A stretch of 56,933 nt of DNA from Myxococcales bacterium (GTDB lineage: Bacteria > Myxococcota > Myxococcia > Myxococcales > Myxococcaceae): contig JACPVI010000084.1 of assembly GCA_016191815.1 (NCBI GenBank), positions 1 to 56,933 on the forward strand. Reading direction: 5' to 3'. This document shows, in pieces, positions 1 through 56,933 of the stretch. A program made the position numbers and the translations under genes. Position 1 is the stretch's first letter, and the number at the start of each line of letters is the position of its first letter. The notes under the pieces were generated by a model. It saw only the letters and a list, made by a program, of their open reading frames with translations, ran no database searches and had not been told where the DNA came from.

Positions 1-83
1 CGCTCCCGGGCCACCATCTGCCGGAGCCGGGCGTCGAGGGCGTCGGAGGACAGCGAGGACAATTCATCGAGGCGAGGATTCAT
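1..83 (-). CDS. N-terminal fragment of a gene leaving the left edge
   Basis: An ATG at 83 opens a reading frame that runs leftwards out of the window. The 27 visible residues begin MNPRLDELSSLSSDALDARL and continue with QMVARER. A short N-terminus of this kind (a run of Leu/Ser/Asp, then R-L-x-x-M/L-V-A-x-E-R) resembles the start of the HNH-endonuclease-type proteins common in Myxococcota, but the domain itself lies outside. There is no clear Shine-Dalgarno sequence. The assignment is inference from a very short peptide. Confidence 0.35.
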   Translation of the reverse strand, partial: MNPRLDELSSLSSDALDARLRQMVARE

Positions 84-767
84 GGCGCAGCACTACCACG
101 AGTTTTTCGAGGCGGTTTCGAGGGCCCTGGGGGCTCCGAGGGGCGAAGTCCGCACCGTGATGGCCGCGACGCGGGAGGGAAGCCGACTTCGTCGAGCAGC
201 GAGCGGCCTGGAGCGCGAGGGAGGTGCTTTCGAGCGCGTCAGTCTCGACGCCGGCAACCTCGGGCGGGGGGCGTCAACTGAATTCGTACGGCCGATGCAT
301 TTTTCTGGGTGCCTCCGAATTCGCGGCGGTGTGCGGCCCAGGCCCGAAGGGTCGGATTGGTTCAAGCCGTCACACCGCGGTGAATTCCAAGAAGAGCATC
401 GGGCATGGGTACGGGGGGTGTGCAGCGCGCGACACCGCGTCGAGTCGAGCCGGCCCCGAGCTGGAGGCCGGGCCGCGGGACTGGAGCAAGTGCATTGCTG
501 ACAGCCGATGCCCTCCGCCACAGGAGCCCGCCGCAGCAAGCGCAACGATGCCATCCGTTCGCCTCACGCGGCGCGGCACCGCACCGCGAGCCCCGTCGAG
601 TCGAGCCGGCCCCGAGCTGGAGGCCGGGCCGCGGGCATCGAGCAGGTCCATTCCTGACAACCCATGCCCTCCGCCACCCCCGGCGATTCCTCGAGCGCGT
701 GGAGCAGTTCCTGCGCGAGGCGGGCCCGACGGCTCGCTGAGCCGGGGATGTCTCACGGAAAGGCCCT
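84..767. other. Gene-poor, repeat-bearing stretch
   Basis: Open frames exist on both strands because of the high GC, but none has a ribosome-binding site, a recognisable domain or consistent codon use, and they overlap one another antisense. The stretch contains a partial direct duplication (438-521 and 594-677) and ends at the 85-bp tandem repeat. It looks like degenerated intergenic DNA. No functional element other than the repeats was seen. Confidence 0.5.
438..677. repeat. Direct repeat of about 84 bp, two copies 156 bp apart
   Basis: Positions 438-479 and 594-635 are identical over 42 bp (beginning CGTCGAGTCGAGCCGGCC). The similarity continues less perfectly over the next 42 bp (480-521 and 636-677), where both copies read towards ATGCCCTCCGCCAC. 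Copies with a perfect first half and a diverged second half suggest a local duplication followed by decay, or gene conversion of the core. Confidence 0.8.
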
Positions 768-970
768 CGGAGGGGAAAAACCCCTCCGGAGGTCTTTCTG
801 AGACGTCGAATTGGGTGGTTCGCACCCCATCAAGGGCTCAAGGAAAGAGCTGCGGAGGGGAAAAACCCCTCCGGAGGTCTCTCCGAAACGTCCAATTGGG
901 AGGTCCGCATCCCATCAAGGGCTCAAGGAAAGACCCGCGGAGGGCAAAGGCGCTCCTCGGGGTCTCTCGG
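768..970. repeat. 85-bp tandem repeat with embedded hairpins, about 2.4 copies
   Basis: Copy 1 is 768-852, copy 2 is 853-937 and a diverged third begins at 938. Copies 1 and 2 differ at roughly ten positions. Each full copy opens with a perfect 8-bp stem, CGGAGGGG / CCCCTCCG, around an AAAAA loop (768-788 and 853-873), and ends in a shared CATCAAGGGCTCAAGGAAAG segment. On the minus strand the repeat lies just behind the stop codon of the gene at 971-1729, so the hairpins may act as a tandem terminator or as an RNA 3'-end stabiliser. Confidence 0.75.
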
Positions 971-1729
971 TCAGCCCTCTTCCTTCTCCGGGGGAGTAGT
1001 CCCACCCTCGTTTTTCTTGGGCGTTCGGCCCTCTTTGAGGGGTGGCACGAGCAGCGCCGCGTCCCGGTAGCCCACGATGGCCGCCGCAGCCGCTCGTAGC
1101 TGGTCGTGCCAGGTGAAGACCAAGGTCCCGTAGCGGTCGCGTAGCTCGGCCGCCTCGCGGCTCTTGCTGTCCTTTCCCGAGATGACGCCGAGGGCTTCGA
1201 GGGCCGCCTGGGCCTTTTCCTTCGCGGTGGCCAGAGCGTTGTCGCCGTGGAGCAGCTCGACGCTTCTCCGATAGGGGCCGAGTAGGCCCACCAGGTCCCG
1301 CACATCCTGCACATTGTCCGAAGGGCCCGCGCCCGCACGGATGCGCGCGAGCTCTCGGGCGTCGATCGCTCCAGACTCCTTCAGGCTCTCGGCGAGGGGT
1401 ATCAGCTTGCGCCGCCACTCGAGGGCTTCCTGCACGCTGGGAATCGTGATGCCGTCGCGGATCTGCACCTTCCGCGCGGCCCGCTGAGCGCCCATGAGCC
1501 GATCGCACACCTCGGGCAGCGCCTTGAGCTGGTTGTAGTTGAGCCCGGGATGCTCCGCGACGAGCTTCGCCTCGTAGGGAGCCAAGGCGTCCAGTCCCTC
1601 CCGGCATGCCGACTTGGCTTCCAGCGGGTCAAACCAAAGCTTTTGCACCTCGGCCTTCCGGAAGGAGAGCGCCGCATTCAGCAGCGGATCGCCGCTCGTT
1701 GCCTTCTTCCTCGTTTTCTTGCCTGCCAT
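971..1729 (-). CDS. Hypothetical protein, 252 aa, helix-rich
   Basis: I do not recognise a family. The frame stays open to 2230, but the ATG at 1729 is preceded by AGGGGG at good spacing and begins MAGKKTRKKATSGDPLLNAA, so this start was chosen. The protein has a basic N-terminus, is mostly helical with many Glu/Ala/Leu/Lys residues, has no signal peptide or membrane segment, and ends in a charged low-complexity tail rich in Pro, Lys and Glu. A cytoplasmic role is inferred. It lies 83 nt downstream of the lipoprotein gene at 1813-2310, in the same direction as the glgA operon, and may or may not be cotranscribed. The 3' end runs into the 85-bp repeat. Confidence 0.7.
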   Translation of the reverse strand: MAGKKTRKKATSGDPLLNAALSFRKAEVQKLWFDPLEAKSACREGLDALAPYEAKLVAEHPGLNYNQLKALPEVCDRLMGAQRAARKVQIRDGITIPSVQEALEWRRKLIPLAESLKESGAIDARELARIRAGAGPSDNVQDVRDLVGLLGPYRRSVELLHGDNALATAKEKAQAALEALGVISGKDSKSREAAELRDRYGTLVFTWHDQLRAAAAAIVGYRDAALLVPPLKEGRTPKKNEGGTTPPEKEEG

Positions 1730-1812
1730 GAGAACCCCCTGGGTGGAACGACTCTGCAACCCGGGCCGGCGGAGGGCAAGCTTCATCGACCGCCATCGAC
1801 GATGGACCATTT

Positions 1813-2310
1813 TCATTCTTCCCCGCCGAAGAGCACAGCGCCCTGGGCGACGATGCGCCGCCGGACCTGGAAGGGAAGCCGCTGGAGGACTCCGCCGAAG
1901 CTCGCCGTCACTCCCCCTCGCACCGCCACCTCGAGCGCGGTGGGCTCGGAGGCCACCCGCACCTCCTGGTACGAGAGCGGCGCCCTCAGCTCGACCGTGG
2001 CGCGCCCTCCCAGTGGGAGCGCTCCCGAAGCCACCTGCTCTCCCGCCGCGAAGTACCTGCCCCGAAGCCACAGCTCCCAGGACACCCGGCTGAGCGTGCC
2101 TGCCTGCGCCTCGCGGTTCTCCACGTCGAGGATCAGCCTCAGCTCCCCACCCTCGGAGCGGAAGGCGGCGAAGACTTCCCTCACTTCCACCGCGGCCTGC
2201 TCCGCCCTCGTCTGCGCGGCGCTCTTGCACCCGCCCGAGAAGAGCGCCACCGCCAACCCGACCGCCAAGGCGGAGGCGCGGCGCCGTCGAGCTCCCTCTG
2301 CGCCGCCCAT
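1813..2310 (-). CDS. Lipoprotein with LEA14/WHy-like domain
   Basis: A predicted 165-aa outer-envelope lipoprotein. It has an Arg-rich N-terminus, a hydrophobic stretch and a lipobox FSGGC at about residues 24-28. The rest is a beta-rich domain with alternating hydrophobic residues (LRLILDVENREAQAGTLSRV, later LPLGGRATVELRAPLSY), as in LEA2/WHy (LEA14-like) desiccation-related proteins, which are often lipoproteins in myxobacteria. A GTG at 2316 is possible, but the ATG at 2310 has GGGAGG five bases upstream and is preferred. It begins 12 nt after the kinase stop, so it is probably the third gene of a glgA-kinase-lipoprotein operon. The domain assignment is moderate. Confidence 0.7.
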   Translation of the reverse strand: MGGAEGARRRRASALAVGLAVALFSGGCKSAAQTRAEQAAVEVREVFAAFRSEGGELRLILDVENREAQAGTLSRVSWELWLRGRYFAAGEQVASGALPLGGRATVELRAPLSYQEVRVASEPTALEVAVRGGVTASFGGVLQRLPFQVRRRIVAQGAVLFGGEE

Positions 2311-2322
2311 CGGCACCTCCCG

Positions 2323-3243
2323 CTAGCCACCGGACAGCATCGGCTTTAGCGCCTCCACCGTCATCGGCCAGCCCTGCCGGCGGGCCAAAACCTCGAGGGC
2401 CCTCAGGAACTCCGCCGCGCTCTGGAACCTGAGGCTCCGGTCCGCCAAGAGCGCGCGCCGCACCACCCGGGCTCCGAAGTCGGGGACCTCCGGGTTGGAG
2501 GCCTGGGGCGGAGGCACCCGGGCGTTGCGAACCTTGTGCATCATCTCCATCTCCCCGTCGCCGTCGAACAGGCGGCGGTTGGAGAACATCTCCCAGAGGA
2601 TGACGCCGACCGCGAACAGATCCGACCGGTGGTCCACCGGCTGCCCGAGCACCTGCTCGGGGCTCATGTAGGAGACAGTGCCGCGCAGCGCCCCGGCGTC
2701 GCCCTTCATCAGCCCCTCCACCTCCGCCACCCCGAAGTCGGTGAGCTTCACCTCGCCGTTCACCGAGAGGAGGATGTTGGTCGGGTTCACGTCTCGATGG
2801 ACGATGTTCCCTGCCTGCTCGCCCACCCGAACGCGGTGGATGTAGTCGAGCGCCTTGAGCAGGCAGCAGACGATGTAGGTCGACGCGGAGAGCGGCATCG
2901 GAGCGCCGGCCTTGGCGAAGGCCTCCTGCATGAAAGAGAGCGGCCGGCCGGCGACCAGCTCCTGCACCATGAGATAGTCCGGGCCGGCGCGGAAGCAGCG
3001 GAAGGTGCGGACGATGTGAGGGTGCCTGAGCCGCGCGGTCAGCTTCGCCTCGTCGACGAACTGCTTCACGAAGGCGCCGTCGTTCCGGTAGGTGGGAAGA
3101 AGCCGCTTGAGGACCACCTCGTCCGGCTCTCCGGGAGAGCGCTGGGTGGGGGGAAGCGCCCGCGCCTGGTAGACCTCGGCCATCCCGCCGACCGCGATGC
3201 GCCCGACGATCTGGTAGCCTCCGAGCTCGGTCTCCTGGGCCAC
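2323..3243 (-). CDS. Hanks-type serine/threonine protein kinase, kinase domain only
   Basis: A 306-aa soluble kinase without a transmembrane or sensor domain. Visible motifs are a glycine loop (AVGGMAEVY, about residues 17-25), a catalytic Lys in EVVLKRLLP, the catalytic loop HRDVNPTNILL, DFGVAEVEG, and SYMSPEQV as the APE-like segment. The catalytic loop has Val-Asn where most Ser/Thr kinases have Leu/Ile-Lys, a variation seen in other myxobacterial kinases; the catalytic Asp and metal-binding Asn are present, so activity is likely. The start codon is GTG. It begins 9 nt after the glgA stop and is followed at once by a lipoprotein gene. This operon position suggests, but does not prove, a link to glycogen metabolism. 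Confidence 0.92.
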   Translation of the reverse strand: MAQETELGGYQIVGRIAVGGMAEVYQARALPPTQRSPGEPDEVVLKRLLPTYRNDGAFVKQFVDEAKLTARLRHPHIVRTFRCFRAGPDYLMVQELVAGRPLSFMQEAFAKAGAPMPLSASTYIVCCLLKALDYIHRVRVGEQAGNIVHRDVNPTNILLSVNGEVKLTDFGVAEVEGLMKGDAGALRGTVSYMSPEQVLGQPVDHRSDLFAVGVILWEMFSNRRLFDGDGEMEMMHKVRNARVPPPQASNPEVPDFGARVVRRALLADRSLRFQSAAEFLRALEVLARRQGWPMTVEALKPMLSGG

Positions 3244-3252
3244 GGCGCGAGG

Positions 3253-4716
3253 TTACCCTGGTTTGGCCATCTTCTCGCCTTCGCGGGCGGCGAGCGACTG
3301 GTAGATTTCCTCGTACTGCTTGGCGGCCGCCTCCCAGGAGAAGTCCTCGGCCATCCCCCGCCGGCGCACCTCCCCCAGCTTGCGCCGGTCCCGGTAGAGC
3401 CCTAGCGCCCGGTCGACCGCCTCGAGGAACGCGGTGGGCTGGTAATCACCGAACTTGATGCCGGTGGCTCCCTTCTCCTTTAGGTCGACCACCGTGTCGT
3501 CCAGCCCTCCCACCCTTCGGACCACCGGCACCGCGCCGTAGCGCAGCGAATACATCTGGTTGAGCCCGCACGGCTCGTAGCGGGACGGCATGAGGAAGAA
3601 GTCGCTGCCTGCCTCCAGCAGGTGCGCCAGCGCCGGGTCGAAGCCGATCTTCACCCCAAGCTTCCTCGGGTAGCGGGCGGCAAGCTGCCTGAGCGCCTGC
3701 TCGTACCGCGCCTCGCCGCTGCCGAGCACGGTGACGGTCAGCTCCCTCTCCAAGAGGCGCGGGAGCGAATAGAGGAGGAGGTCGATGCCCTTCTGATCGG
3801 CCAGCCGGCCGACCAGGCCGAAGGCGGGAGAGGCCACCGCCGCCGCGGGCAGCCCGAACCGCTCGAGCAGCTTCTTCTTGCACTGCTCCTTTCCCGAGAG
3901 GTCCTTGGGGCTGAATCGAGCCGGGAGGTAGGGATCGGCCTGCGGATCCCACTCGGAGTAGTCGGCCCCGTTGAGGATTCCCCGCAGCTTGTGCCGGCGG
4001 TCGCGGAGGAAGCCCTCCAGCCCCCAGCCGCCCTCGGCAGTTTGGATTTCCTCCGCGTAGCGGCGGGAGACGGTGGTGAGCGCGTCGGCGAAGGCGATCC
4101 CCGCCTTGAGGAAGGAGGGCCGGTCGTAGAACTCCAGCCCCTCCGGGTTGAACAGCTCCCAGGGAAGTCCCAGCTCGTCCATCACCAGCTTGGGGAAGGC
4201 GCCCTGGTAGGCCAGGTTGTGGATGGTGAAGACCGAGCGGGCGGATGAGAGCCTGGTGCCCTGGTAGCCCCTGGCGAGCGCCACCGCGGCCAGCCCGGTC
4301 TGCCAGTCGTTGAGGTGCACCACCTCGGGGGTGAACTTCACCAGCTCGGCGGCGGCGAGGGCGGCGATGGAGAAGTAGGCGAAGCGGCGGTGGTTGTCGG
4401 GGTAGTCGCGGTTGTCCTCCTGGTACAGCCCGGGCCTCTGGAAGAAGGCCGGCTGGTCCACAAAGAGCACCCGGTGGCCGCGCCCGAGCTGCGCCTGGCG
4501 GAGCCACCCCTCCACCTCGCCGAAGGGAAAGCGCAAGGTGAACGGCCCGCCGGCCGGCTGGATGGCCTTGTCCTTCACCTGCGAGTACAGGGGCGTCACC
4601 ACCAAAAGCTCGTGGCCGCGCTTGGAGAGCGCCTTGGGCAGCGCCCCTGCCACGTCGGCAAGCCCGCCGGTCTTGGAGAAGGGCGCGACTTCCGACGCGA
4701 GGAAGAGGACTCTCAT
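3253..4716 (-). CDS. glgA: Glycogen synthase (ADP-glucose type)
   Basis: A GT5-family glucosyltransferase that transfers glucose from ADP-glucose to the non-reducing end of alpha-1,4-glucan in the cytoplasm. The 487-aa length is normal for bacterial GlgA. The N-terminus [20 protein letters not shown] carries the substrate-binding KTGGL motif. Further hallmarks are [29 protein letters not shown] and the C-terminal [18 protein letters not shown]. An in-frame ATG at 4737 would add seven residues not found in the family, so 4716 was chosen. It is the first gene of an operon with the kinase at 2323-3243. Confidence 0.96.
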
Positions 4717-4811
4717 GGTGCCGCCCCAGGATGCCAAGCCGCGCCCCCGGTGGCCACCGCCATGTTTCCTCGGACCCTGGCCAAAGCGGCGTGCGGTATG
4801 GTCCGCGCCCG

Positions 4812-5393
4812 ATGTCGGAAGCGGACCCGATCGCGCGTTTTTCCAAGTTGTACGAGCAGGCGCGGGAGAAGTGCCCGGGCGACTTCAACGCGGTGGTACT
4901 GGCCACGGTGGGGAAGGAGGGGCGGCCCTCGGCGCGGGTGATGCTGCTCAAGGGCTTCGACGCCCGAGGTTTCGTCTTCTACACCAACCTCCACAGCCGC
5001 AAGGGCCGGGAGCTGGAGGAAAACCCGTACGCCTCGCTATGCTTCTATTGGCCGCAGCTCGAGCGGCAGGTGCGGGTGGAGGGGAAGGTGGAGCCGGTCT
5101 CCGAGGAGGAGGCGGACGCCTACTTCGCCACCCGTCCCCGGCTCTCGCAGGTTGGGGCCTGGGCCTCGGAGCAGAGCCGGGCGCTCTCCTCGCGGGCGAT
5201 GCTGCTGGCGAGGGTGGCGGAGCTGGAACTTCGCTACCTCGGGCGAGGCGTTCCGCGGCCGCCGCACTGGTCGGGCTACCGGCTTTTGCCGGACCGGATC
5301 GAGTTCTGGGTTTCCCAGCCCTACCGGATGCACGAGCGCACCGTGTACCGGCGCGAGGGCGAGGGGTGGACCTCGGAGATGCTCTACCCGTAG
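4812..5393 (+). CDS. pdxH: Pyridoxamine/pyridoxine 5'-phosphate oxidase
   Basis: An FMN-dependent enzyme making pyridoxal 5'-phosphate (vitamin B6) in the cytoplasm. The 193-aa protein shows the family hallmarks: [20 protein letters not shown] with [13 protein letters not shown] (FMN binding), [38 protein letters not shown] and the C-terminal signature [17 protein letters not shown]. It is about 25 residues shorter at the N-terminus than E. coli PdxH. The ATG at 4812 fits the start of homology. It has no Shine-Dalgarno, but a TATGGT hexamer at 4797-4802 lies nine bases upstream, so a leaderless transcript is possible. It is divergent from glgA. Confidence 0.95.
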
Positions 5394-5631
5394 CCCGCTT
5401 GGAGCCTCGCCATGCGTTGCCCGAGCTGCCACCCTGGTTTCTCAACTTGAGCAGCCAGCCTTGCTCGAATTGCGAAGCGCTGTCTCGTAGAAGGACAGGC
5501 TCCAGCTCGCCGCAAGGAGGGCTTGATCGGCCCGAGCAGGGCAAACGAGCTCTTGAGGGCCAGGCAACTTGCGGGGCGGCCGATGCGTGGATCGCGTGCG
5601 CCCGGTAGTATCTCCTCAGGGGCCGATTGGC
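5394..5631. promoter_or_regulatory. Intergenic region with -10-like TAGTAT
   Basis: This non-coding stretch lies between pdxH and the Uma2 relic. The only signal seen is TAGTAT at 5606-5611, followed by an AGGGG-containing leader and an ATG at 5632, which could have been the promoter and leader of the Uma2 gene. No strong terminator was found behind pdxH. Confidence 0.3.
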
Positions 5632-6055
5632 ATGCATGACGTTCAGTCCAGGGCGCGCGAGCAGTCGGCGATGCCTCGCAAGGTGCGGCGCATCACCGTT
5701 GAGCAGTACGAACGGATGGCCGAACAAGGATTCTTCCAGCCCGACGAACGAGCGGAGCTGCTCGAGGGGGTAATCTACTCGATGAGCCCGCAGGGGGACC
5801 TTCACGCGCTGGTGCTGGAGCGCCTCACGGTTGCGTTCGTCCGAGCGCTGTCCGACCGCTACCGGGTACGGGTGCAGATGCCCTTGCACGCGGGGGACGA
5901 TTCGGAGCCGGAGCCCGACCTCGCCGTTGCGCCGCTCACTACGGAAGCGCCGCAGGCGCGGGCGCATCCCCGTCAAGCGTTGCTCGTCATCGAGGTGGCC
6001 GACTCCACGCTCGCCTTCGACCGCACGGTCAAGGCGAGCATCTACGCCCAGGCCC
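5632..6055 (+). pseudogene. Uma2-family endonuclease relic, C-terminus lost
   Basis: Uma2 proteins are PD-(D/E)XK-fold putative nucleases spread in many copies through cyanobacteria and myxobacteria. This copy keeps the N-terminal two thirds: ITVEQYERMAEQGFFQPDER, AELLEGVIYSMSPQG, then EPEPDLAVAP and LLVIEVADSTLAFDRTVKAS with the catalytic Asp and the Glu of the E-V-A-D-S-T strand. Just after KASIYAQA the family continuation (a Gly-Val-x-Glu-Tyr-Trp-type motif) is absent and the frame runs into unrelated sequence. The C-terminal helix and tail have therefore been deleted or replaced. An ATG at 5671 is an alternative start. Confidence 0.75.
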
Positions 6056-6147
6056 GGACGTCGCGGCACTGCTCGCCTGAGCGCGTCCAATGCGCCCCGC
6101 ACGGGGAGCGGGCCCCTGTCGTCGCCGGCGCACTATTGGCGAGGGCT

Positions 6148-6441
6148 CTACCCGTAGCGGGCCGCGGCCGGGAGGAAGCGCTTCGTCGGGTCGACGGGCC
6201 TGACGGTCATCATCGGTCCGCGCGCCAGCTCCGGGGGGAGCAGGGCTTCCCGGCCGCGCTCGAGGTGCACGACTCCGCCAGAGAGGTCGGCCAGCTCGTC
6301 GTAGCAGAGCGCCGCGCGGCGCTGCCTCCACGCTCGCCGGATGAGCAGGTGCTCGTTCCCGCACGCGACTACTCGGCCCACCAGCTCATCCCGCGGCCCG
6401 CGGACCCACATGCCCGACTGGAGCGAGGAGCGCTCTGCCAT
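6148..6441 (-). CDS. Small PRC-barrel/DUF2171-like hypothetical protein
   Basis: A 97-aa protein beginning MAERSSLQSGMWVRGPRDEL and continuing VGRVVACGNEHLLIRR. The pattern of G-M-x-V-x-G-x-D-x-x-x-G-R-V followed by short beta strands resembles DUF2171/PRC-barrel-like proteins; this is a weak, pattern-based suggestion. There is no signal peptide. No strong Shine-Dalgarno is present, and an internal ATG at 6411 (MWVRG) is possible. It lies among decayed genes, so it may itself be under relaxed selection. Confidence 0.5.
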   Translation of the reverse strand: MAERSSLQSGMWVRGPRDELVGRVVACGNEHLLIRRAWRQRRAALCYDELADLSGGVVHLERGREALLPPELARGPMMTVRPVDPTKRFLPAAARYG

Positions 6442-6490
6442 CAGCTCAAGGTACGGCGCCGGCTCATCTCGCCGCTTGCCAGTCCGGCGC

Positions 6491-6839
6491 TCAGGAGTGA
6501 GCGGGCGCCTCCTCGCGCCCTCCGACTCGCTCCGCGTGCAGGCGCCAGGCGAAGGGGCGAGGGCCAGGCCCGCGATCCGCGAAGGTGGCGGGGGTCAGCT
6601 CGACTATCCGCCAACCCTCGGAGCACGTCCACTCCCCACACCTCCAGGCCGCGAGCGGCGAAGAAGAGCGCGTTCTCGCCCGTGCCGCACCCCACGTCCA
6701 AGAGCGAGCCGGAGAGCCGGTCCGCCACCTCGACGATGGCCGGTTGGGGTCCGTCGATGTCCCAGGGCGGGCGCTCGGTGTAGGCGAGCGCGAAGAATTC
6801 GCTTGGTAGTCCCTCGGAGTCGGCCATCGCGACCTCCAT
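6491..6839 (-). pseudogene. Class I SAM-dependent methyltransferase with internal deletion
   Basis: The N-terminal part is intact: EFFALAYTERPPWDIDGPQP, then RLSGSLLDVGCGTGENALFF with the SAM-binding GxGxG motif, then GLEVWGVDVL (motif II). Immediately afterwards the frame changes. A second frame, ending at 6491, carries GWRIVELTPATFADRGPGPR and AWRLHAERVG, which reads like the C-terminal strand and tail of the same family. The middle of the enzyme (about 100 residues) is missing and the two ends are out of frame. The join lies near 6625-6640. The gene must be inactive. Confidence 0.75.
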
Positions 6840-6915
6840 CTTGCCCCGGGAGGGATACCCGCCGCCCCCCCCTTGTGCGAGCCGGCCTGGTGGGAAGGTT
6901 CCGCGGAGCGCTGCT

Positions 6916-7470
6916 TCAAGGCGCCTTCAAGAATCTCGCCGCCACGTGCTCCACCAGGTCGAGGTCCTGGGCCGAGGAGGAGTGTCGAGCCCCCGGCATC
7001 ACGAGGAGCTGCGAGCCGGGAATCGCTCGATGCAGCGCGAGCGCGTGGTCGAGCCTGATGTACTCGTCGCGGTCGCCGGTGCCGAGGAGAACCGGCGTCC
7101 GGATGCTGCCCAGCCTCTCATCGCTCCAGTTGGGCTGGGTGCGCCACATCGCGAAGAGCGCCTTCACGTGTGCCAGCCAGCGGGACGGGTCGGGCGCGAC
7201 CTCCTCGTACGCCTTCCGCTTCTCGGGCCCGAACGAATCGGCGGTGGCCTTCTCCGGCTCGGCCGGCAAATGGTGGTGCCCGTCCGGGCGGGCGTTGGCG
7301 CCGAGGGCCACCACCCGCTTCACCCGAGCAGGGTGGGACAGCGCCAGCTCGAGGCCGATGATTCCGCCGTCGCTCCAGCCCATCGCATTCGCCTTCTCCA
7401 GCCCGAGGTGGTCGAGCAGGGCGACCATGTCCTTGGCCATGTCGAGGAGGAGGGCGAGCGGCAGCAGCAT
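6916..7470 (-). pseudogene. Alpha/beta hydrolase lacking its N-terminal third
   Basis: The retained part starts at DMAKDMVALLDHLGLEKANA and includes the nucleophile elbow GWSDGG, the acid-containing strand TPVLLGTGDRDEY and the catalytic His in MPGARHSSSAQDLDLVEHVA. The first beta strands and the oxyanion-hole HG motif are absent. Upstream of about 7455 the frame continues into unrelated sequence next to the VapC gene. The ATG at 7470 gives a 184-aa product unlikely to fold. It was probably a proline-iminopeptidase- or haloperoxidase-like hydrolase; the exact substrate is unknown. Confidence 0.75.
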
Positions 7471-7544
7471 GGGGCCGATGCTAGAGCAGGCCGGGCAGCA
7501 TGAGGCGCAAGACCGGGCGGCGCACCGTGGCTGGGCCTTTGGCC

Positions 7545-7943
7545 TCAGCGCAGCCAATTCTCGACCGATAGGCCGGGTACGCGCGAGAACTCCCCGACGT
7601 TGTCGGTGATGATGGCGAGCCCCAGCGTCTTGCAGTGGGCCGCAATCAACAGGTCCATCGGCCCGATCGGTTGGCCCCTCGCTTCGAGCGCGGCGCGGAT
7701 CTCGCCGTATCCCCTGGCGGCTGCGGCGGTGAACGGCTCGACCCTGATCTCGCGAGTCAACTGGTGAATCAACCGCCGGTTCCTCGATCGGTCCGCGCTC
7801 CGCGCTGCCCCATGCTCCAGCTCGGCGAGCGTGATGGAACTCATGCGGAACTGGGTGGCCGGCCGGCACTCGATTCGGCTGGTCAGAGGCTGCCTGCGCG
7901 CCACCAGCCCAATGCAGGCGTTGGTGTCGAGGAGGAACTTCAT
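7545..7943 (-). CDS. vapC: Type II toxin VapC, PIN-domain ribonuclease
   Basis: A 132-aa PIN-domain RNase toxin. It has the N-terminal acidic strand MKFLLDTNACIGLV, the conserved Glu in SITLAELEHGA, and the downstream acids in GPMDLLIAAHC and AIITDNVGEFSRVPGL, a typical VapC of the FitB/VapC group. The ATG at 7943 overlaps the VapB stop codon by four bases (ATGA), the classical coupled arrangement. Upstream frame extension to 8297 is only shadow reading of vapB. Expression should follow the autoregulated promoter ahead of vapB. Confidence 0.93.
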   Translation of the reverse strand: MKFLLDTNACIGLVARRQPLTSRIECRPATQFRMSSITLAELEHGAARSADRSRNRRLIHQLTREIRVEPFTAAAARGYGEIRAALEARGQPIGPMDLLIAAHCKTLGLAIITDNVGEFSRVPGLSVENWLR

Positions 7944-8236
7944 GCCAGGAAGTCGCGAGGCTGGGGGGCTCCTTGCGGCGGGCGGGTGATGAACGCTCGC
8001 GGCGGGCCCCGGAAGAACTTCTCGACGAAGGCTTTCGACCAGCTCGGGTGTGTCCTCGAACGGGCTCCCAGCGACTCCACGACGAGCGCCCTCCCCCTTC
8101 GCCGAATCAGCACCTCGGGGCCTTCGACCCGGCACTCCTTGGGCAGCCGGATTGCCTGGCTCCCGCCGTTTCTGAACACCTTGGCGCGATAGCTTCTCGC
8201 CCGCGGAGCGCTTCTCTTTCCAGTCGCCCTTGCCAC
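7940..8236 (-). CDS. vapB: Antitoxin VapB, AbrB/SpoVT-type
   Basis: A 98-aa antitoxin. The segment AKVFRNGGSQAIRLPKECR is the swapped-hairpin AbrB/MazE DNA-binding motif of VapB. The C-terminus (WSKAFVEKFFRGPPRAFI, about residues 66-83) should wrap around VapC. The start is GTG at 8236, chosen because GGAGG lies five bases upstream. Of the six antitoxin genes in this window it has the only clear Shine-Dalgarno sequence. A 34-bp A/T-rich inverted repeat lies immediately upstream (8246-8279). Confidence 0.9.
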   Translation of the reverse strand: MARATGKRSAPRARSYRAKVFRNGGSQAIRLPKECRVEGPEVLIRRRGRALVVESLGARSRTHPSWSKAFVEKFFRGPPRAFITRPPQGAPQPRDFLA

Positions 8237-8245
8237 GAGGCCTCC

Positions 8246-8279
8246 GTATATACTCTTTACCAGAAAAGAAAGTATATAC
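8246..8279 (-). promoter_or_regulatory. Operator/promoter of vapBC: inverted repeat
   Basis: GTATATACT (8246-8254) and AGTATATAC (8271-8279) are perfect 9-bp inverted arms around a 16-bp spacer, in one of the few A/T-rich spots of the window. TATATA elements inside the arms could serve as -10 boxes for minus-strand transcription. VapB-VapC complexes usually repress their own promoter through such palindromes; that role is inferred. Confidence 0.7.
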
Positions 8280-8377
8280 CCATTGGGCAGCCGGCACCTT
8301 CCGAAGTGAGCTTCCGTTGGAAAAACGAGAGCCCTGGGGCTGACGCCAAGTCAGAAGACGCTGGAGTGAGGCGGGCC

Positions 8378-8397
8378 GCCGGCCGATGATGGCCGGC
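8378..8397 (+). promoter_or_regulatory. Hairpin abutting the hemG start codon
   Basis: GCCGGCC (8378-8384), loop GATGAT, GGCCGGC (8391-8397) is a perfect 7-bp GC stem ending one base before the hemG ATG. It occupies the place of a Shine-Dalgarno sequence, and none is visible. It could limit translation, or the transcript could start downstream. The function is inferred. Confidence 0.4.
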
Positions 8398-8398
8398 C

Positions 8399-9760
8399 AT
8401 GATCGCCATCGTCGGAGGGGGAATCTCCGGCCTCTCGCTCGCGCACGCGCTCAAGGCGAAAGGACGGGAAGGTTTGCTCCTCGAGGCCGAGCCACGGGTG
8501 GGAGGCACGATCCGCACCACCACCCGCGATGGCTTCATCGCCGAGTGGGGCCCCAACGGCTTCCTCGACAAGGAGCCGAAGACCCGCGAGCTGGTCTCCG
8601 CCCTCGGCCTCGAAGGGCGCCTGCGCGCCGCGGAGCCCACCTCCAAGCGACGGTTCGTCTACTCCAAGGGAAAGCTCCACGAGGTGCCGCTGTCCCCGCC
8701 CGGCTTCCTCAAGACCGAGCTGTTGCCGCTCTCCGGCAAGCTGAGGGCGCTGGGAGACCTCTTCGTCTCCCGCGCGACGCAAGACGACGAGTCCTTGGCC
8801 TCCTTCGGCCGCCGCCGGTTCGGCCACGCCGCCGCCGAGACGCTGATCGACGCCATCCAGACTGGCATCTACGCCGGCAACTACGAGAAGCTCTCCGCCC
8901 GCGCCACCTTCCCAATCCTCGCCGAGCTGGAGCAGCGCCACCGCAGCATCGTGGTGGGAATGGTCAAGCTCCAGAAGGAGAAGAGGCGCGCTGGAGAGAA
9001 GGCGGGCAGCGGTGCCCTCACCACCTTCGAGGGCGGACTGGAGACTCTGGTATCTGCTCTCGCGGACGGCCTCCGAGATTCGGTGCGGCTCGGCTCCAAG
9101 GTGACTGGCCTCTCCCTCGCCCAAGGCCGATGGAAGATCACCTCTCTCACCGACGGCACCAGCGTCACTGCCGAGGCCGAGGCGGTGGTGCTCGCCGTTC
9201 CCGCCTTCGCCGCCGCCGAGCTGTTGAGGCCCTTGGACGCGAAGCTGGCCGCCGAGTTGGAGGCCATCGAGTACAACGCGGTGGCCTCGGTGCAGCTCGG
9301 CTTTTGGAAGGCCGACCTGCCCTCGCCCATCGAGGGCTTCGGCTTCATCGTTCCCGCCCATGAGGGGCACCGGGTGATCGGCGCCATCTACATCTCCAGC
9401 ATCTTCCCCTGGCGCTCGCCTTCCGACTCGGTGCTCTTCAACTGCATGGCGGGCGGAGCGGTGCGCCCGGACGCGCTCGGGCTGTCGGACGAGCAACTGG
9501 TGGAGACGGTGCTCGAGGAGCTGAGGCAGCTGCTCGGCGTGGCCGCCCCGCCCATCTTTCGCCAGGTGGTCCGCTGGCCGAGGGCGATCCCCCAGTACAA
9601 CGTGGGCCACCTGGCGCGAGTGGCGCGCATCGAGGAGGCGGCGGGGCGCCTGCCCGGGCTCACCCTCACCGGCAACTGCCTGCGCGGGGTGGGGATGAAC
9701 GACTGCATCAGGAATTCGGCCGCACTGGCGGATCGGATCTCCATGAGCGGTCGGGGGTAG
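8399..9760 (+). CDS. hemG: Protoporphyrinogen IX oxidase, HemY type
   Basis: An oxygen-dependent FAD enzyme oxidising protoporphyrinogen IX to protoporphyrin IX, the penultimate step of haem synthesis. The 453-aa protein opens with the Rossmann motif MIAIVGGGISGLSLAHALKA, followed by EAEPRVGGTIRT and GFIAEWGPNGF, all typical of PPOX. It also has TFEGGLETLVSALADGL and the C-terminal FAD-binding GLTLTGNCLRGVGMNDCI. It is of the HemY/PPOX type, not E. coli HemG; in Myxococcus the same protein type is annotated hemG. The start is fixed by the Rossmann fold at residue 1. Confidence 0.95.
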   Translation: MIAIVGGGISGLSLAHALKAKGREGLLLEAEPRVGGTIRTTTRDGFIAEWGPNGFLDKEPKTRELVSALGLEGRLRAAEPTSKRRFVYSKGKLHEVPLSPPGFLKTELLPLSGKLRALGDLFVSRATQDDESLASFGRRRFGHAAAETLIDAIQTGIYAGNYEKLSARATFPILAELEQRHRSIVVGMVKLQKEKRRAGEKAGSGALTTFEGGLETLVSALADGLRDSVRLGSKVTGLSLAQGRWKITSLTDGTSVTAEAEAVVLAVPAFAAAELLRPLDAKLAAELEAIEYNAVASVQLGFWKADLPSPIEGFGFIVPAHEGHRVIGAIYISSIFPWRSPSDSVLFNCMAGGAVRPDALGLSDEQLVETVLEELRQLLGVAAPPIFRQVVRWPRAIPQYNVGHLARVARIEEAAGRLPGLTLTGNCLRGVGMNDCIRNSAALADRISMSGRG

Positions 9761-9815
9761 CCGCCGCCTTGGTCTTCGATGGGGAGCGTGGTAGCTGACC
9801 CTGCGGAGGTGGACG

Positions 9816-10625
9816 ATGAGCTTCAAGTGCATTCCGCTGATCGCCGGGCTCTCCGCGTCGCTGGTCGCTGGCCGCACCCAGGACAAGAGGGGCTGCACCG
9901 AGCTTCCGTACTTGCCTCGCTACCCTGGCACGGTCATCGCCGACTGCCAGCACAAGGAATACAAGGAGCTCGAAATCGAGGTCGGCGAGAAAGAGAAGAA
10001 GACCGTCGCTGGCGACTACCACCAGCTCGATTACTCTTGGCCCGAAGGCCTCACGGGCGATCAAGTCGCCGCCAATTATCGTGCCTCGCTCGCGTCAGGA
10101 GGATTCGACGTCGTGTATTCCAGCCCCAGGGTCGTCGTCGCGAAGGCCTCCAAGGAGGGGGTCGAGACCTGGGTGAGAGTGAGCGCCTATGGCGCGACGG
10201 CGGTGAAGGCGGTGCGGGTGAAGGGCATCGAGCAGAAGATGGGGGCCGCGGACGCGACCAAGTTGCTCGGCGATCTCCAGGCGGTTGGGAAGGTCGCCAT
10301 CTACGGCATCCACTTCGACACCGGCAAGGCGGAGATCAAGCCCGAGTCCAAGCCGACCCTTGATGAGATCGCCAAGCTGCTGACGGAGAACGCCCACCTG
10401 CGCGTGTACGTCGTGGGCCACACCGATAACGTCGGGGGGCTGGAGGGGAACCTGGACCTCTCGAAGCGGCGGGCGGAGTCGGTCGTGAAGGCCCTCGCGG
10501 CGACGTACGGGGTCGCCGAAGCGCGGTTGCGCTCTCACGGGGTGGGTCCGCTCGCCCCGGTCGCCTCGAACCAAAGCGAGGGTGGTCGCGCAAGGAACCG
10601 CCGCGTCGAGCTCGTCATGCAGTGA
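9816..10625 (+). CDS. OmpA-family peptidoglycan-associated outer-membrane protein
   Basis: A 269-aa protein with a short N-terminal hydrophobic segment (IPLIAGLSASLVAG), a central domain of about 130 residues without a recognised family, and a C-terminal OmpA/MotB domain. The latter shows IHFDTGKAEIKPESKPTLDE, VVGHTDNVGG, NLDLSKRRAESVVKAL and RRVELVMQ, including the Asp and Arg that contact diaminopimelate in peptidoglycan. GGAGGT lies six bases before the ATG. The signal peptide is weak (A-G-R-T at the end), so export is probable but not certain. It is similar in layout to small myxobacterial OmpA lipoproteins, but no lipobox Cys is seen. Confidence 0.85.
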   Translation: MSFKCIPLIAGLSASLVAGRTQDKRGCTELPYLPRYPGTVIADCQHKEYKELEIEVGEKEKKTVAGDYHQLDYSWPEGLTGDQVAANYRASLASGGFDVVYSSPRVVVAKASKEGVETWVRVSAYGATAVKAVRVKGIEQKMGAADATKLLGDLQAVGKVAIYGIHFDTGKAEIKPESKPTLDEIAKLLTENAHLRVYVVGHTDNVGGLEGNLDLSKRRAESVVKALAATYGVAEARLRSHGVGPLAPVASNQSEGGRARNRRVELVMQ

Positions 10626-10695
10626 CCTTCCGAAGGACCGGCAGCGCGCACGCGCCGCCTACTTCGAAGAGCCCTCCGCCGACTATGCTCGCGAC

Positions 10696-11799
10696 ATGCG
10701 CGCTGCCGCGCCCAGCTCGTCGCCTGCCCCGGAGGACGCGCCTCGCCCCGCCGAGGCCTCCCTCGTGCGCAGCACCACCCTCTCGCTCCTCGAGCCTCGC
10801 CGCTTCATCCCCATCGTGGCGGTGTGCGCTCCCTTGGTGGTCGCCCAGGGCAGCTACAGCGAGGATCCGCTGGCCGTCCCGCTCGGAGTGGCGATGTGTC
10901 TCGCCTTCGTGCTGGTGGCCCCCGTCAGCTACCGGGTGCTCTTCCCCGACGGCATCGAGCTGAGCCACGGCGGGGTGCGGCTCCTCCTCTACGCCACCAT
11001 CGGCGCGGGAGTAGTGCTCTCCATCGGCGCCGCCGTCCCCAAGGTTCTGGACATGGGCGCCACCTTCCTCACCGCGCGCTCCAGCCTCCTGGTGTGCACC
11101 GCGCTCTTCCTGGTCGGCGGCTGGGGCCTGGGCCGCGACATCGGCCTCTCCGACGCCCTGGCCAAAGAGAAGGCCCGCGCCGCCGCCCTCGCCCGCGAGG
11201 CCGAGCTGTCCCAGCTCATCGCCTTGCGCTCGCACCTCGATCCCCACTTCCTCTTCAACACCCTCAACGCCATCGCCGAGTGGTGCCGCGAGGACGGAGA
11301 AATCGCCGAGCGCGCGGTGCTCCAGCTCTCCGCCATGCTCCGCACCGTGCTCTCCGGAGTGCGCCTCGCCTCCTGGCCGCTCGAGCAGGAGCTGGCCCTC
11401 TGTCGCACCCTGTTCAGCCTCCACCTCTTGCGAGACCCCGAGCTGTTCAAGCTCCAGGAGTCGATTCCCTCTCCCCTCCCCGAGGTGCGGGTGCCTCCGA
11501 TGATTCTCCTTCCACTGGCGGAGAACGCCTTCAAGCACGGGCCGGGCGCCGGCCACCGCGGCGAGGTCCGCCTCGAGGTGAGCCTGGACGGAAGCCAGCT
11601 CCGGGTGCGGCTGGAAAACCCCGGGCCGTACCGCGGGCCGAGGCCCGGGAGCGCCGGATTGCCCACCGTGGAGAAGCGGCTCGAGCTGGCCTACGAGGGG
11701 AAGGCCCAGCTCTCCATCGGCCGGGCGCCCGAAGGCGAGCGCACCCGGGTAGAGCTGTCGCTGCCGGCCTCCGGGCCCGCGCCGGGGGTGCTCACGTGA
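10696..11799 (+). CDS. LytS-type membrane sensor histidine kinase
   Basis: A 367-aa sensor kinase of the His_kinase/LytS (5TM-like) group. The N-terminal half has four hydrophobic helices (about residues 40-150: VAVCAPLVVAQG, VAMCLAFVLVAPVSY, LLYATIGAGVVLSIG, LLVCTALFLVGGWGLG) with no extracellular domain. The phosphoacceptor region is LRSHLDPHFLFNTLNAIAEW. The ATPase part has PPMILLPLAENAFKHG (N box) and a short GLPTVEKRLELAY segment. A TATGCT hexamer at 10684-10689 lies six bases upstream of the ATG and there is no Shine-Dalgarno, so the mRNA may be leaderless. Its stop overlaps the start of the response regulator (GTGA). Confidence 0.92.
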   Translation: MRAAAPSSSPAPEDAPRPAEASLVRSTTLSLLEPRRFIPIVAVCAPLVVAQGSYSEDPLAVPLGVAMCLAFVLVAPVSYRVLFPDGIELSHGGVRLLLYATIGAGVVLSIGAAVPKVLDMGATFLTARSSLLVCTALFLVGGWGLGRDIGLSDALAKEKARAAALAREAELSQLIALRSHLDPHFLFNTLNAIAEWCREDGEIAERAVLQLSAMLRTVLSGVRLASWPLEQELALCRTLFSLHLLRDPELFKLQESIPSPLPEVRVPPMILLPLAENAFKHGPGAGHRGEVRLEVSLDGSQLRVRLENPGPYRGPRPGSAGLPTVEKRLELAYEGKAQLSIGRAPEGERTRVELSLPASGPAPGVLT

Positions 11800-12563
11800 G
11801 CGCGCTCCGCGTCCTCGTCGCCGACGACGAGCTCTTGGCCAGAAAGAGGCTGAGCCGCCTGCTCTCGGCGATGCCCGGCGTGGAGCCGTGCGGCGAGTGC
11901 CAGGACGGAGAGGAAGTCCTAAAGCGCGTGCGCCAGGGCGGGGTGGACGTGGTGCTGCTCGACGTCCAGATGCCCGGGCTTTCGGGCGTCGACGCGATGG
12001 CGCTCCTCCCCGCGGACGGCCCCTACGTCGTCTTCTGCACCGCCCACCCCGACCACGCGGTGGAGGCCTTCGACCAAGGAGCGGTGGACTACCTCCTCAA
12101 GCCCATCGAGCCGGCAAGGCTGCAGAAGGCGCTCGACCGTGCCCGCAGCCGGAACACCCAGCGACGCTTCCACGCCGAGCAGCAGGCGCAGAAGAAGGTC
12201 CGCGAGGAGCCGGGCATCAACCGCCTCGCCGTCCCCACCCGCCAGGGCATCGTGCTCATCGACCCCGCCACCATCAGCCACGCCACCCTGGAAGGCGAGC
12301 TGGTCACCATCCACTGCGAGAAGGGCGAGTTTCTCACCGACTCCTCCCTCCAGGAGCTTCAGGAGAAGCTCCCCAAGGAGCGCTTCGAGCGCGTGCACCG
12401 CCGCGCGCTGCTCAACCTCGGGCACGTCTCGCGCCTCGAGCCCTTGGACACCGGGGGGTACATCGCCCGCACCACTCGGGGGCACGCGGTGGAGGTGTCC
12501 CGCCAGTCGGCCCGAGAGCTGAGGAGGCGGCTCGGCTTGCGCAAGGCCGCCGATGAGGAGTAG
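11796..12563 (+). CDS. LytTR-family response regulator
   Basis: A 255-aa DNA-binding response regulator partnered with the kinase just upstream (4-nt GTGA overlap). Receiver domain: RVLVADDELLARKRL (acidic pair), VVLLDVQMPG with the phospho-Asp, VFCTAHPDHAVEAF (Thr) and VDYLLKPIEPARLQ (Lys). After a linker the LytTR domain follows: RLAVPTRQGIVLIDPATISH, LQELQEKLPKERFERVHRRA and LLNLGHVSRLEPLDTGGYI. Such pairs (AgrA/LytT/AlgR-like) control surface or secreted functions; the targets here are unknown. The GTG at 11796 is the only start that gives a complete receiver. Confidence 0.93.
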   Translation: MSALRVLVADDELLARKRLSRLLSAMPGVEPCGECQDGEEVLKRVRQGGVDVVLLDVQMPGLSGVDAMALLPADGPYVVFCTAHPDHAVEAFDQGAVDYLLKPIEPARLQKALDRARSRNTQRRFHAEQQAQKKVREEPGINRLAVPTRQGIVLIDPATISHATLEGELVTIHCEKGEFLTDSSLQELQEKLPKERFERVHRRALLNLGHVSRLEPLDTGGYIARTTRGHAVEVSRQSARELRRRLGLRKAADEE

Positions 12564-12749
12564 GGGCGCGAAAGACCATCGGTAAAGCTGCTGCGGCGGG
12601 AGAGGACGTGGCGAAGGGCCCGCGTCAAGTCGCTTCGCGCAATCTGTCGTGGCGAGGCGCGGGCTCCGAAAAGTTTCGGGCCGACCCACTTGCGCCCGAT
12701 GGCTCCATTGGCAGATTGTCTTGCCCAGCATCAGCGCGGGAGGCCGGTG

Positions 12750-13133
12750 ATGCTCTCCATCCGCGAAGCGTCGACGTTGGAAGAGGCGAGCAAGGACTTG
12801 CTCGACTTCGTCCTGGACCCGAGGAACTGGGTCGTGCTCGAGCGGCTGCGGCAGGAGCCGCTCTCTCGCCCCGGGCAAAATCCCTCCTACCAGCGATTGG
12901 TGGGCGGGCTTCGCATCTGCGCCTCGGTCGACGTGACGCCGACGCTGGATGTCTTCTTGCGCGTCGCCTTCCGCGGCCCCGGGCTGAGCCCGATGCGCGC
13001 GGTGGACCACCTCGAGACCTTCCTCGCCAAGCGGTTGCCGCTCGCTCCCAACACCGAGTGGCAAGTGGAGATCGACTCGAAGCGGTGGATCCACTTCATC
13101 CGCCGCTACACCGGCGCGAAGCTGCAGGCCTGA
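12750..13133 (+). CDS. Hypothetical protein, 127 aa
   Basis: I do not recognise a family. The frame opens at 12690, but the ATG at 12750 has GGGAGG six bases upstream and begins MLSIREASTLEEASKDLLDF. The sequence alternates helices and strands (GGLRICASVDVTPTLDVFLR, then WQVEIDSKRWIHFIRRY), is soluble and has no signal peptide. It is convergent with, and ends two bases before, the cyclase gene on the other strand. There is no visible partner gene. Confidence 0.65.
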   Translation: MLSIREASTLEEASKDLLDFVLDPRNWVVLERLRQEPLSRPGQNPSYQRLVGGLRICASVDVTPTLDVFLRVAFRGPGLSPMRAVDHLETFLAKRLPLAPNTEWQVEIDSKRWIHFIRRYTGAKLQA

Positions 13134-13134
13134 G

Positions 13135-14781
13135 TCAGCCCTCGGCGCTCGGCGCGCTCCAGAGCAGCTTGAAGTGCCGGAGCGGGTGGGCCACGTTCTT
13201 CACCGGAGTCTCGGTGAGCGGCCCGTAGGCGAGCGAGCGCAGCTGGGGGTCGTCGCTCGTCTCCAGCGCTTTTCGCACCGACTCCATCACCAGGGTCTCG
13301 CGGAAGGCGCCCAACGACTGGAGCCGCGCGGTCTGGTTCATCCCGGTGGAGAAGCCGGTGTACTGCTTGTTGGGCCCGAACAGCCCGCAGAAGGTGGAGG
13401 CCAGGTTGACCCCGATGGCCACCCCCAGCCCCGGGAGCTGGATCAGCTCGCTGATCCGCGTCACCTCCGGGTGGCTGCTCATCTTGTCGCGGGTGAAGCC
13501 CTGGATCTCGATCGCCGCACGCACCGCCGATTCGGCGCGAGAGGTGCGCGAGTCGCGGAAGAAAGGCGGCCCGAACAGGCCGATCACGCAGTCGCCCACC
13601 ATCTTGTCGAACACCCCTCCGTGCCTCCAGAGGATGTTCACCACCTCCTGGCTCCAGTCGTCGACGAACTGGCCGATCTTCTCCGGCTTCTCCAGGACCT
13701 GCTCGCAGATGCGGGTGAAGCCGTTGATGTCCGCGAAGAGGATGCCCACCTCGGCGTCCCGCGGAGTGAGGTAGCGCTGCCCGTAATCGGGGTCCTGCAA
13801 CAGCTCGTCGATCACCATGGCGGAGAAGAACTGGGAGAGGTGGATCCGCTCGCGGTTGTAGTCGATGAGCCTTTGGGACAAGGTCGCCGAGAGCACCCGG
13901 ATCAAGTCCATGGTGTACGCGGAGAAGCCCTCGGCCTGCGACCAGACCAGGATCTTCCCCAGGGTGGTGGCGCTGCTCACCCCCGAGATGAGCACCGCCT
14001 CCACCACCTTCTGCGAGGAGAGGACCTTGCGGAGGTTCTCGTCGTTGGGGCTGATCAGCCGGTCGCCGAAGGCGCGGATGGCCTCCTCCATCGGAGGGAA
14101 GGGCTGCTCCCCCGACTCGTGCTCCAGCCTGCCGAAGCGGTAGATGCGGTAGTGGAGCGCTCCCGACTCCACCGCGTCCCGGTAGAGCAGCATGAAGCCC
14201 GGCAGCTTCACCCGCTCGGAGAGCGCTTGCACCGCCTGATCCATCCCGGTCTCGAACACCCGGTTGGAGAGCAGGTGGTTGATCCTCACGATGAGCTGGT
14301 GCTTCTCCGAGGCGGTCTGCACCGTGGCGAGCACGGTGTCGAACTCCTCGGCGATCGTCTCCAGCGCGCGCACCAGCCTCTGCGACGCGGGCGGCTTGCT
14401 GTGGTCGCCGGCGAAGAGCAGCGCCATCGAGCCGACCTTCTGCCCCACCACGTCCAGGGCCTGGCTCACCAGGGTGTCCGCGCCCACCTTCCGCACCCCC
14501 CACGGCTGCTGGGCGAGGAGCGTCCCCGGGAAGGTCTCCCCGAAGTCGCCGTGCCACCAGGTCTCCTCGGTCAGCTCCTCGTTGGAGGTGGTCACCACCA
14601 CTCCCTTGGCGCCGGCCAGGGTGAGGAGCTGCGGAAAGGCGCGGCGGAAGGTTTGCTCCAGGTTCTCCCGCGCCTTCAGCGATTCCTCGAGGAGGTCGTC
14701 CACCGCGCGACTCAAGAAGCGCAGGTGCTTCAACTCCTCCAGAGGAACGTCGGCGGTGGCCGAGGGGAGCGTGGGATCCAT
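13135..14781 (-). CDS. Class III adenylate/guanylate cyclase with GAF-like sensor
   Basis: A predicted nucleotide cyclase of about 548 aa. Residues up to about 180 and 190-330 look like two GAF-like modules (for example QLLTLAGAKGVVVTTSNEEL and VFETGMDQAVQALSERVKLP). The C-terminal catalytic domain shows AEVGILFADINGFTRICEQ (first metal Asp), GGVFDKMVGDCVIGLFGPPF (Lys and second metal Asp) and FSTGMNQTARLQSLG (Asn/Arg of the transition-state site). The substrate-specifying residues look cyclase-competent. No transmembrane segment is seen, so it is cytosolic. The ATG at 14781 (MDPTLPSATADVPL) was chosen although it has no Shine-Dalgarno; ATGs at 14838 and 14850 are alternatives. Confidence 0.9.
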   Translation of the reverse strand: MDPTLPSATADVPLEELKHLRFLSRAVDDLLEESLKARENLEQTFRRAFPQLLTLAGAKGVVVTTSNEELTEETWWHGDFGETFPGTLLAQQPWGVRKVGADTLVSQALDVVGQKVGSMALLFAGDHSKPPASQRLVRALETIAEEFDTVLATVQTASEKHQLIVRINHLLSNRVFETGMDQAVQALSERVKLPGFMLLYRDAVESGALHYRIYRFGRLEHESGEQPFPPMEEAIRAFGDRLISPNDENLRKVLSSQKVVEAVLISGVSSATTLGKILVWSQAEGFSAYTMDLIRVLSATLSQRLIDYNRERIHLSQFFSAMVIDELLQDPDYGQRYLTPRDAEVGILFADINGFTRICEQVLEKPEKIGQFVDDWSQEVVNILWRHGGVFDKMVGDCVIGLFGPPFFRDSRTSRAESAVRAAIEIQGFTRDKMSSHPEVTRISELIQLPGLGVAIGVNLASTFCGLFGPNKQYTGFSTGMNQTARLQSLGAFRETLVMESVRKALETSDDPQLRSLAYGPLTETPVKNVAHPLRHFKLLWSAPSAEG

Positions 14782-14890
14782 CGTCGGCAAGGGTTCTACT
14801 TCACAGCCGGCCCGCTGCCCACCGCGGCCGTGGAGCATCTTGGCCCACACCGGAGCAAAGACGAGAACTAACCATCGGCCCGAGGTTCGG

Positions 14891-14918
14891 TAGAATCGGG
14901 CTCTCCGGGAGGTGCCCC
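14891..14918 (+). promoter_or_regulatory. -10 box and leader, first of a matching pair
   Basis: TAGAAT at 14891-14896 is followed by a G/C-rich leader ending in CCGGGAGG, then the GTG start at 14919. The same arrangement with nearly the same sequence recurs at 15263 ahead of the next gene. No good -35 hexamer was found. The promoter call is inference from this duplication. Confidence 0.4.
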
Positions 14919-15218
14919 GTGTCCGCAGCGGCGTTCTCGACGGCTCTGCTTCTCCTTCTGGGTGGCGCGAAGCCAGGCGAGTACACCGAACGCAGCCTCT
15001 GCGACCTGTGGGCCGGCGCGCACTGCCACGCCACCAAGTGTCTCAAGGACGCCAAGGAGCGGTGCACCGCGGTGTCCAGCCGCTGCCGGGGCGCCACTCG
15101 GCATGTCGTCTCCAGGTCCCGGGCCGAGCGCACCGCCGCTTGCGCGAAGGCGCTGCTCCAGAGCTCTTGCGGGGGGCCGACTCCCTCGGAGTGCGCCGAC
15201 GTGACCGCGGCGTATTGA
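14919..15218 (+). CDS. Small secreted Cys-rich protein
   Basis: A 99-aa protein with a cleavable-looking signal (MSAAAFSTALLLLLGGAKPG) and a mature part with eight cysteines (residues 28, 36, 41, 49, 56, 75, 84, 92), consistent with four disulfides outside the cytoplasm. The spacing C-x7-C-x4-C-x7-C-x6-C recalls small helical Cys-rich proteins, but no family is recognised. The GTG start is supported by GGGAGG six to seven bases upstream. Its promoter/leader closely matches that of the following EF-hand protein gene, so the two may be co-regulated. Confidence 0.7.
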   Translation: MSAAAFSTALLLLLGGAKPGEYTERSLCDLWAGAHCHATKCLKDAKERCTAVSSRCRGATRHVVSRSRAERTAACAKALLQSSCGGPTPSECADVTAAY

Positions 15219-15262
15219 GAGCCACCGGGCCGCTGGTTGGACTCGGGCCGCCTTCCTTCGTG

Positions 15263-15289
15263 TAGAATGGGCGCGCTCCGGGAGGGCCT
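15263..15289 (+). promoter_or_regulatory. -10 box and leader, second of a matching pair
   Basis: TAGAAT at 15263-15268, then a leader containing CTCCGGGAGG directly before the ATG at 15290. It mirrors the leader at 14891-14918 almost base for base, with the same distance to the start codon. A TTGGAC at 15237-15242 is a possible -35, but its 20-bp spacing is long. Confidence 0.4.
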
Positions 15290-16621
15290 ATGAGCGTCCG
15301 TTCTGTTTCTCTTCCCCCGTGGGGGTTTTCGCAGCGGCTCGCCGACACCGGCGGCCGGATTCCCTTCAGCTCGGTGGACACCAACCGCAGCGGGCGGATC
15401 AGCCGGGATGAGGTGGTGAACGCGGTGCGCCTCAACTTCCCCGGGCTGACCGACCTCGAGTCCTCGGCGATCGGCCAGAAGGCGTTCGACGCCTCCACTC
15501 GCGGCACCTACGTCGATGCGAAGAGCTGGCCCCAGGCGGAGAGAGTCATCCTCTCCGAGGCCAGCACCACCCTCACCGACAAGGCGGCGGAGGCGCCCGG
15601 AGGATGGGCGGCGAGGCAGCAGGTGCGCACCGGGGAGCGCCCCCCTCCGGTGGTGGCGCCCCAGGCGCCCTACTACCAGCCGCGCAACGACTACTCGACC
15701 ACCGGCTACTACCCCTACCAGCAGCCGGTGCAGGACGCGCTCGCCGCGGAGACCGGCCGCGCCGCCGGCCGGACACTGCTCGGCGGCCTGAAGATGATTC
15801 CGGTGGTGGGCAACATCCTCAACGGCATCGACTTCATCCGCGACCTCGGCAAGGCCGGGGCGACCTGGCTCGATCCGACCCGCTCCTTCGGCGAGAAGCT
15901 GAAGGCCGGAACGGATCTCCTCTTCCACGGCGCGGGGATGCTCGTGCCCCAGGTGGGAGGCGCCTACGATATGGCCCAAGGCGTGGCACGGATGGGCGCG
16001 GCGGCCGCCGCCAGGTCGCAGCTCAACCAGCTCCCGCCGTTCCAGCCGGACTTCGGCGCCTATCCCCCAGCGTACCCGATGCAGTACGCGCCGCCCGCGA
16101 TGGGGCCCGGCTACGCGCCACCTCTATATGGCCCTCCGGCCTATGACCCGCTGGGGACCCAGCAGTACGGGGCTCCGCTCTACGGCCGGCAGGCCTATGG
16201 TCCTGACTACGCGCCTCCACTCTACGGCCCGCAGGCCTATCCCCCGGCGGAGGACCAGGTGGCGAAGAAGGCCGTCACCGGCGGAGCCCGCGCGGTGGTC
16301 GGCGCGCTGAAGATGATTCCGGTGGTGGGGAACGTCCTCAACGGCATCGACTTCCTCCGGGACATCGGCAAGGCAGCGGTCACCTGGCTGAACCCCTTCA
16401 AGTCCTTCGGCGAGAAGATGAAGGTCGGCGCCGACCTCTTGGCCCACGGCGCGGGGGTGTTCGTCCCGCAGATCGGCGGCGTCTACGACATGGTCCAGGG
16501 GACGGCGCGGGTCGGCAAGGCCTTCTCCGAGCACGTCGAGCAGTCGAGGTGGGCGCTTCCCGCGTACCGGTTCGACAACGGCGGCTACCCGCCGGTCTAC
16601 CCGATGCAGTACGCCTACTAG
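15290..16621 (+). CDS. EF-hand protein with duplicated hydrophobic module and Pro/Tyr-rich linker
   Basis: A 443-aa protein of no recognised family. Near the N-terminus is a canonical EF-hand loop, VDTNRSGRISRDEVV (about residues 29-43). A linker follows, then module 1 from LLGGLKMIPVVGNILNGIDF (about 160-230), a linker of repeated Tyr-Gly-Pro-Pro / Pro-Pro-Leu-Tyr-Gly units (about 245-320), and module 2 from VVGALKMIPVVGNVLNGIDF (about 335-405). The two modules are near-identical over about 70 residues and carry long glycine-spaced apolar helices, suggesting membrane insertion or a helical hairpin. There is no signal peptide. GGGAGG precedes the ATG. The downstream gene starts after 15 nt. 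The function is unknown. Confidence 0.8.
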   Translation: MSVRSVSLPPWGFSQRLADTGGRIPFSSVDTNRSGRISRDEVVNAVRLNFPGLTDLESSAIGQKAFDASTRGTYVDAKSWPQAERVILSEASTTLTDKAAEAPGGWAARQQVRTGERPPPVVAPQAPYYQPRNDYSTTGYYPYQQPVQDALAAETGRAAGRTLLGGLKMIPVVGNILNGIDFIRDLGKAGATWLDPTRSFGEKLKAGTDLLFHGAGMLVPQVGGAYDMAQGVARMGAAAAARSQLNQLPPFQPDFGAYPPAYPMQYAPPAMGPGYAPPLYGPPAYDPLGTQQYGAPLYGRQAYGPDYAPPLYGPQAYPPAEDQVAKKAVTGGARAVVGALKMIPVVGNVLNGIDFLRDIGKAAVTWLNPFKSFGEKMKVGADLLAHGAGVFVPQIGGVYDMVQGTARVGKAFSEHVEQSRWALPAYRFDNGGYPPVYPMQYAY

Positions 16622-16636
16622 AGGAGCGGGGAACAG

Positions 16637-17122
16637 ATGGATCCGATCGTGAGCGAGCTGCTCGGCGGCCCAAAGTCCGCCGAGCCGGCCGAGCGCCTGG
16701 CCTGGATGAAGAAGGTCCACTTCGCCTGCGTGAGCGCGCAGGAGGCGTCGATCAAGCGCATCGGCGAGCCCTTGAAGAAAGCGGTGGACCTGCTCGGCAA
16801 GAGCGCCTCCAGCGGCAAGGAGCTGGACGAGCAGGGCGAGGCGGAGCTGACCGGGCTGCTATTGCAGGCGCAGGGGCTGGCACTCTTTGGCTACCTGCAG
16901 GACCTCAACAAGGTGCGCAATGCGATCGCGCAGGAGGCCTCCCGCCAGCAGCCGGGCTCCGAGGAGCGGAAGAAAGCCGAGAAGCTCCAGGGCGCCTACG
17001 AGCAAGCCATCGACGGGCTGGCGCGCGCCTACGAGGGCCTGCGCTCCGGCAAGTTCGACGAGCTGAAGAAGGTGGGGCCGCTGCTCGAGCAGGCCCGGAA
17101 GACGGCGGAGAGCCTGAGGTAG
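16637..17122 (+). CDS. Helical hypothetical protein, partner of the EF-hand protein
   Basis: A 161-aa, almost entirely alpha-helical soluble protein (SVSELLGGPK-type start: MDPIVSELLGGPKSAEPAER; later EELDEQGEAELTGLLLQAQG-like charged helices; end LLEQARKTAESLR). It has no signal or membrane segment, and I do not recognise the family. It lies 15 nt after the EF-hand protein with GAGGAG and GGGG upstream of the ATG, so the two are almost certainly cotranscribed, and a chaperone- or adaptor-like role for the neighbour is one possibility. That role is inference only. Confidence 0.7.
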   Translation: MDPIVSELLGGPKSAEPAERLAWMKKVHFACVSAQEASIKRIGEPLKKAVDLLGKSASSGKELDEQGEAELTGLLLQAQGLALFGYLQDLNKVRNAIAQEASRQQPGSEERKKAEKLQGAYEQAIDGLARAYEGLRSGKFDELKKVGPLLEQARKTAESLR

Positions 17123-17194
17123 GGCTCCCCAGGGGCGAGAACGCGCCCGGCGAATGGGCTTCCCGTCCGCCGTGGCGAGCGGGCGAGAGCTCCC

Positions 17195-17230
17195 TTGATG
17201 TCGATTAATGATGTGGATAACTTTGTATAG
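17195..17230 (+). promoter_or_regulatory. Leaderless promoter of the MazEF-like operon
   Basis: TTGATG (17195-17200), a 17-bp spacer and TAACTT (17218-17223) form a good sigma-70-type promoter. The ATG of the antitoxin follows only seven bases after the -10, so the transcript should begin at or next to the start codon. No Shine-Dalgarno is present. The region is A/T-rich for this genome. Confidence 0.6.
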
Positions 17231-17458
17231 ATGAAGGCGATTCAGATCACGATGGACGAACGGCTCCTCGCGAGCCTGGACAATGACAGGCTGGTGAAGC
17301 GCGAGGGCCGTTCCGCGGTGTTGCGACGGTTGGTGGCCGAGTACCTGAGGCGCAGGCGGGAGGGTGAGATCAGCGAAGCGTACCAGCGCTCCTATTCGGG
17401 GCGGCCGGACAGCGAGCTCGACGGCTGGGCGGATGAAGGGGCATGGCCAAGCGATTGA
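17231..17458 (+). CDS. Ribbon-helix-helix antitoxin (MazE-like)
   Basis: A 75-aa antitoxin. The N-terminal KAIQITMDERLLASLD strand-helix and RSAVLRRLVAEYLRRRREGE helix make a ribbon-helix-helix (CopG-like) DNA-binding fold. The acidic C-terminus (SYSGRPDSELDGWADEGAWP) resembles the toxin-binding tail of MazE-type antitoxins. It overlaps the MazF gene by 16 nt. Translation appears leaderless (see the promoter at 17195-17230). Confidence 0.88.
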   Translation: MKAIQITMDERLLASLDNDRLVKREGRSAVLRRLVAEYLRRRREGEISEAYQRSYSGRPDSELDGWADEGAWPSD

Positions 17459-17802
17459 AGCGCGGTGAGATCTGGCTGCACGAGTTTCGGCCTCCAGACA
17501 AGGCACGGCCTGTGCTCGTGCTCAGCCGCACTGACGCGATCGAGGCGTTGCACACCGTCATGGTCGCGCCCATTCGCTCGCTGGTGCGTGGCCTGCCGAG
17601 CGAGGTGCTCGTCGGCCCCGACGAGGGACTCAAGAAGGTCTCCGCCATCTCGCTCGATCACGTCCACACCGTCGAGCAAGCGCATGTGCGCCGGTTCTTG
17701 GGAAGCGTGTCCGCCGAGCGGATGGCCGAGGTCTGCAAGGCGCTCGCGGTGGCCACCGGATGCGGCCCAAGCCCCTCCGACCGACGCCAGAGCCCGGCTT
17801 GA
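17443..17802 (+). CDS. mazF: MazF/PemK-family endoribonuclease toxin
   Basis: A 119-aa sequence-specific mRNA interferase of a type II toxin-antitoxin system. Hallmarks are RGEIWLHEFRPPDKARPVLV (the RGEIW start and the R-P-V-L-V strand), MVAPIRSLVRGLPSEVLVGP with the T/S-P-I-like strand, and SAISLDHVHTVEQAHV near the C-terminus. The start at 17443 lies inside the antitoxin frame, a coupled arrangement. The last 12 residues are Pro/Ser-rich and probably disordered. Confidence 0.92.
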   Translation: MAKRLKRGEIWLHEFRPPDKARPVLVLSRTDAIEALHTVMVAPIRSLVRGLPSEVLVGPDEGLKKVSAISLDHVHTVEQAHVRRFLGSVSAERMAEVCKALAVATGCGPSPSDRRQSPA

Positions 17803-17874
17803 GGCGTCGATGTCGCTCCGAACCCGAGTGCGGCTCCCCCGCCTGAGCTCGAGCGCTGAGCTCCCGACGCACGG

Positions 17875-18729
17875 CTACTCGCCCGGGGCGTGCTCGGTGC
17901 CGCCGGCCACCTTCCCGTCCCGCACCTCGATGAGCCAGTAACCCTCGCGCCCGGCCTGCGTCGAGGAGCCGGCCCCGAAGAGGTGGGGCCTGCTTTCATC
18001 GGCGTCGTGGTGGTAGCGGTGGTGGATGTGGCCGTGCAGCACGGCGAAGCGGGGGCCGGGCAGCGCCTTCAAAAGCTCGCCCGCATCGAGCAGCCCGTGC
18101 AGGGCTCGGTCTCTCCCTCCTGAGCGCGACCTGGGAGCGTGGTGCACCGCCACCAGGATTGCCCTCTGCCGGAGCCGCGGGTCCTCCACCAGCCGCCGCA
18201 AGGACTCGAGCTGCCGCTTTCCGATGAAGCCGTAGGAGAGTCCCGGGAACGGAGGCACTCTGGCGGAGCACAGCCCCACCACCGCGGCTTCCTCCCCGAG
18301 CAGCCGGACGAAAGGGTAGGGGCCCTCGCTGGCGTACTCGGGGAAGTCGCTCTCCAACAGATGGCCGAAGGCGCGCTCGAAGAGGCGGTCGGCCCGCGCG
18401 CGGGGAGTGTAGAAGTCATGGTTTCCGGGGATGACCGTGCAGCGCCCCGGGTTCTCGGCTACGGGCGAGAGGGCATCCCGCGCGAGCTGGAACTCCGACT
18501 CCATCGCGTAGGCGGTCAAATCCCCGGAGACCACCAGGTGCCCGGCGCGGTGGCGCTCCAGGTCGGCGACGATGCGGCGCAGCGAGTCCGCCGCCGCCGC
18601 GTAGGCCGCCGCCCTGCCGCCGAGCTTGAGCTCGAGCAGGGCAATGCTCCGCCTCCACCCGAGCTGCCGGAGCGGAGTGGAGAAGTAGTCCTGCGTGAGG
18701 TGCACGTCGGAGCAGTGGAGCACCCGCAT
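17875..18729 (-). CDS. Calcineurin-like metallophosphoesterase
   Basis: A 284-aa binuclear-metal phosphoesterase. All metal motifs are present: SDVHLTQDYF (D-x-H), VVSGDLTAYAMESEF (GD), VIPGNHDFYTPRA (GNHD), AVHHAPRSRSGGRD (H) and VLHGHIHHRYHH (GHxH). There is no signal peptide. The substrate cannot be told from sequence; the family includes cyclic-nucleotide and phospholipid phosphodiesterases. It is divergently placed from no gene and shares its direction with the receiver protein at 18758-19153, with 28 nt between, so the two may form an operon. Confidence 0.93.
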   Translation of the reverse strand: MRVLHCSDVHLTQDYFSTPLRQLGWRRSIALLELKLGGRAAAYAAAADSLRRIVADLERHRAGHLVVSGDLTAYAMESEFQLARDALSPVAENPGRCTVIPGNHDFYTPRARADRLFERAFGHLLESDFPEYASEGPYPFVRLLGEEAAVVGLCSARVPPFPGLSYGFIGKRQLESLRRLVEDPRLRQRAILVAVHHAPRSRSGGRDRALHGLLDAGELLKALPGPRFAVLHGHIHHRYHHDADESRPHLFGAGSSTQAGREGYWLIEVRDGKVAGGTEHAPGE

Positions 18730-18757
18730 CGGAGCGGGCGTTCTTACCCCATCCGGC

Positions 18758-19153
18758 TCAGAGCGGGGCGCTCATCGCCTCCTCGGCGGAGGCCCGCGCC
18801 TCGATCACCGCGCGCAGCGTGGCGAGGAGGTCCGGCAGCTCGTACGGCTTCGGCACGTACGCGTCTGCCCGCACCTGCTCCGCGAGCTGCGGAAGGCGGT
18901 GATCCGCCGAGACCAGGATCAGCGCCGGCCTCGGCCTCATCTTGGCGACCGCCCGGAAGACCGCAGGGCTGCTCGCTCCCAGGACGTCCAGGAGCACCAC
19001 GTCGGGCTGCAATGAGAGCTGCTCCAGGACCTCCTCCGGGGCCTCGGCCGAGAGCACCCGGTAGCCCTCGTAGGAGAGCAGCTCGGAGAGGATTTCCACT
19101 TGATCCGGATCGTCCTCCGCCAGCAGCACGACTTCCTTGCGCGGTCGCTCCAT
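18758..19153 (-). CDS. Single-domain response regulator (receiver only)
   Basis: A 131-aa stand-alone receiver. EVVLLAEDDPDQVEILSELL supplies the acidic pair, PDVVLLDVLGASSP the phospho-Asp, ALILVSADHRLPQL the Ser and DAYVPKPYELPDLL the Lys-Pro. The loop after the phospho-Asp is LGAS instead of the usual MPxM, an unusual variant. There is no output domain, so it acts in a phosphorelay or by protein contact. The ATG at 19153 has GGGAG upstream; the longer frame to 19222 adds an unlikely Pro-rich peptide. The cognate kinase is not in the window. Confidence 0.9.
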   Translation of the reverse strand: MERPRKEVVLLAEDDPDQVEILSELLSYEGYRVLSAEAPEEVLEQLSLQPDVVLLDVLGASSPAVFRAVAKMRPRPALILVSADHRLPQLAEQVRADAYVPKPYELPDLLATLRAVIEARASAEEAMSAPL

Positions 19154-19214
19154 GGCACTCCCTCGCCTGGGCAGCTCAAGGTGCGCACGGGGCGGCGGAC
19201 GGCAAGTGGGAGTG

Positions 19215-19242
19215 TTGGGCACCGCCTCGCGTGCGGTAGGCT
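19215..19242 (+). promoter_or_regulatory. Candidate promoter of the PEGA-protein gene
   Basis: TTGGGC (19215-19220), a 16-bp spacer and TAGGCT (19237-19242) end nine bases before the ATG at 19252, and there is no Shine-Dalgarno. This fits the short-leader layout seen at the toxin-antitoxin operons. Moderate inference. Confidence 0.4.
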
Positions 19243-19251
19243 CGCCTGGCG

Positions 19252-20496
19252 ATGAACACTCTTCCTACCTGCGCGCTGGCCCTCGCGCTCGCCTCGCCCG
19301 CTCTTGCCCAGGAGGCCTCTCCTCCGGCCGCAAAGGTGGCGGTGATGCAGTTCGCAGCGCTGTCGGGCGACGTGCCGGCGAGGGCGGGCGCCAAGGCGGC
19401 GGCGATGCTCTCCACCGAGCTTCGGAACACCGAGGCGGTGCAGCTCGTGGGGGCCAAGCGGGCGCCGGCGGCGGATCCCCACCAGGGGGCCCTGGAGCAA
19501 GCCCGCAAGAGCGTGCAGGAGGCGGTGGAGCTGCGCGGAAAGCGCCGGTTCCGCCTGGCCGAGGAGGCGCTGCAGAAGGCGATCGCCGACTACAAGTCCG
19601 GCGCGCCGGGCATCGCGGAGATGGGCGAGCTGGTCGACGCCTTCGCTCTCCTGGCGGCGGTGCAGTACAACACCGGACGGGACGAGGAGGGGCTCAAGAG
19701 CCTCTCCGCGGCCCTGGCCCTGGCTCCCTCGCGCGAGCTGCCCTTGGCGAAGACCTCCGCCCTCTTCTCGCGGGTGGTGGAGGACACCCGGAAGGGGCTG
19801 GCCGCGGGCTCGAAGGGCACGTTGCTCGTCGAGTCCACTCCTCCAGGCGCGGCGGTGGCGGTCGACGGGGTGACCGCAGGCAGCACGCCGATCGAGGTGA
19901 GGGAGGTGCCTGCAGGAATGCACGTGTGGAAGGTGTCCCTCCCCTCGGGAGACGCCACCGGCGGGGTGGTGGAGGTTTCGGGCGGCAAGCAGGCGAAAGT
20001 GGCCGCGCAGGCGGCGGCCAAGGATCCGGAGTCCCGCGCCCTCGCCGCGCTCTCGATGAACCGGCTCGACGCCGAGGTGCTGGCCGCGGTGAAGGAGCAC
20101 GCTGGCGCGGCCGGGGCGGACCTCGTGCTCTTCGGCGCGCTCGCCCGCGAGGGCAAGGGCCTGGGGCTGGACGCCTTCCTCTACGAGGTCTCGAACGGGC
20201 AGCTCAAGCGGCTGCCTCGCTCGTCCTTCGATTCGGATCTGCTCTCCGCCGGCCTGGAGTTCTACCGGCTGGCGGGCCAGCTTTCGCAGAAGCCCTCCGA
20301 GCTCGGGGAGCCCGCCAAGGTGCCGGGGCCGGTGGCGTCGGTCCCGCTGCCCTCCGGCTCCAGGGTGGCGGTGGCGCAGTACGGGGTGGAGGCGGGCAAG
20401 AAGGAAGAGCCCGAGGAGCCGGCGCCCGCCGAGAAGGACGAAGGCCCGCGGGTCCCCCTCGAGCCGAAGAAGCGGACGCCGCTCAAGAAGAAGTAG
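19252..20496 (+). CDS. Secreted PEGA-domain protein
   Basis: A 414-aa exported protein. Signal peptide MNTLPTCALALALASPALAQ. Residues 27-60 (KVAVMQFAALSGDVPARAGA) resemble the start of proteins that assemble a FlgO/CsgG-like or TPR-containing cell-envelope module. A helical repeat region follows (about 75-175, TPR-like: RRFRLAEEALQKAIADYKSG). The PEGA motif is clear at about 190-245 (GTLLVESTPPGAAVAVDGVT, then GSTPIEVREVPAGMH). The C-terminus is a Lys/Glu/Pro-rich tail ending in KKRTPLKKK. PEGA proteins are common in myxobacterial envelopes; the exact role is unknown. gluQ follows after two bases. Confidence 0.85.
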   Translation: MNTLPTCALALALASPALAQEASPPAAKVAVMQFAALSGDVPARAGAKAAAMLSTELRNTEAVQLVGAKRAPAADPHQGALEQARKSVQEAVELRGKRRFRLAEEALQKAIADYKSGAPGIAEMGELVDAFALLAAVQYNTGRDEEGLKSLSAALALAPSRELPLAKTSALFSRVVEDTRKGLAAGSKGTLLVESTPPGAAVAVDGVTAGSTPIEVREVPAGMHVWKVSLPSGDATGGVVEVSGGKQAKVAAQAAAKDPESRALAALSMNRLDAEVLAAVKEHAGAAGADLVLFGALAREGKGLGLDAFLYEVSNGQLKRLPRSSFDSDLLSAGLEFYRLAGQLSQKPSELGEPAKVPGPVASVPLPSGSRVAVAQYGVEAGKKEEPEEPAPAEKDEGPRVPLEPKKRTPLKKK

Positions 20497-20498
20497 CC

Positions 20499-21434
20499 GT
20501 GCGCGGCAGGTTCGCCCCCAGCCCGACCGGAAGGCTCCACCTGGGGAATGCCCGGAGCGCGCTCCTGGGCTGGCTGCACGCCCGCGCCCAGGGAGGCGAG
20601 TTTCTTCTCCGGGTCGAGGACCTGGACAGCGCGCGCTGCCGCAAGGAGCATGTGGAGGAGCTGTTCGCCGACCTGGACTACCTCGGCCTGGACTTCGACG
20701 GAGAGGTCCTCTTCCAGAGCCGGCGGGCGGAGGCCTACCAGGCTGCGCTCGCCGTTTTGGAGGGGGCCGGCCGGAGCTACCCCTGCTTTTGCACCAGGTC
20801 GGAGATTGCCCGTGCCGCCACTGCGCCCCACGGCCCCGCCGACGATGGCCCCCGCTACCCGGGAAGCTGCGCCTCACTGCCCAAGGAGGTGGTGGCCTCC
20901 CGGGAGAGGGAGCGCCCACCCGCGCTGAGGTTCCGGGTCGAGCCAGGGGTGGTGGAGCTCGAGGACCTCTTCCACGGCCGCCACGCCCAGGACGTGCACG
21001 CCGAGGTGGGGGACTTCGTGGTGCGCCGGAACGACGGAGTGGCCAGCTACCAGCTCGCGGTGGTGGTGGACGATGCGGCGAGCGGAGTCACCCACGTACT
21101 TAGGGCCGATGACCTCCTCTCGTCCACCGCGAGGCAGCTCCAGCTCTACCGAGCCCTGGGGATTCTGCCGCCCTCCTTCGCCCACGTGCCGCTGCTGCTC
21201 GGCCAGCACGGAGGCCGGCTCGCCAAGCGCGAGGGGGCGGTGGCGCTCTCCGAGCTTCGCCGGCTCGGGGTCCCCTCCGAGCGCGTGATTGGATTGCTGG
21301 CCCGCTGGAGCGGCCTGGGCGACGGCCGCCCGATCCGGGCCCGGGAGTTGATCGCCTCGTTTTCGCTCGAAGCAGTTCGGCGCGAGCCGGTAATGGTGCG
21401 AGAGTCAGAGCTTCGAGAGCTCCTAGGCTCCTGA
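20499..21434 (+). CDS. gluQ: Glutamyl-Q tRNA(Asp) synthetase
   Basis: A 311-aa truncated paralogue of glutamyl-tRNA synthetase that attaches glutamate to the queuosine base of tRNA(Asp). RGRFAPSPTGRLHLGNARSA carries the HIGH-like motif (HLGN). The zinc site is visible as C-F-C in YPCFCTRSEIARA plus the Tyr and Cys of RYPGSCASL. GGRLAKREGAVALSEL replaces KMSKS. It lacks the anticodon-binding domain of GltX, as expected for GluQ (YadB). The start is GTG at 20499, right after the upstream stop, so it is probably translated by coupling. Confidence 0.93.
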   Translation: MRGRFAPSPTGRLHLGNARSALLGWLHARAQGGEFLLRVEDLDSARCRKEHVEELFADLDYLGLDFDGEVLFQSRRAEAYQAALAVLEGAGRSYPCFCTRSEIARAATAPHGPADDGPRYPGSCASLPKEVVASRERERPPALRFRVEPGVVELEDLFHGRHAQDVHAEVGDFVVRRNDGVASYQLAVVVDDAASGVTHVLRADDLLSSTARQLQLYRALGILPPSFAHVPLLLGQHGGRLAKREGAVALSELRRLGVPSERVIGLLARWSGLGDGRPIRARELIASFSLEAVRREPVMVRESELRELLGS

Positions 21435-21444
21435 GGAGGTCGAT

Positions 21445-22014
21445 TTGCGCAAGGGGAAGATAGCGCTCTGGGTGCTGGTGCCGTTCGCGGCGCTCTGCGC
21501 GCTCGGGTACTGGCTCACCAGCTCCGAGTCTCCGGCCGTCCCCGTCGAGGTTGCCTCGGCCGCTGCCGCGCCCGCCGCCGCCGAGCCAAAGGCCCGCGGC
21601 CCCAGCACCAAGACGCCGGTGACCGACGCGCTCACCCGCGCGCTGATCGACGCCCGGGAAGACGCCGCTCCAAGCAAAGCCGCGGGGGGGCGGCCTTCGG
21701 TGGAGAAAGAGGAGGCGCGCGCCGCGGTGAGGGCGGTGGAGCCGATGGTGCGCCAGTGCTTTTTCGAGGTGGCGGGGCGCTATCCGGGGAGGCAGCGAGT
21801 GACGCTCGCCTTCACCATCGCGGGCCAAGGCCCGAACGGAAGCCTGGAAGGCGGCGAAGTCCTCGAGTCCACCGTCAAGGACCCCACCCTCGAGGCCTGC
21901 TTCCTCGAAGCGCTCGCGGATGCGCGCTTCCCCGCTCCCCAAAGCGGCGGCAGGCTCCGGGTCGACTACCCCTTCAGCTTCGAGCCTGACGCGGGCGGGC
22001 CGCAATTCCGGTAA
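21445..22014 (+). CDS. AgmX/PglI C-terminal-domain protein, membrane-anchored
   Basis: A 189-aa protein with an N-terminal membrane anchor (KIALWVLVPFAALCALGYWL), an Ala/Pro-rich linker and a C-terminal domain of about 95 residues: AVRAVEPMVRQCFFEVAGRY, QRVTLAFTIAGQGPNG, PTLEACFLEALADARFPAPQ and LRVDYPFSFEP. The pattern (a helix with a conserved Cys, strands, then a second Cys in the C-terminal helix) is that of the AgmX/PglI C-terminal domain, linked in Myxococcus to adventurous gliding. Whether this protein acts in motility is not shown. The TTG start is preceded by GGAGGT and lies 10 nt after gluQ. Confidence 0.8.
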   Translation: MRKGKIALWVLVPFAALCALGYWLTSSESPAVPVEVASAAAAPAAAEPKARGPSTKTPVTDALTRALIDAREDAAPSKAAGGRPSVEKEEARAAVRAVEPMVRQCFFEVAGRYPGRQRVTLAFTIAGQGPNGSLEGGEVLESTVKDPTLEACFLEALADARFPAPQSGGRLRVDYPFSFEPDAGGPQFR

Positions 22015-22028
22015 GGTGTCCTCACCGG

Positions 22029-22868
22029 ATGTCCGCCACCGTCGAGCAGCTCGGCCCGAGGGACGCAGAGGCCTTGCGCGCCTTCTTGGCCCGGGAGCCC
22101 CTGCAGAACCTCTACCTTTTGGGCTTGTTCGAGGAGTTCGGCGTCGAGCCGCGGCCGGGCCGCGCGCACTTCGCCTTCCACGCGCGCTTCCAGGGCCGGG
22201 AGATGACCGCCGCCCTCTTCGTCGGCGGCGAGGGGGGGCTGGTGGTGCCTTCGGCGAGCGATCCAGGAGAGCTCTCGGAGATCGCCTCCGCCCTCGCCGG
22301 GAAGGTGAAGCTCCGCTCCGGCCTGGGAGAGCGAAACGCGGTCGACGTGCTGGTCCGGCACCTGTGCGCCTCCAAGCCCGCCCTCTCGCGGACCCAAAGG
22401 CTCTTCTCGGTCTCGGCGGACGACCTGGGGCCGTTCACCAACCCCACCCTCAGGCTGGCCGCGGAAGAAGACGTGGCGAGCCTGGTGGAGATGTCCGCGA
22501 GCTTCATCGAGGAAACCCTCGATCGGGACCCGCTGGCCGAAGACGCCTTCGGCTTCCGCGAGCGGGTCGCCCAGCGCGTGAGGGCCAAGCGCACCTACCT
22601 GCTGGAGTCCGGCGGGAGAGTCGTCTTCAAGATCGACGTGGGCAGCCGCTCGCAATACGGGGCCGAGCTGGAAGGGCTCTACACCATCCCGGAGGAGCGG
22701 AGGCGGGGACACGCCACGCTCTGCCTGGGGCAGATCTCCCGGCACCTGCTCTCCTCCCTGCCGCGGCTGGCGCTAAGGGTCGACGACCGGAACGCGGCGC
22801 TGGCGGGCGCGGCGCGGAAGGTGGGCTACGCGCCGGGGAAGGCGCAGCGGCTGGTGGTGGCGGGCTAG
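22029..22868 (+). CDS. GNAT-family N-acetyltransferase with extra N-terminal domain
   Basis: A 279-aa protein. The N-terminal half (about 1-130) resembles the DUF4081-type half seen in fused GNAT proteins (LREFLAREPLQNLYLL-like start: ALRAFLAREPLQNLYLLGLF). The C-terminal half is a GNAT fold with LEGLYTIPEERRRGHATLCL, the acetyl-CoA pyrophosphate loop R-R-R-G-H-A, and RLALRVDDRNAALAGAARKV. The substrate is unknown. A TAAGGT hexamer 11 bases before the ATG and the lack of a Shine-Dalgarno suggest a short leader. Confidence 0.85.
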   Translation: MSATVEQLGPRDAEALRAFLAREPLQNLYLLGLFEEFGVEPRPGRAHFAFHARFQGREMTAALFVGGEGGLVVPSASDPGELSEIASALAGKVKLRSGLGERNAVDVLVRHLCASKPALSRTQRLFSVSADDLGPFTNPTLRLAAEEDVASLVEMSASFIEETLDRDPLAEDAFGFRERVAQRVRAKRTYLLESGGRVVFKIDVGSRSQYGAELEGLYTIPEERRRGHATLCLGQISRHLLSSLPRLALRVDDRNAALAGAARKVGYAPGKAQRLVVAG

Positions 22869-23087
22869 GGCAGCGCGGCGCGAGGCACGGCGGCAAACTA
22901 GCGCGTCTCGCCGCCTGCACGGAATTCGCCCGTTCGCCGTACGAGCGACCGGGCGGGCGCCGTTCCGCGCTGCTTTGGTGAGGATGGCGAAGGCCGTGGC
23001 GCTCACTAAGGTTTGGGAGTCGGCTCGCAAAGGCTGAGCAGCCGGGCAGGCAGGCCTGCTCGCAGCGCCAGGATTAGCTTGCCTTTG
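22869..23087. other. Intergenic region ahead of the ABC importer
   Basis: About 220 bp with no coding potential that I trust. An open frame enters the ATPase gene from 23013, but its first 25 residues do not look like part of the protein. No clear promoter hexamers or terminator were found. Confidence 0.35.
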
Positions 23088-24017
23088 ATGCTGCGCGGGC
23101 TTCTCTCTGGTGTGGCGGGGCGCTGGAGACAGCGCCGCCTGCTCGTTCCCTCCACCGACAAGGGCGAGGCGAAGATCGCGGTGAGCCGCGTGGCGCACAG
23201 CTACCGCGACGTGGAGGCGCTGAAGAACGTCACCTTGAACATCCACCACGGAGAATTCGTGTGCCTGCTCGGGCCCTCGGGCTGCGGGAAGACCACCCTC
23301 CTCTACGCGCTGGCCGGCCAGGTGTCGCCCACCTTCGGCAACATCACCATCGACGGGGAGCCGGTGAAGGGCCCGAGCCCCGACCGGCTGCTCATGTTCC
23401 AGGAGGCGGCGCTCTTCCCCTGGCTCACGGTGAGGCAGAACCTCCACTTCGCCCTGCGCTCCAAGGAGCGCTCCAAGCGGCGGCGGGAGGACCTGGTCCG
23501 AAAGTACATCCGGCGGGTCCAGCTCGAGGGCTTCGAGGACGCCCTTCCTCACCAGCTCTCCGCGGGGATGCGGATGCGCGTCTCGCTGGCGCGGGCCTTG
23601 ACGATGAACCCGGCGGTGCTCTTGATGGACGAGCCGTTCGCGGCGCTGGACGCCCAGACCCGCGGTCAGATGCACCAGTTGCTCCAGCGGGTGTGGTTGG
23701 AAACCCGGAAGACGGTGGTGTTCGTCACCCACGACGTGCGCGAGGCGCTGGTGCTGGGGGACCGGGTGGTGGTAATGGCGATGCGCCCGGGGCACATCCT
23801 CACGGACCTGGAGGTGCGCCTGCCCAGGCCCCGCGACCCGGACGACGAGAAGCTGGTGCTGATGTCGCGGCAGATCCGCGAAATGTTGAGGCGGGCGGGC
23901 GCGGCGGAACGGCCCGGCCCGGAAGAGGTGGAGGAGCGGGATGGACAAGGGGAAGGGCCCCCTGTGGCGAGGAGCGTTCCTACTCGGGCTCCTCGCCCTG
24001 TGGGAGCTCGCTTCTAG
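23088..24017 (+). CDS. ABC transporter ATP-binding protein, NitT/TauT type
   Basis: A 309-aa ATPase of the SsuB/TauB/NrtD group energising the importer encoded by the next two genes. Walker A is [11 protein letters not shown], the Q-loop lies in [19 protein letters not shown], the signature is [19 protein letters not shown] (SAGM instead of SGGQ/M), Walker B is [13 protein letters not shown] and the switch is [12 protein letters not shown]. An N-terminal extension of about 40 residues ([20 protein letters not shown]) is unusual. The start is uncertain; the ATG at 23088 has only a poor ribosome-binding site. The last 77 nt overlap the permease gene in another frame, giving a Pro/Arg-rich tail. 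Confidence 0.93.
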
Positions 24018-24711
24018 GCTCGGGCCCTGGCCGCCCTACCTCTTTCCCTCGCCTCTGGCGGTGGCGGCGAGCCTGGTGCGGATGATCGCCGACGGCAGGC
24101 TGCCGGCGGCCATCGCGCGGTCCTTGGGCCGGTTGGCCCAGGGGTATTTCTTGTCGGTGGCGCTGGGAGTGCCGCTCGGACTTCTCATCGCCCAGCTTCC
24201 GCGCTTCCGCCAGGTGGTGAGGCCGCTGGTGATGGGCCTGCAGGCGCTTCCCTCCATCACCTGGCTGCCCTTGGCCATCCTCTGGTTCGGGCTCTCCGAC
24301 GCGGCGATCGTCTTCGTGGTGGTGATGGGCTCCTTGCTCGCCATCGCCATTGCCTCCGAGGGAGCCGTCCAGCAGATGAACCCGCTGCTCTCGATGCAGG
24401 CCCGGGCGCTCGGGGTGGAGGGCTTCCGCTACTACTCGGGGGTGCTGTTGCCGGGCGCCTTCCCGGGCATCGTCACCGGGCTCAAGCTGGGCTGGAGCTT
24501 CGCCTGGAGGGCGCTGATGGCCGGCGAGCTGCTCTTCGTCTCCGGCGGCCTGGGGCAATTGCTCCACGTGGGGAGGGAGCTGTTGGACCTCTCTCAAGTG
24601 ATGGCGGTGATGCTGGGCATCATCGCGGTGGGCGTGGCGGTGGACCGTCTGCTGTTCGAGACTCTGGAGCTCAGGGTGAGGCGGCGGTGGGGCCTGCTCG
24701 CGCCCTCTTGA
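23941..24711 (+). CDS. ABC transporter permease, NitT/TauT type
   Basis: A 256-aa inner-membrane subunit with about six hydrophobic segments. The EAA loop reads MQARALGVEGFRYYSGVLLP with GAFPGIVTGLKLGWSFAWRA, typical of SsuC/TauC permeases. It starts within the end of the ATPase gene (77-nt overlap), and its own 3' end overlaps the binding-protein gene by 25 nt, so the three are translationally coupled. No ribosome-binding site other than GGAGGAGCGGG just before the ATG was seen. Confidence 0.93.
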   Translation: MDKGKGPLWRGAFLLGLLALWELASRLGPWPPYLFPSPLAVAASLVRMIADGRLPAAIARSLGRLAQGYFLSVALGVPLGLLIAQLPRFRQVVRPLVMGLQALPSITWLPLAILWFGLSDAAIVFVVVMGSLLAIAIASEGAVQQMNPLLSMQARALGVEGFRYYSGVLLPGAFPGIVTGLKLGWSFAWRALMAGELLFVSGGLGQLLHVGRELLDLSQVMAVMLGIIAVGVAVDRLLFETLELRVRRRWGLLAPS

Positions 24712-25616
24712 GCGCTGCCCTGGCCGCCCTCTTGCTCTCCGGCTGCCGCGAGAGCAGGGAGGGCTTGGCGCTCGGGTACCTCGTCAACGTCACCCACGGG
24801 CAGGCGCTGGTGGGGGTGGAGGAGGGGCGCTTCGCCGAGGCCTTGGGGGCCACGCCGTTCACCGCTCGCCAGTTCGGCTCGGGGCCGGCGGCGATGGAGG
24901 CCTTGCTCGCCGGAGAGCTGGACATGGCCTACGTGGGCGCGGCGCCCGCGATCGTGGCCCACGTGCGCTCGGGGGGCCGGGTGAGGGTGCTCTCGGGGGC
25001 GGTCTCCGGCGGGGCGGTGCTGGTGGCGCGCTCTGCCAGGCGGCCGGAGGAGCTGTCGGGGAAGAAGGTGGCGGCGCCGCAGATCGGCAACACCCAGGAC
25101 GTCGCGCTCAGGCACTGGCTCTTGGAGCGCGGGGTGCGCGCCGAGGTGTTCCCGCTCGCCAGCTCGGAAATCCTCGGCCTCTTCGCGCGCGGCCACCTCG
25201 AGGCGGCCTGGGTGCCGGAGCCGTGGGGAGCGCGGCTGGTGCACGAGGCGGGAGGGCGGATCCTCGTCGACGAGCGGGAGCTATGGCCGGAGGGGAGATT
25301 CCCTGCCACCGTGCTGGTGGTGACCGAGGAAGCCCTCGAGGAGCGCCCGGCGGAGGTGGCGGCGGTCTTGCGGGCGCACGAGGCATTGACCGAGCGCTGG
25401 CGGCGCGAGCCGGTCGAGTTCGCACGGGAGGTCAACACCGCCTTCTCCGAGCTGACTGGGAAGAAGCTCTCCGAAGAGGTGCTGAGGGACGCCTTCTCGC
25501 GGATGGAGCCGACGGCGGATCCGATGGCGTCGGCGCTCGAGGAGATGGAGCGGCGGTTGGTGGAGCTCAAGTACCTGCCGAGGTCGGACCTCTCGCGGCT
25601 GGTGGCGCGCCGGTGA
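24687..25616 (+). CDS. ABC transporter substrate-binding lipoprotein (SsuA/TauA-like)
   Basis: A 309-aa periplasmic binding lipoprotein with lipobox LLLSGC (about residues 15-20). The first strand GLALGYLVNVTHGQALVGVE, the segment GSGPAAMEALLAGELDMAYV, then VLVARSARRPEELSGKKVAA and LEAAWVPEPWGARLVHEAGG match the NMT1/SsuA-like aliphatic-sulfonate/nitrate/taurine-binding family. The actual ligand cannot be told. The start is GTG. As the third gene it completes the importer, in the order ATPase-permease-binding protein. Confidence 0.92.
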   Translation: MGPARALLSAALAALLLSGCRESREGLALGYLVNVTHGQALVGVEEGRFAEALGATPFTARQFGSGPAAMEALLAGELDMAYVGAAPAIVAHVRSGGRVRVLSGAVSGGAVLVARSARRPEELSGKKVAAPQIGNTQDVALRHWLLERGVRAEVFPLASSEILGLFARGHLEAAWVPEPWGARLVHEAGGRILVDERELWPEGRFPATVLVVTEEALEERPAEVAAVLRAHEALTERWRREPVEFAREVNTAFSELTGKKLSEEVLRDAFSRMEPTADPMASALEEMERRLVELKYLPRSDLSRLVARR

Positions 25617-25655
25617 CGCCGGGCGCGGGAGATTCACCCGCAAAGGCAGGCGGCG

Positions 25656-25693
25656 TTGAACGCGGGCGCGCTGATGTGTAAGTTCTCACACAT
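25656..25693 (+). promoter_or_regulatory. Leaderless promoter with operator palindrome, vapBC
   Basis: TTGAAC (25656-25661), a 17-bp spacer and TAAGTT (25679-25684) are followed seven bases later by the ATG at 25692. A near-palindrome, ATGTGTAAGT/TCTCACACAT (25674-25693, 8 of 10 pairs), covers the -10 box and reaches into the start codon. There is no Shine-Dalgarno. The layout implies autorepression by the toxin-antitoxin complex and translation of a leaderless mRNA. Confidence 0.65.
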
Positions 25694-25889
25694 GCCCACC
25701 AACCTCTCGATCGACGATGACCTCCTCCGCGAGGCCCAGCGGCTCGGCAAGCACGCGACCAAGCGGCAGACGGTGAACGAGGCCCTGCGCGAATACGTGG
25801 CTCGGCTCAGGCGGCGAGAGATTCTCGGCCTCTCAGGCCTGCTCGAGTGGGACAAGCGCTACGACTACCAGGCGGCGCGCAGGCGATGA
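25692..25889 (+). CDS. vapB: VapB-type ribbon-helix-helix antitoxin
   Basis: A 65-aa antitoxin: PTNLSIDDDLLREAQRLGKH and ATKRQTVNEALREYVARLRR form the ribbon-helix-helix domain of the VapB (DUF2191-type) family. The C-terminal ILGLSGLLEWDKRYDYQAA is the usual toxin-binding tail (G-x-x-x-W-x-x-x-Y/D). The start at 25692 was preferred over 25656 because it sits at the correct distance from the promoter and fits the family length. Its stop overlaps the toxin start (ATGA). Confidence 0.93.
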   Translation: MPTNLSIDDDLLREAQRLGKHATKRQTVNEALREYVARLRRREILGLSGLLEWDKRYDYQAARRR

Positions 25890-26302
25890 GGGTGCTCGCC
25901 GACACCAGCGCTTGGTCGTTGCTCTTGCGCCGTGGTACGGCTGGCCATCTGCTGGCTCCGGCGGCGCAGGCGCTGCGGGAGTACCTCGAGGGGGACGCCG
26001 CCGTTTTCCTCACGGGGATCGTCTACCAGGAAGTGCTTCAGGGATTCCGGAGCGAGCCTCGACGCCAGGAGCTGGTCCGGAAGTTGGAGCCCTTCGAGCT
26101 GCTCCAACCGAGCCGAGCAACGCACCAGCGCGCGGCGCGGCTGATGGACCGATGCCTTCGGCGGGGGGTGATTGTCTCGACCGTCGATGTGCTGATCGCC
26201 CAGGTCGCCCTGGAGCGGGGATGCGTGCTGGTCACCGCCGATGCGGACTTCCACGCCATCGCCCGCTGCGTGCGGTTGAAGGTCGTGCCCGAAGCGAGCT
26301 GA
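25886..26302 (+). CDS. vapC: Type II toxin VapC, PIN-domain ribonuclease
   Basis: A 138-aa PIN toxin. MRVLADTSAWSLLLRR gives the first Asp and the Ser/Thr after it, FLTGIVYQEVLQGFRSE the Glu, and GVIVSTVDVLIAQVALERGC with VTADADFHAIA the remaining acids. It is coupled to vapB by a 4-nt overlap. The protein is complete and appears active. Confidence 0.94.
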   Translation: MRVLADTSAWSLLLRRGTAGHLLAPAAQALREYLEGDAAVFLTGIVYQEVLQGFRSEPRRQELVRKLEPFELLQPSRATHQRAARLMDRCLRRGVIVSTVDVLIAQVALERGCVLVTADADFHAIARCVRLKVVPEAS

Positions 26303-26763
26303 GGCCCGCGGGCTGGTTCCTCGGTGGCCTCCTGGGCGTCGCGGTGGACGATCCCCGGCGGCCGCCCCTCCGGGTCGCGCTGGGCGTGGGCGTGGGCCGG
26401 CGGCTGACCGGCTCGCCGGCAATCAGCTCGCGCCCTCCTCCACGAGCTGGCCGAGGAAGCGCCTCGCCGCCCTCCAGTCCTCGATCCGGTAGGGAGCGCG
26501 GCACCAGGCAAAGCTGGTAGTCGTGCACCCAGATGAGGTCGCCCGGCCGGTAGCGTCGGGCCACCAGCTCGGCGAACCGGCGGTTGACCTCGCGGTACAG
26601 CGCCCACCCCGTCCACCTGAATGGTGACTGGCAGTCGGTTGGAGACGAGCAACAGGCGCGGCATCCGGGGTGGCATAAGCACTGCGACGCGACGCGGCAA
26701 CCGGGAGGCAGATCTTTCCCTTAGGCTGCGCGTTGTCAGCGCGCCCACTCCCGAGGAAACCCA
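26303..26763. other. Stretch without an intact gene, holding the otsAB relic
   Basis: Apart from the relic at 26423-26664, no coding region is credible. Just before the VWA gene a TAGGCT hexamer (26722-26727) and CGAGGAAAC (26753-26761) are the only promoter- and ribosome-site-like signals. Confidence 0.4.
26423..26664 (-). pseudogene. Relic of a trehalose-phosphate synthase/phosphatase (otsAB) gene
   Basis: Three collinear fragments in three frames. (1) From the ATG at 26664: PRLLLVSNRLPVTIQVDG, the N-terminus of OtsA. (2) ALYREVNRRFAELVARRYRP with GDLIWVHDYQLCLVPRSL, the central OtsA segment containing the W-V-H-D-Y-x-L motif. (3) YRIEDWRAARRFLGQLVEEG ending at 26423, which resembles the extreme C-terminus of trehalose-phosphatases (OtsB), as in myxobacterial OtsAB fusions. 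Two large deletions with frameshifts therefore reduced a gene of about 2 kb to 240 bp. Fragments 1 and 2 are clear; fragment 3 is tentative. Confidence 0.75.
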
Positions 26764-28224
26764 ATGAACCGGACCTTCACCTACCTCGCCACCGCGGCCG
26801 GGCTCGCGCTCCTAGCGGTGGTGCTCGGACTTCCCGCGGCTCGCCTCGCTTCCCGCCCGACGCCGCCGTCGCCCAAGCCCGAGGTTCCCAAGGCCGACCC
26901 GTTGCCCCCGCCAGTGCCGATGATGGAGCCGGAGGGCTCGCTGACGATGGAGAGCCGCCTGTCGCACCCCTATGTCCCCCGCGGGAGGTCGGACCTCTTC
27001 CTCAGCGTGGACCTGTCGGCGGTGACGGTGCCGGGGGAGAAGCGCGCGCCGGTCAGCTTGGCCTTGGTGCTCGACCGGTCGGGCTCGATGAGCGGATTCA
27101 AGCTGCAGCGCGCCAAGCAGGCGGCGAGGCAGCTCGTCTCGCAGCTTGGCGACGAGGACCAGCTGGCGATCGTCCAGTACGGCTCCGACGTGCGCACCCT
27201 GCCGCTCACCCCCGCCACCGCCGAGGGCCGGGCGAAGATGCTTCGCACCATCGACCGGATCTACGACGACGGCGGCACCAACATCGGCGCGGGGCTGAAG
27301 GCGGGGCGGGCCCAGCTCCAGGCGGCCGCCGGCATCTGCGAGGGCGGCGCCTGCCCGGCCCATCGCGACATCACCCGGCTCATTCTGATCAGCGACGGGC
27401 AGCCCACCGAAGGTGTCACCAGCGAGCGGGGGCTCACCCAGCTCGCCCGCAGCATCCGCGAGGAGGGCATCACCGTGAGCGCCCTCGGGGTGGGCGCGGA
27501 CTTCAACGAGGACTTGATGCAGCGGATCGCCGAGGTGGGCTCCGGCTCCTACGGCTACATCCAGGACGCCTCTCGGCTCGCCAGCGTGTTCCAGATGGAC
27601 CTGCGCCAGGCCGGCACCACGGTGGCCCGGGAGGTGAAGCTCTCGCTCGAGCTGCCCACGGGGGTGGAGCTGGGCGACGTCTTGGGATACCGCTTCCAGC
27701 GGGCCGGGAATCGAGTGGAGGTCCCCCTTCCGGACTTCGCCTCCGGGCAGCTGGAGCGGCTGGTGGTGCGCCTTTCAGTGGACGCCCAGGTGGTCGGACA
27801 GGCGGTCGACGTGGTGCGCCTGGAGCTCGGGTACTCGGACCTGTTGAGGAACGGCCCGGGGCGGAGGATGGCGCAGCTCTCGGCGATGGTGACCCAGCGA
27901 AGGGAAGAGGTGCTCGCCCACCGGGATCGCGAAGCGGTGATCCGCGCCACCAGGGCGCAGTCCGGCGACAACTACCGGAAGGCTGCCGAGCTGGTGTCGC
28001 GCGGCGAGCCCGCCAAAGCCCAGCAGCTGATCCGCCAAAACGAAGCCCTCTTCGATTCGGCGGAGGAGGTGGCCGGCGGCGAGGCGATGGCCTCCGAGCG
28101 CGCGGACAACCAGGCGGTGTTCGGGTTGGTGCAAGGCTCGTCGCCCGCCGCGGCTCCAGCGGCGGTGAAGGACATCAAGCAGCGCGCGCTCAAGAGCTAC
28201 GGGCGCGGGAACTCGGTGTACTAA
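26764..28224 (+). CDS. VWA-domain protein, membrane-anchored or secreted
   Basis: A 486-aa protein. An N-terminal hydrophobic segment (TYLATAAGLALLAVVLGLPA) serves as signal or anchor, followed by a Pro-rich spacer. The VWA domain (about 95-280) has an intact MIDAS: LALVLDRSGSMSGFKLQRAK (DxSxS), the Thr in YDDGGTNIGAGLKAG and the Asp in LILISDGQPTEGV. A beta-rich segment follows (about 285-370) and then a helical tail ending GRGNSVY. This is the domain order of myxobacterial and Gram-negative vWA proteins related to YfbK/BatA. The ligand is unknown. GGAAACCCA precedes the ATG. It is convergent with the PIN/antitoxin pair downstream. Confidence 0.9.
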   Translation: MNRTFTYLATAAGLALLAVVLGLPAARLASRPTPPSPKPEVPKADPLPPPVPMMEPEGSLTMESRLSHPYVPRGRSDLFLSVDLSAVTVPGEKRAPVSLALVLDRSGSMSGFKLQRAKQAARQLVSQLGDEDQLAIVQYGSDVRTLPLTPATAEGRAKMLRTIDRIYDDGGTNIGAGLKAGRAQLQAAAGICEGGACPAHRDITRLILISDGQPTEGVTSERGLTQLARSIREEGITVSALGVGADFNEDLMQRIAEVGSGSYGYIQDASRLASVFQMDLRQAGTTVAREVKLSLELPTGVELGDVLGYRFQRAGNRVEVPLPDFASGQLERLVVRLSVDAQVVGQAVDVVRLELGYSDLLRNGPGRRMAQLSAMVTQRREEVLAHRDREAVIRATRAQSGDNYRKAAELVSRGEPAKAQQLIRQNEALFDSAEEVAGGEAMASERADNQAVFGLVQGSSPAAAPAAVKDIKQRALKSYGRGNSVY

Positions 28225-28243
28225 GCCCAGGCGAGCTCTGGGC
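28225..28243. terminator. Bidirectional terminator between convergent genes
   Basis: GCCCAG (28225-28230) and CTGGGC (28238-28243) pair around a 7-nt loop, exactly filling the gap between the stop codon of the VWA gene and that of the PIN gene. No U-tract is visible on either side. The call is inference from position and symmetry. Confidence 0.5.
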
Positions 28244-28642
28244 CTAGGAGGGTCGGACCAGCTCCACCGCGAAGTGGCGGATGCCGGCAAAGTCGTCATC
28301 CGAGGTGAGGAGCAGGTCCGCTCCGGCCGCCGCGGCGCAACCGGCAATCAGCGCGTCGGTGTTCTGCATGGTCTGCCCTTCCTGCTGGCGCTCGCGAGCG
28401 ATGGCCGCGCCCATCTCCGCGGCCGGGCGATCCACCTCGAGGACCGAGACGGTGTCGAACAGGCGGCTATAGAACTGTCGCCAGGTGGGGGTGAGCTTCG
28501 GGCTCCGCGTCAGCTCGAGGATGGTGACCGAGCAGACCGCGAGGTCGGCGAGGTCGCCGGCAATGAGCTCGCGAAGCCGAGCTTCCGCTTGCTCGCGCTT
28601 CCTTTCCGCATCCACGAAGATCGAGGTGTCGATGACGATCAC
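28244..28642 (-). CDS. vapC: Type II toxin, PIN-domain ribonuclease
   Basis: A 132-aa PIN toxin. MIVIDTSIFVDAERKREQAE (first Asp), CSVTILELTRSPKLTPTWRQ (Glu), QNTDALIAGCAAAAGADLLL (Asp) and TSDDDFAGI (final acids) make the active site complete. Its ATG overlaps the antitoxin stop by four bases. It is more similar to the VapC subgroup ending in D-D-D-F than to the other two PIN proteins in the window, so the copies are not recent duplicates. Confidence 0.93.
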   Translation of the reverse strand: MIVIDTSIFVDAERKREQAEARLRELIAGDLADLAVCSVTILELTRSPKLTPTWRQFYSRLFDTVSVLEVDRPAAEMGAAIARERQQEGQTMQNTDALIAGCAAAAGADLLLTSDDDFAGIRHFAVELVRPS

Positions 28643-28884
28643 CGACGGTCCTCTCGCCGGCGACGCTCGACCTCATCCGCGTGCTCGGGGGCCGGGGGAA
28701 GCTGGGCGAACCTGCGCAAGAGCTCGGAGGCGCGTTGTTCCCGATCCGCGGCTTCGAGCGCGAGGCGGCGCACCCACGTCCCGGTGGATCGCTTGGCCCC
28801 GAGCTTCTTCTCGGCCATGCGGTCGAGCCTCGCTCGTTGTTTCGCGGTGAGGCGTATGGTCAAGTCTGCGCTCTTTCGGGCCAT
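28639..28884 (-). CDS. Antitoxin partner of the PIN toxin
   Basis: An 81-aa basic protein: MARKSADLTIRLTAKQRARL and DRMAEKKLGAKRSTGTWVRR suggest a ribbon-helix-helix-like N-terminus (T-I-R-L-T-x-x-x-x-x-L), and the charged helical C-terminus ends in ERRRREDRR. The family is not firmly recognised; the role is inferred from the 4-nt overlap with the PIN gene. The ATG at 28884 sits directly beside a perfect 12-bp inverted repeat and seven bases from a -10 box, so the start is well supported despite the lack of a Shine-Dalgarno. Confidence 0.8.
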   Translation of the reverse strand: MARKSADLTIRLTAKQRARLDRMAEKKLGAKRSTGTWVRRLALEAADREQRASELLRRFAQLPPAPEHADEVERRRREDRR

Positions 28885-28920
28885 GCAACGCTGTGTACCA
28901 ACACAGCGTTGCAGTCTCAA
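28885..28920 (-). promoter_or_regulatory. Leaderless promoter with perfect 12-bp operator palindrome
   Basis: GCAACGCTGTGT (28885-28896), spacer ACCA, ACACAGCGTTGC (28901-28912) is a perfect inverted repeat touching the antitoxin start codon. On the minus strand TTGAGA (28920-28915), a 17-bp spacer and TACACA (28897-28892) form the promoter, ending seven bases before the ATG. The operator covers the -10 and most of the spacer. Confidence 0.7.
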
Positions 28921-29031
28921 GTAGCCCGGAGCGGACCCTCTCGACTCGACTTCCTCCCAAGGTGCGTGCTGGTCCGTCCAGGCCGGCGGCCGAGATTGAC
29001 GCGTCTGTGACGCCGGTGGGAGCGTCGGGCG

Positions 29032-29565
29032 ATGCGCCATATCATGCTCTCTCTGGCGATGCTCCAGGCCACCGCCGCCTGGGCAGAGCCCGACCCCTGG
29101 CTGGGGCCGGACAAGGCGCTTCACTTCGGCGCCACCGCTACCCTGGCTGGAGGCGGCTACGCGGGCTCGGCCCTCTGCCTCGAAGACGAGAAGGCCCGGC
29201 TGGCGACCGGAGCAGCGCTGGCTCTCGGCGCGGGAGTGGCAAAGGAGCTGTGGGACGTGCGCCGGGGCAGCAACCCTTCGCTGAGAGACGTCGCCTGGGA
29301 CGTCGCAGGGACGGCGACCGGGCTCTTCATCGCCTGGGCGATCGACCGCTGGCTCTTCAACCAGAGCGCTCCGCGAGGCGCGGAAGATCGCCTCGGTCGC
29401 TCCGGCTCGAGCTTCGAACCGTGCACCGCTGGCCCAAACCACGTCTGCTTCACGGCTCGTTGCGGAAGGGGCGTTCCTCGGAGAGCTTGCCTTCGGCGAG
29501 TGCCTGCCTCACCTCGTCGCAACCGGCGCCGTCGGGGATGCGGACCATGTCGAACCAGCTCCTGA
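29032..29565 (+). CDS. YfiM/DUF2279-like membrane or periplasmic protein
   Basis: The first about 120 residues are well conserved-looking: a signal peptide (LSLAMLQATAAWA), DKALHFGATATLAGGGYAGS, TGAALALGAGVAKELWDVRR and a C-terminal apolar helix, VAGTATGLFIAWAIDRWLF. The D-K-x-x-H-F motif with K-E-x-x-D is that of YfiM/DUF2279 proteins. After about residue 115 the sequence turns basic and low-complexity, and it overlaps the convergent gene by 116 nt. This tail is probably not natural family sequence, and the original stop may have been lost. The ATG at 29044 is an alternative start. Confidence 0.7.
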   Translation: MRHIMLSLAMLQATAAWAEPDPWLGPDKALHFGATATLAGGGYAGSALCLEDEKARLATGAALALGAGVAKELWDVRRGSNPSLRDVAWDVAGTATGLFIAWAIDRWLFNQSAPRGAEDRLGRSGSSFEPCTAGPNHVCFTARCGRGVPRRACLRRVPASPRRNRRRRGCGPCRTSS

Positions 29566-30328
29566 GCGGATCGGGATTCGGGGTGGCGGAGCCCTCGCCG
29601 GCGACCCAGCTCACCGTCGAGGCCAGGGAGTTGGACTCGCTCTTGAGCTGTCGGATCAGCCCCTGGATCAGGTCGCCGGACAGCACGGTGCCGTCGAAGC
29701 TGTAGACGTTCCGCTTGCACACGTAGAGGTCGGCGGAGAGCGTCCCCCGCATGAACACCGTCACTCCCGGCTTGCCGTCGCCGTCTTCGTCCCAAACCCA
29801 CTCGCTCTGCGGCGGGGATTGGTAGTTGTCTTTGGTGGGCAACGGCGTCTCGACGGGATCGGGGAGGTTCCGCACCCCCCAGAGGTCGATGATCAGCTCC
29901 GAACGGTAGGTGCCGTCCCCGTGTGAAGCCTGGGCGCTGTAGTGCACCGGGGCGATCTTCTCCAGGGTGGCCTCTTTCACGATGGTCTTGGTCCCCTCCA
30001 CCTCGAGCACGTCGTTGGTGCAGCGGACGAACGACTCCTCGTAGAGCTTTTCGGGGGCGTTCCAGCTCCGCCGGACGAGCCGGGTGCTGCTGCCGCCTCC
30101 CTCGCGGTCGCCGAGGATGGGGATGGGGACGATGGTGGCGAAGACGGTCTTCTGCGCCCAGGTCCCGGCGAGGGCGCCCTCTCTCACCGGGTACCCCACG
30201 AGCCCGGTCTCCTCGTCCACCGACCCGCGGCGCGCTGGGCCACACGTCGCCACCGAAAGCAGCGCGAGCGCACCGACAGATCTCCCCACAGCTCCGGGCC
30301 AAGGTGAGCCTCGCGCGCGCCCGATCAT
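29450..30328 (-). CDS. Secreted hypothetical protein with Ca-binding-like loop
   Basis: About 292 aa. The N-terminus MIGRARGSPWPGAVGRSVGA leads into a hydrophobic stretch (LALLSVATCG) that could be a signal or an imperfect lipobox. The mature part is beta-rich, with EWVWDEDGDGKPGVTVFMRG (D-x-D-x-D-G calcium-loop-like), RSELIIDLWGVRNLPDPVET and an ending GAGCDEVRQALAEGKLSEER. No family was recognised. The frame is open to 30382; the ATG at 30328 was chosen for the signal peptide, but it has no good ribosome-binding site. It is divergent from the VWA-like lipoprotein locus and could share its promoter region (30329-30510). Confidence 0.65.
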   Translation of the reverse strand: MIGRARGSPWPGAVGRSVGALALLSVATCGPARRGSVDEETGLVGYPVREGALAGTWAQKTVFATIVPIPILGDREGGGSSTRLVRRSWNAPEKLYEESFVRCTNDVLEVEGTKTIVKEATLEKIAPVHYSAQASHGDGTYRSELIIDLWGVRNLPDPVETPLPTKDNYQSPPQSEWVWDEDGDGKPGVTVFMRGTLSADLYVCKRNVYSFDGTVLSGDLIQGLIRQLKSESNSLASTVSWVAGEGSATPNPDPLRSWFDMVRIPDGAGCDEVRQALAEGKLSEERPFRNEP

Positions 30329-30510
30329 CGCCGGTCGGTATACATCGCTCCCGGAAAGCAACACCAACCGGCGGTGCAGCATCCGTCGCCGGGGCCGCGA
30401 GTTGACGCCGGCGCCGCGAAGCGATCTGATCTCCCCCCGCGGAGGGGCCCGGGGAAGCCCTCTGTCAGGTTGGCGGCGCTCCTATGACTGAGGCATCCAG
30501 CGAGGTTCCC

Positions 30511-32100
30511 ATGCGGCGCCGTGCTCCGAGCTGGACACTGTTCGCCCTTTTGCTTCCGGCGCTCTCCTGCACCGACGCCGGCCTCTATGCCGTGGGCGGG
30601 CGCGGGCAGGCCGGCCCCGACCGGGCCGAGTTCGTGGGCAAGGCCTGCGTCCCGATGGCGGCGGGCGACTCCTTCCCGGTGAAGGTGCTCTACGCGGTGG
30701 AGGGAGGCCAGGGCGTCGACCAGCTCGTCAAGGGGCAAATCGCCGACGCGCTCCAGTCGCTCAGCTCGCGCTTCTCCGTCCCCTACATCACCTTCGCGCT
30801 GGTCGCCTACCACACCGTGGCCACCGGGATTCAGGGGAGCTTCGTCGACGCGGCGAAGATCCAGCTCGCCATCGGCACCTACACCAACTACCAGGAAGCC
30901 GGTCCCATCTCGCTCCGGGCGCCGCTCAAGCTCGCCAAGAGCATGCTCTCCGGCGACATGCAGACCGGCTGCCGAGGAACCGTGGCGAGGACGCGCTACC
31001 TGGTGGTGCTCATCTACTCCACCGCGGACACCTCCTGTGCCAACCCCGCCTTCAACGCCGGCCTCGACAGCCGGTGCACCAAGTACCTGCCCGACCAGGC
31101 CGCGTGCAGCGCCTGCGAGCTGACCGCGGTGACTGCCCAGCTCAAGAACCTGGCCGAGCAGTACCTCGCCGGCGAGGTGACCATCCAGCCCATCTATGTC
31201 CGCACTACCCCGGACCCGGTGGCGCGGGCGCAGGGCGCGGCGATCGCCCGCTCCGGAGGCACCGAGCTGGTGGAGACCGACCCGGCCTCGCTCAAGAACA
31301 CCATCAACGCCCTCAACTACGCCTCGCTGCAGCGCTCGCTCACCCTGAAAAGGCTCATCGCCTACAACCGGAGCGCCGTCTCCCGCGCCGGCGAGCAGAT
31401 GGTGGACAGCGACGGAGACGGCCTCCCCGACGACGACGAGGCCGCCCTGGGGCTGGACCCGGTGGCGATGGATTCCGATCTCGACGGCTTGATGGACGGC
31501 ATCGAGGTTCGCATGGGTATGCCGCCCAACGCGGTGGACGTGATCAACGGTTGCAACCCGTTCCTCGACACCGACGGCGACCGGCTCAACGATTGTGAGG
31601 AGCGCGTGCTCGGCACCGACGCCTGCATCAGCGACTCCGACGGAGACGGCATCCCCGAGCTGGTGGAGCTGCTCTCCCGCACCAATCCGCTCATCGCGGA
31701 GGACCTGGACGACGCCGACCGCGACGGCCTCTCCAACGTGGCGGAGATCGAAGCCCACACCGACCCATCCTCCGCGGACCTCGCCTACCGCTCCGACCGA
31801 GGTTACGGCTACGTCATCGCCGACGCGGACCCCACCGAGGACGGCCGCCCCTGCTATGACATCGAGATCTACAACGTCAGCCTGGTCCCCACCCTCGAGC
31901 GCCCCAACCCGCCCTTCCCCAACATCCCGAGGGGCACCAACGACATCTATATCTACTTGCAGGTCGGCCGGGAGAACGACCCCCGCGGAACCGGGATCGG
32001 CTCCTTGCTCATCGAGCAGATCCAGTTCATCCCGCCCAACAAGCGCAAGCCCAAGGGCATCATCCAGATGGCGCCAGACCAGTTCGTGCTCGGCTCATGA
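30511..32100 (+). CDS. VWA-fold lipoprotein with degenerate MIDAS and calcium repeats (paralogue 1)
   Basis: 529 aa. Signal peptide with lipobox ALSC at residues 17-20, then TDAGLY. FPVKVLYAVEGGQGVDQLVK aligns with the first VWA strand of paralogues 2 and 3, but the MIDAS residues are replaced (E-G-G-Q-G instead of D-x-S-x-S). The strand ARTRYLVVLIYSTADTSC lacks the usual S-D-G. The domain therefore probably folds but does not bind metal. Residues about 300-430 hold D-x-D-x-D-G thrombospondin-3-like loops (DSDGDGLPDD, DSDLDGLMDG, DTDGDRLNDC, DSDGDGIPEL, DADRDGLSNV). The end carries the module YGYVIADADPTEDGRPCYDI shared with paralogues 2 and 3. The ATG at 30484 is an alternative start. Confidence 0.85.
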   Translation: MRRRAPSWTLFALLLPALSCTDAGLYAVGGRGQAGPDRAEFVGKACVPMAAGDSFPVKVLYAVEGGQGVDQLVKGQIADALQSLSSRFSVPYITFALVAYHTVATGIQGSFVDAAKIQLAIGTYTNYQEAGPISLRAPLKLAKSMLSGDMQTGCRGTVARTRYLVVLIYSTADTSCANPAFNAGLDSRCTKYLPDQAACSACELTAVTAQLKNLAEQYLAGEVTIQPIYVRTTPDPVARAQGAAIARSGGTELVETDPASLKNTINALNYASLQRSLTLKRLIAYNRSAVSRAGEQMVDSDGDGLPDDDEAALGLDPVAMDSDLDGLMDGIEVRMGMPPNAVDVINGCNPFLDTDGDRLNDCEERVLGTDACISDSDGDGIPELVELLSRTNPLIAEDLDDADRDGLSNVAEIEAHTDPSSADLAYRSDRGYGYVIADADPTEDGRPCYDIEIYNVSLVPTLERPNPPFPNIPRGTNDIYIYLQVGRENDPRGTGIGSLLIEQIQFIPPNKRKPKGIIQMAPDQFVLGS

Positions 32101-32284
32101 TCCGCGCGAGGCTGGGGAGAGCGCCCCACAGTTCCCTTGTAGAGTCCCCCCCTCACTTTGGCCCCGTTCCAGGCCCACCAGTCTCACAACCATCGGAAAC
32201 AACTGGCAATAGTCGTTGTCCGGAGCTCGGATCAGGATTTGCTTTTTCGCGGCCCGGGACCGCCGTGGAGTGAAAGGAAAAGCT
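32101..32284 (+). promoter_or_regulatory. Intergenic region ahead of the TSP3 protein gene
   Basis: 184 bp between two genes of the surface locus. Possible -10-like hexamers are TAGAGT (32139-32144) and the A/T-rich TTTGCTTTTT (32237-32246). A GAAAGGAAAAGCT ribosome-binding region directly precedes the ATG. No firm promoter can be assigned. Confidence 0.3.
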
Positions 32285-33583
32285 ATGAAGAACATCTGGA
32301 AGAGCGGATTGATGGCCGGCCTGACCGCGGTGCTGTGGGCAGTACCGGCGGTGGCCCAGGACAACCCGGAGTGCCTCGGCACCTCTTGCGGCAAGCCGAA
32401 GGAGGAAGGCGGCGGCTGCGGCTGTGGCTGCGGCTGTTCGGTGTGGGTGGCGTACACCGACGACGGCAAGACCTTGGCCTACACCGACGACGCCGATGGC
32501 GACGGCAAGGCGGACGACCAGGACAACTGCCCCTTCGCCTCCAACCGAGACCAGACCGACGGCGACGGCGACCTGGTGGGCGACGCCTGCGACAACTGCA
32601 AGGGGGCCTCGAACTTCGCCCAGCTCGACGCGGACGGAGACGGCTCGGGAGACCTCTGCGATGGAGACATCGACGGGGACACCCTGCTCAACGCCTCGGA
32701 CAACTGCATCGTCATCCCCAACGTCACCCAGCTGGACCTCGACGGGGACAAGCAGGGCGACGTGTGCGATCCGGACGACGACAACGACGGCTTCCCCGAT
32801 GGCCAGGACACCTGCCCCAGGGTGGCGAACCCCATCCAGTCGCAGATGCCGGCTGACCCGACCCTCTGCAACATCGACGCGGACAAGGACAACATCGGCG
32901 ACGGCTTCGACAACTGCCCCGGGGTGGCCAACCCCACTCAGGTGGACACCGACATGGACGGGATGGGCGACGTCTGCGACGTGGACATCGACAACGACAG
33001 CGTCCTCAACCTCGCCGACAACTGCCCGGGCATCGGCAACCGGATGCAGCTCGATGACGACGGCGACCTGGTGGGCGATGCCTGCGACTCCTTCTACTGC
33101 GTGGTGATTGACCCGGCCACCCCGAACGACTGCCTGGATCCGAAGGGCCCCTTCCGGGTTCACGGCGGCGGCGCGCTCACCTTGAAGCGCGGCGAGACGG
33201 TGCGGCTGCCCCTGTTCGCCAACCGCAACGGCGCGGCCATCGAGTACACCTGGACCGTCAGCGAGAGGCCGAAGGGCTCCAACGCCGCGGTGCAGAACCC
33301 CAAGGGCGCGGTGACCATGAGCCGGCACTGGGAATACGCCTACGTGGACGGCTCGGTGCCGACCTTCACCGCCGACGTGGATGGCGAGTACGTCCTCCAA
33401 GTCAAGGGCGCCCTGGCCTTCCCCGACCGGGCTTACCCCGAGGCGAAGGAGTCGATCTCGCAGCTCAAGCTGCAGGTGGGCGACCCGGCGGCGAGCTGCG
33501 GAAGCACCGCAATCCCGGTCGGGGCCCCGCTCGGCGCGCTGATGCTCGCCCTGCTCGGCATCCTCCGCAGGCGTGGGCCGTAA
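32285..33583 (+). CDS. Thrombospondin type 3 repeat surface protein with MYXO-CTERM-like tail
   Basis: 432 aa. Signal peptide NIWKSGLMAGLTAVLWAVPA. A tight cysteine cluster, GGGCGCGCGCSVWV, is followed by about six calcium-binding TSP3-type repeats (residues about 75-270; for example DADGDGKADDQDNCPFASN, DTDMDGMGDVCD). A PKD/REJ-like beta domain (YTWTVSERPKGSNAAVQNP to ADVDGEYVLQVKGALAF) follows. The C-terminus SCGSTAIPVGAPLGALMLAL-LGILRRRGP has Cys, an apolar helix and Arg residues, the layout of the MYXO-CTERM sorting signal. It is likely exported, calcium-stabilised and processed at the cell surface. AAAGGAAAAGCT precedes the ATG. Confidence 0.9.
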   Translation: MKNIWKSGLMAGLTAVLWAVPAVAQDNPECLGTSCGKPKEEGGGCGCGCGCSVWVAYTDDGKTLAYTDDADGDGKADDQDNCPFASNRDQTDGDGDLVGDACDNCKGASNFAQLDADGDGSGDLCDGDIDGDTLLNASDNCIVIPNVTQLDLDGDKQGDVCDPDDDNDGFPDGQDTCPRVANPIQSQMPADPTLCNIDADKDNIGDGFDNCPGVANPTQVDTDMDGMGDVCDVDIDNDSVLNLADNCPGIGNRMQLDDDGDLVGDACDSFYCVVIDPATPNDCLDPKGPFRVHGGGALTLKRGETVRLPLFANRNGAAIEYTWTVSERPKGSNAAVQNPKGAVTMSRHWEYAYVDGSVPTFTADVDGEYVLQVKGALAFPDRAYPEAKESISQLKLQVGDPAASCGSTAIPVGAPLGALMLALLGILRRRGP

Positions 33584-33631
33584 GGTCTTCGCCCAAACCC
33601 TCACACGAGGGACAATGAGTTGAAGCTTCAA

Positions 33632-33664
33632 AGCGCGGCCCGACCGATGAGGAAGGGCCGCGCT
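33632..33664 (+). terminator. Strong hairpin between surface-locus genes
   Basis: AGCGCGGCCC (33632-33641) pairs perfectly with GGGCCGCGCT (33655-33664) around a 13-nt loop. It lies 49 bases after the TSP3 gene stop and 22 bases before the next start codon. There is no U-tract. It may be a terminator, an attenuator or an mRNA processing/stability element within the locus; the position does not decide between them. Confidence 0.5.
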
Positions 33665-33685
33665 GCGTTGGAAACGGAGGCGAAC

Positions 33686-35635
33686 GTGAGTCCTCGGCGA
33701 GCTTTGGCACTGGCGGTGATGTCGGTGGCGGCGCTTTTGGGCGGGTGCACCGACGCCTTCATCGAGCCCCTGGCCAGCCAGCCCACCCAGCTGGACGACC
33801 GGCTCACGCTCACCGGGAGGGTCTGCACCGCGCCCCCCAGCGCCACCGGCTTTCCGGTGAAGGTGGTGTTCATCATCGACGAGTCGGGCTCGATGTGCGT
33901 TTCGGATCCGCCCGGCTCCCAGCAGGGGAGCGGCTTCTGCGAGCAGGCGGCGGTGCGGGCCATCGTCCCCGCCGGAATCACCGAGCCCGCCCGGGTCCGG
34001 GCGCTGAGGAAGCTGCTCCAGCAGTTCGCGCCCCAGCCGAACGTGGAGGTGGCCATCGTCCCGTTCGAGACGAACGTGAAGAACGTCTGGCCGCCCACCA
34101 CCACCGGCCGCCGCTTCGCCCGCCCCGACTCCTCGCTCGCCACCTACATCAGCGGGCTCCAGTCCCAGCTCGGCAAGGGCACCGACTACCAGGGCGCGCT
34201 CTCCTACGCCTACTCCCTCATTGCCACCGACATCGGTGACGTCGCCAACCGCGACCCGGTGCTCCTGCCGAGGACGCGGTACGTGGTGGTGTTCCTCTCG
34301 GACGGGACGCCCTACCCGCGCTGCGCGGCCAACGACAACCTGAGCCAGTACGCCGACCCGGACAACCCCTGGCTCACCTGGGCCGACTCCTCGGGCACCG
34401 GCGACTACTGCAACACCATCGACCCGCAGGACCCCGACGCCATCACCGGCTTCATCAAGGGCACCGACCGGAACCAGAACTACCAGCTGTTCAGCTACGT
34501 GGATCAGCTGATGGAGCTCAAGCAGCAGTACAACGTGGGCGACGTCCGGATGCACACCGTGCTGCTCTTCAACGAGGCGGCGGTGGCCGCCTGCGGCACC
34601 ATCTGCACCGACCTCTACGGCAGCTACCCCAACGTCTCGCCCGGCAACTACCCGGCGGCGGCGAAGAAGATCGCCCGCTGGACGCTCCAGCAGTTCGCCT
34701 TGCGCGGCAACGGCGTCTACCAGGAGTTCAACAACAGCGAGATCTACGCCATGGGTCTGGGGGCGCTGGACTACTCCTCGCTCGCCTCGCGCAACGTGAT
34801 GAAGGCGCTCATCGTGCACACCATGAGCTCGGTCCCCGGCCAGGAACAGCGGCTGGTGGACTCGGATGGCGACGGGCTGCCCGACGAATTGGACAACTCC
34901 TTCACCTACAAGACCAACAACTTCTTCCCCGACTCGGACGGCGACTGCTTCGACGACAACTTCGAGGTGTTGCGCGCCGACAAGGGCTTCAAGCCCTACG
35001 AGAAAGACGGGAGGGGCTGCGACCCCAACTCCCCGCTCACCTTGGGTTGCAGCTGCCGCGACACCGACGGTGATGGGCTCTCCCAGTTCGCCGAGGACTT
35101 CCTCAAGACCAGGCCGGGGCTGGCGGACAGCGACGGCGACGGAGTCACCGACGGGCTCGAGGCCCGCTACGGGCTGGACCCGCTGGCGGCCAACGCCGCC
35201 GGAGTGGACACCGACGGCGATGGGCTCCCCGACGAGACCGAGGTGCGCATCGGCTCCCACCCCACCCGCCGCGACCGGGACTTCAGCGAGCGCGAGGGCT
35301 ACCAGTTCGAGTCGCTGGCGGAAGAGCAGACCGACGGCTCGGTCTGCTACGACTTCAGGGTGGCGAACCTCAAGCTGGTGACGCCGCCCTCCCGGGCCGG
35401 GGTGAGGCAGGGCTACAACCTCTTCAAGGTCTTCTTCGCCGAGTCTCCGGAGAGCGGAGTGGCCACCGACTACGGCGTCTGGCGCGCTGGCTGCGCCTGG
35501 GCCCAGTACGATCCGCCCTCCATCCGGGAGCCGGTCGGCCCGGAGCTGGCGATGACCAACCAGAACTTCGCCCGCCCGGAGCTGGTCGCCTCCGACACCG
35601 CCTACCAGACCCGCTGCGTGGGGAAGGCGCCGTGA
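33686..35635 (+). CDS. VWA-domain lipoprotein with calcium repeats (paralogue 2)
   Basis: 649 aa. The GTG at 33686 was chosen because GGAGG lies six bases upstream and a clean lipoprotein signal follows (lipobox LLGGC at residues 17-21, then TDAFIEP). The VWA domain (about 55-340) has an intact MIDAS, VVFIIDESGSMCV (Asp 65), with VVVFLSDGTPYPRC later. Residues about 388-530 carry D-x-D-x-D-G loops (DSDGDGLPDELD, DSDGDCFDDN, DTDGDGLSQF, DSDGDGVTDG, DTDGDGLPDE). The C-terminal module begins GYQFESLAEEQTDGSVCYDF. Many cysteines suggest disulfides. Its stop overlaps the start of paralogue 3 (GTGA). Confidence 0.92.
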   Translation: MSPRRALALAVMSVAALLGGCTDAFIEPLASQPTQLDDRLTLTGRVCTAPPSATGFPVKVVFIIDESGSMCVSDPPGSQQGSGFCEQAAVRAIVPAGITEPARVRALRKLLQQFAPQPNVEVAIVPFETNVKNVWPPTTTGRRFARPDSSLATYISGLQSQLGKGTDYQGALSYAYSLIATDIGDVANRDPVLLPRTRYVVVFLSDGTPYPRCAANDNLSQYADPDNPWLTWADSSGTGDYCNTIDPQDPDAITGFIKGTDRNQNYQLFSYVDQLMELKQQYNVGDVRMHTVLLFNEAAVAACGTICTDLYGSYPNVSPGNYPAAAKKIARWTLQQFALRGNGVYQEFNNSEIYAMGLGALDYSSLASRNVMKALIVHTMSSVPGQEQRLVDSDGDGLPDELDNSFTYKTNNFFPDSDGDCFDDNFEVLRADKGFKPYEKDGRGCDPNSPLTLGCSCRDTDGDGLSQFAEDFLKTRPGLADSDGDGVTDGLEARYGLDPLAANAAGVDTDGDGLPDETEVRIGSHPTRRDRDFSEREGYQFESLAEEQTDGSVCYDFRVANLKLVTPPSRAGVRQGYNLFKVFFAESPESGVATDYGVWRAGCAWAQYDPPSIREPVGPELAMTNQNFARPELVASDTAYQTRCVGKAP

Positions 35636-37434
35636 GCCGCCCCCTCTCCCCAACCCTCTTTCGGGGGCAGAGCGGGCTGGTCGCGAAGCTGGCGGTGGCG
35701 CTGGCGGCGGCGGCGGCTTGCACCGACACCTACCTCTACGACGAGCGTCGCGAGGAGGCGGTCCCCACCGATCGGGCGCTGTCCATCGAGGGGCGGTTCT
35801 GCACCATCGGCACCAACGAGGTGGTGCGGCCGATCAAGATCCTCATGGCGCTGGACGCCTCCCAGTCGATGAAGGTGAGCGACCCGGACGGCACCAGGGC
35901 CAAGGCGGTGGTGGAGCTATTGGACAACCTCCCCACCGATCCGGAGATCTACGTCTCGGTGATGCTCTTCGCCGGCAGCACCACCGCCTTCCTCACGAGG
36001 AGCGGGCGGCCGGAGTTCGAGCAGCTCATCTCGCTCACCCCGACCGACCGGCTGCAGATCGCCCAGAAGCTGCTCAACTTCACCGCGCCCCAGAACGACC
36101 CCAACCGCGACAGCACCGACTTCGTGAAGCCGCTCTCGGACATCTACGCGCTCATCAACCGGGACATCGCCAACGCCAAGCTGAACGCCACCAACCAGGG
36201 GGCGGAGACCGCCGCCCGCTACTCGGTGATCTTCCTCTCCGACGGCCACCCCACCAACAACCAGGACGACGAGCTGTTGTGCGGGGACGCGGTGGTGCGG
36301 ATCCGCCAGCTCAAGGACCTCTGCGAGGACGTGAGGGTGAACACGGTGCACGTCTTCAACCCCGTCCAGCCGGTGCCCTCCACCTGCGACCTTACGAACT
36401 ACCAGCCGCCGGCAGTCAGCTCCACCTGCAAGTTCCCGGCGCTTCCCCCCACCACCTGCCCGATGCTGCTCATCAACCAGGACACGCAAAGGCTGGAGAA
36501 GATGGCCGAGCTGGGCGGAGGCGACTTCCGCGACTTCCGGAACAACGAGCCGATCAACTTCCTCGACTTCCGCTTCGGCCAGGTGCGCCGCACCTACGTG
36601 GTGAAGGACCTGGTGGCGACCAACTTCTCCGCCCCTCCGGGCTCGCCGGCCACCTTGGCGGACAGCGACGGCGACCGGCTCACCGACGCCGAGGAGGCCG
36701 ACGCCGGCACCAGCCCGCTCCTCCGGGACACCGACGGCGACGGCTTCTCCGACGGGGTGGAGGTGCATTTTGCCAAGCTGGGCGCCTCCTTCAACCCCCG
36801 CCAGGTGCGGCTCCCCGACGGCGGAGGCCTGGACCCCGGCTGCCCGCCTGTCCTCCGCGGAGTGGACGCCGACTGCGACGGCCTCACCGACTGCGACGAG
36901 CAATTGGTGGGCACCAACGGGCTGCGCACGGACAGCGACGACGACGGGGTGCCCGACTCCATCGAGTGGCAGATGCGCACCCAGGCCGCGAGCGACGACC
37001 TCGACCAGGACCCCGACAACGACGGCCTCACCAGCCGCGCCGAGGTGAGGCTCCACCATGACCCGCTGGTGGTCGACTCGGCCAAGCTCTCCGTCACCGG
37101 CTACCGCTACCACCTGCGCGCGGACGGCCCGGTCGATTTTGAGGGCCGGCAGTGCTACGAGCTGAGGGTCGACAACATCTCCCTCGCCTCCACGCTGGCG
37201 GACACCCGCGACGGCGGCACCGGCCGGGGAGCGGGCTTCAACGACCTCTACCTCTCCGTGGCGATGATGCCGGGGGACGACCCGGTGGCCCGCACCCTGG
37301 TGCGCGGCTTCCGCACCCAGGCAGCGCGTTTCCCGGTGGGCGGGATAAAGTCCCCCGTCGACGGCGTCATCCGGGTCGAACCGGAGGACTTCGTCGACCG
37401 CTGCGAGTCGAGGAAGCCGGCCGGCTCGCCCTGA
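35632..37434 (+). CDS. VWA-domain lipoprotein with calcium repeats (paralogue 3)
   Basis: 600 aa, GTG start overlapping the previous stop. Signal KLAVALAAAAAC with the lipid Cys at 30, then TDTYLYDE, matching the C-T-D start of paralogues 1 and 2. The MIDAS is intact: IKILMALDASQSMKVSD (Asp 75) and SVIFLSDGHPTNN. The insert TCKFPALPPTTCPMLL is Cys-containing. Residues about 345-475 hold calcium loops (DSDGDRLTDAEE, DTDGDGFSDG, DADCDGLTDC, DSDDDGVPDS, DPDNDGLTSR). The C-terminal module begins GYRYHLRADGPVDFEGRQCY. It is likely an outer-membrane-anchored partner of paralogue 2. Confidence 0.92.
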   Translation: MSRPLSPTLFRGQSGLVAKLAVALAAAAACTDTYLYDERREEAVPTDRALSIEGRFCTIGTNEVVRPIKILMALDASQSMKVSDPDGTRAKAVVELLDNLPTDPEIYVSVMLFAGSTTAFLTRSGRPEFEQLISLTPTDRLQIAQKLLNFTAPQNDPNRDSTDFVKPLSDIYALINRDIANAKLNATNQGAETAARYSVIFLSDGHPTNNQDDELLCGDAVVRIRQLKDLCEDVRVNTVHVFNPVQPVPSTCDLTNYQPPAVSSTCKFPALPPTTCPMLLINQDTQRLEKMAELGGGDFRDFRNNEPINFLDFRFGQVRRTYVVKDLVATNFSAPPGSPATLADSDGDRLTDAEEADAGTSPLLRDTDGDGFSDGVEVHFAKLGASFNPRQVRLPDGGGLDPGCPPVLRGVDADCDGLTDCDEQLVGTNGLRTDSDDDGVPDSIEWQMRTQAASDDLDQDPDNDGLTSRAEVRLHHDPLVVDSAKLSVTGYRYHLRADGPVDFEGRQCYELRVDNISLASTLADTRDGGTGRGAGFNDLYLSVAMMPGDDPVARTLVRGFRTQAARFPVGGIKSPVDGVIRVEPEDFVDRCESRKPAGSP

Positions 37435-37451
37435 GCATGGGAAAAGGGGCC

Positions 37452-39686
37452 ATGGCAAACACTCTCCGCCGGGAAGCGGCGCGCCCGCTCCTCGCGCTCG
37501 TCTGCTTTGCCCTCTTCGGGTGTCCGCCTCCACCGCCGCCGGAGTGCATCGAGGGCGACGAGCCCACCTGCCCCGATGCGGGGCAGCCGCCTGCGGACCT
37601 GTGCAACAGCGTGGAGGAGGCCCTCTCCTTGCCCGAGTGCCAGCTCACCTTGGGGCAGGCCCACCAGGCGTACATCAGCTTCTCGGGCGACGAGGACTTC
37701 TACATGGCGCAGATGCCCGCGCTCACCGCGAGGAGCCTGCTCCACGTGAACGCCGGCTACGCAGTGCCGAACACCGCGGTGAACCTCTCGGTCAACCTGC
37801 TCCGGGAGGACGCCAAGACCTCACTGGGGAGGAAGGTGGACCGTCACGGCCAGGCCGCGCCCAAGCCCCTGGACATCATCGTGCCCTTCTCCGAGTCGAA
37901 CGCGAGGGTGGTGGTGCTGGTCGGCGACGAGGGGGCGGGGCTCACGCCCAACTTTGACGCCAAGAACCCCTACAACCTGAAGGTGGAGGTGCTCGACAAC
38001 CCCGACCAGAACGAGCCGAACGACACCGCCGCCACCGCCACCGCCATCCCACTCGTCCCGCAGGGCACGCAGCTCAACGGACAGCAGACCGGCACCATCG
38101 CCACCGAGAACGACGTGGACCGCTTCAAGTTCACCGCCCCGTCCGGGCGGAAAGTCATCTACCTCCATCTCACCGCGCCCGTGCTTTCGCCTCCGCCGCC
38201 CTTCCGCCTGGCGTACGTGCTGCTCGACCCGAGCGGGAAGCAGGTGTCCGAGGGCTCGGTGGCCAACGTCTTCCTCCCGGTGGACCTGGCCACTGCCCGC
38301 CTCTCCATCTCCGGGGAGTGGACGGTTTTGGTACAGGCCTACCGGAGCCCCCTCGACCAGACTCCCATCCCGGGGGACCTCCGCCTCAAGTACACCCTCG
38401 CCATCTCCATCTTCGACGAGCTGGACCAAAACGAACCGAACGACACCCTTGGCACCGCCAAGCTGGTGACGCTCGGGGCCGGCGCCAGCCAGACCTTCAC
38501 CGGAAGGCTCGGCTACGTTCCGGACCCGGACTGGTTCAAGGTCGACCTCCCGGCCACCGGCGCGCCCTCGGTGTTCGCCTACAAGGTGGCGCCCGCCTCC
38601 GCCTCGGGCCGCTTCGCCCCGCTGGCCCTGCTCCCGGACCGCCAGGTGCGGGTGGTGAAGCAAGTCACCCAGGGCGCCACCGCCCAGGACCGGCAGGTGG
38701 CCTGCAAGAACGACCAGAGCGTCTGCCCCCGAGGGTACGACCCCTCGGACACCCTCAAGGAGGCGCTGGTGGACGCCCTCTGCACCGCAACCGACCCGCC
38801 CCAGTGCCTGTGGTCCGAGCGGAACGAAACGCCCGGCTTCGACAACCTCCGCAACCTGGAGGGGACCTTGCCGGTGCCCGCCCAGGGCGCGGTGTACTTC
38901 CTCTCCGTGCAGGACGAGGGCACCGACTACGCCGACGACCGCGATTACACCCTGAGCCTGCGCCGGTTGGATGACGCTGACGAGGCGATGCGCGCGGGCC
39001 TGCCCGGCCAGACGCAGTCCGTCACCATCCAGCAGTCGGCGAGCTTCCCGGATCCGCCGGCCACCGGGGAAATCTCCGGAGCCATCTCCTACGGCCACGG
39101 CCGCGTCATCGAGAACGACATGAACCGCGCCCAGGGGGTCCGCGCCCCGGAGGACTACGACGCCGTCCCCTCCGACCTCGACCGGATTGAATTCGTCTTC
39201 CCCGCCGGCCTCGCCGCGCCCTACGACCGGACCTGGACCTTGCAGTGGGAGATCCAGCATGCGGGCGGCGGCGCTCCCTCGGATCTGGCGCTGGAGCTCC
39301 AGTTCTGCAGCGGCTCCGCCGACGGAGGCGGCTGCACTCCGTCAGGTCAGCCGCGGGTGATCGCCTACTCCGCCAGCACCACGCTGATGCCTTGGTACGG
39401 CTCATCGACCTCCGACCGAACCCAGCTCTGGGACAAGAAGGTGGGGGCCAGCTCGACCACCATCACCGCGCTCCCGGCGGGCTGCTTCTGCTTCGAACCG
39501 GCCTTCGTGCAGGGAGGCCGCTTCACCATGACGGTGGTGGGAGTGGACCGGACCAGCTACGCCGCCACCCAGTACAAGCTGCGCACCGCCTTCACCGACT
39601 ACCCGCAGAGCTACTCGGGCGACGGGGGGGCGAGGCTCTGTCCGGCTCCGGCGGACGGCGGAGCCGGCTGCCAGTTCACCCGCTGA
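37452..39686 (+). CDS. PPC-domain lipoprotein
   Basis: About 744 aa. Signal MANTLRREAARPLLALVCFA with lipobox LFGC, then a Pro-rich stretch. Two bacterial pre-peptidase C-terminal (PPC) domains are marked by DNPDQNEPNDTAATATAIPL (about 180) and ELDQNEPNDTLGTAKLVTLG (about 325), each followed by D-x-D-x-F/W-F/K strands (ENDVDRFKFTA, DPDWFKVDLPA). The C-terminal half is beta-rich with several Cys, and no family was recognised. It has no catalytic domain, unlike peptidases that carry PPC. The start at 37452 has GGGG just upstream; an ATG at 37437 is the alternative. It follows paralogue 3 by 17 nt and is probably in the same operon. Confidence 0.88.
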   Translation: MANTLRREAARPLLALVCFALFGCPPPPPPECIEGDEPTCPDAGQPPADLCNSVEEALSLPECQLTLGQAHQAYISFSGDEDFYMAQMPALTARSLLHVNAGYAVPNTAVNLSVNLLREDAKTSLGRKVDRHGQAAPKPLDIIVPFSESNARVVVLVGDEGAGLTPNFDAKNPYNLKVEVLDNPDQNEPNDTAATATAIPLVPQGTQLNGQQTGTIATENDVDRFKFTAPSGRKVIYLHLTAPVLSPPPPFRLAYVLLDPSGKQVSEGSVANVFLPVDLATARLSISGEWTVLVQAYRSPLDQTPIPGDLRLKYTLAISIFDELDQNEPNDTLGTAKLVTLGAGASQTFTGRLGYVPDPDWFKVDLPATGAPSVFAYKVAPASASGRFAPLALLPDRQVRVVKQVTQGATAQDRQVACKNDQSVCPRGYDPSDTLKEALVDALCTATDPPQCLWSERNETPGFDNLRNLEGTLPVPAQGAVYFLSVQDEGTDYADDRDYTLSLRRLDDADEAMRAGLPGQTQSVTIQQSASFPDPPATGEISGAISYGHGRVIENDMNRAQGVRAPEDYDAVPSDLDRIEFVFPAGLAAPYDRTWTLQWEIQHAGGGAPSDLALELQFCSGSADGGGCTPSGQPRVIAYSASTTLMPWYGSSTSDRTQLWDKKVGASSTTITALPAGCFCFEPAFVQGGRFTMTVVGVDRTSYAATQYKLRTAFTDYPQSYSGDGGARLCPAPADGGAGCQFTR

Positions 39687-39705
39687 CCGCTGCCGCCCGA
39701 GCACG

Positions 39706-40095
39706 ATGAACTGCCCCCGCTGCCTGACGCCGCTCAAGCCCATCCGCCACGAGCTGGGCGGCGTTGCCGTCGAGGCGATGAGGTGCCGGAAGTGCACCGG
39801 CCACTTCCTCGAGACCGCCGATCTTCGCCAGGTCGAGCAAGTGGTGGACGTGCGGCTGATTGATTGGCGGCATCTGCCCGGGGAGGAGACCCAAGCCCGC
39901 ATCCTCTTTTGTCCGCGCTGCGAGGGCCAGAAGGCGATGGACAAGGTGGTCTCCGATCGGGACAAGCGGGTGGTGATGGACCTGTGCGGCAGCTGCCAGG
40001 GGGTGTGGCTGGACTACGGGGAGCTGGAGGCGATCCAGCGCAAGGGCATTCTCGCGGCGCTCGCGGACATCCTCGACTTCATCCGCAAGGCCTGA
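39706..40095 (+). CDS. Double zinc-ribbon protein (zf-TFIIB family)
   Basis: 129 aa with two zf-TFIIB-type ribbons: MNCPRCLTPLKP with MRCRKCTGHFLE (four Cys), and LFCPRCEGQKAMDKVV with VMDLCGSCQGVWLDYGELEA (four Cys, followed by the signature W-L-D-x-G-E-L). Such proteins are cytoplasmic and of unclear function. It begins 19 nt after the PPC lipoprotein; whether it belongs functionally to the surface locus or only follows it is unknown. It is convergent with the Cys-rich repeat gene, 18 nt away. Confidence 0.9.
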   Translation: MNCPRCLTPLKPIRHELGGVAVEAMRCRKCTGHFLETADLRQVEQVVDVRLIDWRHLPGEETQARILFCPRCEGQKAMDKVVSDRDKRVVMDLCGSCQGVWLDYGELEAIQRKGILAALADILDFIRKA

Positions 40096-40113
40096 AAACA
40101 AGCTGACGGGTTT

Positions 40114-41301
40114 CTACGGACAACCCGCCGCGCCCGACGGCGCCAACATGCAGGCGTAGGAGAGCGGCCCGAAGGACGTGCAGGAGCTCACCTGGCAAGC
40201 ATCGGTCGCGGCTGGGCACGGCGCGAAGGGTCCGGGGACGCATTGGCCGCCGGAGCACACGTCGATGGTGCACCCATCTCCGTCGGCGTCGCAGATGCTG
40301 CCTTCGACGCAGCCGTTCCCCGCGTCGGGAGGGCAAGCGCTGGTCCCCGCCACGCAGATCCCCGCCTGGCAGAAGTCCAAGGTGCAGGCGTCGCCGTCCG
40401 CCTCACAGGGCATGGCGTCGACGCAAGCCGGGGATGGGGGAGCGCCCGCGTCGGAGGGGCATGCGCTCGGCCCCACCCTGCAGCTCCCGGCGAAGAAGAT
40501 GTCCTTCGTACAGGCGTCGCCGTCTGCCTCGCAAGGAGTCCCGTCGACGCACACCGGCGGAGGGGCGCTCACTCCGGGTGGCGGGCAGGCGGTGAGCCCC
40601 ACCACACAGTGCCCGGCAAAGTAGAAGTCCAGGGTGCAGGCATCTCCATCTGCGTCACATGGGACGCCGTCGACGCAGATGTGCGCGGCTCCGCCGTCGA
40701 GGGGCGAGCACGCGTTGGGCCCCACCACGCAGCGCCCGGCCGCGCAGAAGTCCAGAGTGCAGGCGTCGCCGTCCGCCTCGCAGGGAAGACCGTCGGCGCA
40801 CGCCGGTGGCTGCGGCGCGCCCCCGTCCGGCCGACAGGCGCTGGGCCCCACCACGCAATGCCCGGCGAAGAGGACGTCCTTGGTGCAGGCGTCACCGTCC
40901 ACCTCGCAAGGAGCGCCATCGATGCACATCAGCGGGGGGGCACCTGCGCCGGGAGGCGGACAGGCGGTGGGTCCGACGACGCAATGCCCGGCGAAGTAGT
41001 AGTCCATCGTGCAACTGTCGCCGTCCGCCTCGCAGGGAGCACCGTTGACGCACACCTGCACGGGCCCGCCGCCGGGAAGCGGGCAGGCGCTGGGCCCCAC
41101 CACGCAGTGGCCGGCGAGGCAGAGGTCGACCGTGCAGGCGTCGCCGTCCGCCTCGCAGGGCTGGAAATCCGGGCAGTGCAGGCCCGGATCCTCGAGTGCT
41201 CGGGCGGCCTGGGCTACCTGGGGCTGGGATGGCTCGGCACCGGCGCAGGCCATCAACGTGGAAGCAAGAAGCGGGACGATGCATCTGGGGTGATTGTGCA
41301 T
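40114..41301 (-). CDS. Lipoprotein with eight tandem Cys-rich repeats
   Basis: 395 aa. Signal with lipobox LMAC (Cys at about 19), a short linker, then eight repeats of 38-42 residues from residue 43 to 368 and a 27-residue Cys-containing cap. The consensus is C-x-x-G-x-P-C-E-A-D-G-D-A-C-T-x-D-x-C/F-x-A-G-x-C-V-V-G-P-x-A-C-P. Repeats 1, 4, 7 and 8 have six Cys; repeats 2, 3, 5 and 6 have five, the fourth Cys being replaced by Tyr, Leu, Tyr and Phe. The start at 41301 has GGAGGT upstream. The protein is probably an extended, disulfide-rich outer-surface rod. Similar C-D-G-x-x-C repeats occur in other myxobacterial proteins. Confidence 0.88.
   Translation of the reverse strand: MHNHPRCIVPLLASTLMACAGAEPSQPQVAQAARALEDPGLHCPDFQPCEADGDACTVDLCLAGHCVVGPSACPLPGGGPVQVCVNGAPCEADGDSCTMDYYFAGHCVVGPTACPPPGAGAPPLMCIDGAPCEVDGDACTKDVLFAGHCVVGPSACRPDGGAPQPPACADGLPCEADGDACTLDFCAAGRCVVGPNACSPLDGGAAHICVDGVPCDADGDACTLDFYFAGHCVVGLTACPPPGVSAPPPVCVDGTPCEADGDACTKDIFFAGSCRVGPSACPSDAGAPPSPACVDAMPCEADGDACTLDFCQAGICVAGTSACPPDAGNGCVEGSICDADGDGCTIDVCSGGQCVPGPFAPCPAATDACQVSSCTSFGPLSYACMLAPSGAAGCP
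40198..41175 (-). repeat. Eight tandem coding repeats of 114-126 bp
   Basis: The DNA encoding the Cys-rich repeats. Unit pairs 2/5, 3/6 and 4/7 resemble each other more than neighbours do (for example C-T-K-D only in units 3 and 6; C-T-L-D-F-C only in 4 and 7), so a three-unit block of about 375 bp was duplicated as a whole. This makes the array a higher-order repeat prone to unequal recombination. Confidence 0.75.
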
Positions 41302-41857
41302 GTGCACCTCCGCGGCTGCCGTGGTGCAAGCGGCCCGCCTGGCGCAACCGTGCGGATTCACCCGCAGGCAAGTGGGTCGCCTTCACCCGCTGCCCGAGCG
41401 CCCACTCCGCCGCGCGCGGCGCAGCGGGCGGAAACTCGGGGCGGAGGCAATGCGAAACGGGCCGGATCAGCCGGAATCACCGGGTCGGCCAGAATACGCA
41501 GCCGCCTTCGAGCGCAGGCTGAAAGGGAACTTCCGTTCGCGGTGAGCCTGTCGAATCGCCTTCCGTGCAACCCTGTCAGTCACCGCTTGCCGGGGGGTCC
41601 GGCCCGACTCGGCTGGCCGTCGTCCTCCGGCACTGGCTGGGTGTGGATCTCATCCTGAGCAAGGCATCGATACCGGTCGCCCACCCCGTCCGGGCCAGTC
41701 GCGAACTCGCGTACGCTGCGGCGTGCGCCCAGGTTGCTTCGGGCGCAGGCCCCGCGCGGCCGCTTCTGGGCCGGGGTGTCAGATGCGGCCGCCAAATCCC
41801 GACCCTCCGGTCGCTCCCACCCGCCTGGCCGTGCCCCGCGCCCGCCCTCCCTTGCCT
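41302..41857. other. Gene-free stretch of about 550 bp
   Basis: Open frames are present on both strands but overlap antisense, lack ribosome-binding sites and show no family resemblance. The promoter of the Cys-rich lipoprotein should lie in the left part. Otherwise nothing was recognised until the inverted-repeat element at 41858. Confidence 0.5.
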
Positions 41858-42019
41858 TTTTTTCCAACGTGAATGTGAATTCACGTTCATTTTTACTGGC
41901 AACTTTCGGCCGCCGACTCGCTCGGCAACCCAGCGCAAGTACTGGCGAAAACCGGAGGCCGGGTCGCACTGCGGGTGCGGCTTTTCGTGAACGTGAATTC
42001 ACATTCACGATGGAAAAAA
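41858..42019. repeat. 162-bp element bounded by 32-bp inverted repeats
   Basis: The arms 41858-41889 and 41988-42019 are inverted copies with 31 of 32 bases matching, separated by 98 bp. Each arm starts with a T-run (TTTTTTCC) and contains a near-palindrome centred on GAATTC (TGAATGTGAATTCACGTTCA). The arms are A/T-rich against a very GC-rich background. The layout fits a miniature inverted-repeat transposable element (MITE) or a paired protein-binding site; no target-site duplication was identified. A transposase relic lies about 110 bp to the right. Confidence 0.75.
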
Positions 42020-42130
42020 GCCGGCCCCCACTCGGGGACGCAGCGCGTTCGCGCCGCGCAGCCCTCTCGCGGTCTGGGTCTATGCCAGCCTCAGGGGGAT
42101 TCATCACTCGACCGAGCTGGTGCCGAGGCA

Positions 42131-42510
42131 CTGAAGACAGATATCGCGCTCTGTTACCTGGCCTGGGGTTTCAGCATCTCGGCGTCGAGGCTGCGCAAGT
42201 TCCGGCGGCACCACGGCGACTTCTTCGAAGCCGCCATCCAGCAGACGCTGGGGTTGGCCGAGAAGGCGGGATTGCTCGACACGAGCGAGTTGGCCATCGA
42301 CAGCGTTCGACTCCGCGCACGCCTCGCTCGCGGCGACGAGGACCCTGGCCCGCTCGGTTGCTGCGTTTCACGGCCGATGCCGGGTACACCTCGGAAGAGG
42401 ATCTGCTCTTCGCGCTGAACGCACCAACTGGCGTGGAAGTCCTGCTCGAGGACGGGCCGCTGCGCGGCCACCGCACCCGGGTGGGGGCTGCGACATACGC
42501 GACAACCTGA
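42131..42510 (+). pseudogene. Transposase relic (IS1182/IS5-like)
   Basis: Two fragments in different frames. The first, LKTDIALCYLAWGFSISASR with LRKFRRHHGDFFEAAIQQTL and AEKAGLLDTSELAIDSVRLR, matches the region of IS1182/IS5-type transposases around R-F-R-R-H and the D of the catalytic strand. The second, LRFTADAGYTSEEDLLFALN, matches the later D-A-G-Y-x-S-E-E motif. The section between is deleted and the C-terminus is missing. The element cannot transpose by itself. Confidence 0.75.
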
Positions 42511-42605
42511 CGGGGACTTGTCAGGTGCTTATTTGGATCAACCCTCTCGGGCTGAACGGGACCTGCCGCTCAGGATGAGAGCCACACCCCGCCGGCTGCT
42601 GGCCG

Positions 42606-43031
42606 CTACTGGCCTGCGTCGCCCGCCTTGAGGCCGCGCCCGGTGACGGGGACCAGCTTCTGCGGGGTGTTCTCGGCGTTGGAGACGATGGTGATGGTGG
42701 CCGAGTAGTTCTTCTCCGCGGTAGGCGCGAAGATGATCTGGATATAGGTCCGCTCGTTGCCCTTCAGCTCGCTCTTGAGCGGCCCGTTGATGGTGAAGGC
42801 CGAGTCGCCGGCCATCGAGACGCTGGTGATGAGCAGGTTCTCCAGCCCCTTGTTCTGCAGCATCAAGGACTCCTGGGGCTTGGTGCCGATGAAGGTGCCG
42901 CTGCCGAACTCCTGGCTGAAGCCAATCGAGTCGCGGTCCACCACCAGTTGCGGCTTCTGCGGCATCGGTTCCTTCCCACAGGAGGCGAGAGCGAGGAAGA
43001 TGGCGAGCCAGGGTACGGAACGACAAGTCAT
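42606..43031 (-). CDS. Lipoprotein with ASH/choice-of-anchor-D-like domain
   Basis: 141 aa. Signal MTCRSVPWLAIFLALASC gives lipobox LASC. The single beta-sandwich domain has QESLMLQNKGLENLLITSVS, FTINGPLKSELKGNERTYIQ and IIFAPTAEKNYSATITIVSN, the pattern of ASPM-SPD2-Hydin / choice-of-anchor D domains. GAGGGAG precedes the ATG at 43031 at good spacing. Its start codon overlaps, on the opposite strand, that of the gene at 43030. It is predicted to sit in the outer envelope; the function is unknown. Confidence 0.85.
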   Translation of the reverse strand: MTCRSVPWLAIFLALASCGKEPMPQKPQLVVDRDSIGFSQEFGSGTFIGTKPQESLMLQNKGLENLLITSVSMAGDSAFTINGPLKSELKGNERTYIQIIFAPTAEKNYSATITIVSNAENTPQKLVPVTGRGLKAGDAGQ

Positions 43032-43560
43032 GTTCGACTCCCTCAAGAGTGCGGCCCGGCCGGTTTTATCGCCGCTGGGCCCGCTCGTCCAAGCGGCGGT
43101 TTGGCTGGCGGTGCTTTCCGGCTGCGGCCAGGGCGGACGCGAGGGCTTCATCGCCGGAAGAGTGCTCGACCGCTGCGACACCGGCTGGCCCGTCTGCGAC
43201 CGGGTGGCGGGGTGCCTGCTGGGAGACCAGAGCTACATCGAAGGCAAGCTCCCCGGCAGCGGACTCTTGGCGGTGCAGGTGTTCGAGCTGTCCACGGTGA
43301 GGCTCTCCTTCTATCTGGAGAGCGTCTCGGCCGCGGGCACCGAGACCGCGCTCAGCTTCTTCGAGGACAAGTGCCGCTCGCGCATCCGGCAGACCATCAC
43401 CGGGCGAATCTTCGTGGGAGAGGCGCAGAAGATGGGCTGGGTGTACCGCGAGGCGGAGCTGTCCGGAGTGGGGGACCACCTCATCGAATTCTCCTCCGAC
43501 ACCCGGGCGGACTACCTCGCGAAGGTCGAGGTCATCCCCAAGCGGATCCAGACCGAGTAG
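43030..43560 (+). CDS. Lipoprotein of unknown function
   Basis: 176 aa. N-terminus MFDSLKSAARPVLSPLGPLV followed by a hydrophobic stretch with lipobox VLSGC (about residues 29-33). The mature part has five Cys (for example RCDTGWPVCDRVAGCLLGDQ) and a beta-rich body (VQVFELSTVRLSFYLESVSA); no family was recognised. The ATG at 43030 lies within CATG, so it overlaps the divergent start at 43031. Its ribosome-binding site is weak. The only other in-frame starts lie beyond the signal peptide, which supports this one. It is followed after two bases by a small membrane protein gene. Confidence 0.75.
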   Translation: MFDSLKSAARPVLSPLGPLVQAAVWLAVLSGCGQGGREGFIAGRVLDRCDTGWPVCDRVAGCLLGDQSYIEGKLPGSGLLAVQVFELSTVRLSFYLESVSAAGTETALSFFEDKCRSRIRQTITGRIFVGEAQKMGWVYREAELSGVGDHLIEFSSDTRADYLAKVEVIPKRIQTE

Positions 43561-43562
43561 CG

Positions 43563-43958
43563 ATGGACGCCGAATCGCGCGCCGAACAAATCCTGGAGCA
43601 CCCCTTCACCTCGGTGGACCTCCAGCTCGCCGGGGTGATGGCGCTCTTGGGGCTGGGCGCGTCTTTCTACCTGCGAAGCCGGGGAGAGCTGATTCTGATG
43701 CGGGCGGCGATGGGAGGAGCGGCGGCGGCCTTCCTCGGGGGCTGGCTCGTCCACCAGGACCGGCTGGCCCGACTCCTCGAGCTAGGGCCAGGTGCATGGA
43801 CCTCGCTGGTGCCGGCCGCGCTCGCGGCGGCCGTGGCGGCGTCCTTCGCCGACAGGTCGCGGTGGCTCAAGGTGGCGGCCTTCTGCGGCCTCGGCTTCGG
43901 GCTTCTCGCGCGGCTCGCGCTCTTCTTCCTCCGGGGTGCGGGCGACGCGGGAGCTTGA
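43563..43958 (+). CDS. Small membrane protein, probable operon partner
   Basis: 131 aa with about four hydrophobic segments (VDLQLAGVMALLGLGASFYL, LMRAAMGGAAAAFLGGWLVH, SLVPAALAAAVAASF, VAAFCGLGFGLLARLALFFL) and a short acidic N-terminus, DAESRAEQILEHPFTSV. I do not recognise a family. It begins two bases after the lipoprotein stop, so it is translated from the same transcript. An inner-membrane protein working with the lipoprotein is a reasonable but unproven guess. Confidence 0.7.
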   Translation: MDAESRAEQILEHPFTSVDLQLAGVMALLGLGASFYLRSRGELILMRAAMGGAAAAFLGGWLVHQDRLARLLELGPGAWTSLVPAALAAAVAASFADRSRWLKVAAFCGLGFGLLARLALFFLRGAGDAGA

Positions 43959-44120
43959 CTTCGCTCGAACAGGGGAACTGTCGAGAAACCGACGAATCAC
44001 TGGCCGCGAAGGCGCGGCACACTGATCAGCACCGCCGGAATTTCTCAGCCCATGAGGCCGGCGTGTGCTAAGAGACCGCGGTCCCGGGCACTCCGGCTCA
44101 ACTGAAGGGGGTTTCACCGA

Positions 44121-47100
44121 ATGCGTTCCCTCGCTCGCGTCGCTGGCTGCATCACCGCTGCGCTCTTCGCCGTCGCTTGCGGCAACCCGCCGCCGAAGGT
44201 GAAGCCGACGGCCACGGCCAGCGCCGGCCAGGCGGCGACCTACTCGGTGGGAGACGTGGTGCGGCTGGACGGCTCGGCCAGCACTGACCCGGGCGGCGCC
44301 GGCCTCACATTCATGTGGGGCTTCCTCAGCGTGCCCTCGGGCTCGAAGGTGGAGTTCAACGACGCCAGCATGATGTCGCCCTACTTCGTGCCGGACAAGG
44401 CCGGCGACTACGAGCTAAGGCTCATCGTGAAGAACGCGGAGACCGCGTCGGATCCGGCGCAGGTCAGCGTGAAGGTGAGCGCCAAGCAGCCGGTGGCCCG
44501 CATCAAGGACGACGTGGTCCGCCCCGGCACGATGGTGACCTTGGATGGCTCGGAGTCGACCTCCTTCAGCAACTCGCCGCTCACCTTCAAGTGGACGGTG
44601 AAGGACCCGCAGAGCCTGCCCGTGACGCTGCTCAACAAGGACTCGGCCCGCCCCTCCTTCCGGGCTGAGCTTCTGGGCGCCCACGCGGTGGAGTTGACCG
44701 TCAACGACGACCCGAAGCAGGACCCGAAGTCGGACTCCACGGTGGCCAAGGCCACGGTGTTCGTGAGCTACGACCTCAACAAGCCGGTGGCCAACGCCGG
44801 GGAGGACCAGACGGTCGGCCCGAGCGACACCGTGACTCTCTCCGCGGCGGGGAGCTTCACCACCAACCTCAAGCCGGCCACCTCGGAGTTCCGCCCGCTC
44901 ACCTACGCCTGGACCTTGGTGCTCAAGCCCTCGGGCTCGACTGCCACCCTCGCCAACGCCACCACCCAGAGCCCCACCTTCACCGCGGACAAGGTCGGCC
45001 TCTACCGGGCCCGGCTGGTGGTGAACGACGGGCTCTTGAGCAGCGAGCCGGACTTCGTGGCCATCGACGCGGTGGACACCAACCAGCTTCCGGTAGCGAA
45101 CGCGGGCAGCAACTTCGTGGCCCCGATTGGCACCGCCGCCGCCCTGGACGGCTCTGCCAGCTACGACCCGGAGGGGATGACCCTCACCTACGCCTGGAGC
45201 TTCACCTCCAAGCCGACCGGCTCGGCCGCCACCCTGACCGGGGCGAACACCGTCAGCCCGAGCTTCACCCCGGACGTCTCCGGCATCTACCGCATCAAGC
45301 TGGTGGTCACCGACATGGGCATGAAGCAGAGCGCCCCCGCCCTGGTGGAGGTGACCGCCTTCGATCCCAACGGGACGCCGGTGGCCAACGCCGGCCCGAG
45401 CTTCACCGCGCCGATCGGCAAGGTGGTGAACCTGAACGGCTCGGCCAGCTACGATCCGGAGAACCAGGCCCTCACCTATGAGTGGACCTTCGTGTCGATT
45501 CCCACCGGGTCCACCTCCATTCTGACCGGGGCCAGCACCGCTACCCCGAGCTTCACCCCCGACAAGCTGGGGATGTACCGGGTGAAGCTGGTGGTGACGG
45601 ACACCGGCGGCAAGTCGAGCACGCCGGCGGTGGTGGACATCACGGTGATCGATCCCAACCAGCCGCCGGTCGCGGTGGCGGGGAACGACCTCGAGGCGGC
45701 GATCAACGTCGCGGTGTCCATGAACGGCTCGGCCAGCTACGACCCGGAGGGGACCGCGCTGGCGTTCGCCTGGAGCTTCATCTCCGTGCCGACCGGCTCC
45801 ACCGCCACGCTGACCGGCGCGGGGAGCGCGACTCCGAGCTTCACCCCTGACCGGCTGGGCATCTACCGGATCCGGCTGGTGGTGACCGACTTCGAGGGGA
45901 AGAGCTCGGCTCCGGCGTTCCTGGAGGTGTTGGTGTTCGACCCCAACCAGGCGCCCACCGCGAACGCGGGGAGCAACTTCACCGCTCCGAAGGGCAAGCT
46001 GGTCACCCTGAACGGGACGGGCAGCTTCGACCCGGAGGGGACCACCCTTACCTACGCCTGGAGCTTCATCTCCATCCCCACTGGCTCCACTGCGACGCTG
46101 AGCGGGGCGGCCACCGACACGGTGACCTTCACTCCGGACCTGGTGGGAATCTACAGGGTGAAGCTGGTGGTGACGGATGCGGGAGGGAAGTCCAGCTCGC
46201 CCGCCACGGTGGACATCACCGCCACTGATCCGAACCGGGCTCCGGTGGCGAATACCGGCGGAGCGCTCAGCGCCAACTTGAATGCCGTGGTGAACCTCAA
46301 CGGCAGCGCCAGCTACGATCCTGACGGCCAGGCGCTCACCTACGCCTGGAGCTTCGTCACCATCCCGGCCGGCTCCACCGCCATCCTGACCGGCGCCATC
46401 ACCGCCACTCCGAGCTTCACCGCCGACCTGGTGGGCTTGTACCGGGCAAAGCTCGTGGTGACCGACCCGGATGGCGTGGCGAGCGCTCCGGCCACCGTGG
46501 ACATCACCGTGACGGATCCGAACAAGACGCCGGTGGCCTTCGCCGGCAACAACTTCAGCGCCCCGAAGAGCGTGGTGGCCACGCTCGATGGCTCGGGCAG
46601 CTATGACCCCGAGGGCCAGGCGCTGACCTACGCCTGGAGCTTCGTGTCGGTGCCCACCGGCTCCACCGCCACGTTGTCCAGCCCCGGCACGGTGAGCCCG
46701 ACTTTCACCCCGGACCTGATGGGTCTGTACCGGGCCCGCCTGGTGGTCACCGATGCCGCCGGCAAGTCCAGCCCCCCGTCGGTGGTGGACGTGAACGTCT
46801 TCGACGCCAACCAGTCGCCCGTGGCTAACCCGGGCCCGTGGCTCACCGTCGCCAGGGGCGCGCCGGTGCAGCTCAACGGCTCGGCGAGCTTCGATCCGGA
46901 GGGAGGGGCGCTCACCTACGCGTGGACCTTCGTCTCCATCCCGACCGGCTCCACCGCGACTCTCACCGGGGCCAATACCGCCACCCCGAGCTTCACCCCG
47001 GACCTCCTCGGCACCTATACGGTTCGGCTAGTGGTGACCGATCCGGTCGGCGCCTCCAGCTCTCCCGGCACCACCACCGTCGACGTGAGGAACGGCGCGC

Positions 47101-49313
47101 CTACTGCGGTCATCGCCGGCGCCTCGCCACTCACCGGGTTGGTCAACAACATGCTAGCCCTCGACGCCTCCGGCTCCACCGATCCGGATGGTGACGCCCT
47201 CTCCTATTCCTGGAGCGTGGCCAGCGCGCCCACCGGCGCCGGCTACTTCTTCACCGATCCCAATGCCTCCCAGCCGAGCTTCTGGGGCAACATGGCCGGC
47301 TCCTACGTCTTGGTCCTCCGGGTCAGCGACCCCTCCGGGAACCAGGGATCGGCGGTTCGCACCCTGGCGCTGAGCGCCGCGAGCCAGCTCGCCATCGTCA
47401 GCGGCAATGGCCAGAGCGGCACGGTTGGGACCAACCTCTCCGCCCCGATGGTGGTCGAGGCCCGTACTGCCGGCGGAACCGCCGTCCCCAATGCCGGCCT
47501 GGTCTGGCGGATCGCCGGAGGCGCGCTGACCACGGCCCCCGCCTCGACCGGCAGCAACGGCCGGGCCTCGGCCTGGGTTCGCGCCAGCCGGATCGCCGGC
47601 GCCGGAAGCGTCACGGTGTGGCTCGCCGGACAGCCTTCCACCGCGGTGACGTTCAACTTCACCGCGACAGCAGGTCCGGTGACCAGCCTTGCGGTTTCCT
47701 CCAGCGTGGGGAACGCGGACACCGGTGCGGTGGTGCGGGTGAGGACGGTCGACCAGTACGGCAACTTCGTCACCAGCGCGGGGACTGCCTCGACTTTCTT
47801 CGCGCTGAGCGTCAACGGCAGCGCCACTTTCGCCGCTGCCGCCACCAGCGGAAACCTGATCAGCGGAGGCGGCACGAACAGCATCCAGGCGCAGTTGGTG
47901 AACGGTGAATTCGAGATCGTCCTCAACGACCCGGTGGCCCAGACCGTCACCGTCACGCTGAGGGCTGGCTCTGGCGGGCCCTCTCCGGTGCCGTTCAATG
48001 GGTTCACGCCGGCGTTTTTCGACAACTCCGAGGGCGGGATCGGCAACTTCACCCTCTTCAACGCCTCGCCGAAGTGGGCATCGAGCACCCTCACCGCGAG
48101 CTCAGGCGTCCGGTCGCAGGGCCTGGAGCTGGCTCCTTCGGACGCGGTCAACTCCGGCTACAGCCACATGGCGCGCGGGCTCATGATTCCGGCGACTGCC
48201 ACCGCGGTGAGGCTGGACGTGATGCACAGCATCAAGACTGCCTCTGCGGTCGACCCCCAGGCGAACTGCACCGCGATGCCGAGGTTCCATGTCGCGCTTC
48301 GCAACGCGATGTCTCCGTTCGCCGGCGAGCGCGCGCAGGTCCCGAACGGCGGCTACCCGGTGACCGATCTCTGCTCTGGGGGCGAGAGCCTGGGCTCCTC
48401 CGCAGGCACTGGCTGGCAGGCGCTGCAGTTCGATCTGAGCGATGGAATCGCGGCGGGGTACAACAACCTGTTCTTCAGCATGACCAACAACCCCTCGGCG
48501 GTGACTCCGGCGCAGCCGTCCACCTGGTACGTCGATGACGTCCTGGTGAGCTACCTGAGCCAGCCGGCCTTCGCCGGCACTACGAACGCGATCATCCTGC
48601 CGGGCGCACCCGCCAGCGTGGAGTTCTCGAGCGGCAGCTACGGGTGGAACGGAAGCACGATGTGGTACACCTGCTGGAACTCGGGAATTCCAACCAACAA
48701 CGTCTACGCCTATATCCGGGACGCCAACGGGAACATCACTCAGAACAACACGCTCTCGTTCCGGATCGCCTACAGCGGTTCGCTGATGGTGAACAGCGTG
48801 CTTGCTGGCCAGGTGGTCAACATCGGCCCCAATGACGTCGAGCTGAGGTTCCAGAACGGCCAGGCGGGCGTCCAGCTCGCCTCGTCCACCAACCAGACGG
48901 TGACGCTCTCCCTGGGAGACCCGAACGGCACCGGCCTGACGCTCGGCCCGAACGCAACCGGCAACTTCTTCCAGGCCTATTGCCACTACAACGGCATCAG
49001 CAGCAACTGGACCGACAACGTCCCCTGGAACACCTACAACGTCAATCAGGCGATGAAGGCGTGCCAGGTGTACTACGGCATTGGCAACTGCACGAACGAT
49101 GGCACCGAGGCCTACCGCAACGGGTCCTGCTGCTGGTGCTACGAATACAGGTGGACCTTCGCCAGCGTGAGCTCGGGCAGCCCGTGCGGCCCTTGGACGC
49201 GGAATCCCGGGCGGGTGTCCGGCGTGTACTACACCTCCGGGTGCTGGTCGGGCTGCACCGGCACTCCCGGCTCGATGAGCATCAGCTGCGGCAATTGCTG
49301 GTCGTGGAACTAG
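44121..49313 (+). CDS. Giant PKD-repeat lipoprotein with Cys/Trp-rich C-terminus
   Basis: 1730 aa. Lipobox AVAC near residue 20, then about eleven PKD/REJ-like domains of about 95 residues (to residue about 1085). Typical unit: PVANAG, LDGSASYDPEG, LTYAWSFxSxPTGSxATL, PSFTPDxxGxYRxxLVVTD. Next comes an Ig-like Big_1-type region (about 1088-1285; WRIAGGALTTAPASTGSNGR, VRVRTVDQYGNFVTSAGTAS), a jelly-roll-like segment (about 1290-1470; STWYVDDVLVSYL) and a further beta region. The last about 115 residues hold 11 Cys and many Trp/Tyr (GSCCWCYEYRW, CGNCWSWN) and match nothing I know. AAGGGGG lies upstream of the ATG. It is likely a long surface stalk with an adhesive or binding tip. Confidence 0.9.
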   Translation: MRSLARVAGCITAALFAVACGNPPPKVKPTATASAGQAATYSVGDVVRLDGSASTDPGGAGLTFMWGFLSVPSGSKVEFNDASMMSPYFVPDKAGDYELRLIVKNAETASDPAQVSVKVSAKQPVARIKDDVVRPGTMVTLDGSESTSFSNSPLTFKWTVKDPQSLPVTLLNKDSARPSFRAELLGAHAVELTVNDDPKQDPKSDSTVAKATVFVSYDLNKPVANAGEDQTVGPSDTVTLSAAGSFTTNLKPATSEFRPLTYAWTLVLKPSGSTATLANATTQSPTFTADKVGLYRARLVVNDGLLSSEPDFVAIDAVDTNQLPVANAGSNFVAPIGTAAALDGSASYDPEGMTLTYAWSFTSKPTGSAATLTGANTVSPSFTPDVSGIYRIKLVVTDMGMKQSAPALVEVTAFDPNGTPVANAGPSFTAPIGKVVNLNGSASYDPENQALTYEWTFVSIPTGSTSILTGASTATPSFTPDKLGMYRVKLVVTDTGGKSSTPAVVDITVIDPNQPPVAVAGNDLEAAINVAVSMNGSASYDPEGTALAFAWSFISVPTGSTATLTGAGSATPSFTPDRLGIYRIRLVVTDFEGKSSAPAFLEVLVFDPNQAPTANAGSNFTAPKGKLVTLNGTGSFDPEGTTLTYAWSFISIPTGSTATLSGAATDTVTFTPDLVGIYRVKLVVTDAGGKSSSPATVDITATDPNRAPVANTGGALSANLNAVVNLNGSASYDPDGQALTYAWSFVTIPAGSTAILTGAITATPSFTADLVGLYRAKLVVTDPDGVASAPATVDITVTDPNKTPVAFAGNNFSAPKSVVATLDGSGSYDPEGQALTYAWSFVSVPTGSTATLSSPGTVSPTFTPDLMGLYRARLVVTDAAGKSSPPSVVDVNVFDANQSPVANPGPWLTVARGAPVQLNGSASFDPEGGALTYAWTFVSIPTGSTATLTGANTATPSFTPDLLGTYTVRLVVTDPVGASSSPGTTTVDVRNGAPTAVIAGASPLTGLVNNMLALDASGSTDPDGDALSYSWSVASAPTGAGYFFTDPNASQPSFWGNMAGSYVLVLRVSDPSGNQGSAVRTLALSAASQLAIVSGNGQSGTVGTNLSAPMVVEARTAGGTAVPNAGLVWRIAGGALTTAPASTGSNGRASAWVRASRIAGAGSVTVWLAGQPSTAVTFNFTATAGPVTSLAVSSSVGNADTGAVVRVRTVDQYGNFVTSAGTASTFFALSVNGSATFAAAATSGNLISGGGTNSIQAQLVNGEFEIVLNDPVAQTVTVTLRAGSGGPSPVPFNGFTPAFFDNSEGGIGNFTLFNASPKWASSTLTASSGVRSQGLELAPSDAVNSGYSHMARGLMIPATATAVRLDVMHSIKTASAVDPQANCTAMPRFHVALRNAMSPFAGERAQVPNGGYPVTDLCSGGESLGSSAGTGWQALQFDLSDGIAAGYNNLFFSMTNNPSAVTPAQPSTWYVDDVLVSYLSQPAFAGTTNAIILPGAPASVEFSSGSYGWNGSTMWYTCWNSGIPTNNVYAYIRDANGNITQNNTLSFRIAYSGSLMVNSVLAGQVVNIGPNDVELRFQNGQAGVQLASSTNQTVTLSLGDPNGTGLTLGPNATGNFFQAYCHYNGISSNWTDNVPWNTYNVNQAMKACQVYYGIGNCTNDGTEAYRNGSCCWCYEYRWTFASVSSGSPCGPWTRNPGRVSGVYYTSGCWSGCTGTPGSMSISCGNCWSWN

Positions 49314-49321
49314 CGCGGGAG

Positions 49322-49342
49322 GGCGCGCCGCGCTGGCGCGCC
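49322..49342. terminator. Bidirectional terminator hairpin
   Basis: GGCGCGCC (49322-49329) and GGCGCGCC (49335-49342) pair around GCGCT. The 8-bp all-GC stem lies between the stop of the PKD gene and the convergent DUF2269 gene. No U-tract is evident. Confidence 0.6.
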
Positions 49343-49806
49343 TAGTCCCACTTGGCGACCATCATCCAGACGGTGAAGGCGGTCGCCAAGAACGCCGGGA
49401 TGCCGAGGGCGAACCAGAGCCGGTTCGCCCGATGAAACTGGGGCGGGAGCTGGCCACCCTCGGCCAGCGCCCGCTCGGCGAGCGCGCGCATCCGTAGCTG
49501 CAGCCGTGCGGCGGGTAGCCAGCAAACGGCCGCCGCCAGGTAGCCGCCCACGCCCCACCAGAGCCAGCCGGTCTCCCAGGGAAGCCCATAGAGCCAGGCC
49601 AGGTACAGGCCGGTCGCTGGGAGTGCCAGTGCCGAGGGCACCGTGAAGTACCAGTCGGCTCGGACGATTTCCTGCTGGCACCAGGCCACCACGCGCAGGT
49701 CCTTCGACCGGTCCGCGCGCAGCTTGTAGTAGGCGCTCATCAGCCCGGCGCCGAAGAAGAGCGTCGCGGCCAAGACGTGCAGCGTCTTCACCACCATCGC
49801 CAGCAT
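49342..49806 (-). CDS. DUF2269-family integral membrane protein
   Basis: 154 aa from the ATG at 49806. Four transmembrane helices are visible: MVVKTLHVLAATLFFGAGLM, WYFTVPSALALPATGLYLAW, TGWLWWGVGGYLAAAVCWLP and LWFALGIPAFLATAFTVWMM. K-x-L-H-V-L-A-A-T-L-F at the start, ADWYFT-x-P and the final A-K-W-D are typical of DUF2269 (a predicted membrane protein of unknown function, some with haem-like His). Starts at 49830 and 49797 are possible; none has a good ribosome-binding site. Confidence 0.85.
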   Translation of the reverse strand: MLAMVVKTLHVLAATLFFGAGLMSAYYKLRADRSKDLRVVAWCQQEIVRADWYFTVPSALALPATGLYLAWLYGLPWETGWLWWGVGGYLAAAVCWLPAARLQLRMRALAERALAEGGQLPPQFHRANRLWFALGIPAFLATAFTVWMMVAKWD

Positions 49807-49896
49807 GGGCGCATCAGCGTACGCCGACAACGCGCGCGGCCCAACGACAGGCGGGCCCGGCTCGATGCCCGCCCGCGCCTGCCGGTATTCCCGCCG

Positions 49897-50337
49897 CTAT
49901 CGACGACCCTCAGCTTGGGAGGCTTGGGTCCAGGCCGCCACCTCGCGGGCAAAGCGCTCCAGGTCGGCGAGCCCATCGGTGGCCGCGGCATGCAGGCGCG
50001 CCACATCGATGGCGCCATAGGCGTGGGCCACCACGTTGCGGAGCCCGGCGGCCCGCGCGAGCGAAGCGGCCGTCTCGGTGCTCAGCACTCCGTGCTCCCC
50101 CAACCGCTGGAAAGACTCGGCGAGCGTCGCGGCCGGCGCCAGGCCCTCGTCGGCCACGAGGTGGCTGGCGATGTCCAGGCAAGCCTGCACCGCGAGCATC
50201 AGATTGAACGCCACCAACTCGAGCGCGTCCGGGTCAGCCTCGAGCTCGGCGGGCGTGGGCTTGGCGTGGTGCCGCACACGGGCAATACGTCGCTCCAACT
50301 CTTCGAGCTTGGCGGACACCACCGCTGCGTCAACCAC
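49897..50337 (-). CDS. hepT: HepT-like HEPN ribonuclease toxin
   Basis: 146 aa. The HEPN-domain signature R-x4-H-x-Y is present as GLRNVVAHAYGAID, preceded by the helices LELVAFNLMLAVQACLDIAS and ETAASLARAAGL. Together with the adjacent MntA-like nucleotidyltransferase this defines a MntA/HepT toxin-antitoxin pair, in which MntA adenylylates (AMPylates) the Tyr of HepT. The GTG at 50337 was chosen for the GGAGGG upstream; it overlaps the MntA stop by eight bases. An upstream TTG (50358) is less likely. Confidence 0.9.
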   Translation of the reverse strand: MVDAAVVSAKLEELERRIARVRHHAKPTPAELEADPDALELVAFNLMLAVQACLDIASHLVADEGLAPAATLAESFQRLGEHGVLSTETAASLARAAGLRNVVAHAYGAIDVARLHAAATDGLADLERFAREVAAWTQASQAEGRR

Positions 50338-50746
50338 GGCGGAAGCCCTCCGCGGCAAGGCGCCGCAAGTAGGCCCGTTGCATCCTCTCGTACCATTCGC
50401 GCTCGTCGGTCACCTCGAGCAGCGTCCGGTATCGCCAGCGCGCCGCGGCGCCTTTCGCCCCTTGATGCACCAAGATCGCGTCGCGCAGCAACGCCTGCTT
50501 GAGCGGATAGCCCGCCCCCCAAAGGTTCGCCAGGTGCACCTCCCGGCGGGCTGCCAGCGAAAGCTCCGCGGAGAGGCGCGAGAGATCGACTCCCGGAGCG
50601 TCGACCGCCAGGTCCACGTCCGATCCGGCTCGAGCCCTTCCGCGCGCCTGCGAGCCGAACAAGAGGACAAGCCAGATGTCTTCGCGGCCCGCCAGCGCGT
50701 TGCGAAGCGTGTTGACCAGCTCTTCGGTCGCCGGGTGGGGCTCCAT
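50330..50746 (-). CDS. mntA: MntA-like minimal nucleotidyltransferase antitoxin
   Basis: 138 aa. The motif VLLFGSQARGRARAGSDVDL is the GSx10DxD active site of MNT-type nucleotidyltransferases. The family's third acidic residue is probably in RREVHLANLW, but I cannot place it securely. The ATG at 50746 (MEPHPATEELVNTLR) was chosen; it lies nine bases from a -10 box and has no Shine-Dalgarno. A TTG at 50782 would add 12 residues. MntA and HepT genes overlap and form one transcript, antitoxin first. Confidence 0.9.
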   Translation of the reverse strand: MEPHPATEELVNTLRNALAGREDIWLVLLFGSQARGRARAGSDVDLAVDAPGVDLSRLSAELSLAARREVHLANLWGAGYPLKQALLRDAILVHQGAKGAAARWRYRTLLEVTDEREWYERMQRAYLRRLAAEGFRRG

Positions 50747-50784
50747 GCCAGGAGGAAGATACTTCCGGCGCGAGCCCTCCAAAA
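50747..50784 (-). promoter_or_regulatory. Candidate leaderless promoter of mntA-hepT
   Basis: On the minus strand TTTTGG (50784-50779), a 17-bp spacer and TATCTT (50761-50756) end nine bases before the mntA ATG. A small perfect palindrome, GGAAGATACTTCC (50754-50766), covers the -10. The -35 match is weak. Confidence 0.5.
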
Positions 50785-50943
50785 GCTATCGGCCAACCTC
50801 CGCCTTGCCCACAGCGTCCGCCGCCTGGCGTGAAGGCCCTCCAGGGGTGCTATCCGCGCCGCCACGAGCGCCGCGTCATTGTGCTCCGGGGGTCCGCCGG
50901 AATCAGGGCCTCGGACGGGATCTGCAGCGCGTCGTGGGAGCCG

Positions 50944-51348
50944 TCACCACAGCACTTCTGCGCCGCCCCAGCGGGCGATCGCCACGTCGGCCGTCACCAG
51001 CGGCAAGCCCTGATCCAGCGCCGCGGCGACGATCAGTCGGTCCATCGCGTCGGGATGGTCCCAGACCAGCTCTTGGGCCCGAAACACCTGCGCCGCCGTC
51101 ACCGCGAGGAAGAACAGACGCGCGTTGGCGATCGAGGCCCACCACCGCTCGAGCCGGCCATCGACCTCGATCACCCCCTTCCGTGCGAGGAACCACGTTT
51201 CGAGCACCACGGGAGCCGGCACGAAGAGATCCGCGCCGCCCGCCTCATACGCCTCGAACGCCCCCCGCGCCTTCCTCCCCAGCTTCCGCGTCGCCCCCGC
51301 CGCGTACCAGATCAGCGGGTGCGTATCCGTGACGAAGGCATCGACCAC
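50944..51348 (-). CDS. vapC: PIN-domain toxin of a Phd/VapC-type pair
   Basis: 134 aa, GTG start. VDAFVTDTHPLIWYAAGATR gives the first acid (T-D-T-H-x-L-I-W-Y is typical of PIN proteins paired with Phd antitoxins). VPAPVVLETWFLARKG supplies the Glu, and HPDAMDRLIVAAALDQGLPL with VTADVAIARW the other acids. It follows the antitoxin after nine bases. It is the fourth PIN toxin of the window and belongs to a subgroup different from the other three. Confidence 0.93.
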   Translation of the reverse strand: MVDAFVTDTHPLIWYAAGATRKLGRKARGAFEAYEAGGADLFVPAPVVLETWFLARKGVIEVDGRLERWWASIANARLFFLAVTAAQVFRAQELVWDHPDAMDRLIVAAALDQGLPLVTADVAIARWGGAEVLW

Positions 51349-51357
51349 GGGCGGCCC

Positions 51358-51660
51358 CTACCGTCCCCGCACGGCGTTTTCCTCGAGCTCCTGAGCCGCC
51401 TCCACGAGCGCCCGATCGATGTCGCCCACCAAACGCAGCGTCCCCTTGAGCCGGGGAGGTCGCTCGTAGAACCGAGCGCCGGGCTCGGCAGCCAGCAGGG
51501 ACTCCATGCGCTCGGCCGAAACCAAGTACGCCGAGACCTTCCCTCGTACCGCGATCGGGACCTGGAAGCTCGGGGAGCGGGCAGCCTCCTCTACCAGGGG
51601 CGAGAGCTTCTTGCGGGCCTCGCTCACGTTCAGCGCCTTCTGCTTCGACGGCTTCGCCAT
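51358..51660 (-). CDS. Phd/YefM-family antitoxin
   Basis: 100 aa. LNVSEARKKLSPLVEEAARS and VPIAVRGKVSAYLVSAERME form the Phd/YefM DNA-binding domain (S-E-A-R-x-x-L-x-x-L). The C-terminal helix DIDRALVEAAQELEENAV is the toxin-binding segment. The ATG at 51660 lies four bases from a palindrome and nine from a -10 box, so it is probably read from a leaderless mRNA. Confidence 0.92.
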   Translation of the reverse strand: MAKPSKQKALNVSEARKKLSPLVEEAARSPSFQVPIAVRGKVSAYLVSAERMESLLAAEPGARFYERPPRLKGTLRLVGDIDRALVEAAQELEENAVRGR

Positions 51661-51663
51661 GAT

Positions 51664-51698
51664 GTGTACAATCTATTTGTACACCTGTTCCCCGTCAA
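51664..51698 (-). promoter_or_regulatory. Leaderless promoter with operator palindrome, Phd/PIN operon
   Basis: On the minus strand TTGACG (51698-51693), a 17-bp spacer and TAGATT (51675-51670), close to the sigma-70 consensus. GTGTACAA (51664-51671) and TTGTACAC (51677-51684) are perfect inverted arms around TCTAT, overlapping the -10 box. The ATG follows nine bases after the -10. Autorepression is inferred. Confidence 0.7.
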
Positions 51699-51705
51699 GC
51701 CGCGC

Positions 51706-52443
51706 TCACCACCACCGCGGGCAACGGCGCACCAGCACCGCGAGCCCAGCCACGATCGGCACGTTCTTCGTCAGCGGCCCGAACGGGTGCGCCCAGAGCA
51801 GCGGCTCCTGAAAGGCCACCAGCAACGTGAGCAACACCACCGACCCGGCCTGCAAAAGCCACAGCCAGCGGAGCCACCGCCGCTCCAGCACCAGCGCCAA
51901 GAGCCCGGACGCCGCCTGCGCCGCTCCCATCAGGTAGAGGAAGCTCGAGGCATCGAAGGGCACCAGCCCGCTCCGCTCCACCACCGCAATCTCCATCGGC
52001 TCCTGGAAGAGAATCTTCGGGAAGAGCCCCTCGGTGAGGAACACCGCCGCCATCCCCCCGCGGAGGAGCCAGCCCACCCGCGCGGTCCAGCCCTCCTTCT
52101 CCACCAGCCAGACGGCGTAGATGACCGCCAAGAGCGGCACGTTCTTGCTCAGCATCCCGAAGGGATGCACGAGCAACATCGGCTCCCGGGAGGCGAGCAC
52201 CGCGGTGAAGAAGCCGACCAGCAGCCCCTGCAAGCCGGTCAGCCAAGCAGAGGGCCGAAGCAGCGCGACCGCCAGCCCGAGCGCCACCTCTCCGGCACAG
52301 GCCGCCCCCATCAGCCACTCCGGCAAGCCCAGACGGGCGAGGACCTGCCCTCCCACCGCCCGGAAATGCGGGTGGAACCACAACAGGCCGGTGGCCAGCC
52401 ACACCGAGGCCACCGACCAGCGAAGCAATTTCGAATCCGTCAT
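51706..52443 (-). CDS. DoxX-like membrane protein with internal duplication
   Basis: 245 aa with about eight hydrophobic helices. The two halves are homologous: REPMLLVHPFGMLSKNVPLL in the first and QEPLLWAHPFGPLTKNVPIV in the second, each following a L-x-G-A-A-Q/C-A-x-E/S-x-x-L helix. This marks two fused DoxX_3-type four-helix units. The ATG overlaps the stop of the GMC oxidoreductase gene by four bases, so it is the last gene of that operon. It may couple the oxidoreductase to the membrane or to quinones, by analogy with DoxX/DoxD proteins; not proven. Confidence 0.85.
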   Translation of the reverse strand: MTDSKLLRWSVASVWLATGLLWFHPHFRAVGGQVLARLGLPEWLMGAACAGEVALGLAVALLRPSAWLTGLQGLLVGFFTAVLASREPMLLVHPFGMLSKNVPLLAVIYAVWLVEKEGWTARVGWLLRGGMAAVFLTEGLFPKILFQEPMEIAVVERSGLVPFDASSFLYLMGAAQAASGLLALVLERRWLRWLWLLQAGSVVLLTLLVAFQEPLLWAHPFGPLTKNVPIVAGLAVLVRRCPRWW

Positions 52444-54098
52444 TTCCCCCGCTTCATCCGCGCCACCAGCGCGCCTGCCACCCTAAACGCATTCGCCACG
52501 ATGGTCAGCGTGATCGGCACCCCGCCGCTGGTGGGCATGAAGCTCCCGTCCACCACGTAGAGGTTGTCCACCTCGTGCGAGCGGCAGTCCTTGTCCAGCA
52601 CCGAGCTGGCAGGGTCCTTCCCGAAGCGGCAGGTGCCTCCCTGGAGGATGGTGGTCTCCCCCGCCGCCCCCACCCGCCGAAGCTCGTCCGGCTTTAGCGA
52701 CATCAACACCTCCTCCCCTCGCGCCACCAGAAACCGCGTCGCCTCGAAGTCCAAGGGGTGCCGCTCCAGGGTGATCGCCGCCACCGGGAGGCCGTACTTG
52801 TCCTTCAGCTTGGAATCCACCGTGACGTAGGTGCCCGGCGTGGCCAGAAACTCCGCGTACACCTCGAACTGGAGGATCCGCGAGTCGCGGTACTCCCGGA
52901 GCTTGTCCTTGAGCGGTTTGCCGAAGATGCCCTCCTTGCCGCTCTTCGCCATCCCCACCGCGGCGAAGATGGGGTTCGGGTGCGTCCACATGAAGCCCAG
53001 CGTCCCGCCCTTCCGGAAGCCGAAGCGGTCGTCCGGCATCAGGTAGAAGTCCTGGATGCTCCGGTCCACGAACGGCGCCGGATCCGTCAGCCACGGCCAG
53101 CGGCCGAGCTGCTTGCTCACCCGGAAAGTCGCCCGTGACTCGCCGAAGGAGCTGAACAGGAGGTTCCGCCCCAAAAGCCCGCTCCCGTTCGCCAGCCCGC
53201 GCGGGAAGCGCGAGGAGATGGAGTTGAGCAACAGCCGCGCGCTCTCCACCGCGGTGCAGGAGACCACGACGAGCTTCGCCGGCTGCTCCTGCTCCATTCC
53301 CTTCTCGTCCAGGTAGACGACGCTCTTCGCCCGGCCCCGGCCGTCCACCGTCACCTCCTTCGCCATGCAGCGGGGGCGCAATTCCACCTTGCCGGTGGCC
53401 AGCGCCGCCGGAACCAGGGAGGCGTTCGTCCCCGACTTGGCGTCGTGCTCGCACCCGTAGCTCCCGCACAGCACGCAGTAGGCGCAGCCAGCCCGCCCCC
53501 GGTACGGCTTGGAGATGATGCACCTCGCCGTCTGGAGCGGATGCCAGCCGAGCGCCTTGCACGCCGACTCCACCTCCTTGGCGATGGGGTGCACCTCCAG
53601 GGGCGGCAGCGGATAGTTCTTCTTCCGCGGCTCCGCGAACGGGTGAGGGAGGGCGTCCCCGGAGACGCCCAGCTCCTCCTCCGCCTTGTCGTAGAAGGGC
53701 GCCAGCTCCTCGTAGCGGATCGGCCAGTCGGCCAGGTTCGCGCCCGGCACCGCCCCCAGCTCCGAGCGGAGCCGGAAGTCCACCGGCTTGAGCCGGTAGA
53801 AATACCCGCTCATGTGCACCGTGCCCCCGCCCACGCAGTTCGCCGTCCAGGCCGAGTTGCTCCGCTCGTACTTGCCGGTGGCCCCGCGCCGGAGCAGGTG
53901 CGGCTCCTCCCAGGGAAGCGGCTGGAAGAAGTTCCGCCGGCTGTTCAGAATCTCGTCGTGGACGAAGTCCTCCTTCCGGTAGTGGGGGCCCTTCTCCAGC
54001 ACCACCACCTTGAAGCCCGCCCGGCCCAGCTCCAGCGCCATCGGCGCCCCGCCGGCTCCGCTTCCCACGATGCACACGTCCACCGGGTCGAGCGCCAT
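52440..54098 (-). CDS. GMC-family FAD-dependent oxidoreductase
   Basis: 552 aa. FAD-binding Rossmann motif VDVCIVGSGAGGAPMALELG at the N-terminus; the GMC N-domain segment SNSAWTANCVGGGTVHMSGY; a Cys-rich insertion, GCAYCVLCGSYGCEHDAKSG, seen in long-chain alcohol and gluconate dehydrogenase-like GMC enzymes; and the C-terminal HEVDNLYVVDGSFMPTSGGV with PITLTIVANAFRVA. The cysteines could hold a metal or disulfides. Its upstream neighbour is a gluconate 2-dehydrogenase subunit 3-like lipoprotein, and the start overlaps that stop by one base (TGATG). The substrate (sugar, sterol or alcohol) is unknown. Confidence 0.92.
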   Translation of the reverse strand: MALDPVDVCIVGSGAGGAPMALELGRAGFKVVVLEKGPHYRKEDFVHDEILNSRRNFFQPLPWEEPHLLRRGATGKYERSNSAWTANCVGGGTVHMSGYFYRLKPVDFRLRSELGAVPGANLADWPIRYEELAPFYDKAEEELGVSGDALPHPFAEPRKKNYPLPPLEVHPIAKEVESACKALGWHPLQTARCIISKPYRGRAGCAYCVLCGSYGCEHDAKSGTNASLVPAALATGKVELRPRCMAKEVTVDGRGRAKSVVYLDEKGMEQEQPAKLVVVSCTAVESARLLLNSISSRFPRGLANGSGLLGRNLLFSSFGESRATFRVSKQLGRWPWLTDPAPFVDRSIQDFYLMPDDRFGFRKGGTLGFMWTHPNPIFAAVGMAKSGKEGIFGKPLKDKLREYRDSRILQFEVYAEFLATPGTYVTVDSKLKDKYGLPVAAITLERHPLDFEATRFLVARGEEVLMSLKPDELRRVGAAGETTILQGGTCRFGKDPASSVLDKDCRSHEVDNLYVVDGSFMPTSGGVPITLTIVANAFRVAGALVARMKRGK

Positions 54099-54724
54099 CA
54101 ACCCCCCGACAGGTGCGAGTGGAGGTGACGGTCGCCGTCGTACCCCGGAGGCGGCTCGGCCGCGTGCTTGCCGATCAGATCGAACCCCACCAGCTTCCAT
54201 CCCACCTGGTCCTTGTTCCCGCCGTAGGACGGATCCCCCAAGAAGCCCTCCAGGGTGAGCACCACCAGAAGCTCGTAGTAGTGCGCCTCCCCGGTGCCGG
54301 GCGCGCTCTCCTTGAAGACGGCCAGCGCCTGGTCCTTTTGCTCCGCCGAGGCGTCGGCGAATCCCACCTTGAACATCCGCTGACAGCGCCGGTCGAGCGC
54401 CGCGGTGCCGGAGAGGAAGTCCTCCTTCATCTGCTTGAGCGAAGGGCTCTGGAGCATCCGGTCCACGTATTCGGGCACGTTGGCCTCCAGCGCGCCTGGA
54501 TCCTCGTCCTTGGGGAGGATCCGCTCGCAGGCCGCCGACATCACCAGGTACTCCTCGGAGGTGAAGGTCCGGTGCGAGGTGGTCAGCCCCTTGGGCTTGA
54601 GACCGGACGGCTTGGGCGGAGCGGCCTCCTTCTTCTTCTGTTTGCAACCGCTGCCCAGGAGCACCGCGCCCCCTCCGAGGAAGGCGAGGTGGTGGAGGAA
54701 GACGCGCCTCGAGCGCCCGCGCAT
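54098..54724 (-). CDS. Gluconate 2-dehydrogenase subunit 3-like Tat lipoprotein
   Basis: 208 aa. The signal MRGRSRRVFLHHLAFLGGGA has a Tat-like R-R-V-F-L motif and continues to a lipobox LLGSGC (Cys at about 27). After a Lys/Pro-rich linker comes the subunit 3 domain: FTSEEYLVMSAACERILPKD, PEYVDRMLQSPSLKQMKEDF and the conserved ending GWKLVGFDLIGKHAAEPPPG (G-W-x-x-x-G-x-x, then P-P). It should assist export, folding or anchoring of the GMC enzyme translated next. The ATG at 54724 fits the signal; the frame to 54883 adds spurious Pro-rich sequence. Confidence 0.9.
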   Translation of the reverse strand: MRGRSRRVFLHHLAFLGGGAVLLGSGCKQKKKEAAPPKPSGLKPKGLTTSHRTFTSEEYLVMSAACERILPKDEDPGALEANVPEYVDRMLQSPSLKQMKEDFLSGTAALDRRCQRMFKVGFADASAEQKDQALAVFKESAPGTGEAHYYELLVVLTLEGFLGDPSYGGNKDQVGWKLVGFDLIGKHAAEPPPGYDGDRHLHSHLSGG

Positions 54725-54795
54725 TGCCCCGAGTGTCCGGCGCCCGGCCGCCGTTTTCAACCGCCTTCGATGGGCAACCGGCCCGGCCGCTGGCA

Positions 54796-54828
54796 TAGGA
54801 TGGGGCGGGCCGAAGCAAAGGTGACTCC
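54796..54828 (+). promoter_or_regulatory. Promoter/leader of the lipoprotein pair
   Basis: TAGGAT (54796-54801) as a -10 candidate, followed by a leader with AAAGGTGA as ribosome-binding site before the ATG at 54829. The -35 element is not clear. Confidence 0.35.
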
Positions 54829-56142
54829 ATGAGAAGACTCTTGCTGGGCGGGGTCGCGGCGGCGCTGCTGGCCTGCCCTCCACCGAACGGGAAGAACGAC
54901 GGAGGCGGCGGCGGGGGCGGCGGAGGAGGTGGAGGCGGCGGCGGCCCCGGCTTGGCCTTCACCACCCAGGAGCTCGACACCACCCAGTCCGAGCTCAAGT
55001 TCCTCGCCGTGGCGATGGGCCCTCAGGACCGGGTCGGAGTGGCCTACTTCGTCAGCATCGGCGGGGGCGTCAACGACGCGGGCCAGCCGATCCAGAACTA
55101 CGAAGTCCGCTACGTGGAGTGGAAGGGCGGCCAGGTCTCGCCGCCGGAGAAGGTGGCCACCGTGCAGCGCGTCTACGGGCTCTCGGTCGCCTTCCAGGAC
55201 AGCGGCGAGCCGGCGGTGGCCTACCTGGGCGGAGGCAGCGACCAGTCGGTGTTCTGGTTCCAGTCGGACGCCGCGGTGGCCTACCGCAACAACGGCACCT
55301 GGACCGAGAACGTCGCCGTCAGCCAGGGGAACGAGGCGACCTGCGGCAACCCGGTCTCCGACCGCGGCTACCTGGTGGGGCTGAACCCCGGCCTGGTATT
55401 CGCGGGCGGCCGCGGCTACCTCGCCTACCGCGACGCGCACGACGGGCAGTTCCCCCAGCAAGACTGGGCGGGCTCGGACCTGGAGCTGGCCGAGGGCGGT
55501 CCCGCTTCGTGGACCAAGCGCTGCCTCCAGGCAGGTGGGGACAACAAGCTCGCCTACGGCGGCCACATCGCGATGACGGTCGCCAACGGGCAGCCCGCGC
55601 TGGTGCATGACCGGGTGTTCGGCAGCGCCGAGGGCACCGGCCAGGACGTCATCTTCATGCGCCGGAAGCCCGACGGCACCTGGACCAATCCTCAGACGCT
55701 GATCGGCGTCGGCAACACCCAGTCCGGCGCCTCGGTGGCGTACGACTCCAGCTTGGGCTACGGGGTGGCCTTCATCGAGCGGCAGCAGAACCAGCTCAAC
55801 TTCCTCTCCTCGGTGGACGGAGCCATCTGGACCATCCCCGACCCGGTGGTGCAGTCGGGGTCGAGCGGCTGGTACCCCTCGCTGGCGTTCGACCCCATCA
55901 ACCACGAGCCGGCGATCGCCTACTACCACTGCTCACCCAAGAACGGCATCAACGAGTCCTCCTGCCTGCCGGCGGAGGACGAGCTGCGCGTCACCCAGCG
56001 GATCGCCGACACCTGGCGCGAGGCGCTGGTGGACACCGAGGGCGGCTACTTGCCGAAGCTCGGCTTCCTCTCCAGCGGCAAGCGGGTGGTGGCCTACCGG
56101 CTGCCGGCCACGGGCGCTTTGAGGCTGGCGATCGAGCGATGA
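54829..56142 (+). CDS. Lipoprotein with poly-glycine linker and propeller-like domain
   Basis: 437 aa. Lipobox LLAC (about residues 13-16), then PPPNGKNDG and an uninterrupted run of 15 glycines, then a domain of about 390 residues with repeated strands such as LKFLAVAMGPQDRVGVAYFV, VYGLSVAFQDSGEPAVAYLG, GGRGYLAYRDAHDGQF and WYPSLAFDPINHEPAIAYYH. The recurrent x-S-x-A-F/Y-D-x-x-x-x-P-A-I/V-A-Y pattern fits a sialidase-like beta-propeller (non-catalytic; no Asp-box set is obvious). The glycine run separates the lipid anchor from the domain. It overlaps the next gene by four bases (ATGA). Confidence 0.8.
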   Translation: MRRLLLGGVAAALLACPPPNGKNDGGGGGGGGGGGGGGGPGLAFTTQELDTTQSELKFLAVAMGPQDRVGVAYFVSIGGGVNDAGQPIQNYEVRYVEWKGGQVSPPEKVATVQRVYGLSVAFQDSGEPAVAYLGGGSDQSVFWFQSDAAVAYRNNGTWTENVAVSQGNEATCGNPVSDRGYLVGLNPGLVFAGGRGYLAYRDAHDGQFPQQDWAGSDLELAEGGPASWTKRCLQAGGDNKLAYGGHIAMTVANGQPALVHDRVFGSAEGTGQDVIFMRRKPDGTWTNPQTLIGVGNTQSGASVAYDSSLGYGVAFIERQQNQLNFLSSVDGAIWTIPDPVVQSGSSGWYPSLAFDPINHEPAIAYYHCSPKNGINESSCLPAEDELRVTQRIADTWREALVDTEGGYLPKLGFLSSGKRVVAYRLPATGALRLAIER

Positions 56143-56633
56143 GGGCAATGCCGAAAGCGGCGTGCGCCTTCTTCGCGCTCTCGGTCCTCGGGTGCCGGCC
56201 GCAGGGCGGGGTGCTCTCCGGGAGCGTGGGGGAGCTGTTCTCGCTCCAGGTCTCCCGCATCGAGCTGAGCCGGAACGAGGAGGCCTTCCAGGTGACCTAC
56301 CTCTTCAACCGGGCCGCGGAGCTGGACGTGGTGGTGCGCATCACGGTGGCGCTCAAGGGCGTCGATTTTTCGCCGGGGAAGAGGATTTCTCTGGATGGAG
56401 AGTACGAGCCCGGGCACGCCCGCACCACGGTGGTGCGCGTCCCGGGCGGAGAGCCGGCGCGCCGCTTTCCCCCGGTGAAGAAGGGCGACTTGAACCTCGG
56501 CAGCGGCGGAGGAGCGGACGAGCCCACCGACGGCGACTTCTCGATGGTCTTCGACTCCACCGGCGGAGACATCGGCCAGGGGAGGACCCTGGTGGGGAGC
56601 TTCGCCGGAACGCCGGTGGACGCGGGCTTCTGA
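56139..56633 (+). CDS. Small lipoprotein, operon partner
   Basis: 164 aa. Signal MPKAACAFFALSVLGC (lipobox VLGC) after a short N-terminal MRA. The mature beta-rich domain (SLQVSRIELSRNEEAFQVTY, LDVVVRITVALKGVDF) is followed by a Gly/Asp-rich tail (NLGSGGGADEPTDGDF, then SMVFDSTGGDIGQGRTLVGS). No family was recognised. The start overlaps the stop of the propeller-like lipoprotein, so both are made together. Confidence 0.75.
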   Translation: MRAMPKAACAFFALSVLGCRPQGGVLSGSVGELFSLQVSRIELSRNEEAFQVTYLFNRAAELDVVVRITVALKGVDFSPGKRISLDGEYEPGHARTTVVRVPGGEPARRFPPVKKGDLNLGSGGGADEPTDGDFSMVFDSTGGDIGQGRTLVGSFAGTPVDAGF

Positions 56634-56646
56634 GTCAGAGGGTGAG

Positions 56647-56686
56647 CCAAGCCGAACGGGGTCCAGCGTGTTCGGGTCTGGCTTGG
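56647..56686 (+). terminator. Terminator-like hairpin after the lipoprotein pair
   Basis: CCAAGCC (56647-56653) pairs with GGCTTGG (56680-56686), and directly inside it GAAC (56654-56657) pairs with GTTC (56670-56673), leaving a small bulge. It sits 13 bases after the stop at 56633. No U-tract is present. Confidence 0.5.
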
Positions 56687-56688
56687 AG

Positions 56689-56933
56689 TCAGCCCTTCAT
56701 TCGTCCTCCAGCGGGAGGTCCCGGTGCACCGCTCCGCTGCCGGCGGCCGGCCGCGGACCCGCAAGGATCAGGGAGGACCTTCGCATCGTGGTGAGCGGGG
56801 GACGGCGGGGTCCCCGCGAAATGGCCAGTCAGATTCCGCCGGCGCTTCGTGCGCCCCTCGAGGCGATCGATCCGGCGCTCGAGCTCGTCGACCCTCCGCA
56901 CGAGCCCGTGACGCCGCGAGGCGCCGTTCGTGC
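56689..56933 (-). CDS. Uncertain partial frame at the right edge
   Basis: A frame open to the window edge ends at 56689. Its visible part includes LVRRVDELERRIDRLEGRTK, a short coiled-coil-like heptad, followed by Pro/Gly/Arg-rich sequence that looks untranslated in nature. It could be a gene end, a transposase-like N-terminal fragment or a chance frame. There is no other support. Confidence 0.2.
   Translation of the reverse strand, partial: TNGASRRHGLVRRVDELERRIDRLEGRTKRRRNLTGHFAGTPPSPAHHDAKVLPDPCGSAAGRRQRSGAPGPPAGGRMKG

What the first reader, a model, noticed from the sequence alone, without database searches (positions are those of the whole stretch)
15290..17122. EF-hand protein with a duplicated 70-residue apolar module and a dedicated helical partner
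The two modules (from LLGGLKMIPVVGNILNG and VVGALKMIPVVGNVLNG) are nearly identical and flank a Tyr/Pro/Gly repeat linker. A perfect EF-hand loop sits at the N-terminus. Long glycine-spaced apolar helices without a signal peptide are unusual and could be pore-forming, membrane-shaping or assembly-forming. The next gene, a small all-helical protein, is tightly linked. I know of no described protein with this layout.
Basis: partly seen in the sequence, partly recalled or inferred. Interest (0 to 1): 0.6.

Follow-up and report, generated by a model that had tools for sequence, protein, structure and literature searches.

The report
Duplicated apolar-helix protein with helical partner
A myxobacterial gene pair encodes a signal-less protein carrying two copies of a water-avoiding helical module and a small helical companion; the pairing is conserved in distant relatives and looks like a secreted, membrane-active protein travelling with its own chaperone, but nobody has tested what it does.

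Summary
Window 15290-16621 encodes a 443-aa protein without signal peptide: one canonical EF-hand loop, two 85-residue apolar Gly/Pro-spaced modules (70% identical, not 'nearly identical'), and Tyr/Pro/Gly linkers. A 161-aa helical protein follows 15 nt later. The pairing is real and old: a profile of the partner finds 12 full-length members in 8 of 195 Myxococcota genomes, and 11 of the 12 lie directly behind a signal-less protein with an apolar-helix segment. The rest of the large protein varies: EF-hand here, a NolX/HrpF-type translocator-like repeat domain in the closest homologue, LysM domains or only disorder elsewhere. No Pfam, NCBIfam, PHROGs, PADLOC or PDB family covers the module or partner. 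Best reading (about 0.45): a Sec-independent exported, membrane-inserting protein, possibly a type III substrate, with a dedicated chaperone that shields its apolar modules. All eight genomes have a type III export apparatus (but so does most of the phylum) and none has T6SS TssC. The partner is not a TPR (class II) chaperone; its model is a generic helical bundle. Function, membrane insertion, calcium binding and the module-partner contact are untested.

The parts
15290..16621 (+). module protein, 443 aa, no signal peptide, no cysteine
   Evidence: ORF with GGAGG at 15281-15285; homologues in two further Myxococcaceae genomes
15377..15412 (+). EF-hand loop DTNRSGRISRDE (residues 30-41); a degenerate second loop may follow near residues 66-80
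   Evidence: pattern match, 0.15% of shuffles; Pfam EF-hand_5 E=0.0046, 16.8 bits against cut-off 25.9
15761..16015 (+). apolar helical module, copy 1 (residues 158-242)
   Evidence: profile match E=6.3e-42; repeat D1
16016..16279 (+). Tyr/Pro/Gly-rich linker with three YAPPLYGPQAY-like repeats
   Evidence: 21 Pro and 12 Tyr in residues 243-330; repeat D2
16031..16090 (+). tail motif copy 1, LPPFQPDFGAYPPAYPMQYA
   Evidence: repeat D3; a similar LPPYQFNGGGYPMQYP motif follows each module in the G018 homologue
16280..16534 (+). apolar helical module, copy 2 (residues 331-415)
   Evidence: profile match E=7.1e-43; four helices in the model, block pLDDT about 44-68
16556..16618 (+). C-terminal tail motif copy 2, LPAYRFDNGGYPPVYPMQYAY
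   Evidence: repeat D3
16637..17122 (+). partner, 161 aa, all-helical, no signal peptide, candidate chaperone or co-subunit
   Evidence: AGGAG at 16622-16626; AlphaFold2 pLDDT 86.8, pTM 0.73, helices 3-10, 17-32, 37-59, 65-102, 109-136, 143-160; 12 family members

Best explanation
The pair is an exported, membrane-active protein and its dedicated cytoplasmic chaperone. The large protein is made without a signal peptide. Its apolar modules would aggregate or hit the cell's own membrane if free, so the small helical partner, encoded 15 nt downstream, is proposed to wrap them until the protein is handed to a Sec-independent exporter, most plausibly the type III-like apparatus these bacteria carry. 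Outside, the modules insert into or coat a membrane, while the variable N-terminal part (EF-hand, NolX/HrpF-like repeats, LysM) anchors or positions the protein. Shown by computation: the two genes, the duplication, no signal peptide, the conserved pairing, the constant partner next to variable accessory domains, the HrpF/NolX kinship of one homologue's N-terminus, presence of a type III export apparatus and absence of T6SS TssC. Inferred: co-transcription, chaperone role, contact between module and partner, export route, membrane insertion, target.
For: Gene pair conserved: 12 full-length partner homologues in 8 genomes, 11 directly behind a signal-less protein with apolar helices. Background control: against 207 neighbouring genes the window-type partner profile ranks distant partners above unrelated genes, and the module profile ranks apolar-module proteins, including three of the upstream genes, first. 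The partner stays constant while the N-terminal domains change: LysM passes its Pfam cut-off in two loci; the N-terminus of the G018 homologue is 37% identical over 220 residues (E=3e-37) to a protein that passes Pfam cut-offs for NolX (35.1 against 26.1) and T3SS_HrpK1 'translocator protein HrpF' (35.1 against 30.9). In the same bacterial family other NolX-like proteins with an apolar N-terminus are followed at once by 156-178-aa TPR genes, a translocator-plus-chaperone layout. FHIPEP and YscJ/FliF families are present in all eight pair-bearing genomes; TssC (VipB) in none. Known type III translocators are hydrophobic and depend on a single chaperone (PMC3443056, abstract).
Against: Type III genes occur in 161 of 195 genomes, so 8 of 8 proves little, and no type III gene was seen beside any pair. 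The window protein's own N-terminus shows no detectable kinship to the NolX-like domain. The partner is not TPR and has no significant fold match. The modules are only moderately apolar. One partner locus (G194:C331) lacks an adjacent module gene. The upstream proteins of the second paralogue group are not demonstrably homologous to the module by profile alignment (3%; one of them 22%).
Confidence: 0.45

Rival explanations
1. Intracellular membrane or structural assembly: the apolar modules bind the inner face of a membrane (monotopic hairpins) or pack into an oligomer, and the partner is a stable co-subunit, not a transient chaperone. No export is involved.
For: No signal peptide in any of 11 large proteins; moderate hydrophobicity typical of in-plane helices; vertical-looking inheritance of the LysM-type pair behind clpS-clpA in the deep families; Tyr/Pro/Gly linkers suit an assembly.
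Against: LysM and HrpF/NolX-like domains are usually found on exported proteins; strong variation of accessory domains; patchy presence within the window's own family (3 genomes).
Confidence: 0.27
2. Membrane-depolarising toxin with a cytoplasmic immunity protein: the apolar modules form the pore, the neighbour neutralises it.
For: Adjacent small gene downstream, as in many toxin-immunity pairs; glycine-spaced apolar toxins exist (EsxX, PMC12744356; CDI ionophores, PMC11630599; abstracts).
Against: No toxin or pretoxin family hit in Pfam or NCBIfam and no PADLOC match; no variable C-terminal toxin cassette and no orphan immunity array seen; the partner is one conserved family over deep branches, unlike fast-diversifying immunity proteins; no T6SS TssC.
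Confidence: 0.15
3. The pair is a lineage-specific low-complexity protein whose neighbour is only loosely related; the apparent pairing in distant genomes reflects chance matches between helical proteins.
For: Partner identity to deep homologues is only 12-23%; helical bundles attract spurious matches.
Against: Full-length matches in short ORFs of the right size (E 2.5e-4 to 8e-35 with a profile not containing them), 11 of 12 with the same kind of upstream gene; rank test against 207 genes.
Confidence: 0.07

Closest known systems
HrpF/NolX/HrpK type III translocators (Pfam PF05819, PF16937)
   Same: No signal peptide, apolar segments, EF-like repeat N-terminus in the G018 homologue (by way of a protein that passes both Pfam cut-offs)
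   Different: The window protein's own N-terminus does not match; two duplicated 85-residue modules with Tyr/Pro/Gly linkers; no type III genes seen beside it; partner family not described for HrpF/NolX
T3SS class II chaperones (SycD/LcrH/IpgC, TPR)
   Same: About 160-170 aa, all-helical, encoded next to an apolar protein without signal peptide
   Different: No TPR hit; predicted helices up to 38 residues long instead of TPR pairs
Apolar pretoxin linkers of polymorphic toxins
   Same: IPxxG-type apolar hairpin segments (a resemblance recalled from memory)
   Different: No Pfam hit to pretoxin families and no toxin domain behind the module
Apolar-module regions of large signal-less myxobacterial proteins
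   Same: Profile kinship of the module (hhalign probability 44-88%)
   Different: Single copy at a C-terminal or internal position; no partner-family gene seen next to those examined
LysM proteins behind clpS-clpA in deep Myxococcota families (L033, L058)
   Same: Same partner family directly downstream, apolar PGxG-type module, no signal peptide
   Different: LysM domains in place of the EF-hand; single module; different locus

Membership tests
HrpF/NolX type III translocator | NolX or HrpK1/HrpF domain above the Pfam cut-off | tested here: not met
   P0001 has no hit and hhalign with the NolX-like profile gives 0.2%; the G018 homologue is only transitively related
HrpF/NolX type III translocator | Secreted by a type III system and inserts in the target membrane | not testable with these tools
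   needs an export assay and a liposome assay
HrpF/NolX type III translocator | Encoded in a genome with a type III export apparatus | tested here: met
   FHIPEP and YscJ_FliF in all eight pair-bearing genomes; weak, as 161 of 195 genomes have FHIPEP
T3SS class II (TPR) chaperone | Tetratricopeptide repeats | tested here: not met
   no TPR hit for the three close partners or the four distant ones scanned; predicted long helices
EF-hand calcium-binding protein | Canonical 12-residue loop with a helix on each side, scoring above the family cut-off | tested here: inconclusive
   loop pattern met, Pfam scores 13.6-16.8 bits against cut-offs 25-30; calcium binding not testable here
Polymorphic toxin with pretoxin linker | Pretoxin domain plus a C-terminal toxin domain | tested here: not met
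   no such Pfam or NCBIfam hit; protein ends in YPMQYAY
T6SS effector | Genome carries a T6SS sheath (TssC/VipB) | tested here: not met
   no VipB match in any of the eight genomes; E. coli control positive
Known anti-phage defence system | PADLOC model match | tested here: not met

The most novel reading that the evidence does not exclude
A previously undescribed class of secreted membrane-active proteins of Myxococcota, defined by duplicable apolar modules and a new non-TPR helical chaperone family, that serve as substrates or translocon substitutes of the needleless type III-like apparatus whose cargo is unknown.
Probability: 0.2. Interest if true: 0.8.

Novelty: new variant of a known kind. 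Interest (0 to 1): 0.5.

Why it matters
Myxococcus xanthus kills prey with a Tad-like pilus working with a 'needleless' type III apparatus that lacks secretin, needle and translocon and whose effectors are not identified (PMC12075869). A conserved pair of a Sec-independent apolar protein and a small helical partner, one member of which carries a HrpF/NolX-type domain, is a concrete candidate cargo-chaperone set to test against that machine. Even if the route is different, the pair defines two protein families absent from Pfam, NCBIfam, PHROGs and PADLOC, with a gene order that predicts a physical complex.

Tried and rejected
Paralogues in the own genome: none for the protein itself, only a weak apolar-module relative on contig 54. 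Chance hit G139 for the partner (histidine-kinase frame) rejected. Genome-contig scan: only the two MAG homologues already found; viral contigs, plasmids and phages: nothing. PDB by sequence: nothing significant for module, partner or P0001. Fusion model of module 2 plus partner, read through the in-frame TAG purely as a modelling device: pLDDT 65, pTM 0.59, too weak to judge a complex; its fold matches are noise. Partner model: no Foldseek match at E<=0.001 in PDB or viral models; VIA-align Z up to 9.6 to assorted helical bundles, within the range the tool warns is common for such folds. Stop-codon readthrough fusing the two genes: considered because both are in one frame, dropped because the spacing is 2 nt in G005. 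Weak Pfam/NCBIfam hits DUF575, NhaB, BspR, Spore_III_AE: below cut-offs, attributed to apolar composition. T6SS route: dropped. Weak partner hits in six further genomes are partial matches in much longer frames and were not counted.

Full report
What is there. The window (about 69% G+C) carries two ORFs in tandem on the + strand: 15290-16621 (443 aa) and 16637-17122 (161 aa), each with a purine-rich ribosome-binding site, separated by 15 nt. The large protein has no cysteine and no signal peptide. It reads as: EF-hand loop (residues 30-41), Pro/Tyr-rich stretch, apolar module 1 (158-242), Tyr/Pro/Gly linker, module 2 (331-415), and a YPMQYA tail. The two modules are 70% identical over 70 residues and align with a score of 301 against 27 +/- 5 for shuffles. 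At DNA level dS is 0.52 and dN 0.21 between the copies, so the protein sequence has been kept while silent sites drifted.

The duplication is dynamic. The best homologue, in another Myxococcaceae genome (G018 contig 188, which is MAG SSF41), also has two modules, but there they are 91% identical to each other (dS 0.11) and only 46-51% identical to the window's. The copies within each protein resemble each other more than they resemble their counterparts, so duplication happened independently or the copies are homogenised. A third genome (G005, MAG-72) has one module only. Two copies are therefore an option and not a requirement.

The partner is the constant part. All three close homologues have the 161-165-aa partner directly downstream. 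A profile of these three gave a marginal hit (E=0.0026) in a distant genome, G192, where the gene starts on the last base of a signal-less LysM protein with an 'IPGIG' apolar segment. Adding that sequence and searching again gave full-length matches in all five genomes of deep families f29-f31, several with two copies (E 2.5e-4 to 8e-35 for sequences not in the profile). The final count is 12 members in 8 of 195 genomes. Upstream of 11 of the 12, on the same strand and from a slight overlap to about 160 nt away, lies a signal-less protein with apolar helical segments flanked by disordered or coiled-coil sequence. The exception is G194 contig 331, where the partner follows clpA directly.

Control. 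Because helical and apolar sequences attract false matches, I aligned the profiles with 207 genes called in the same loci. The window-type partner profile placed known partners first (the deep ones at 85%, 72%, 19%, 7.5% and 2.6% probability) before any unrelated gene (1.7% and below). The module profile placed first only apolar-module proteins, including three of the genes upstream of deep partners. Direct profile comparisons: partner window-type against LysM-type 90%, second paralogue group against LysM-type 98%; module window-type against LysM-type 46%; the apolar segments of the second paralogue group are not demonstrably related. So homology of the partners is well supported; that of the apolar segments is likely for the LysM group and open for the other.

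What the accessory parts say. The LysM domains pass Pfam cut-offs. The N-terminal half of the G018 homologue scores only 15.0 bits against NolX, but it is 37% identical over 220 residues (E=3e-37) to a G005 protein that passes the cut-offs of NolX and of T3SS_HrpK1/HrpF translocator. The window's own EF-hand region shows no such kinship. Elsewhere in the same bacterial family, NolX-like proteins with an apolar N-terminus are followed by 156-178-aa TPR genes, the size and layout of class II chaperones beside translocators. The window pair has the same logic with a different, non-TPR partner.

Export machinery. All eight pair-bearing genomes have FHIPEP and YscJ/FliF genes, but FHIPEP is in 161 of 195 genomes, so this is permissive evidence only. 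None has the T6SS sheath protein VipB/TssC while the E. coli control does. A published analysis describes the M. xanthus type III apparatus as lacking secretin, needle and translocon, with effectors not yet identified (PMC12075869).

Structure. The partner alone folds confidently as a helical bundle with long helices (pLDDT 86.8, pTM 0.73) but matches nothing specific. A modelling fusion of module 2 and partner, obtained by reading the single in-frame TAG as a residue, gives four helices for the module at low confidence and cannot decide on a complex.

Judgement. The strongest new fact is the deep conservation of the pair with a constant partner and changing accessory domains. That pattern fits a chaperone or co-subunit that recognises the apolar part. 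I favour an exported, membrane-active protein with its chaperone (0.45) over an intracellular assembly (0.27) and a toxin-immunity pair (0.15). It works like a translocator-chaperone pair, but membership in HrpF/NolX and in class II chaperones was tested and not met.

Noticed in passing
L103 7272-9421 (-), L104 6759-9023 (+), L084 889-3159 (+), L087 874-2667 (-): Several genomes of the window's family carry a NolX/HrpF-like protein with an apolar N-terminal segment directly followed by a 156-178-aa TPR gene, the layout of a type III translocator with its class II chaperone; the M. xanthus apparatus is described as lacking a translocon (PMC12075869).
   Followed up: partly
L081 3880-4740 and 4668-6665 (own genome contig 54), L034 3447-6932, L036 6371-7183, L012 4829-8146, L022, L023: Large signal-less proteins share an Ala/Lys/Pro-rich disordered N-terminus with a short D-x-F motif (DDFAPL, DSFAKA, DGFERG, DGFAPV, DGFDSK, DEFSAN, DQFAAP); it could be a common export or sorting signal.
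   Followed up: no
L033 4744-9647, L057 6900-10956, L058 3749-8083, L056 5416-8594: In the deep families the pair (or the lone partner in L056) sits directly behind clpS-clpA; an endonuclease III-like gene lies nearby in L033, L055 and L057. Whether this is function or mere synteny is unknown.
   Followed up: no
window 17231-17802: A ribbon-helix-helix antitoxin-like gene and a PemK/MazF toxin gene lie immediately behind the partner gene; not seen at the homologous loci.
   Followed up: no
window 16619-16637: The large ORF's TAG stop and the partner's ATG are in the same frame with no other stop between; not conserved in G005 (2-nt spacer), so a readthrough fusion is unlikely.
   Followed up: yes
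L010 6777-7169 (-): A 130-aa protein without family hits follows the partner in G018; its size would suit a class I-type chaperone, but it is absent at the other close loci.
   Followed up: partly
window 14919-15218: Small Cys-rich ORF with a possible signal peptide just upstream of the pair, no family hit.
   Followed up: no
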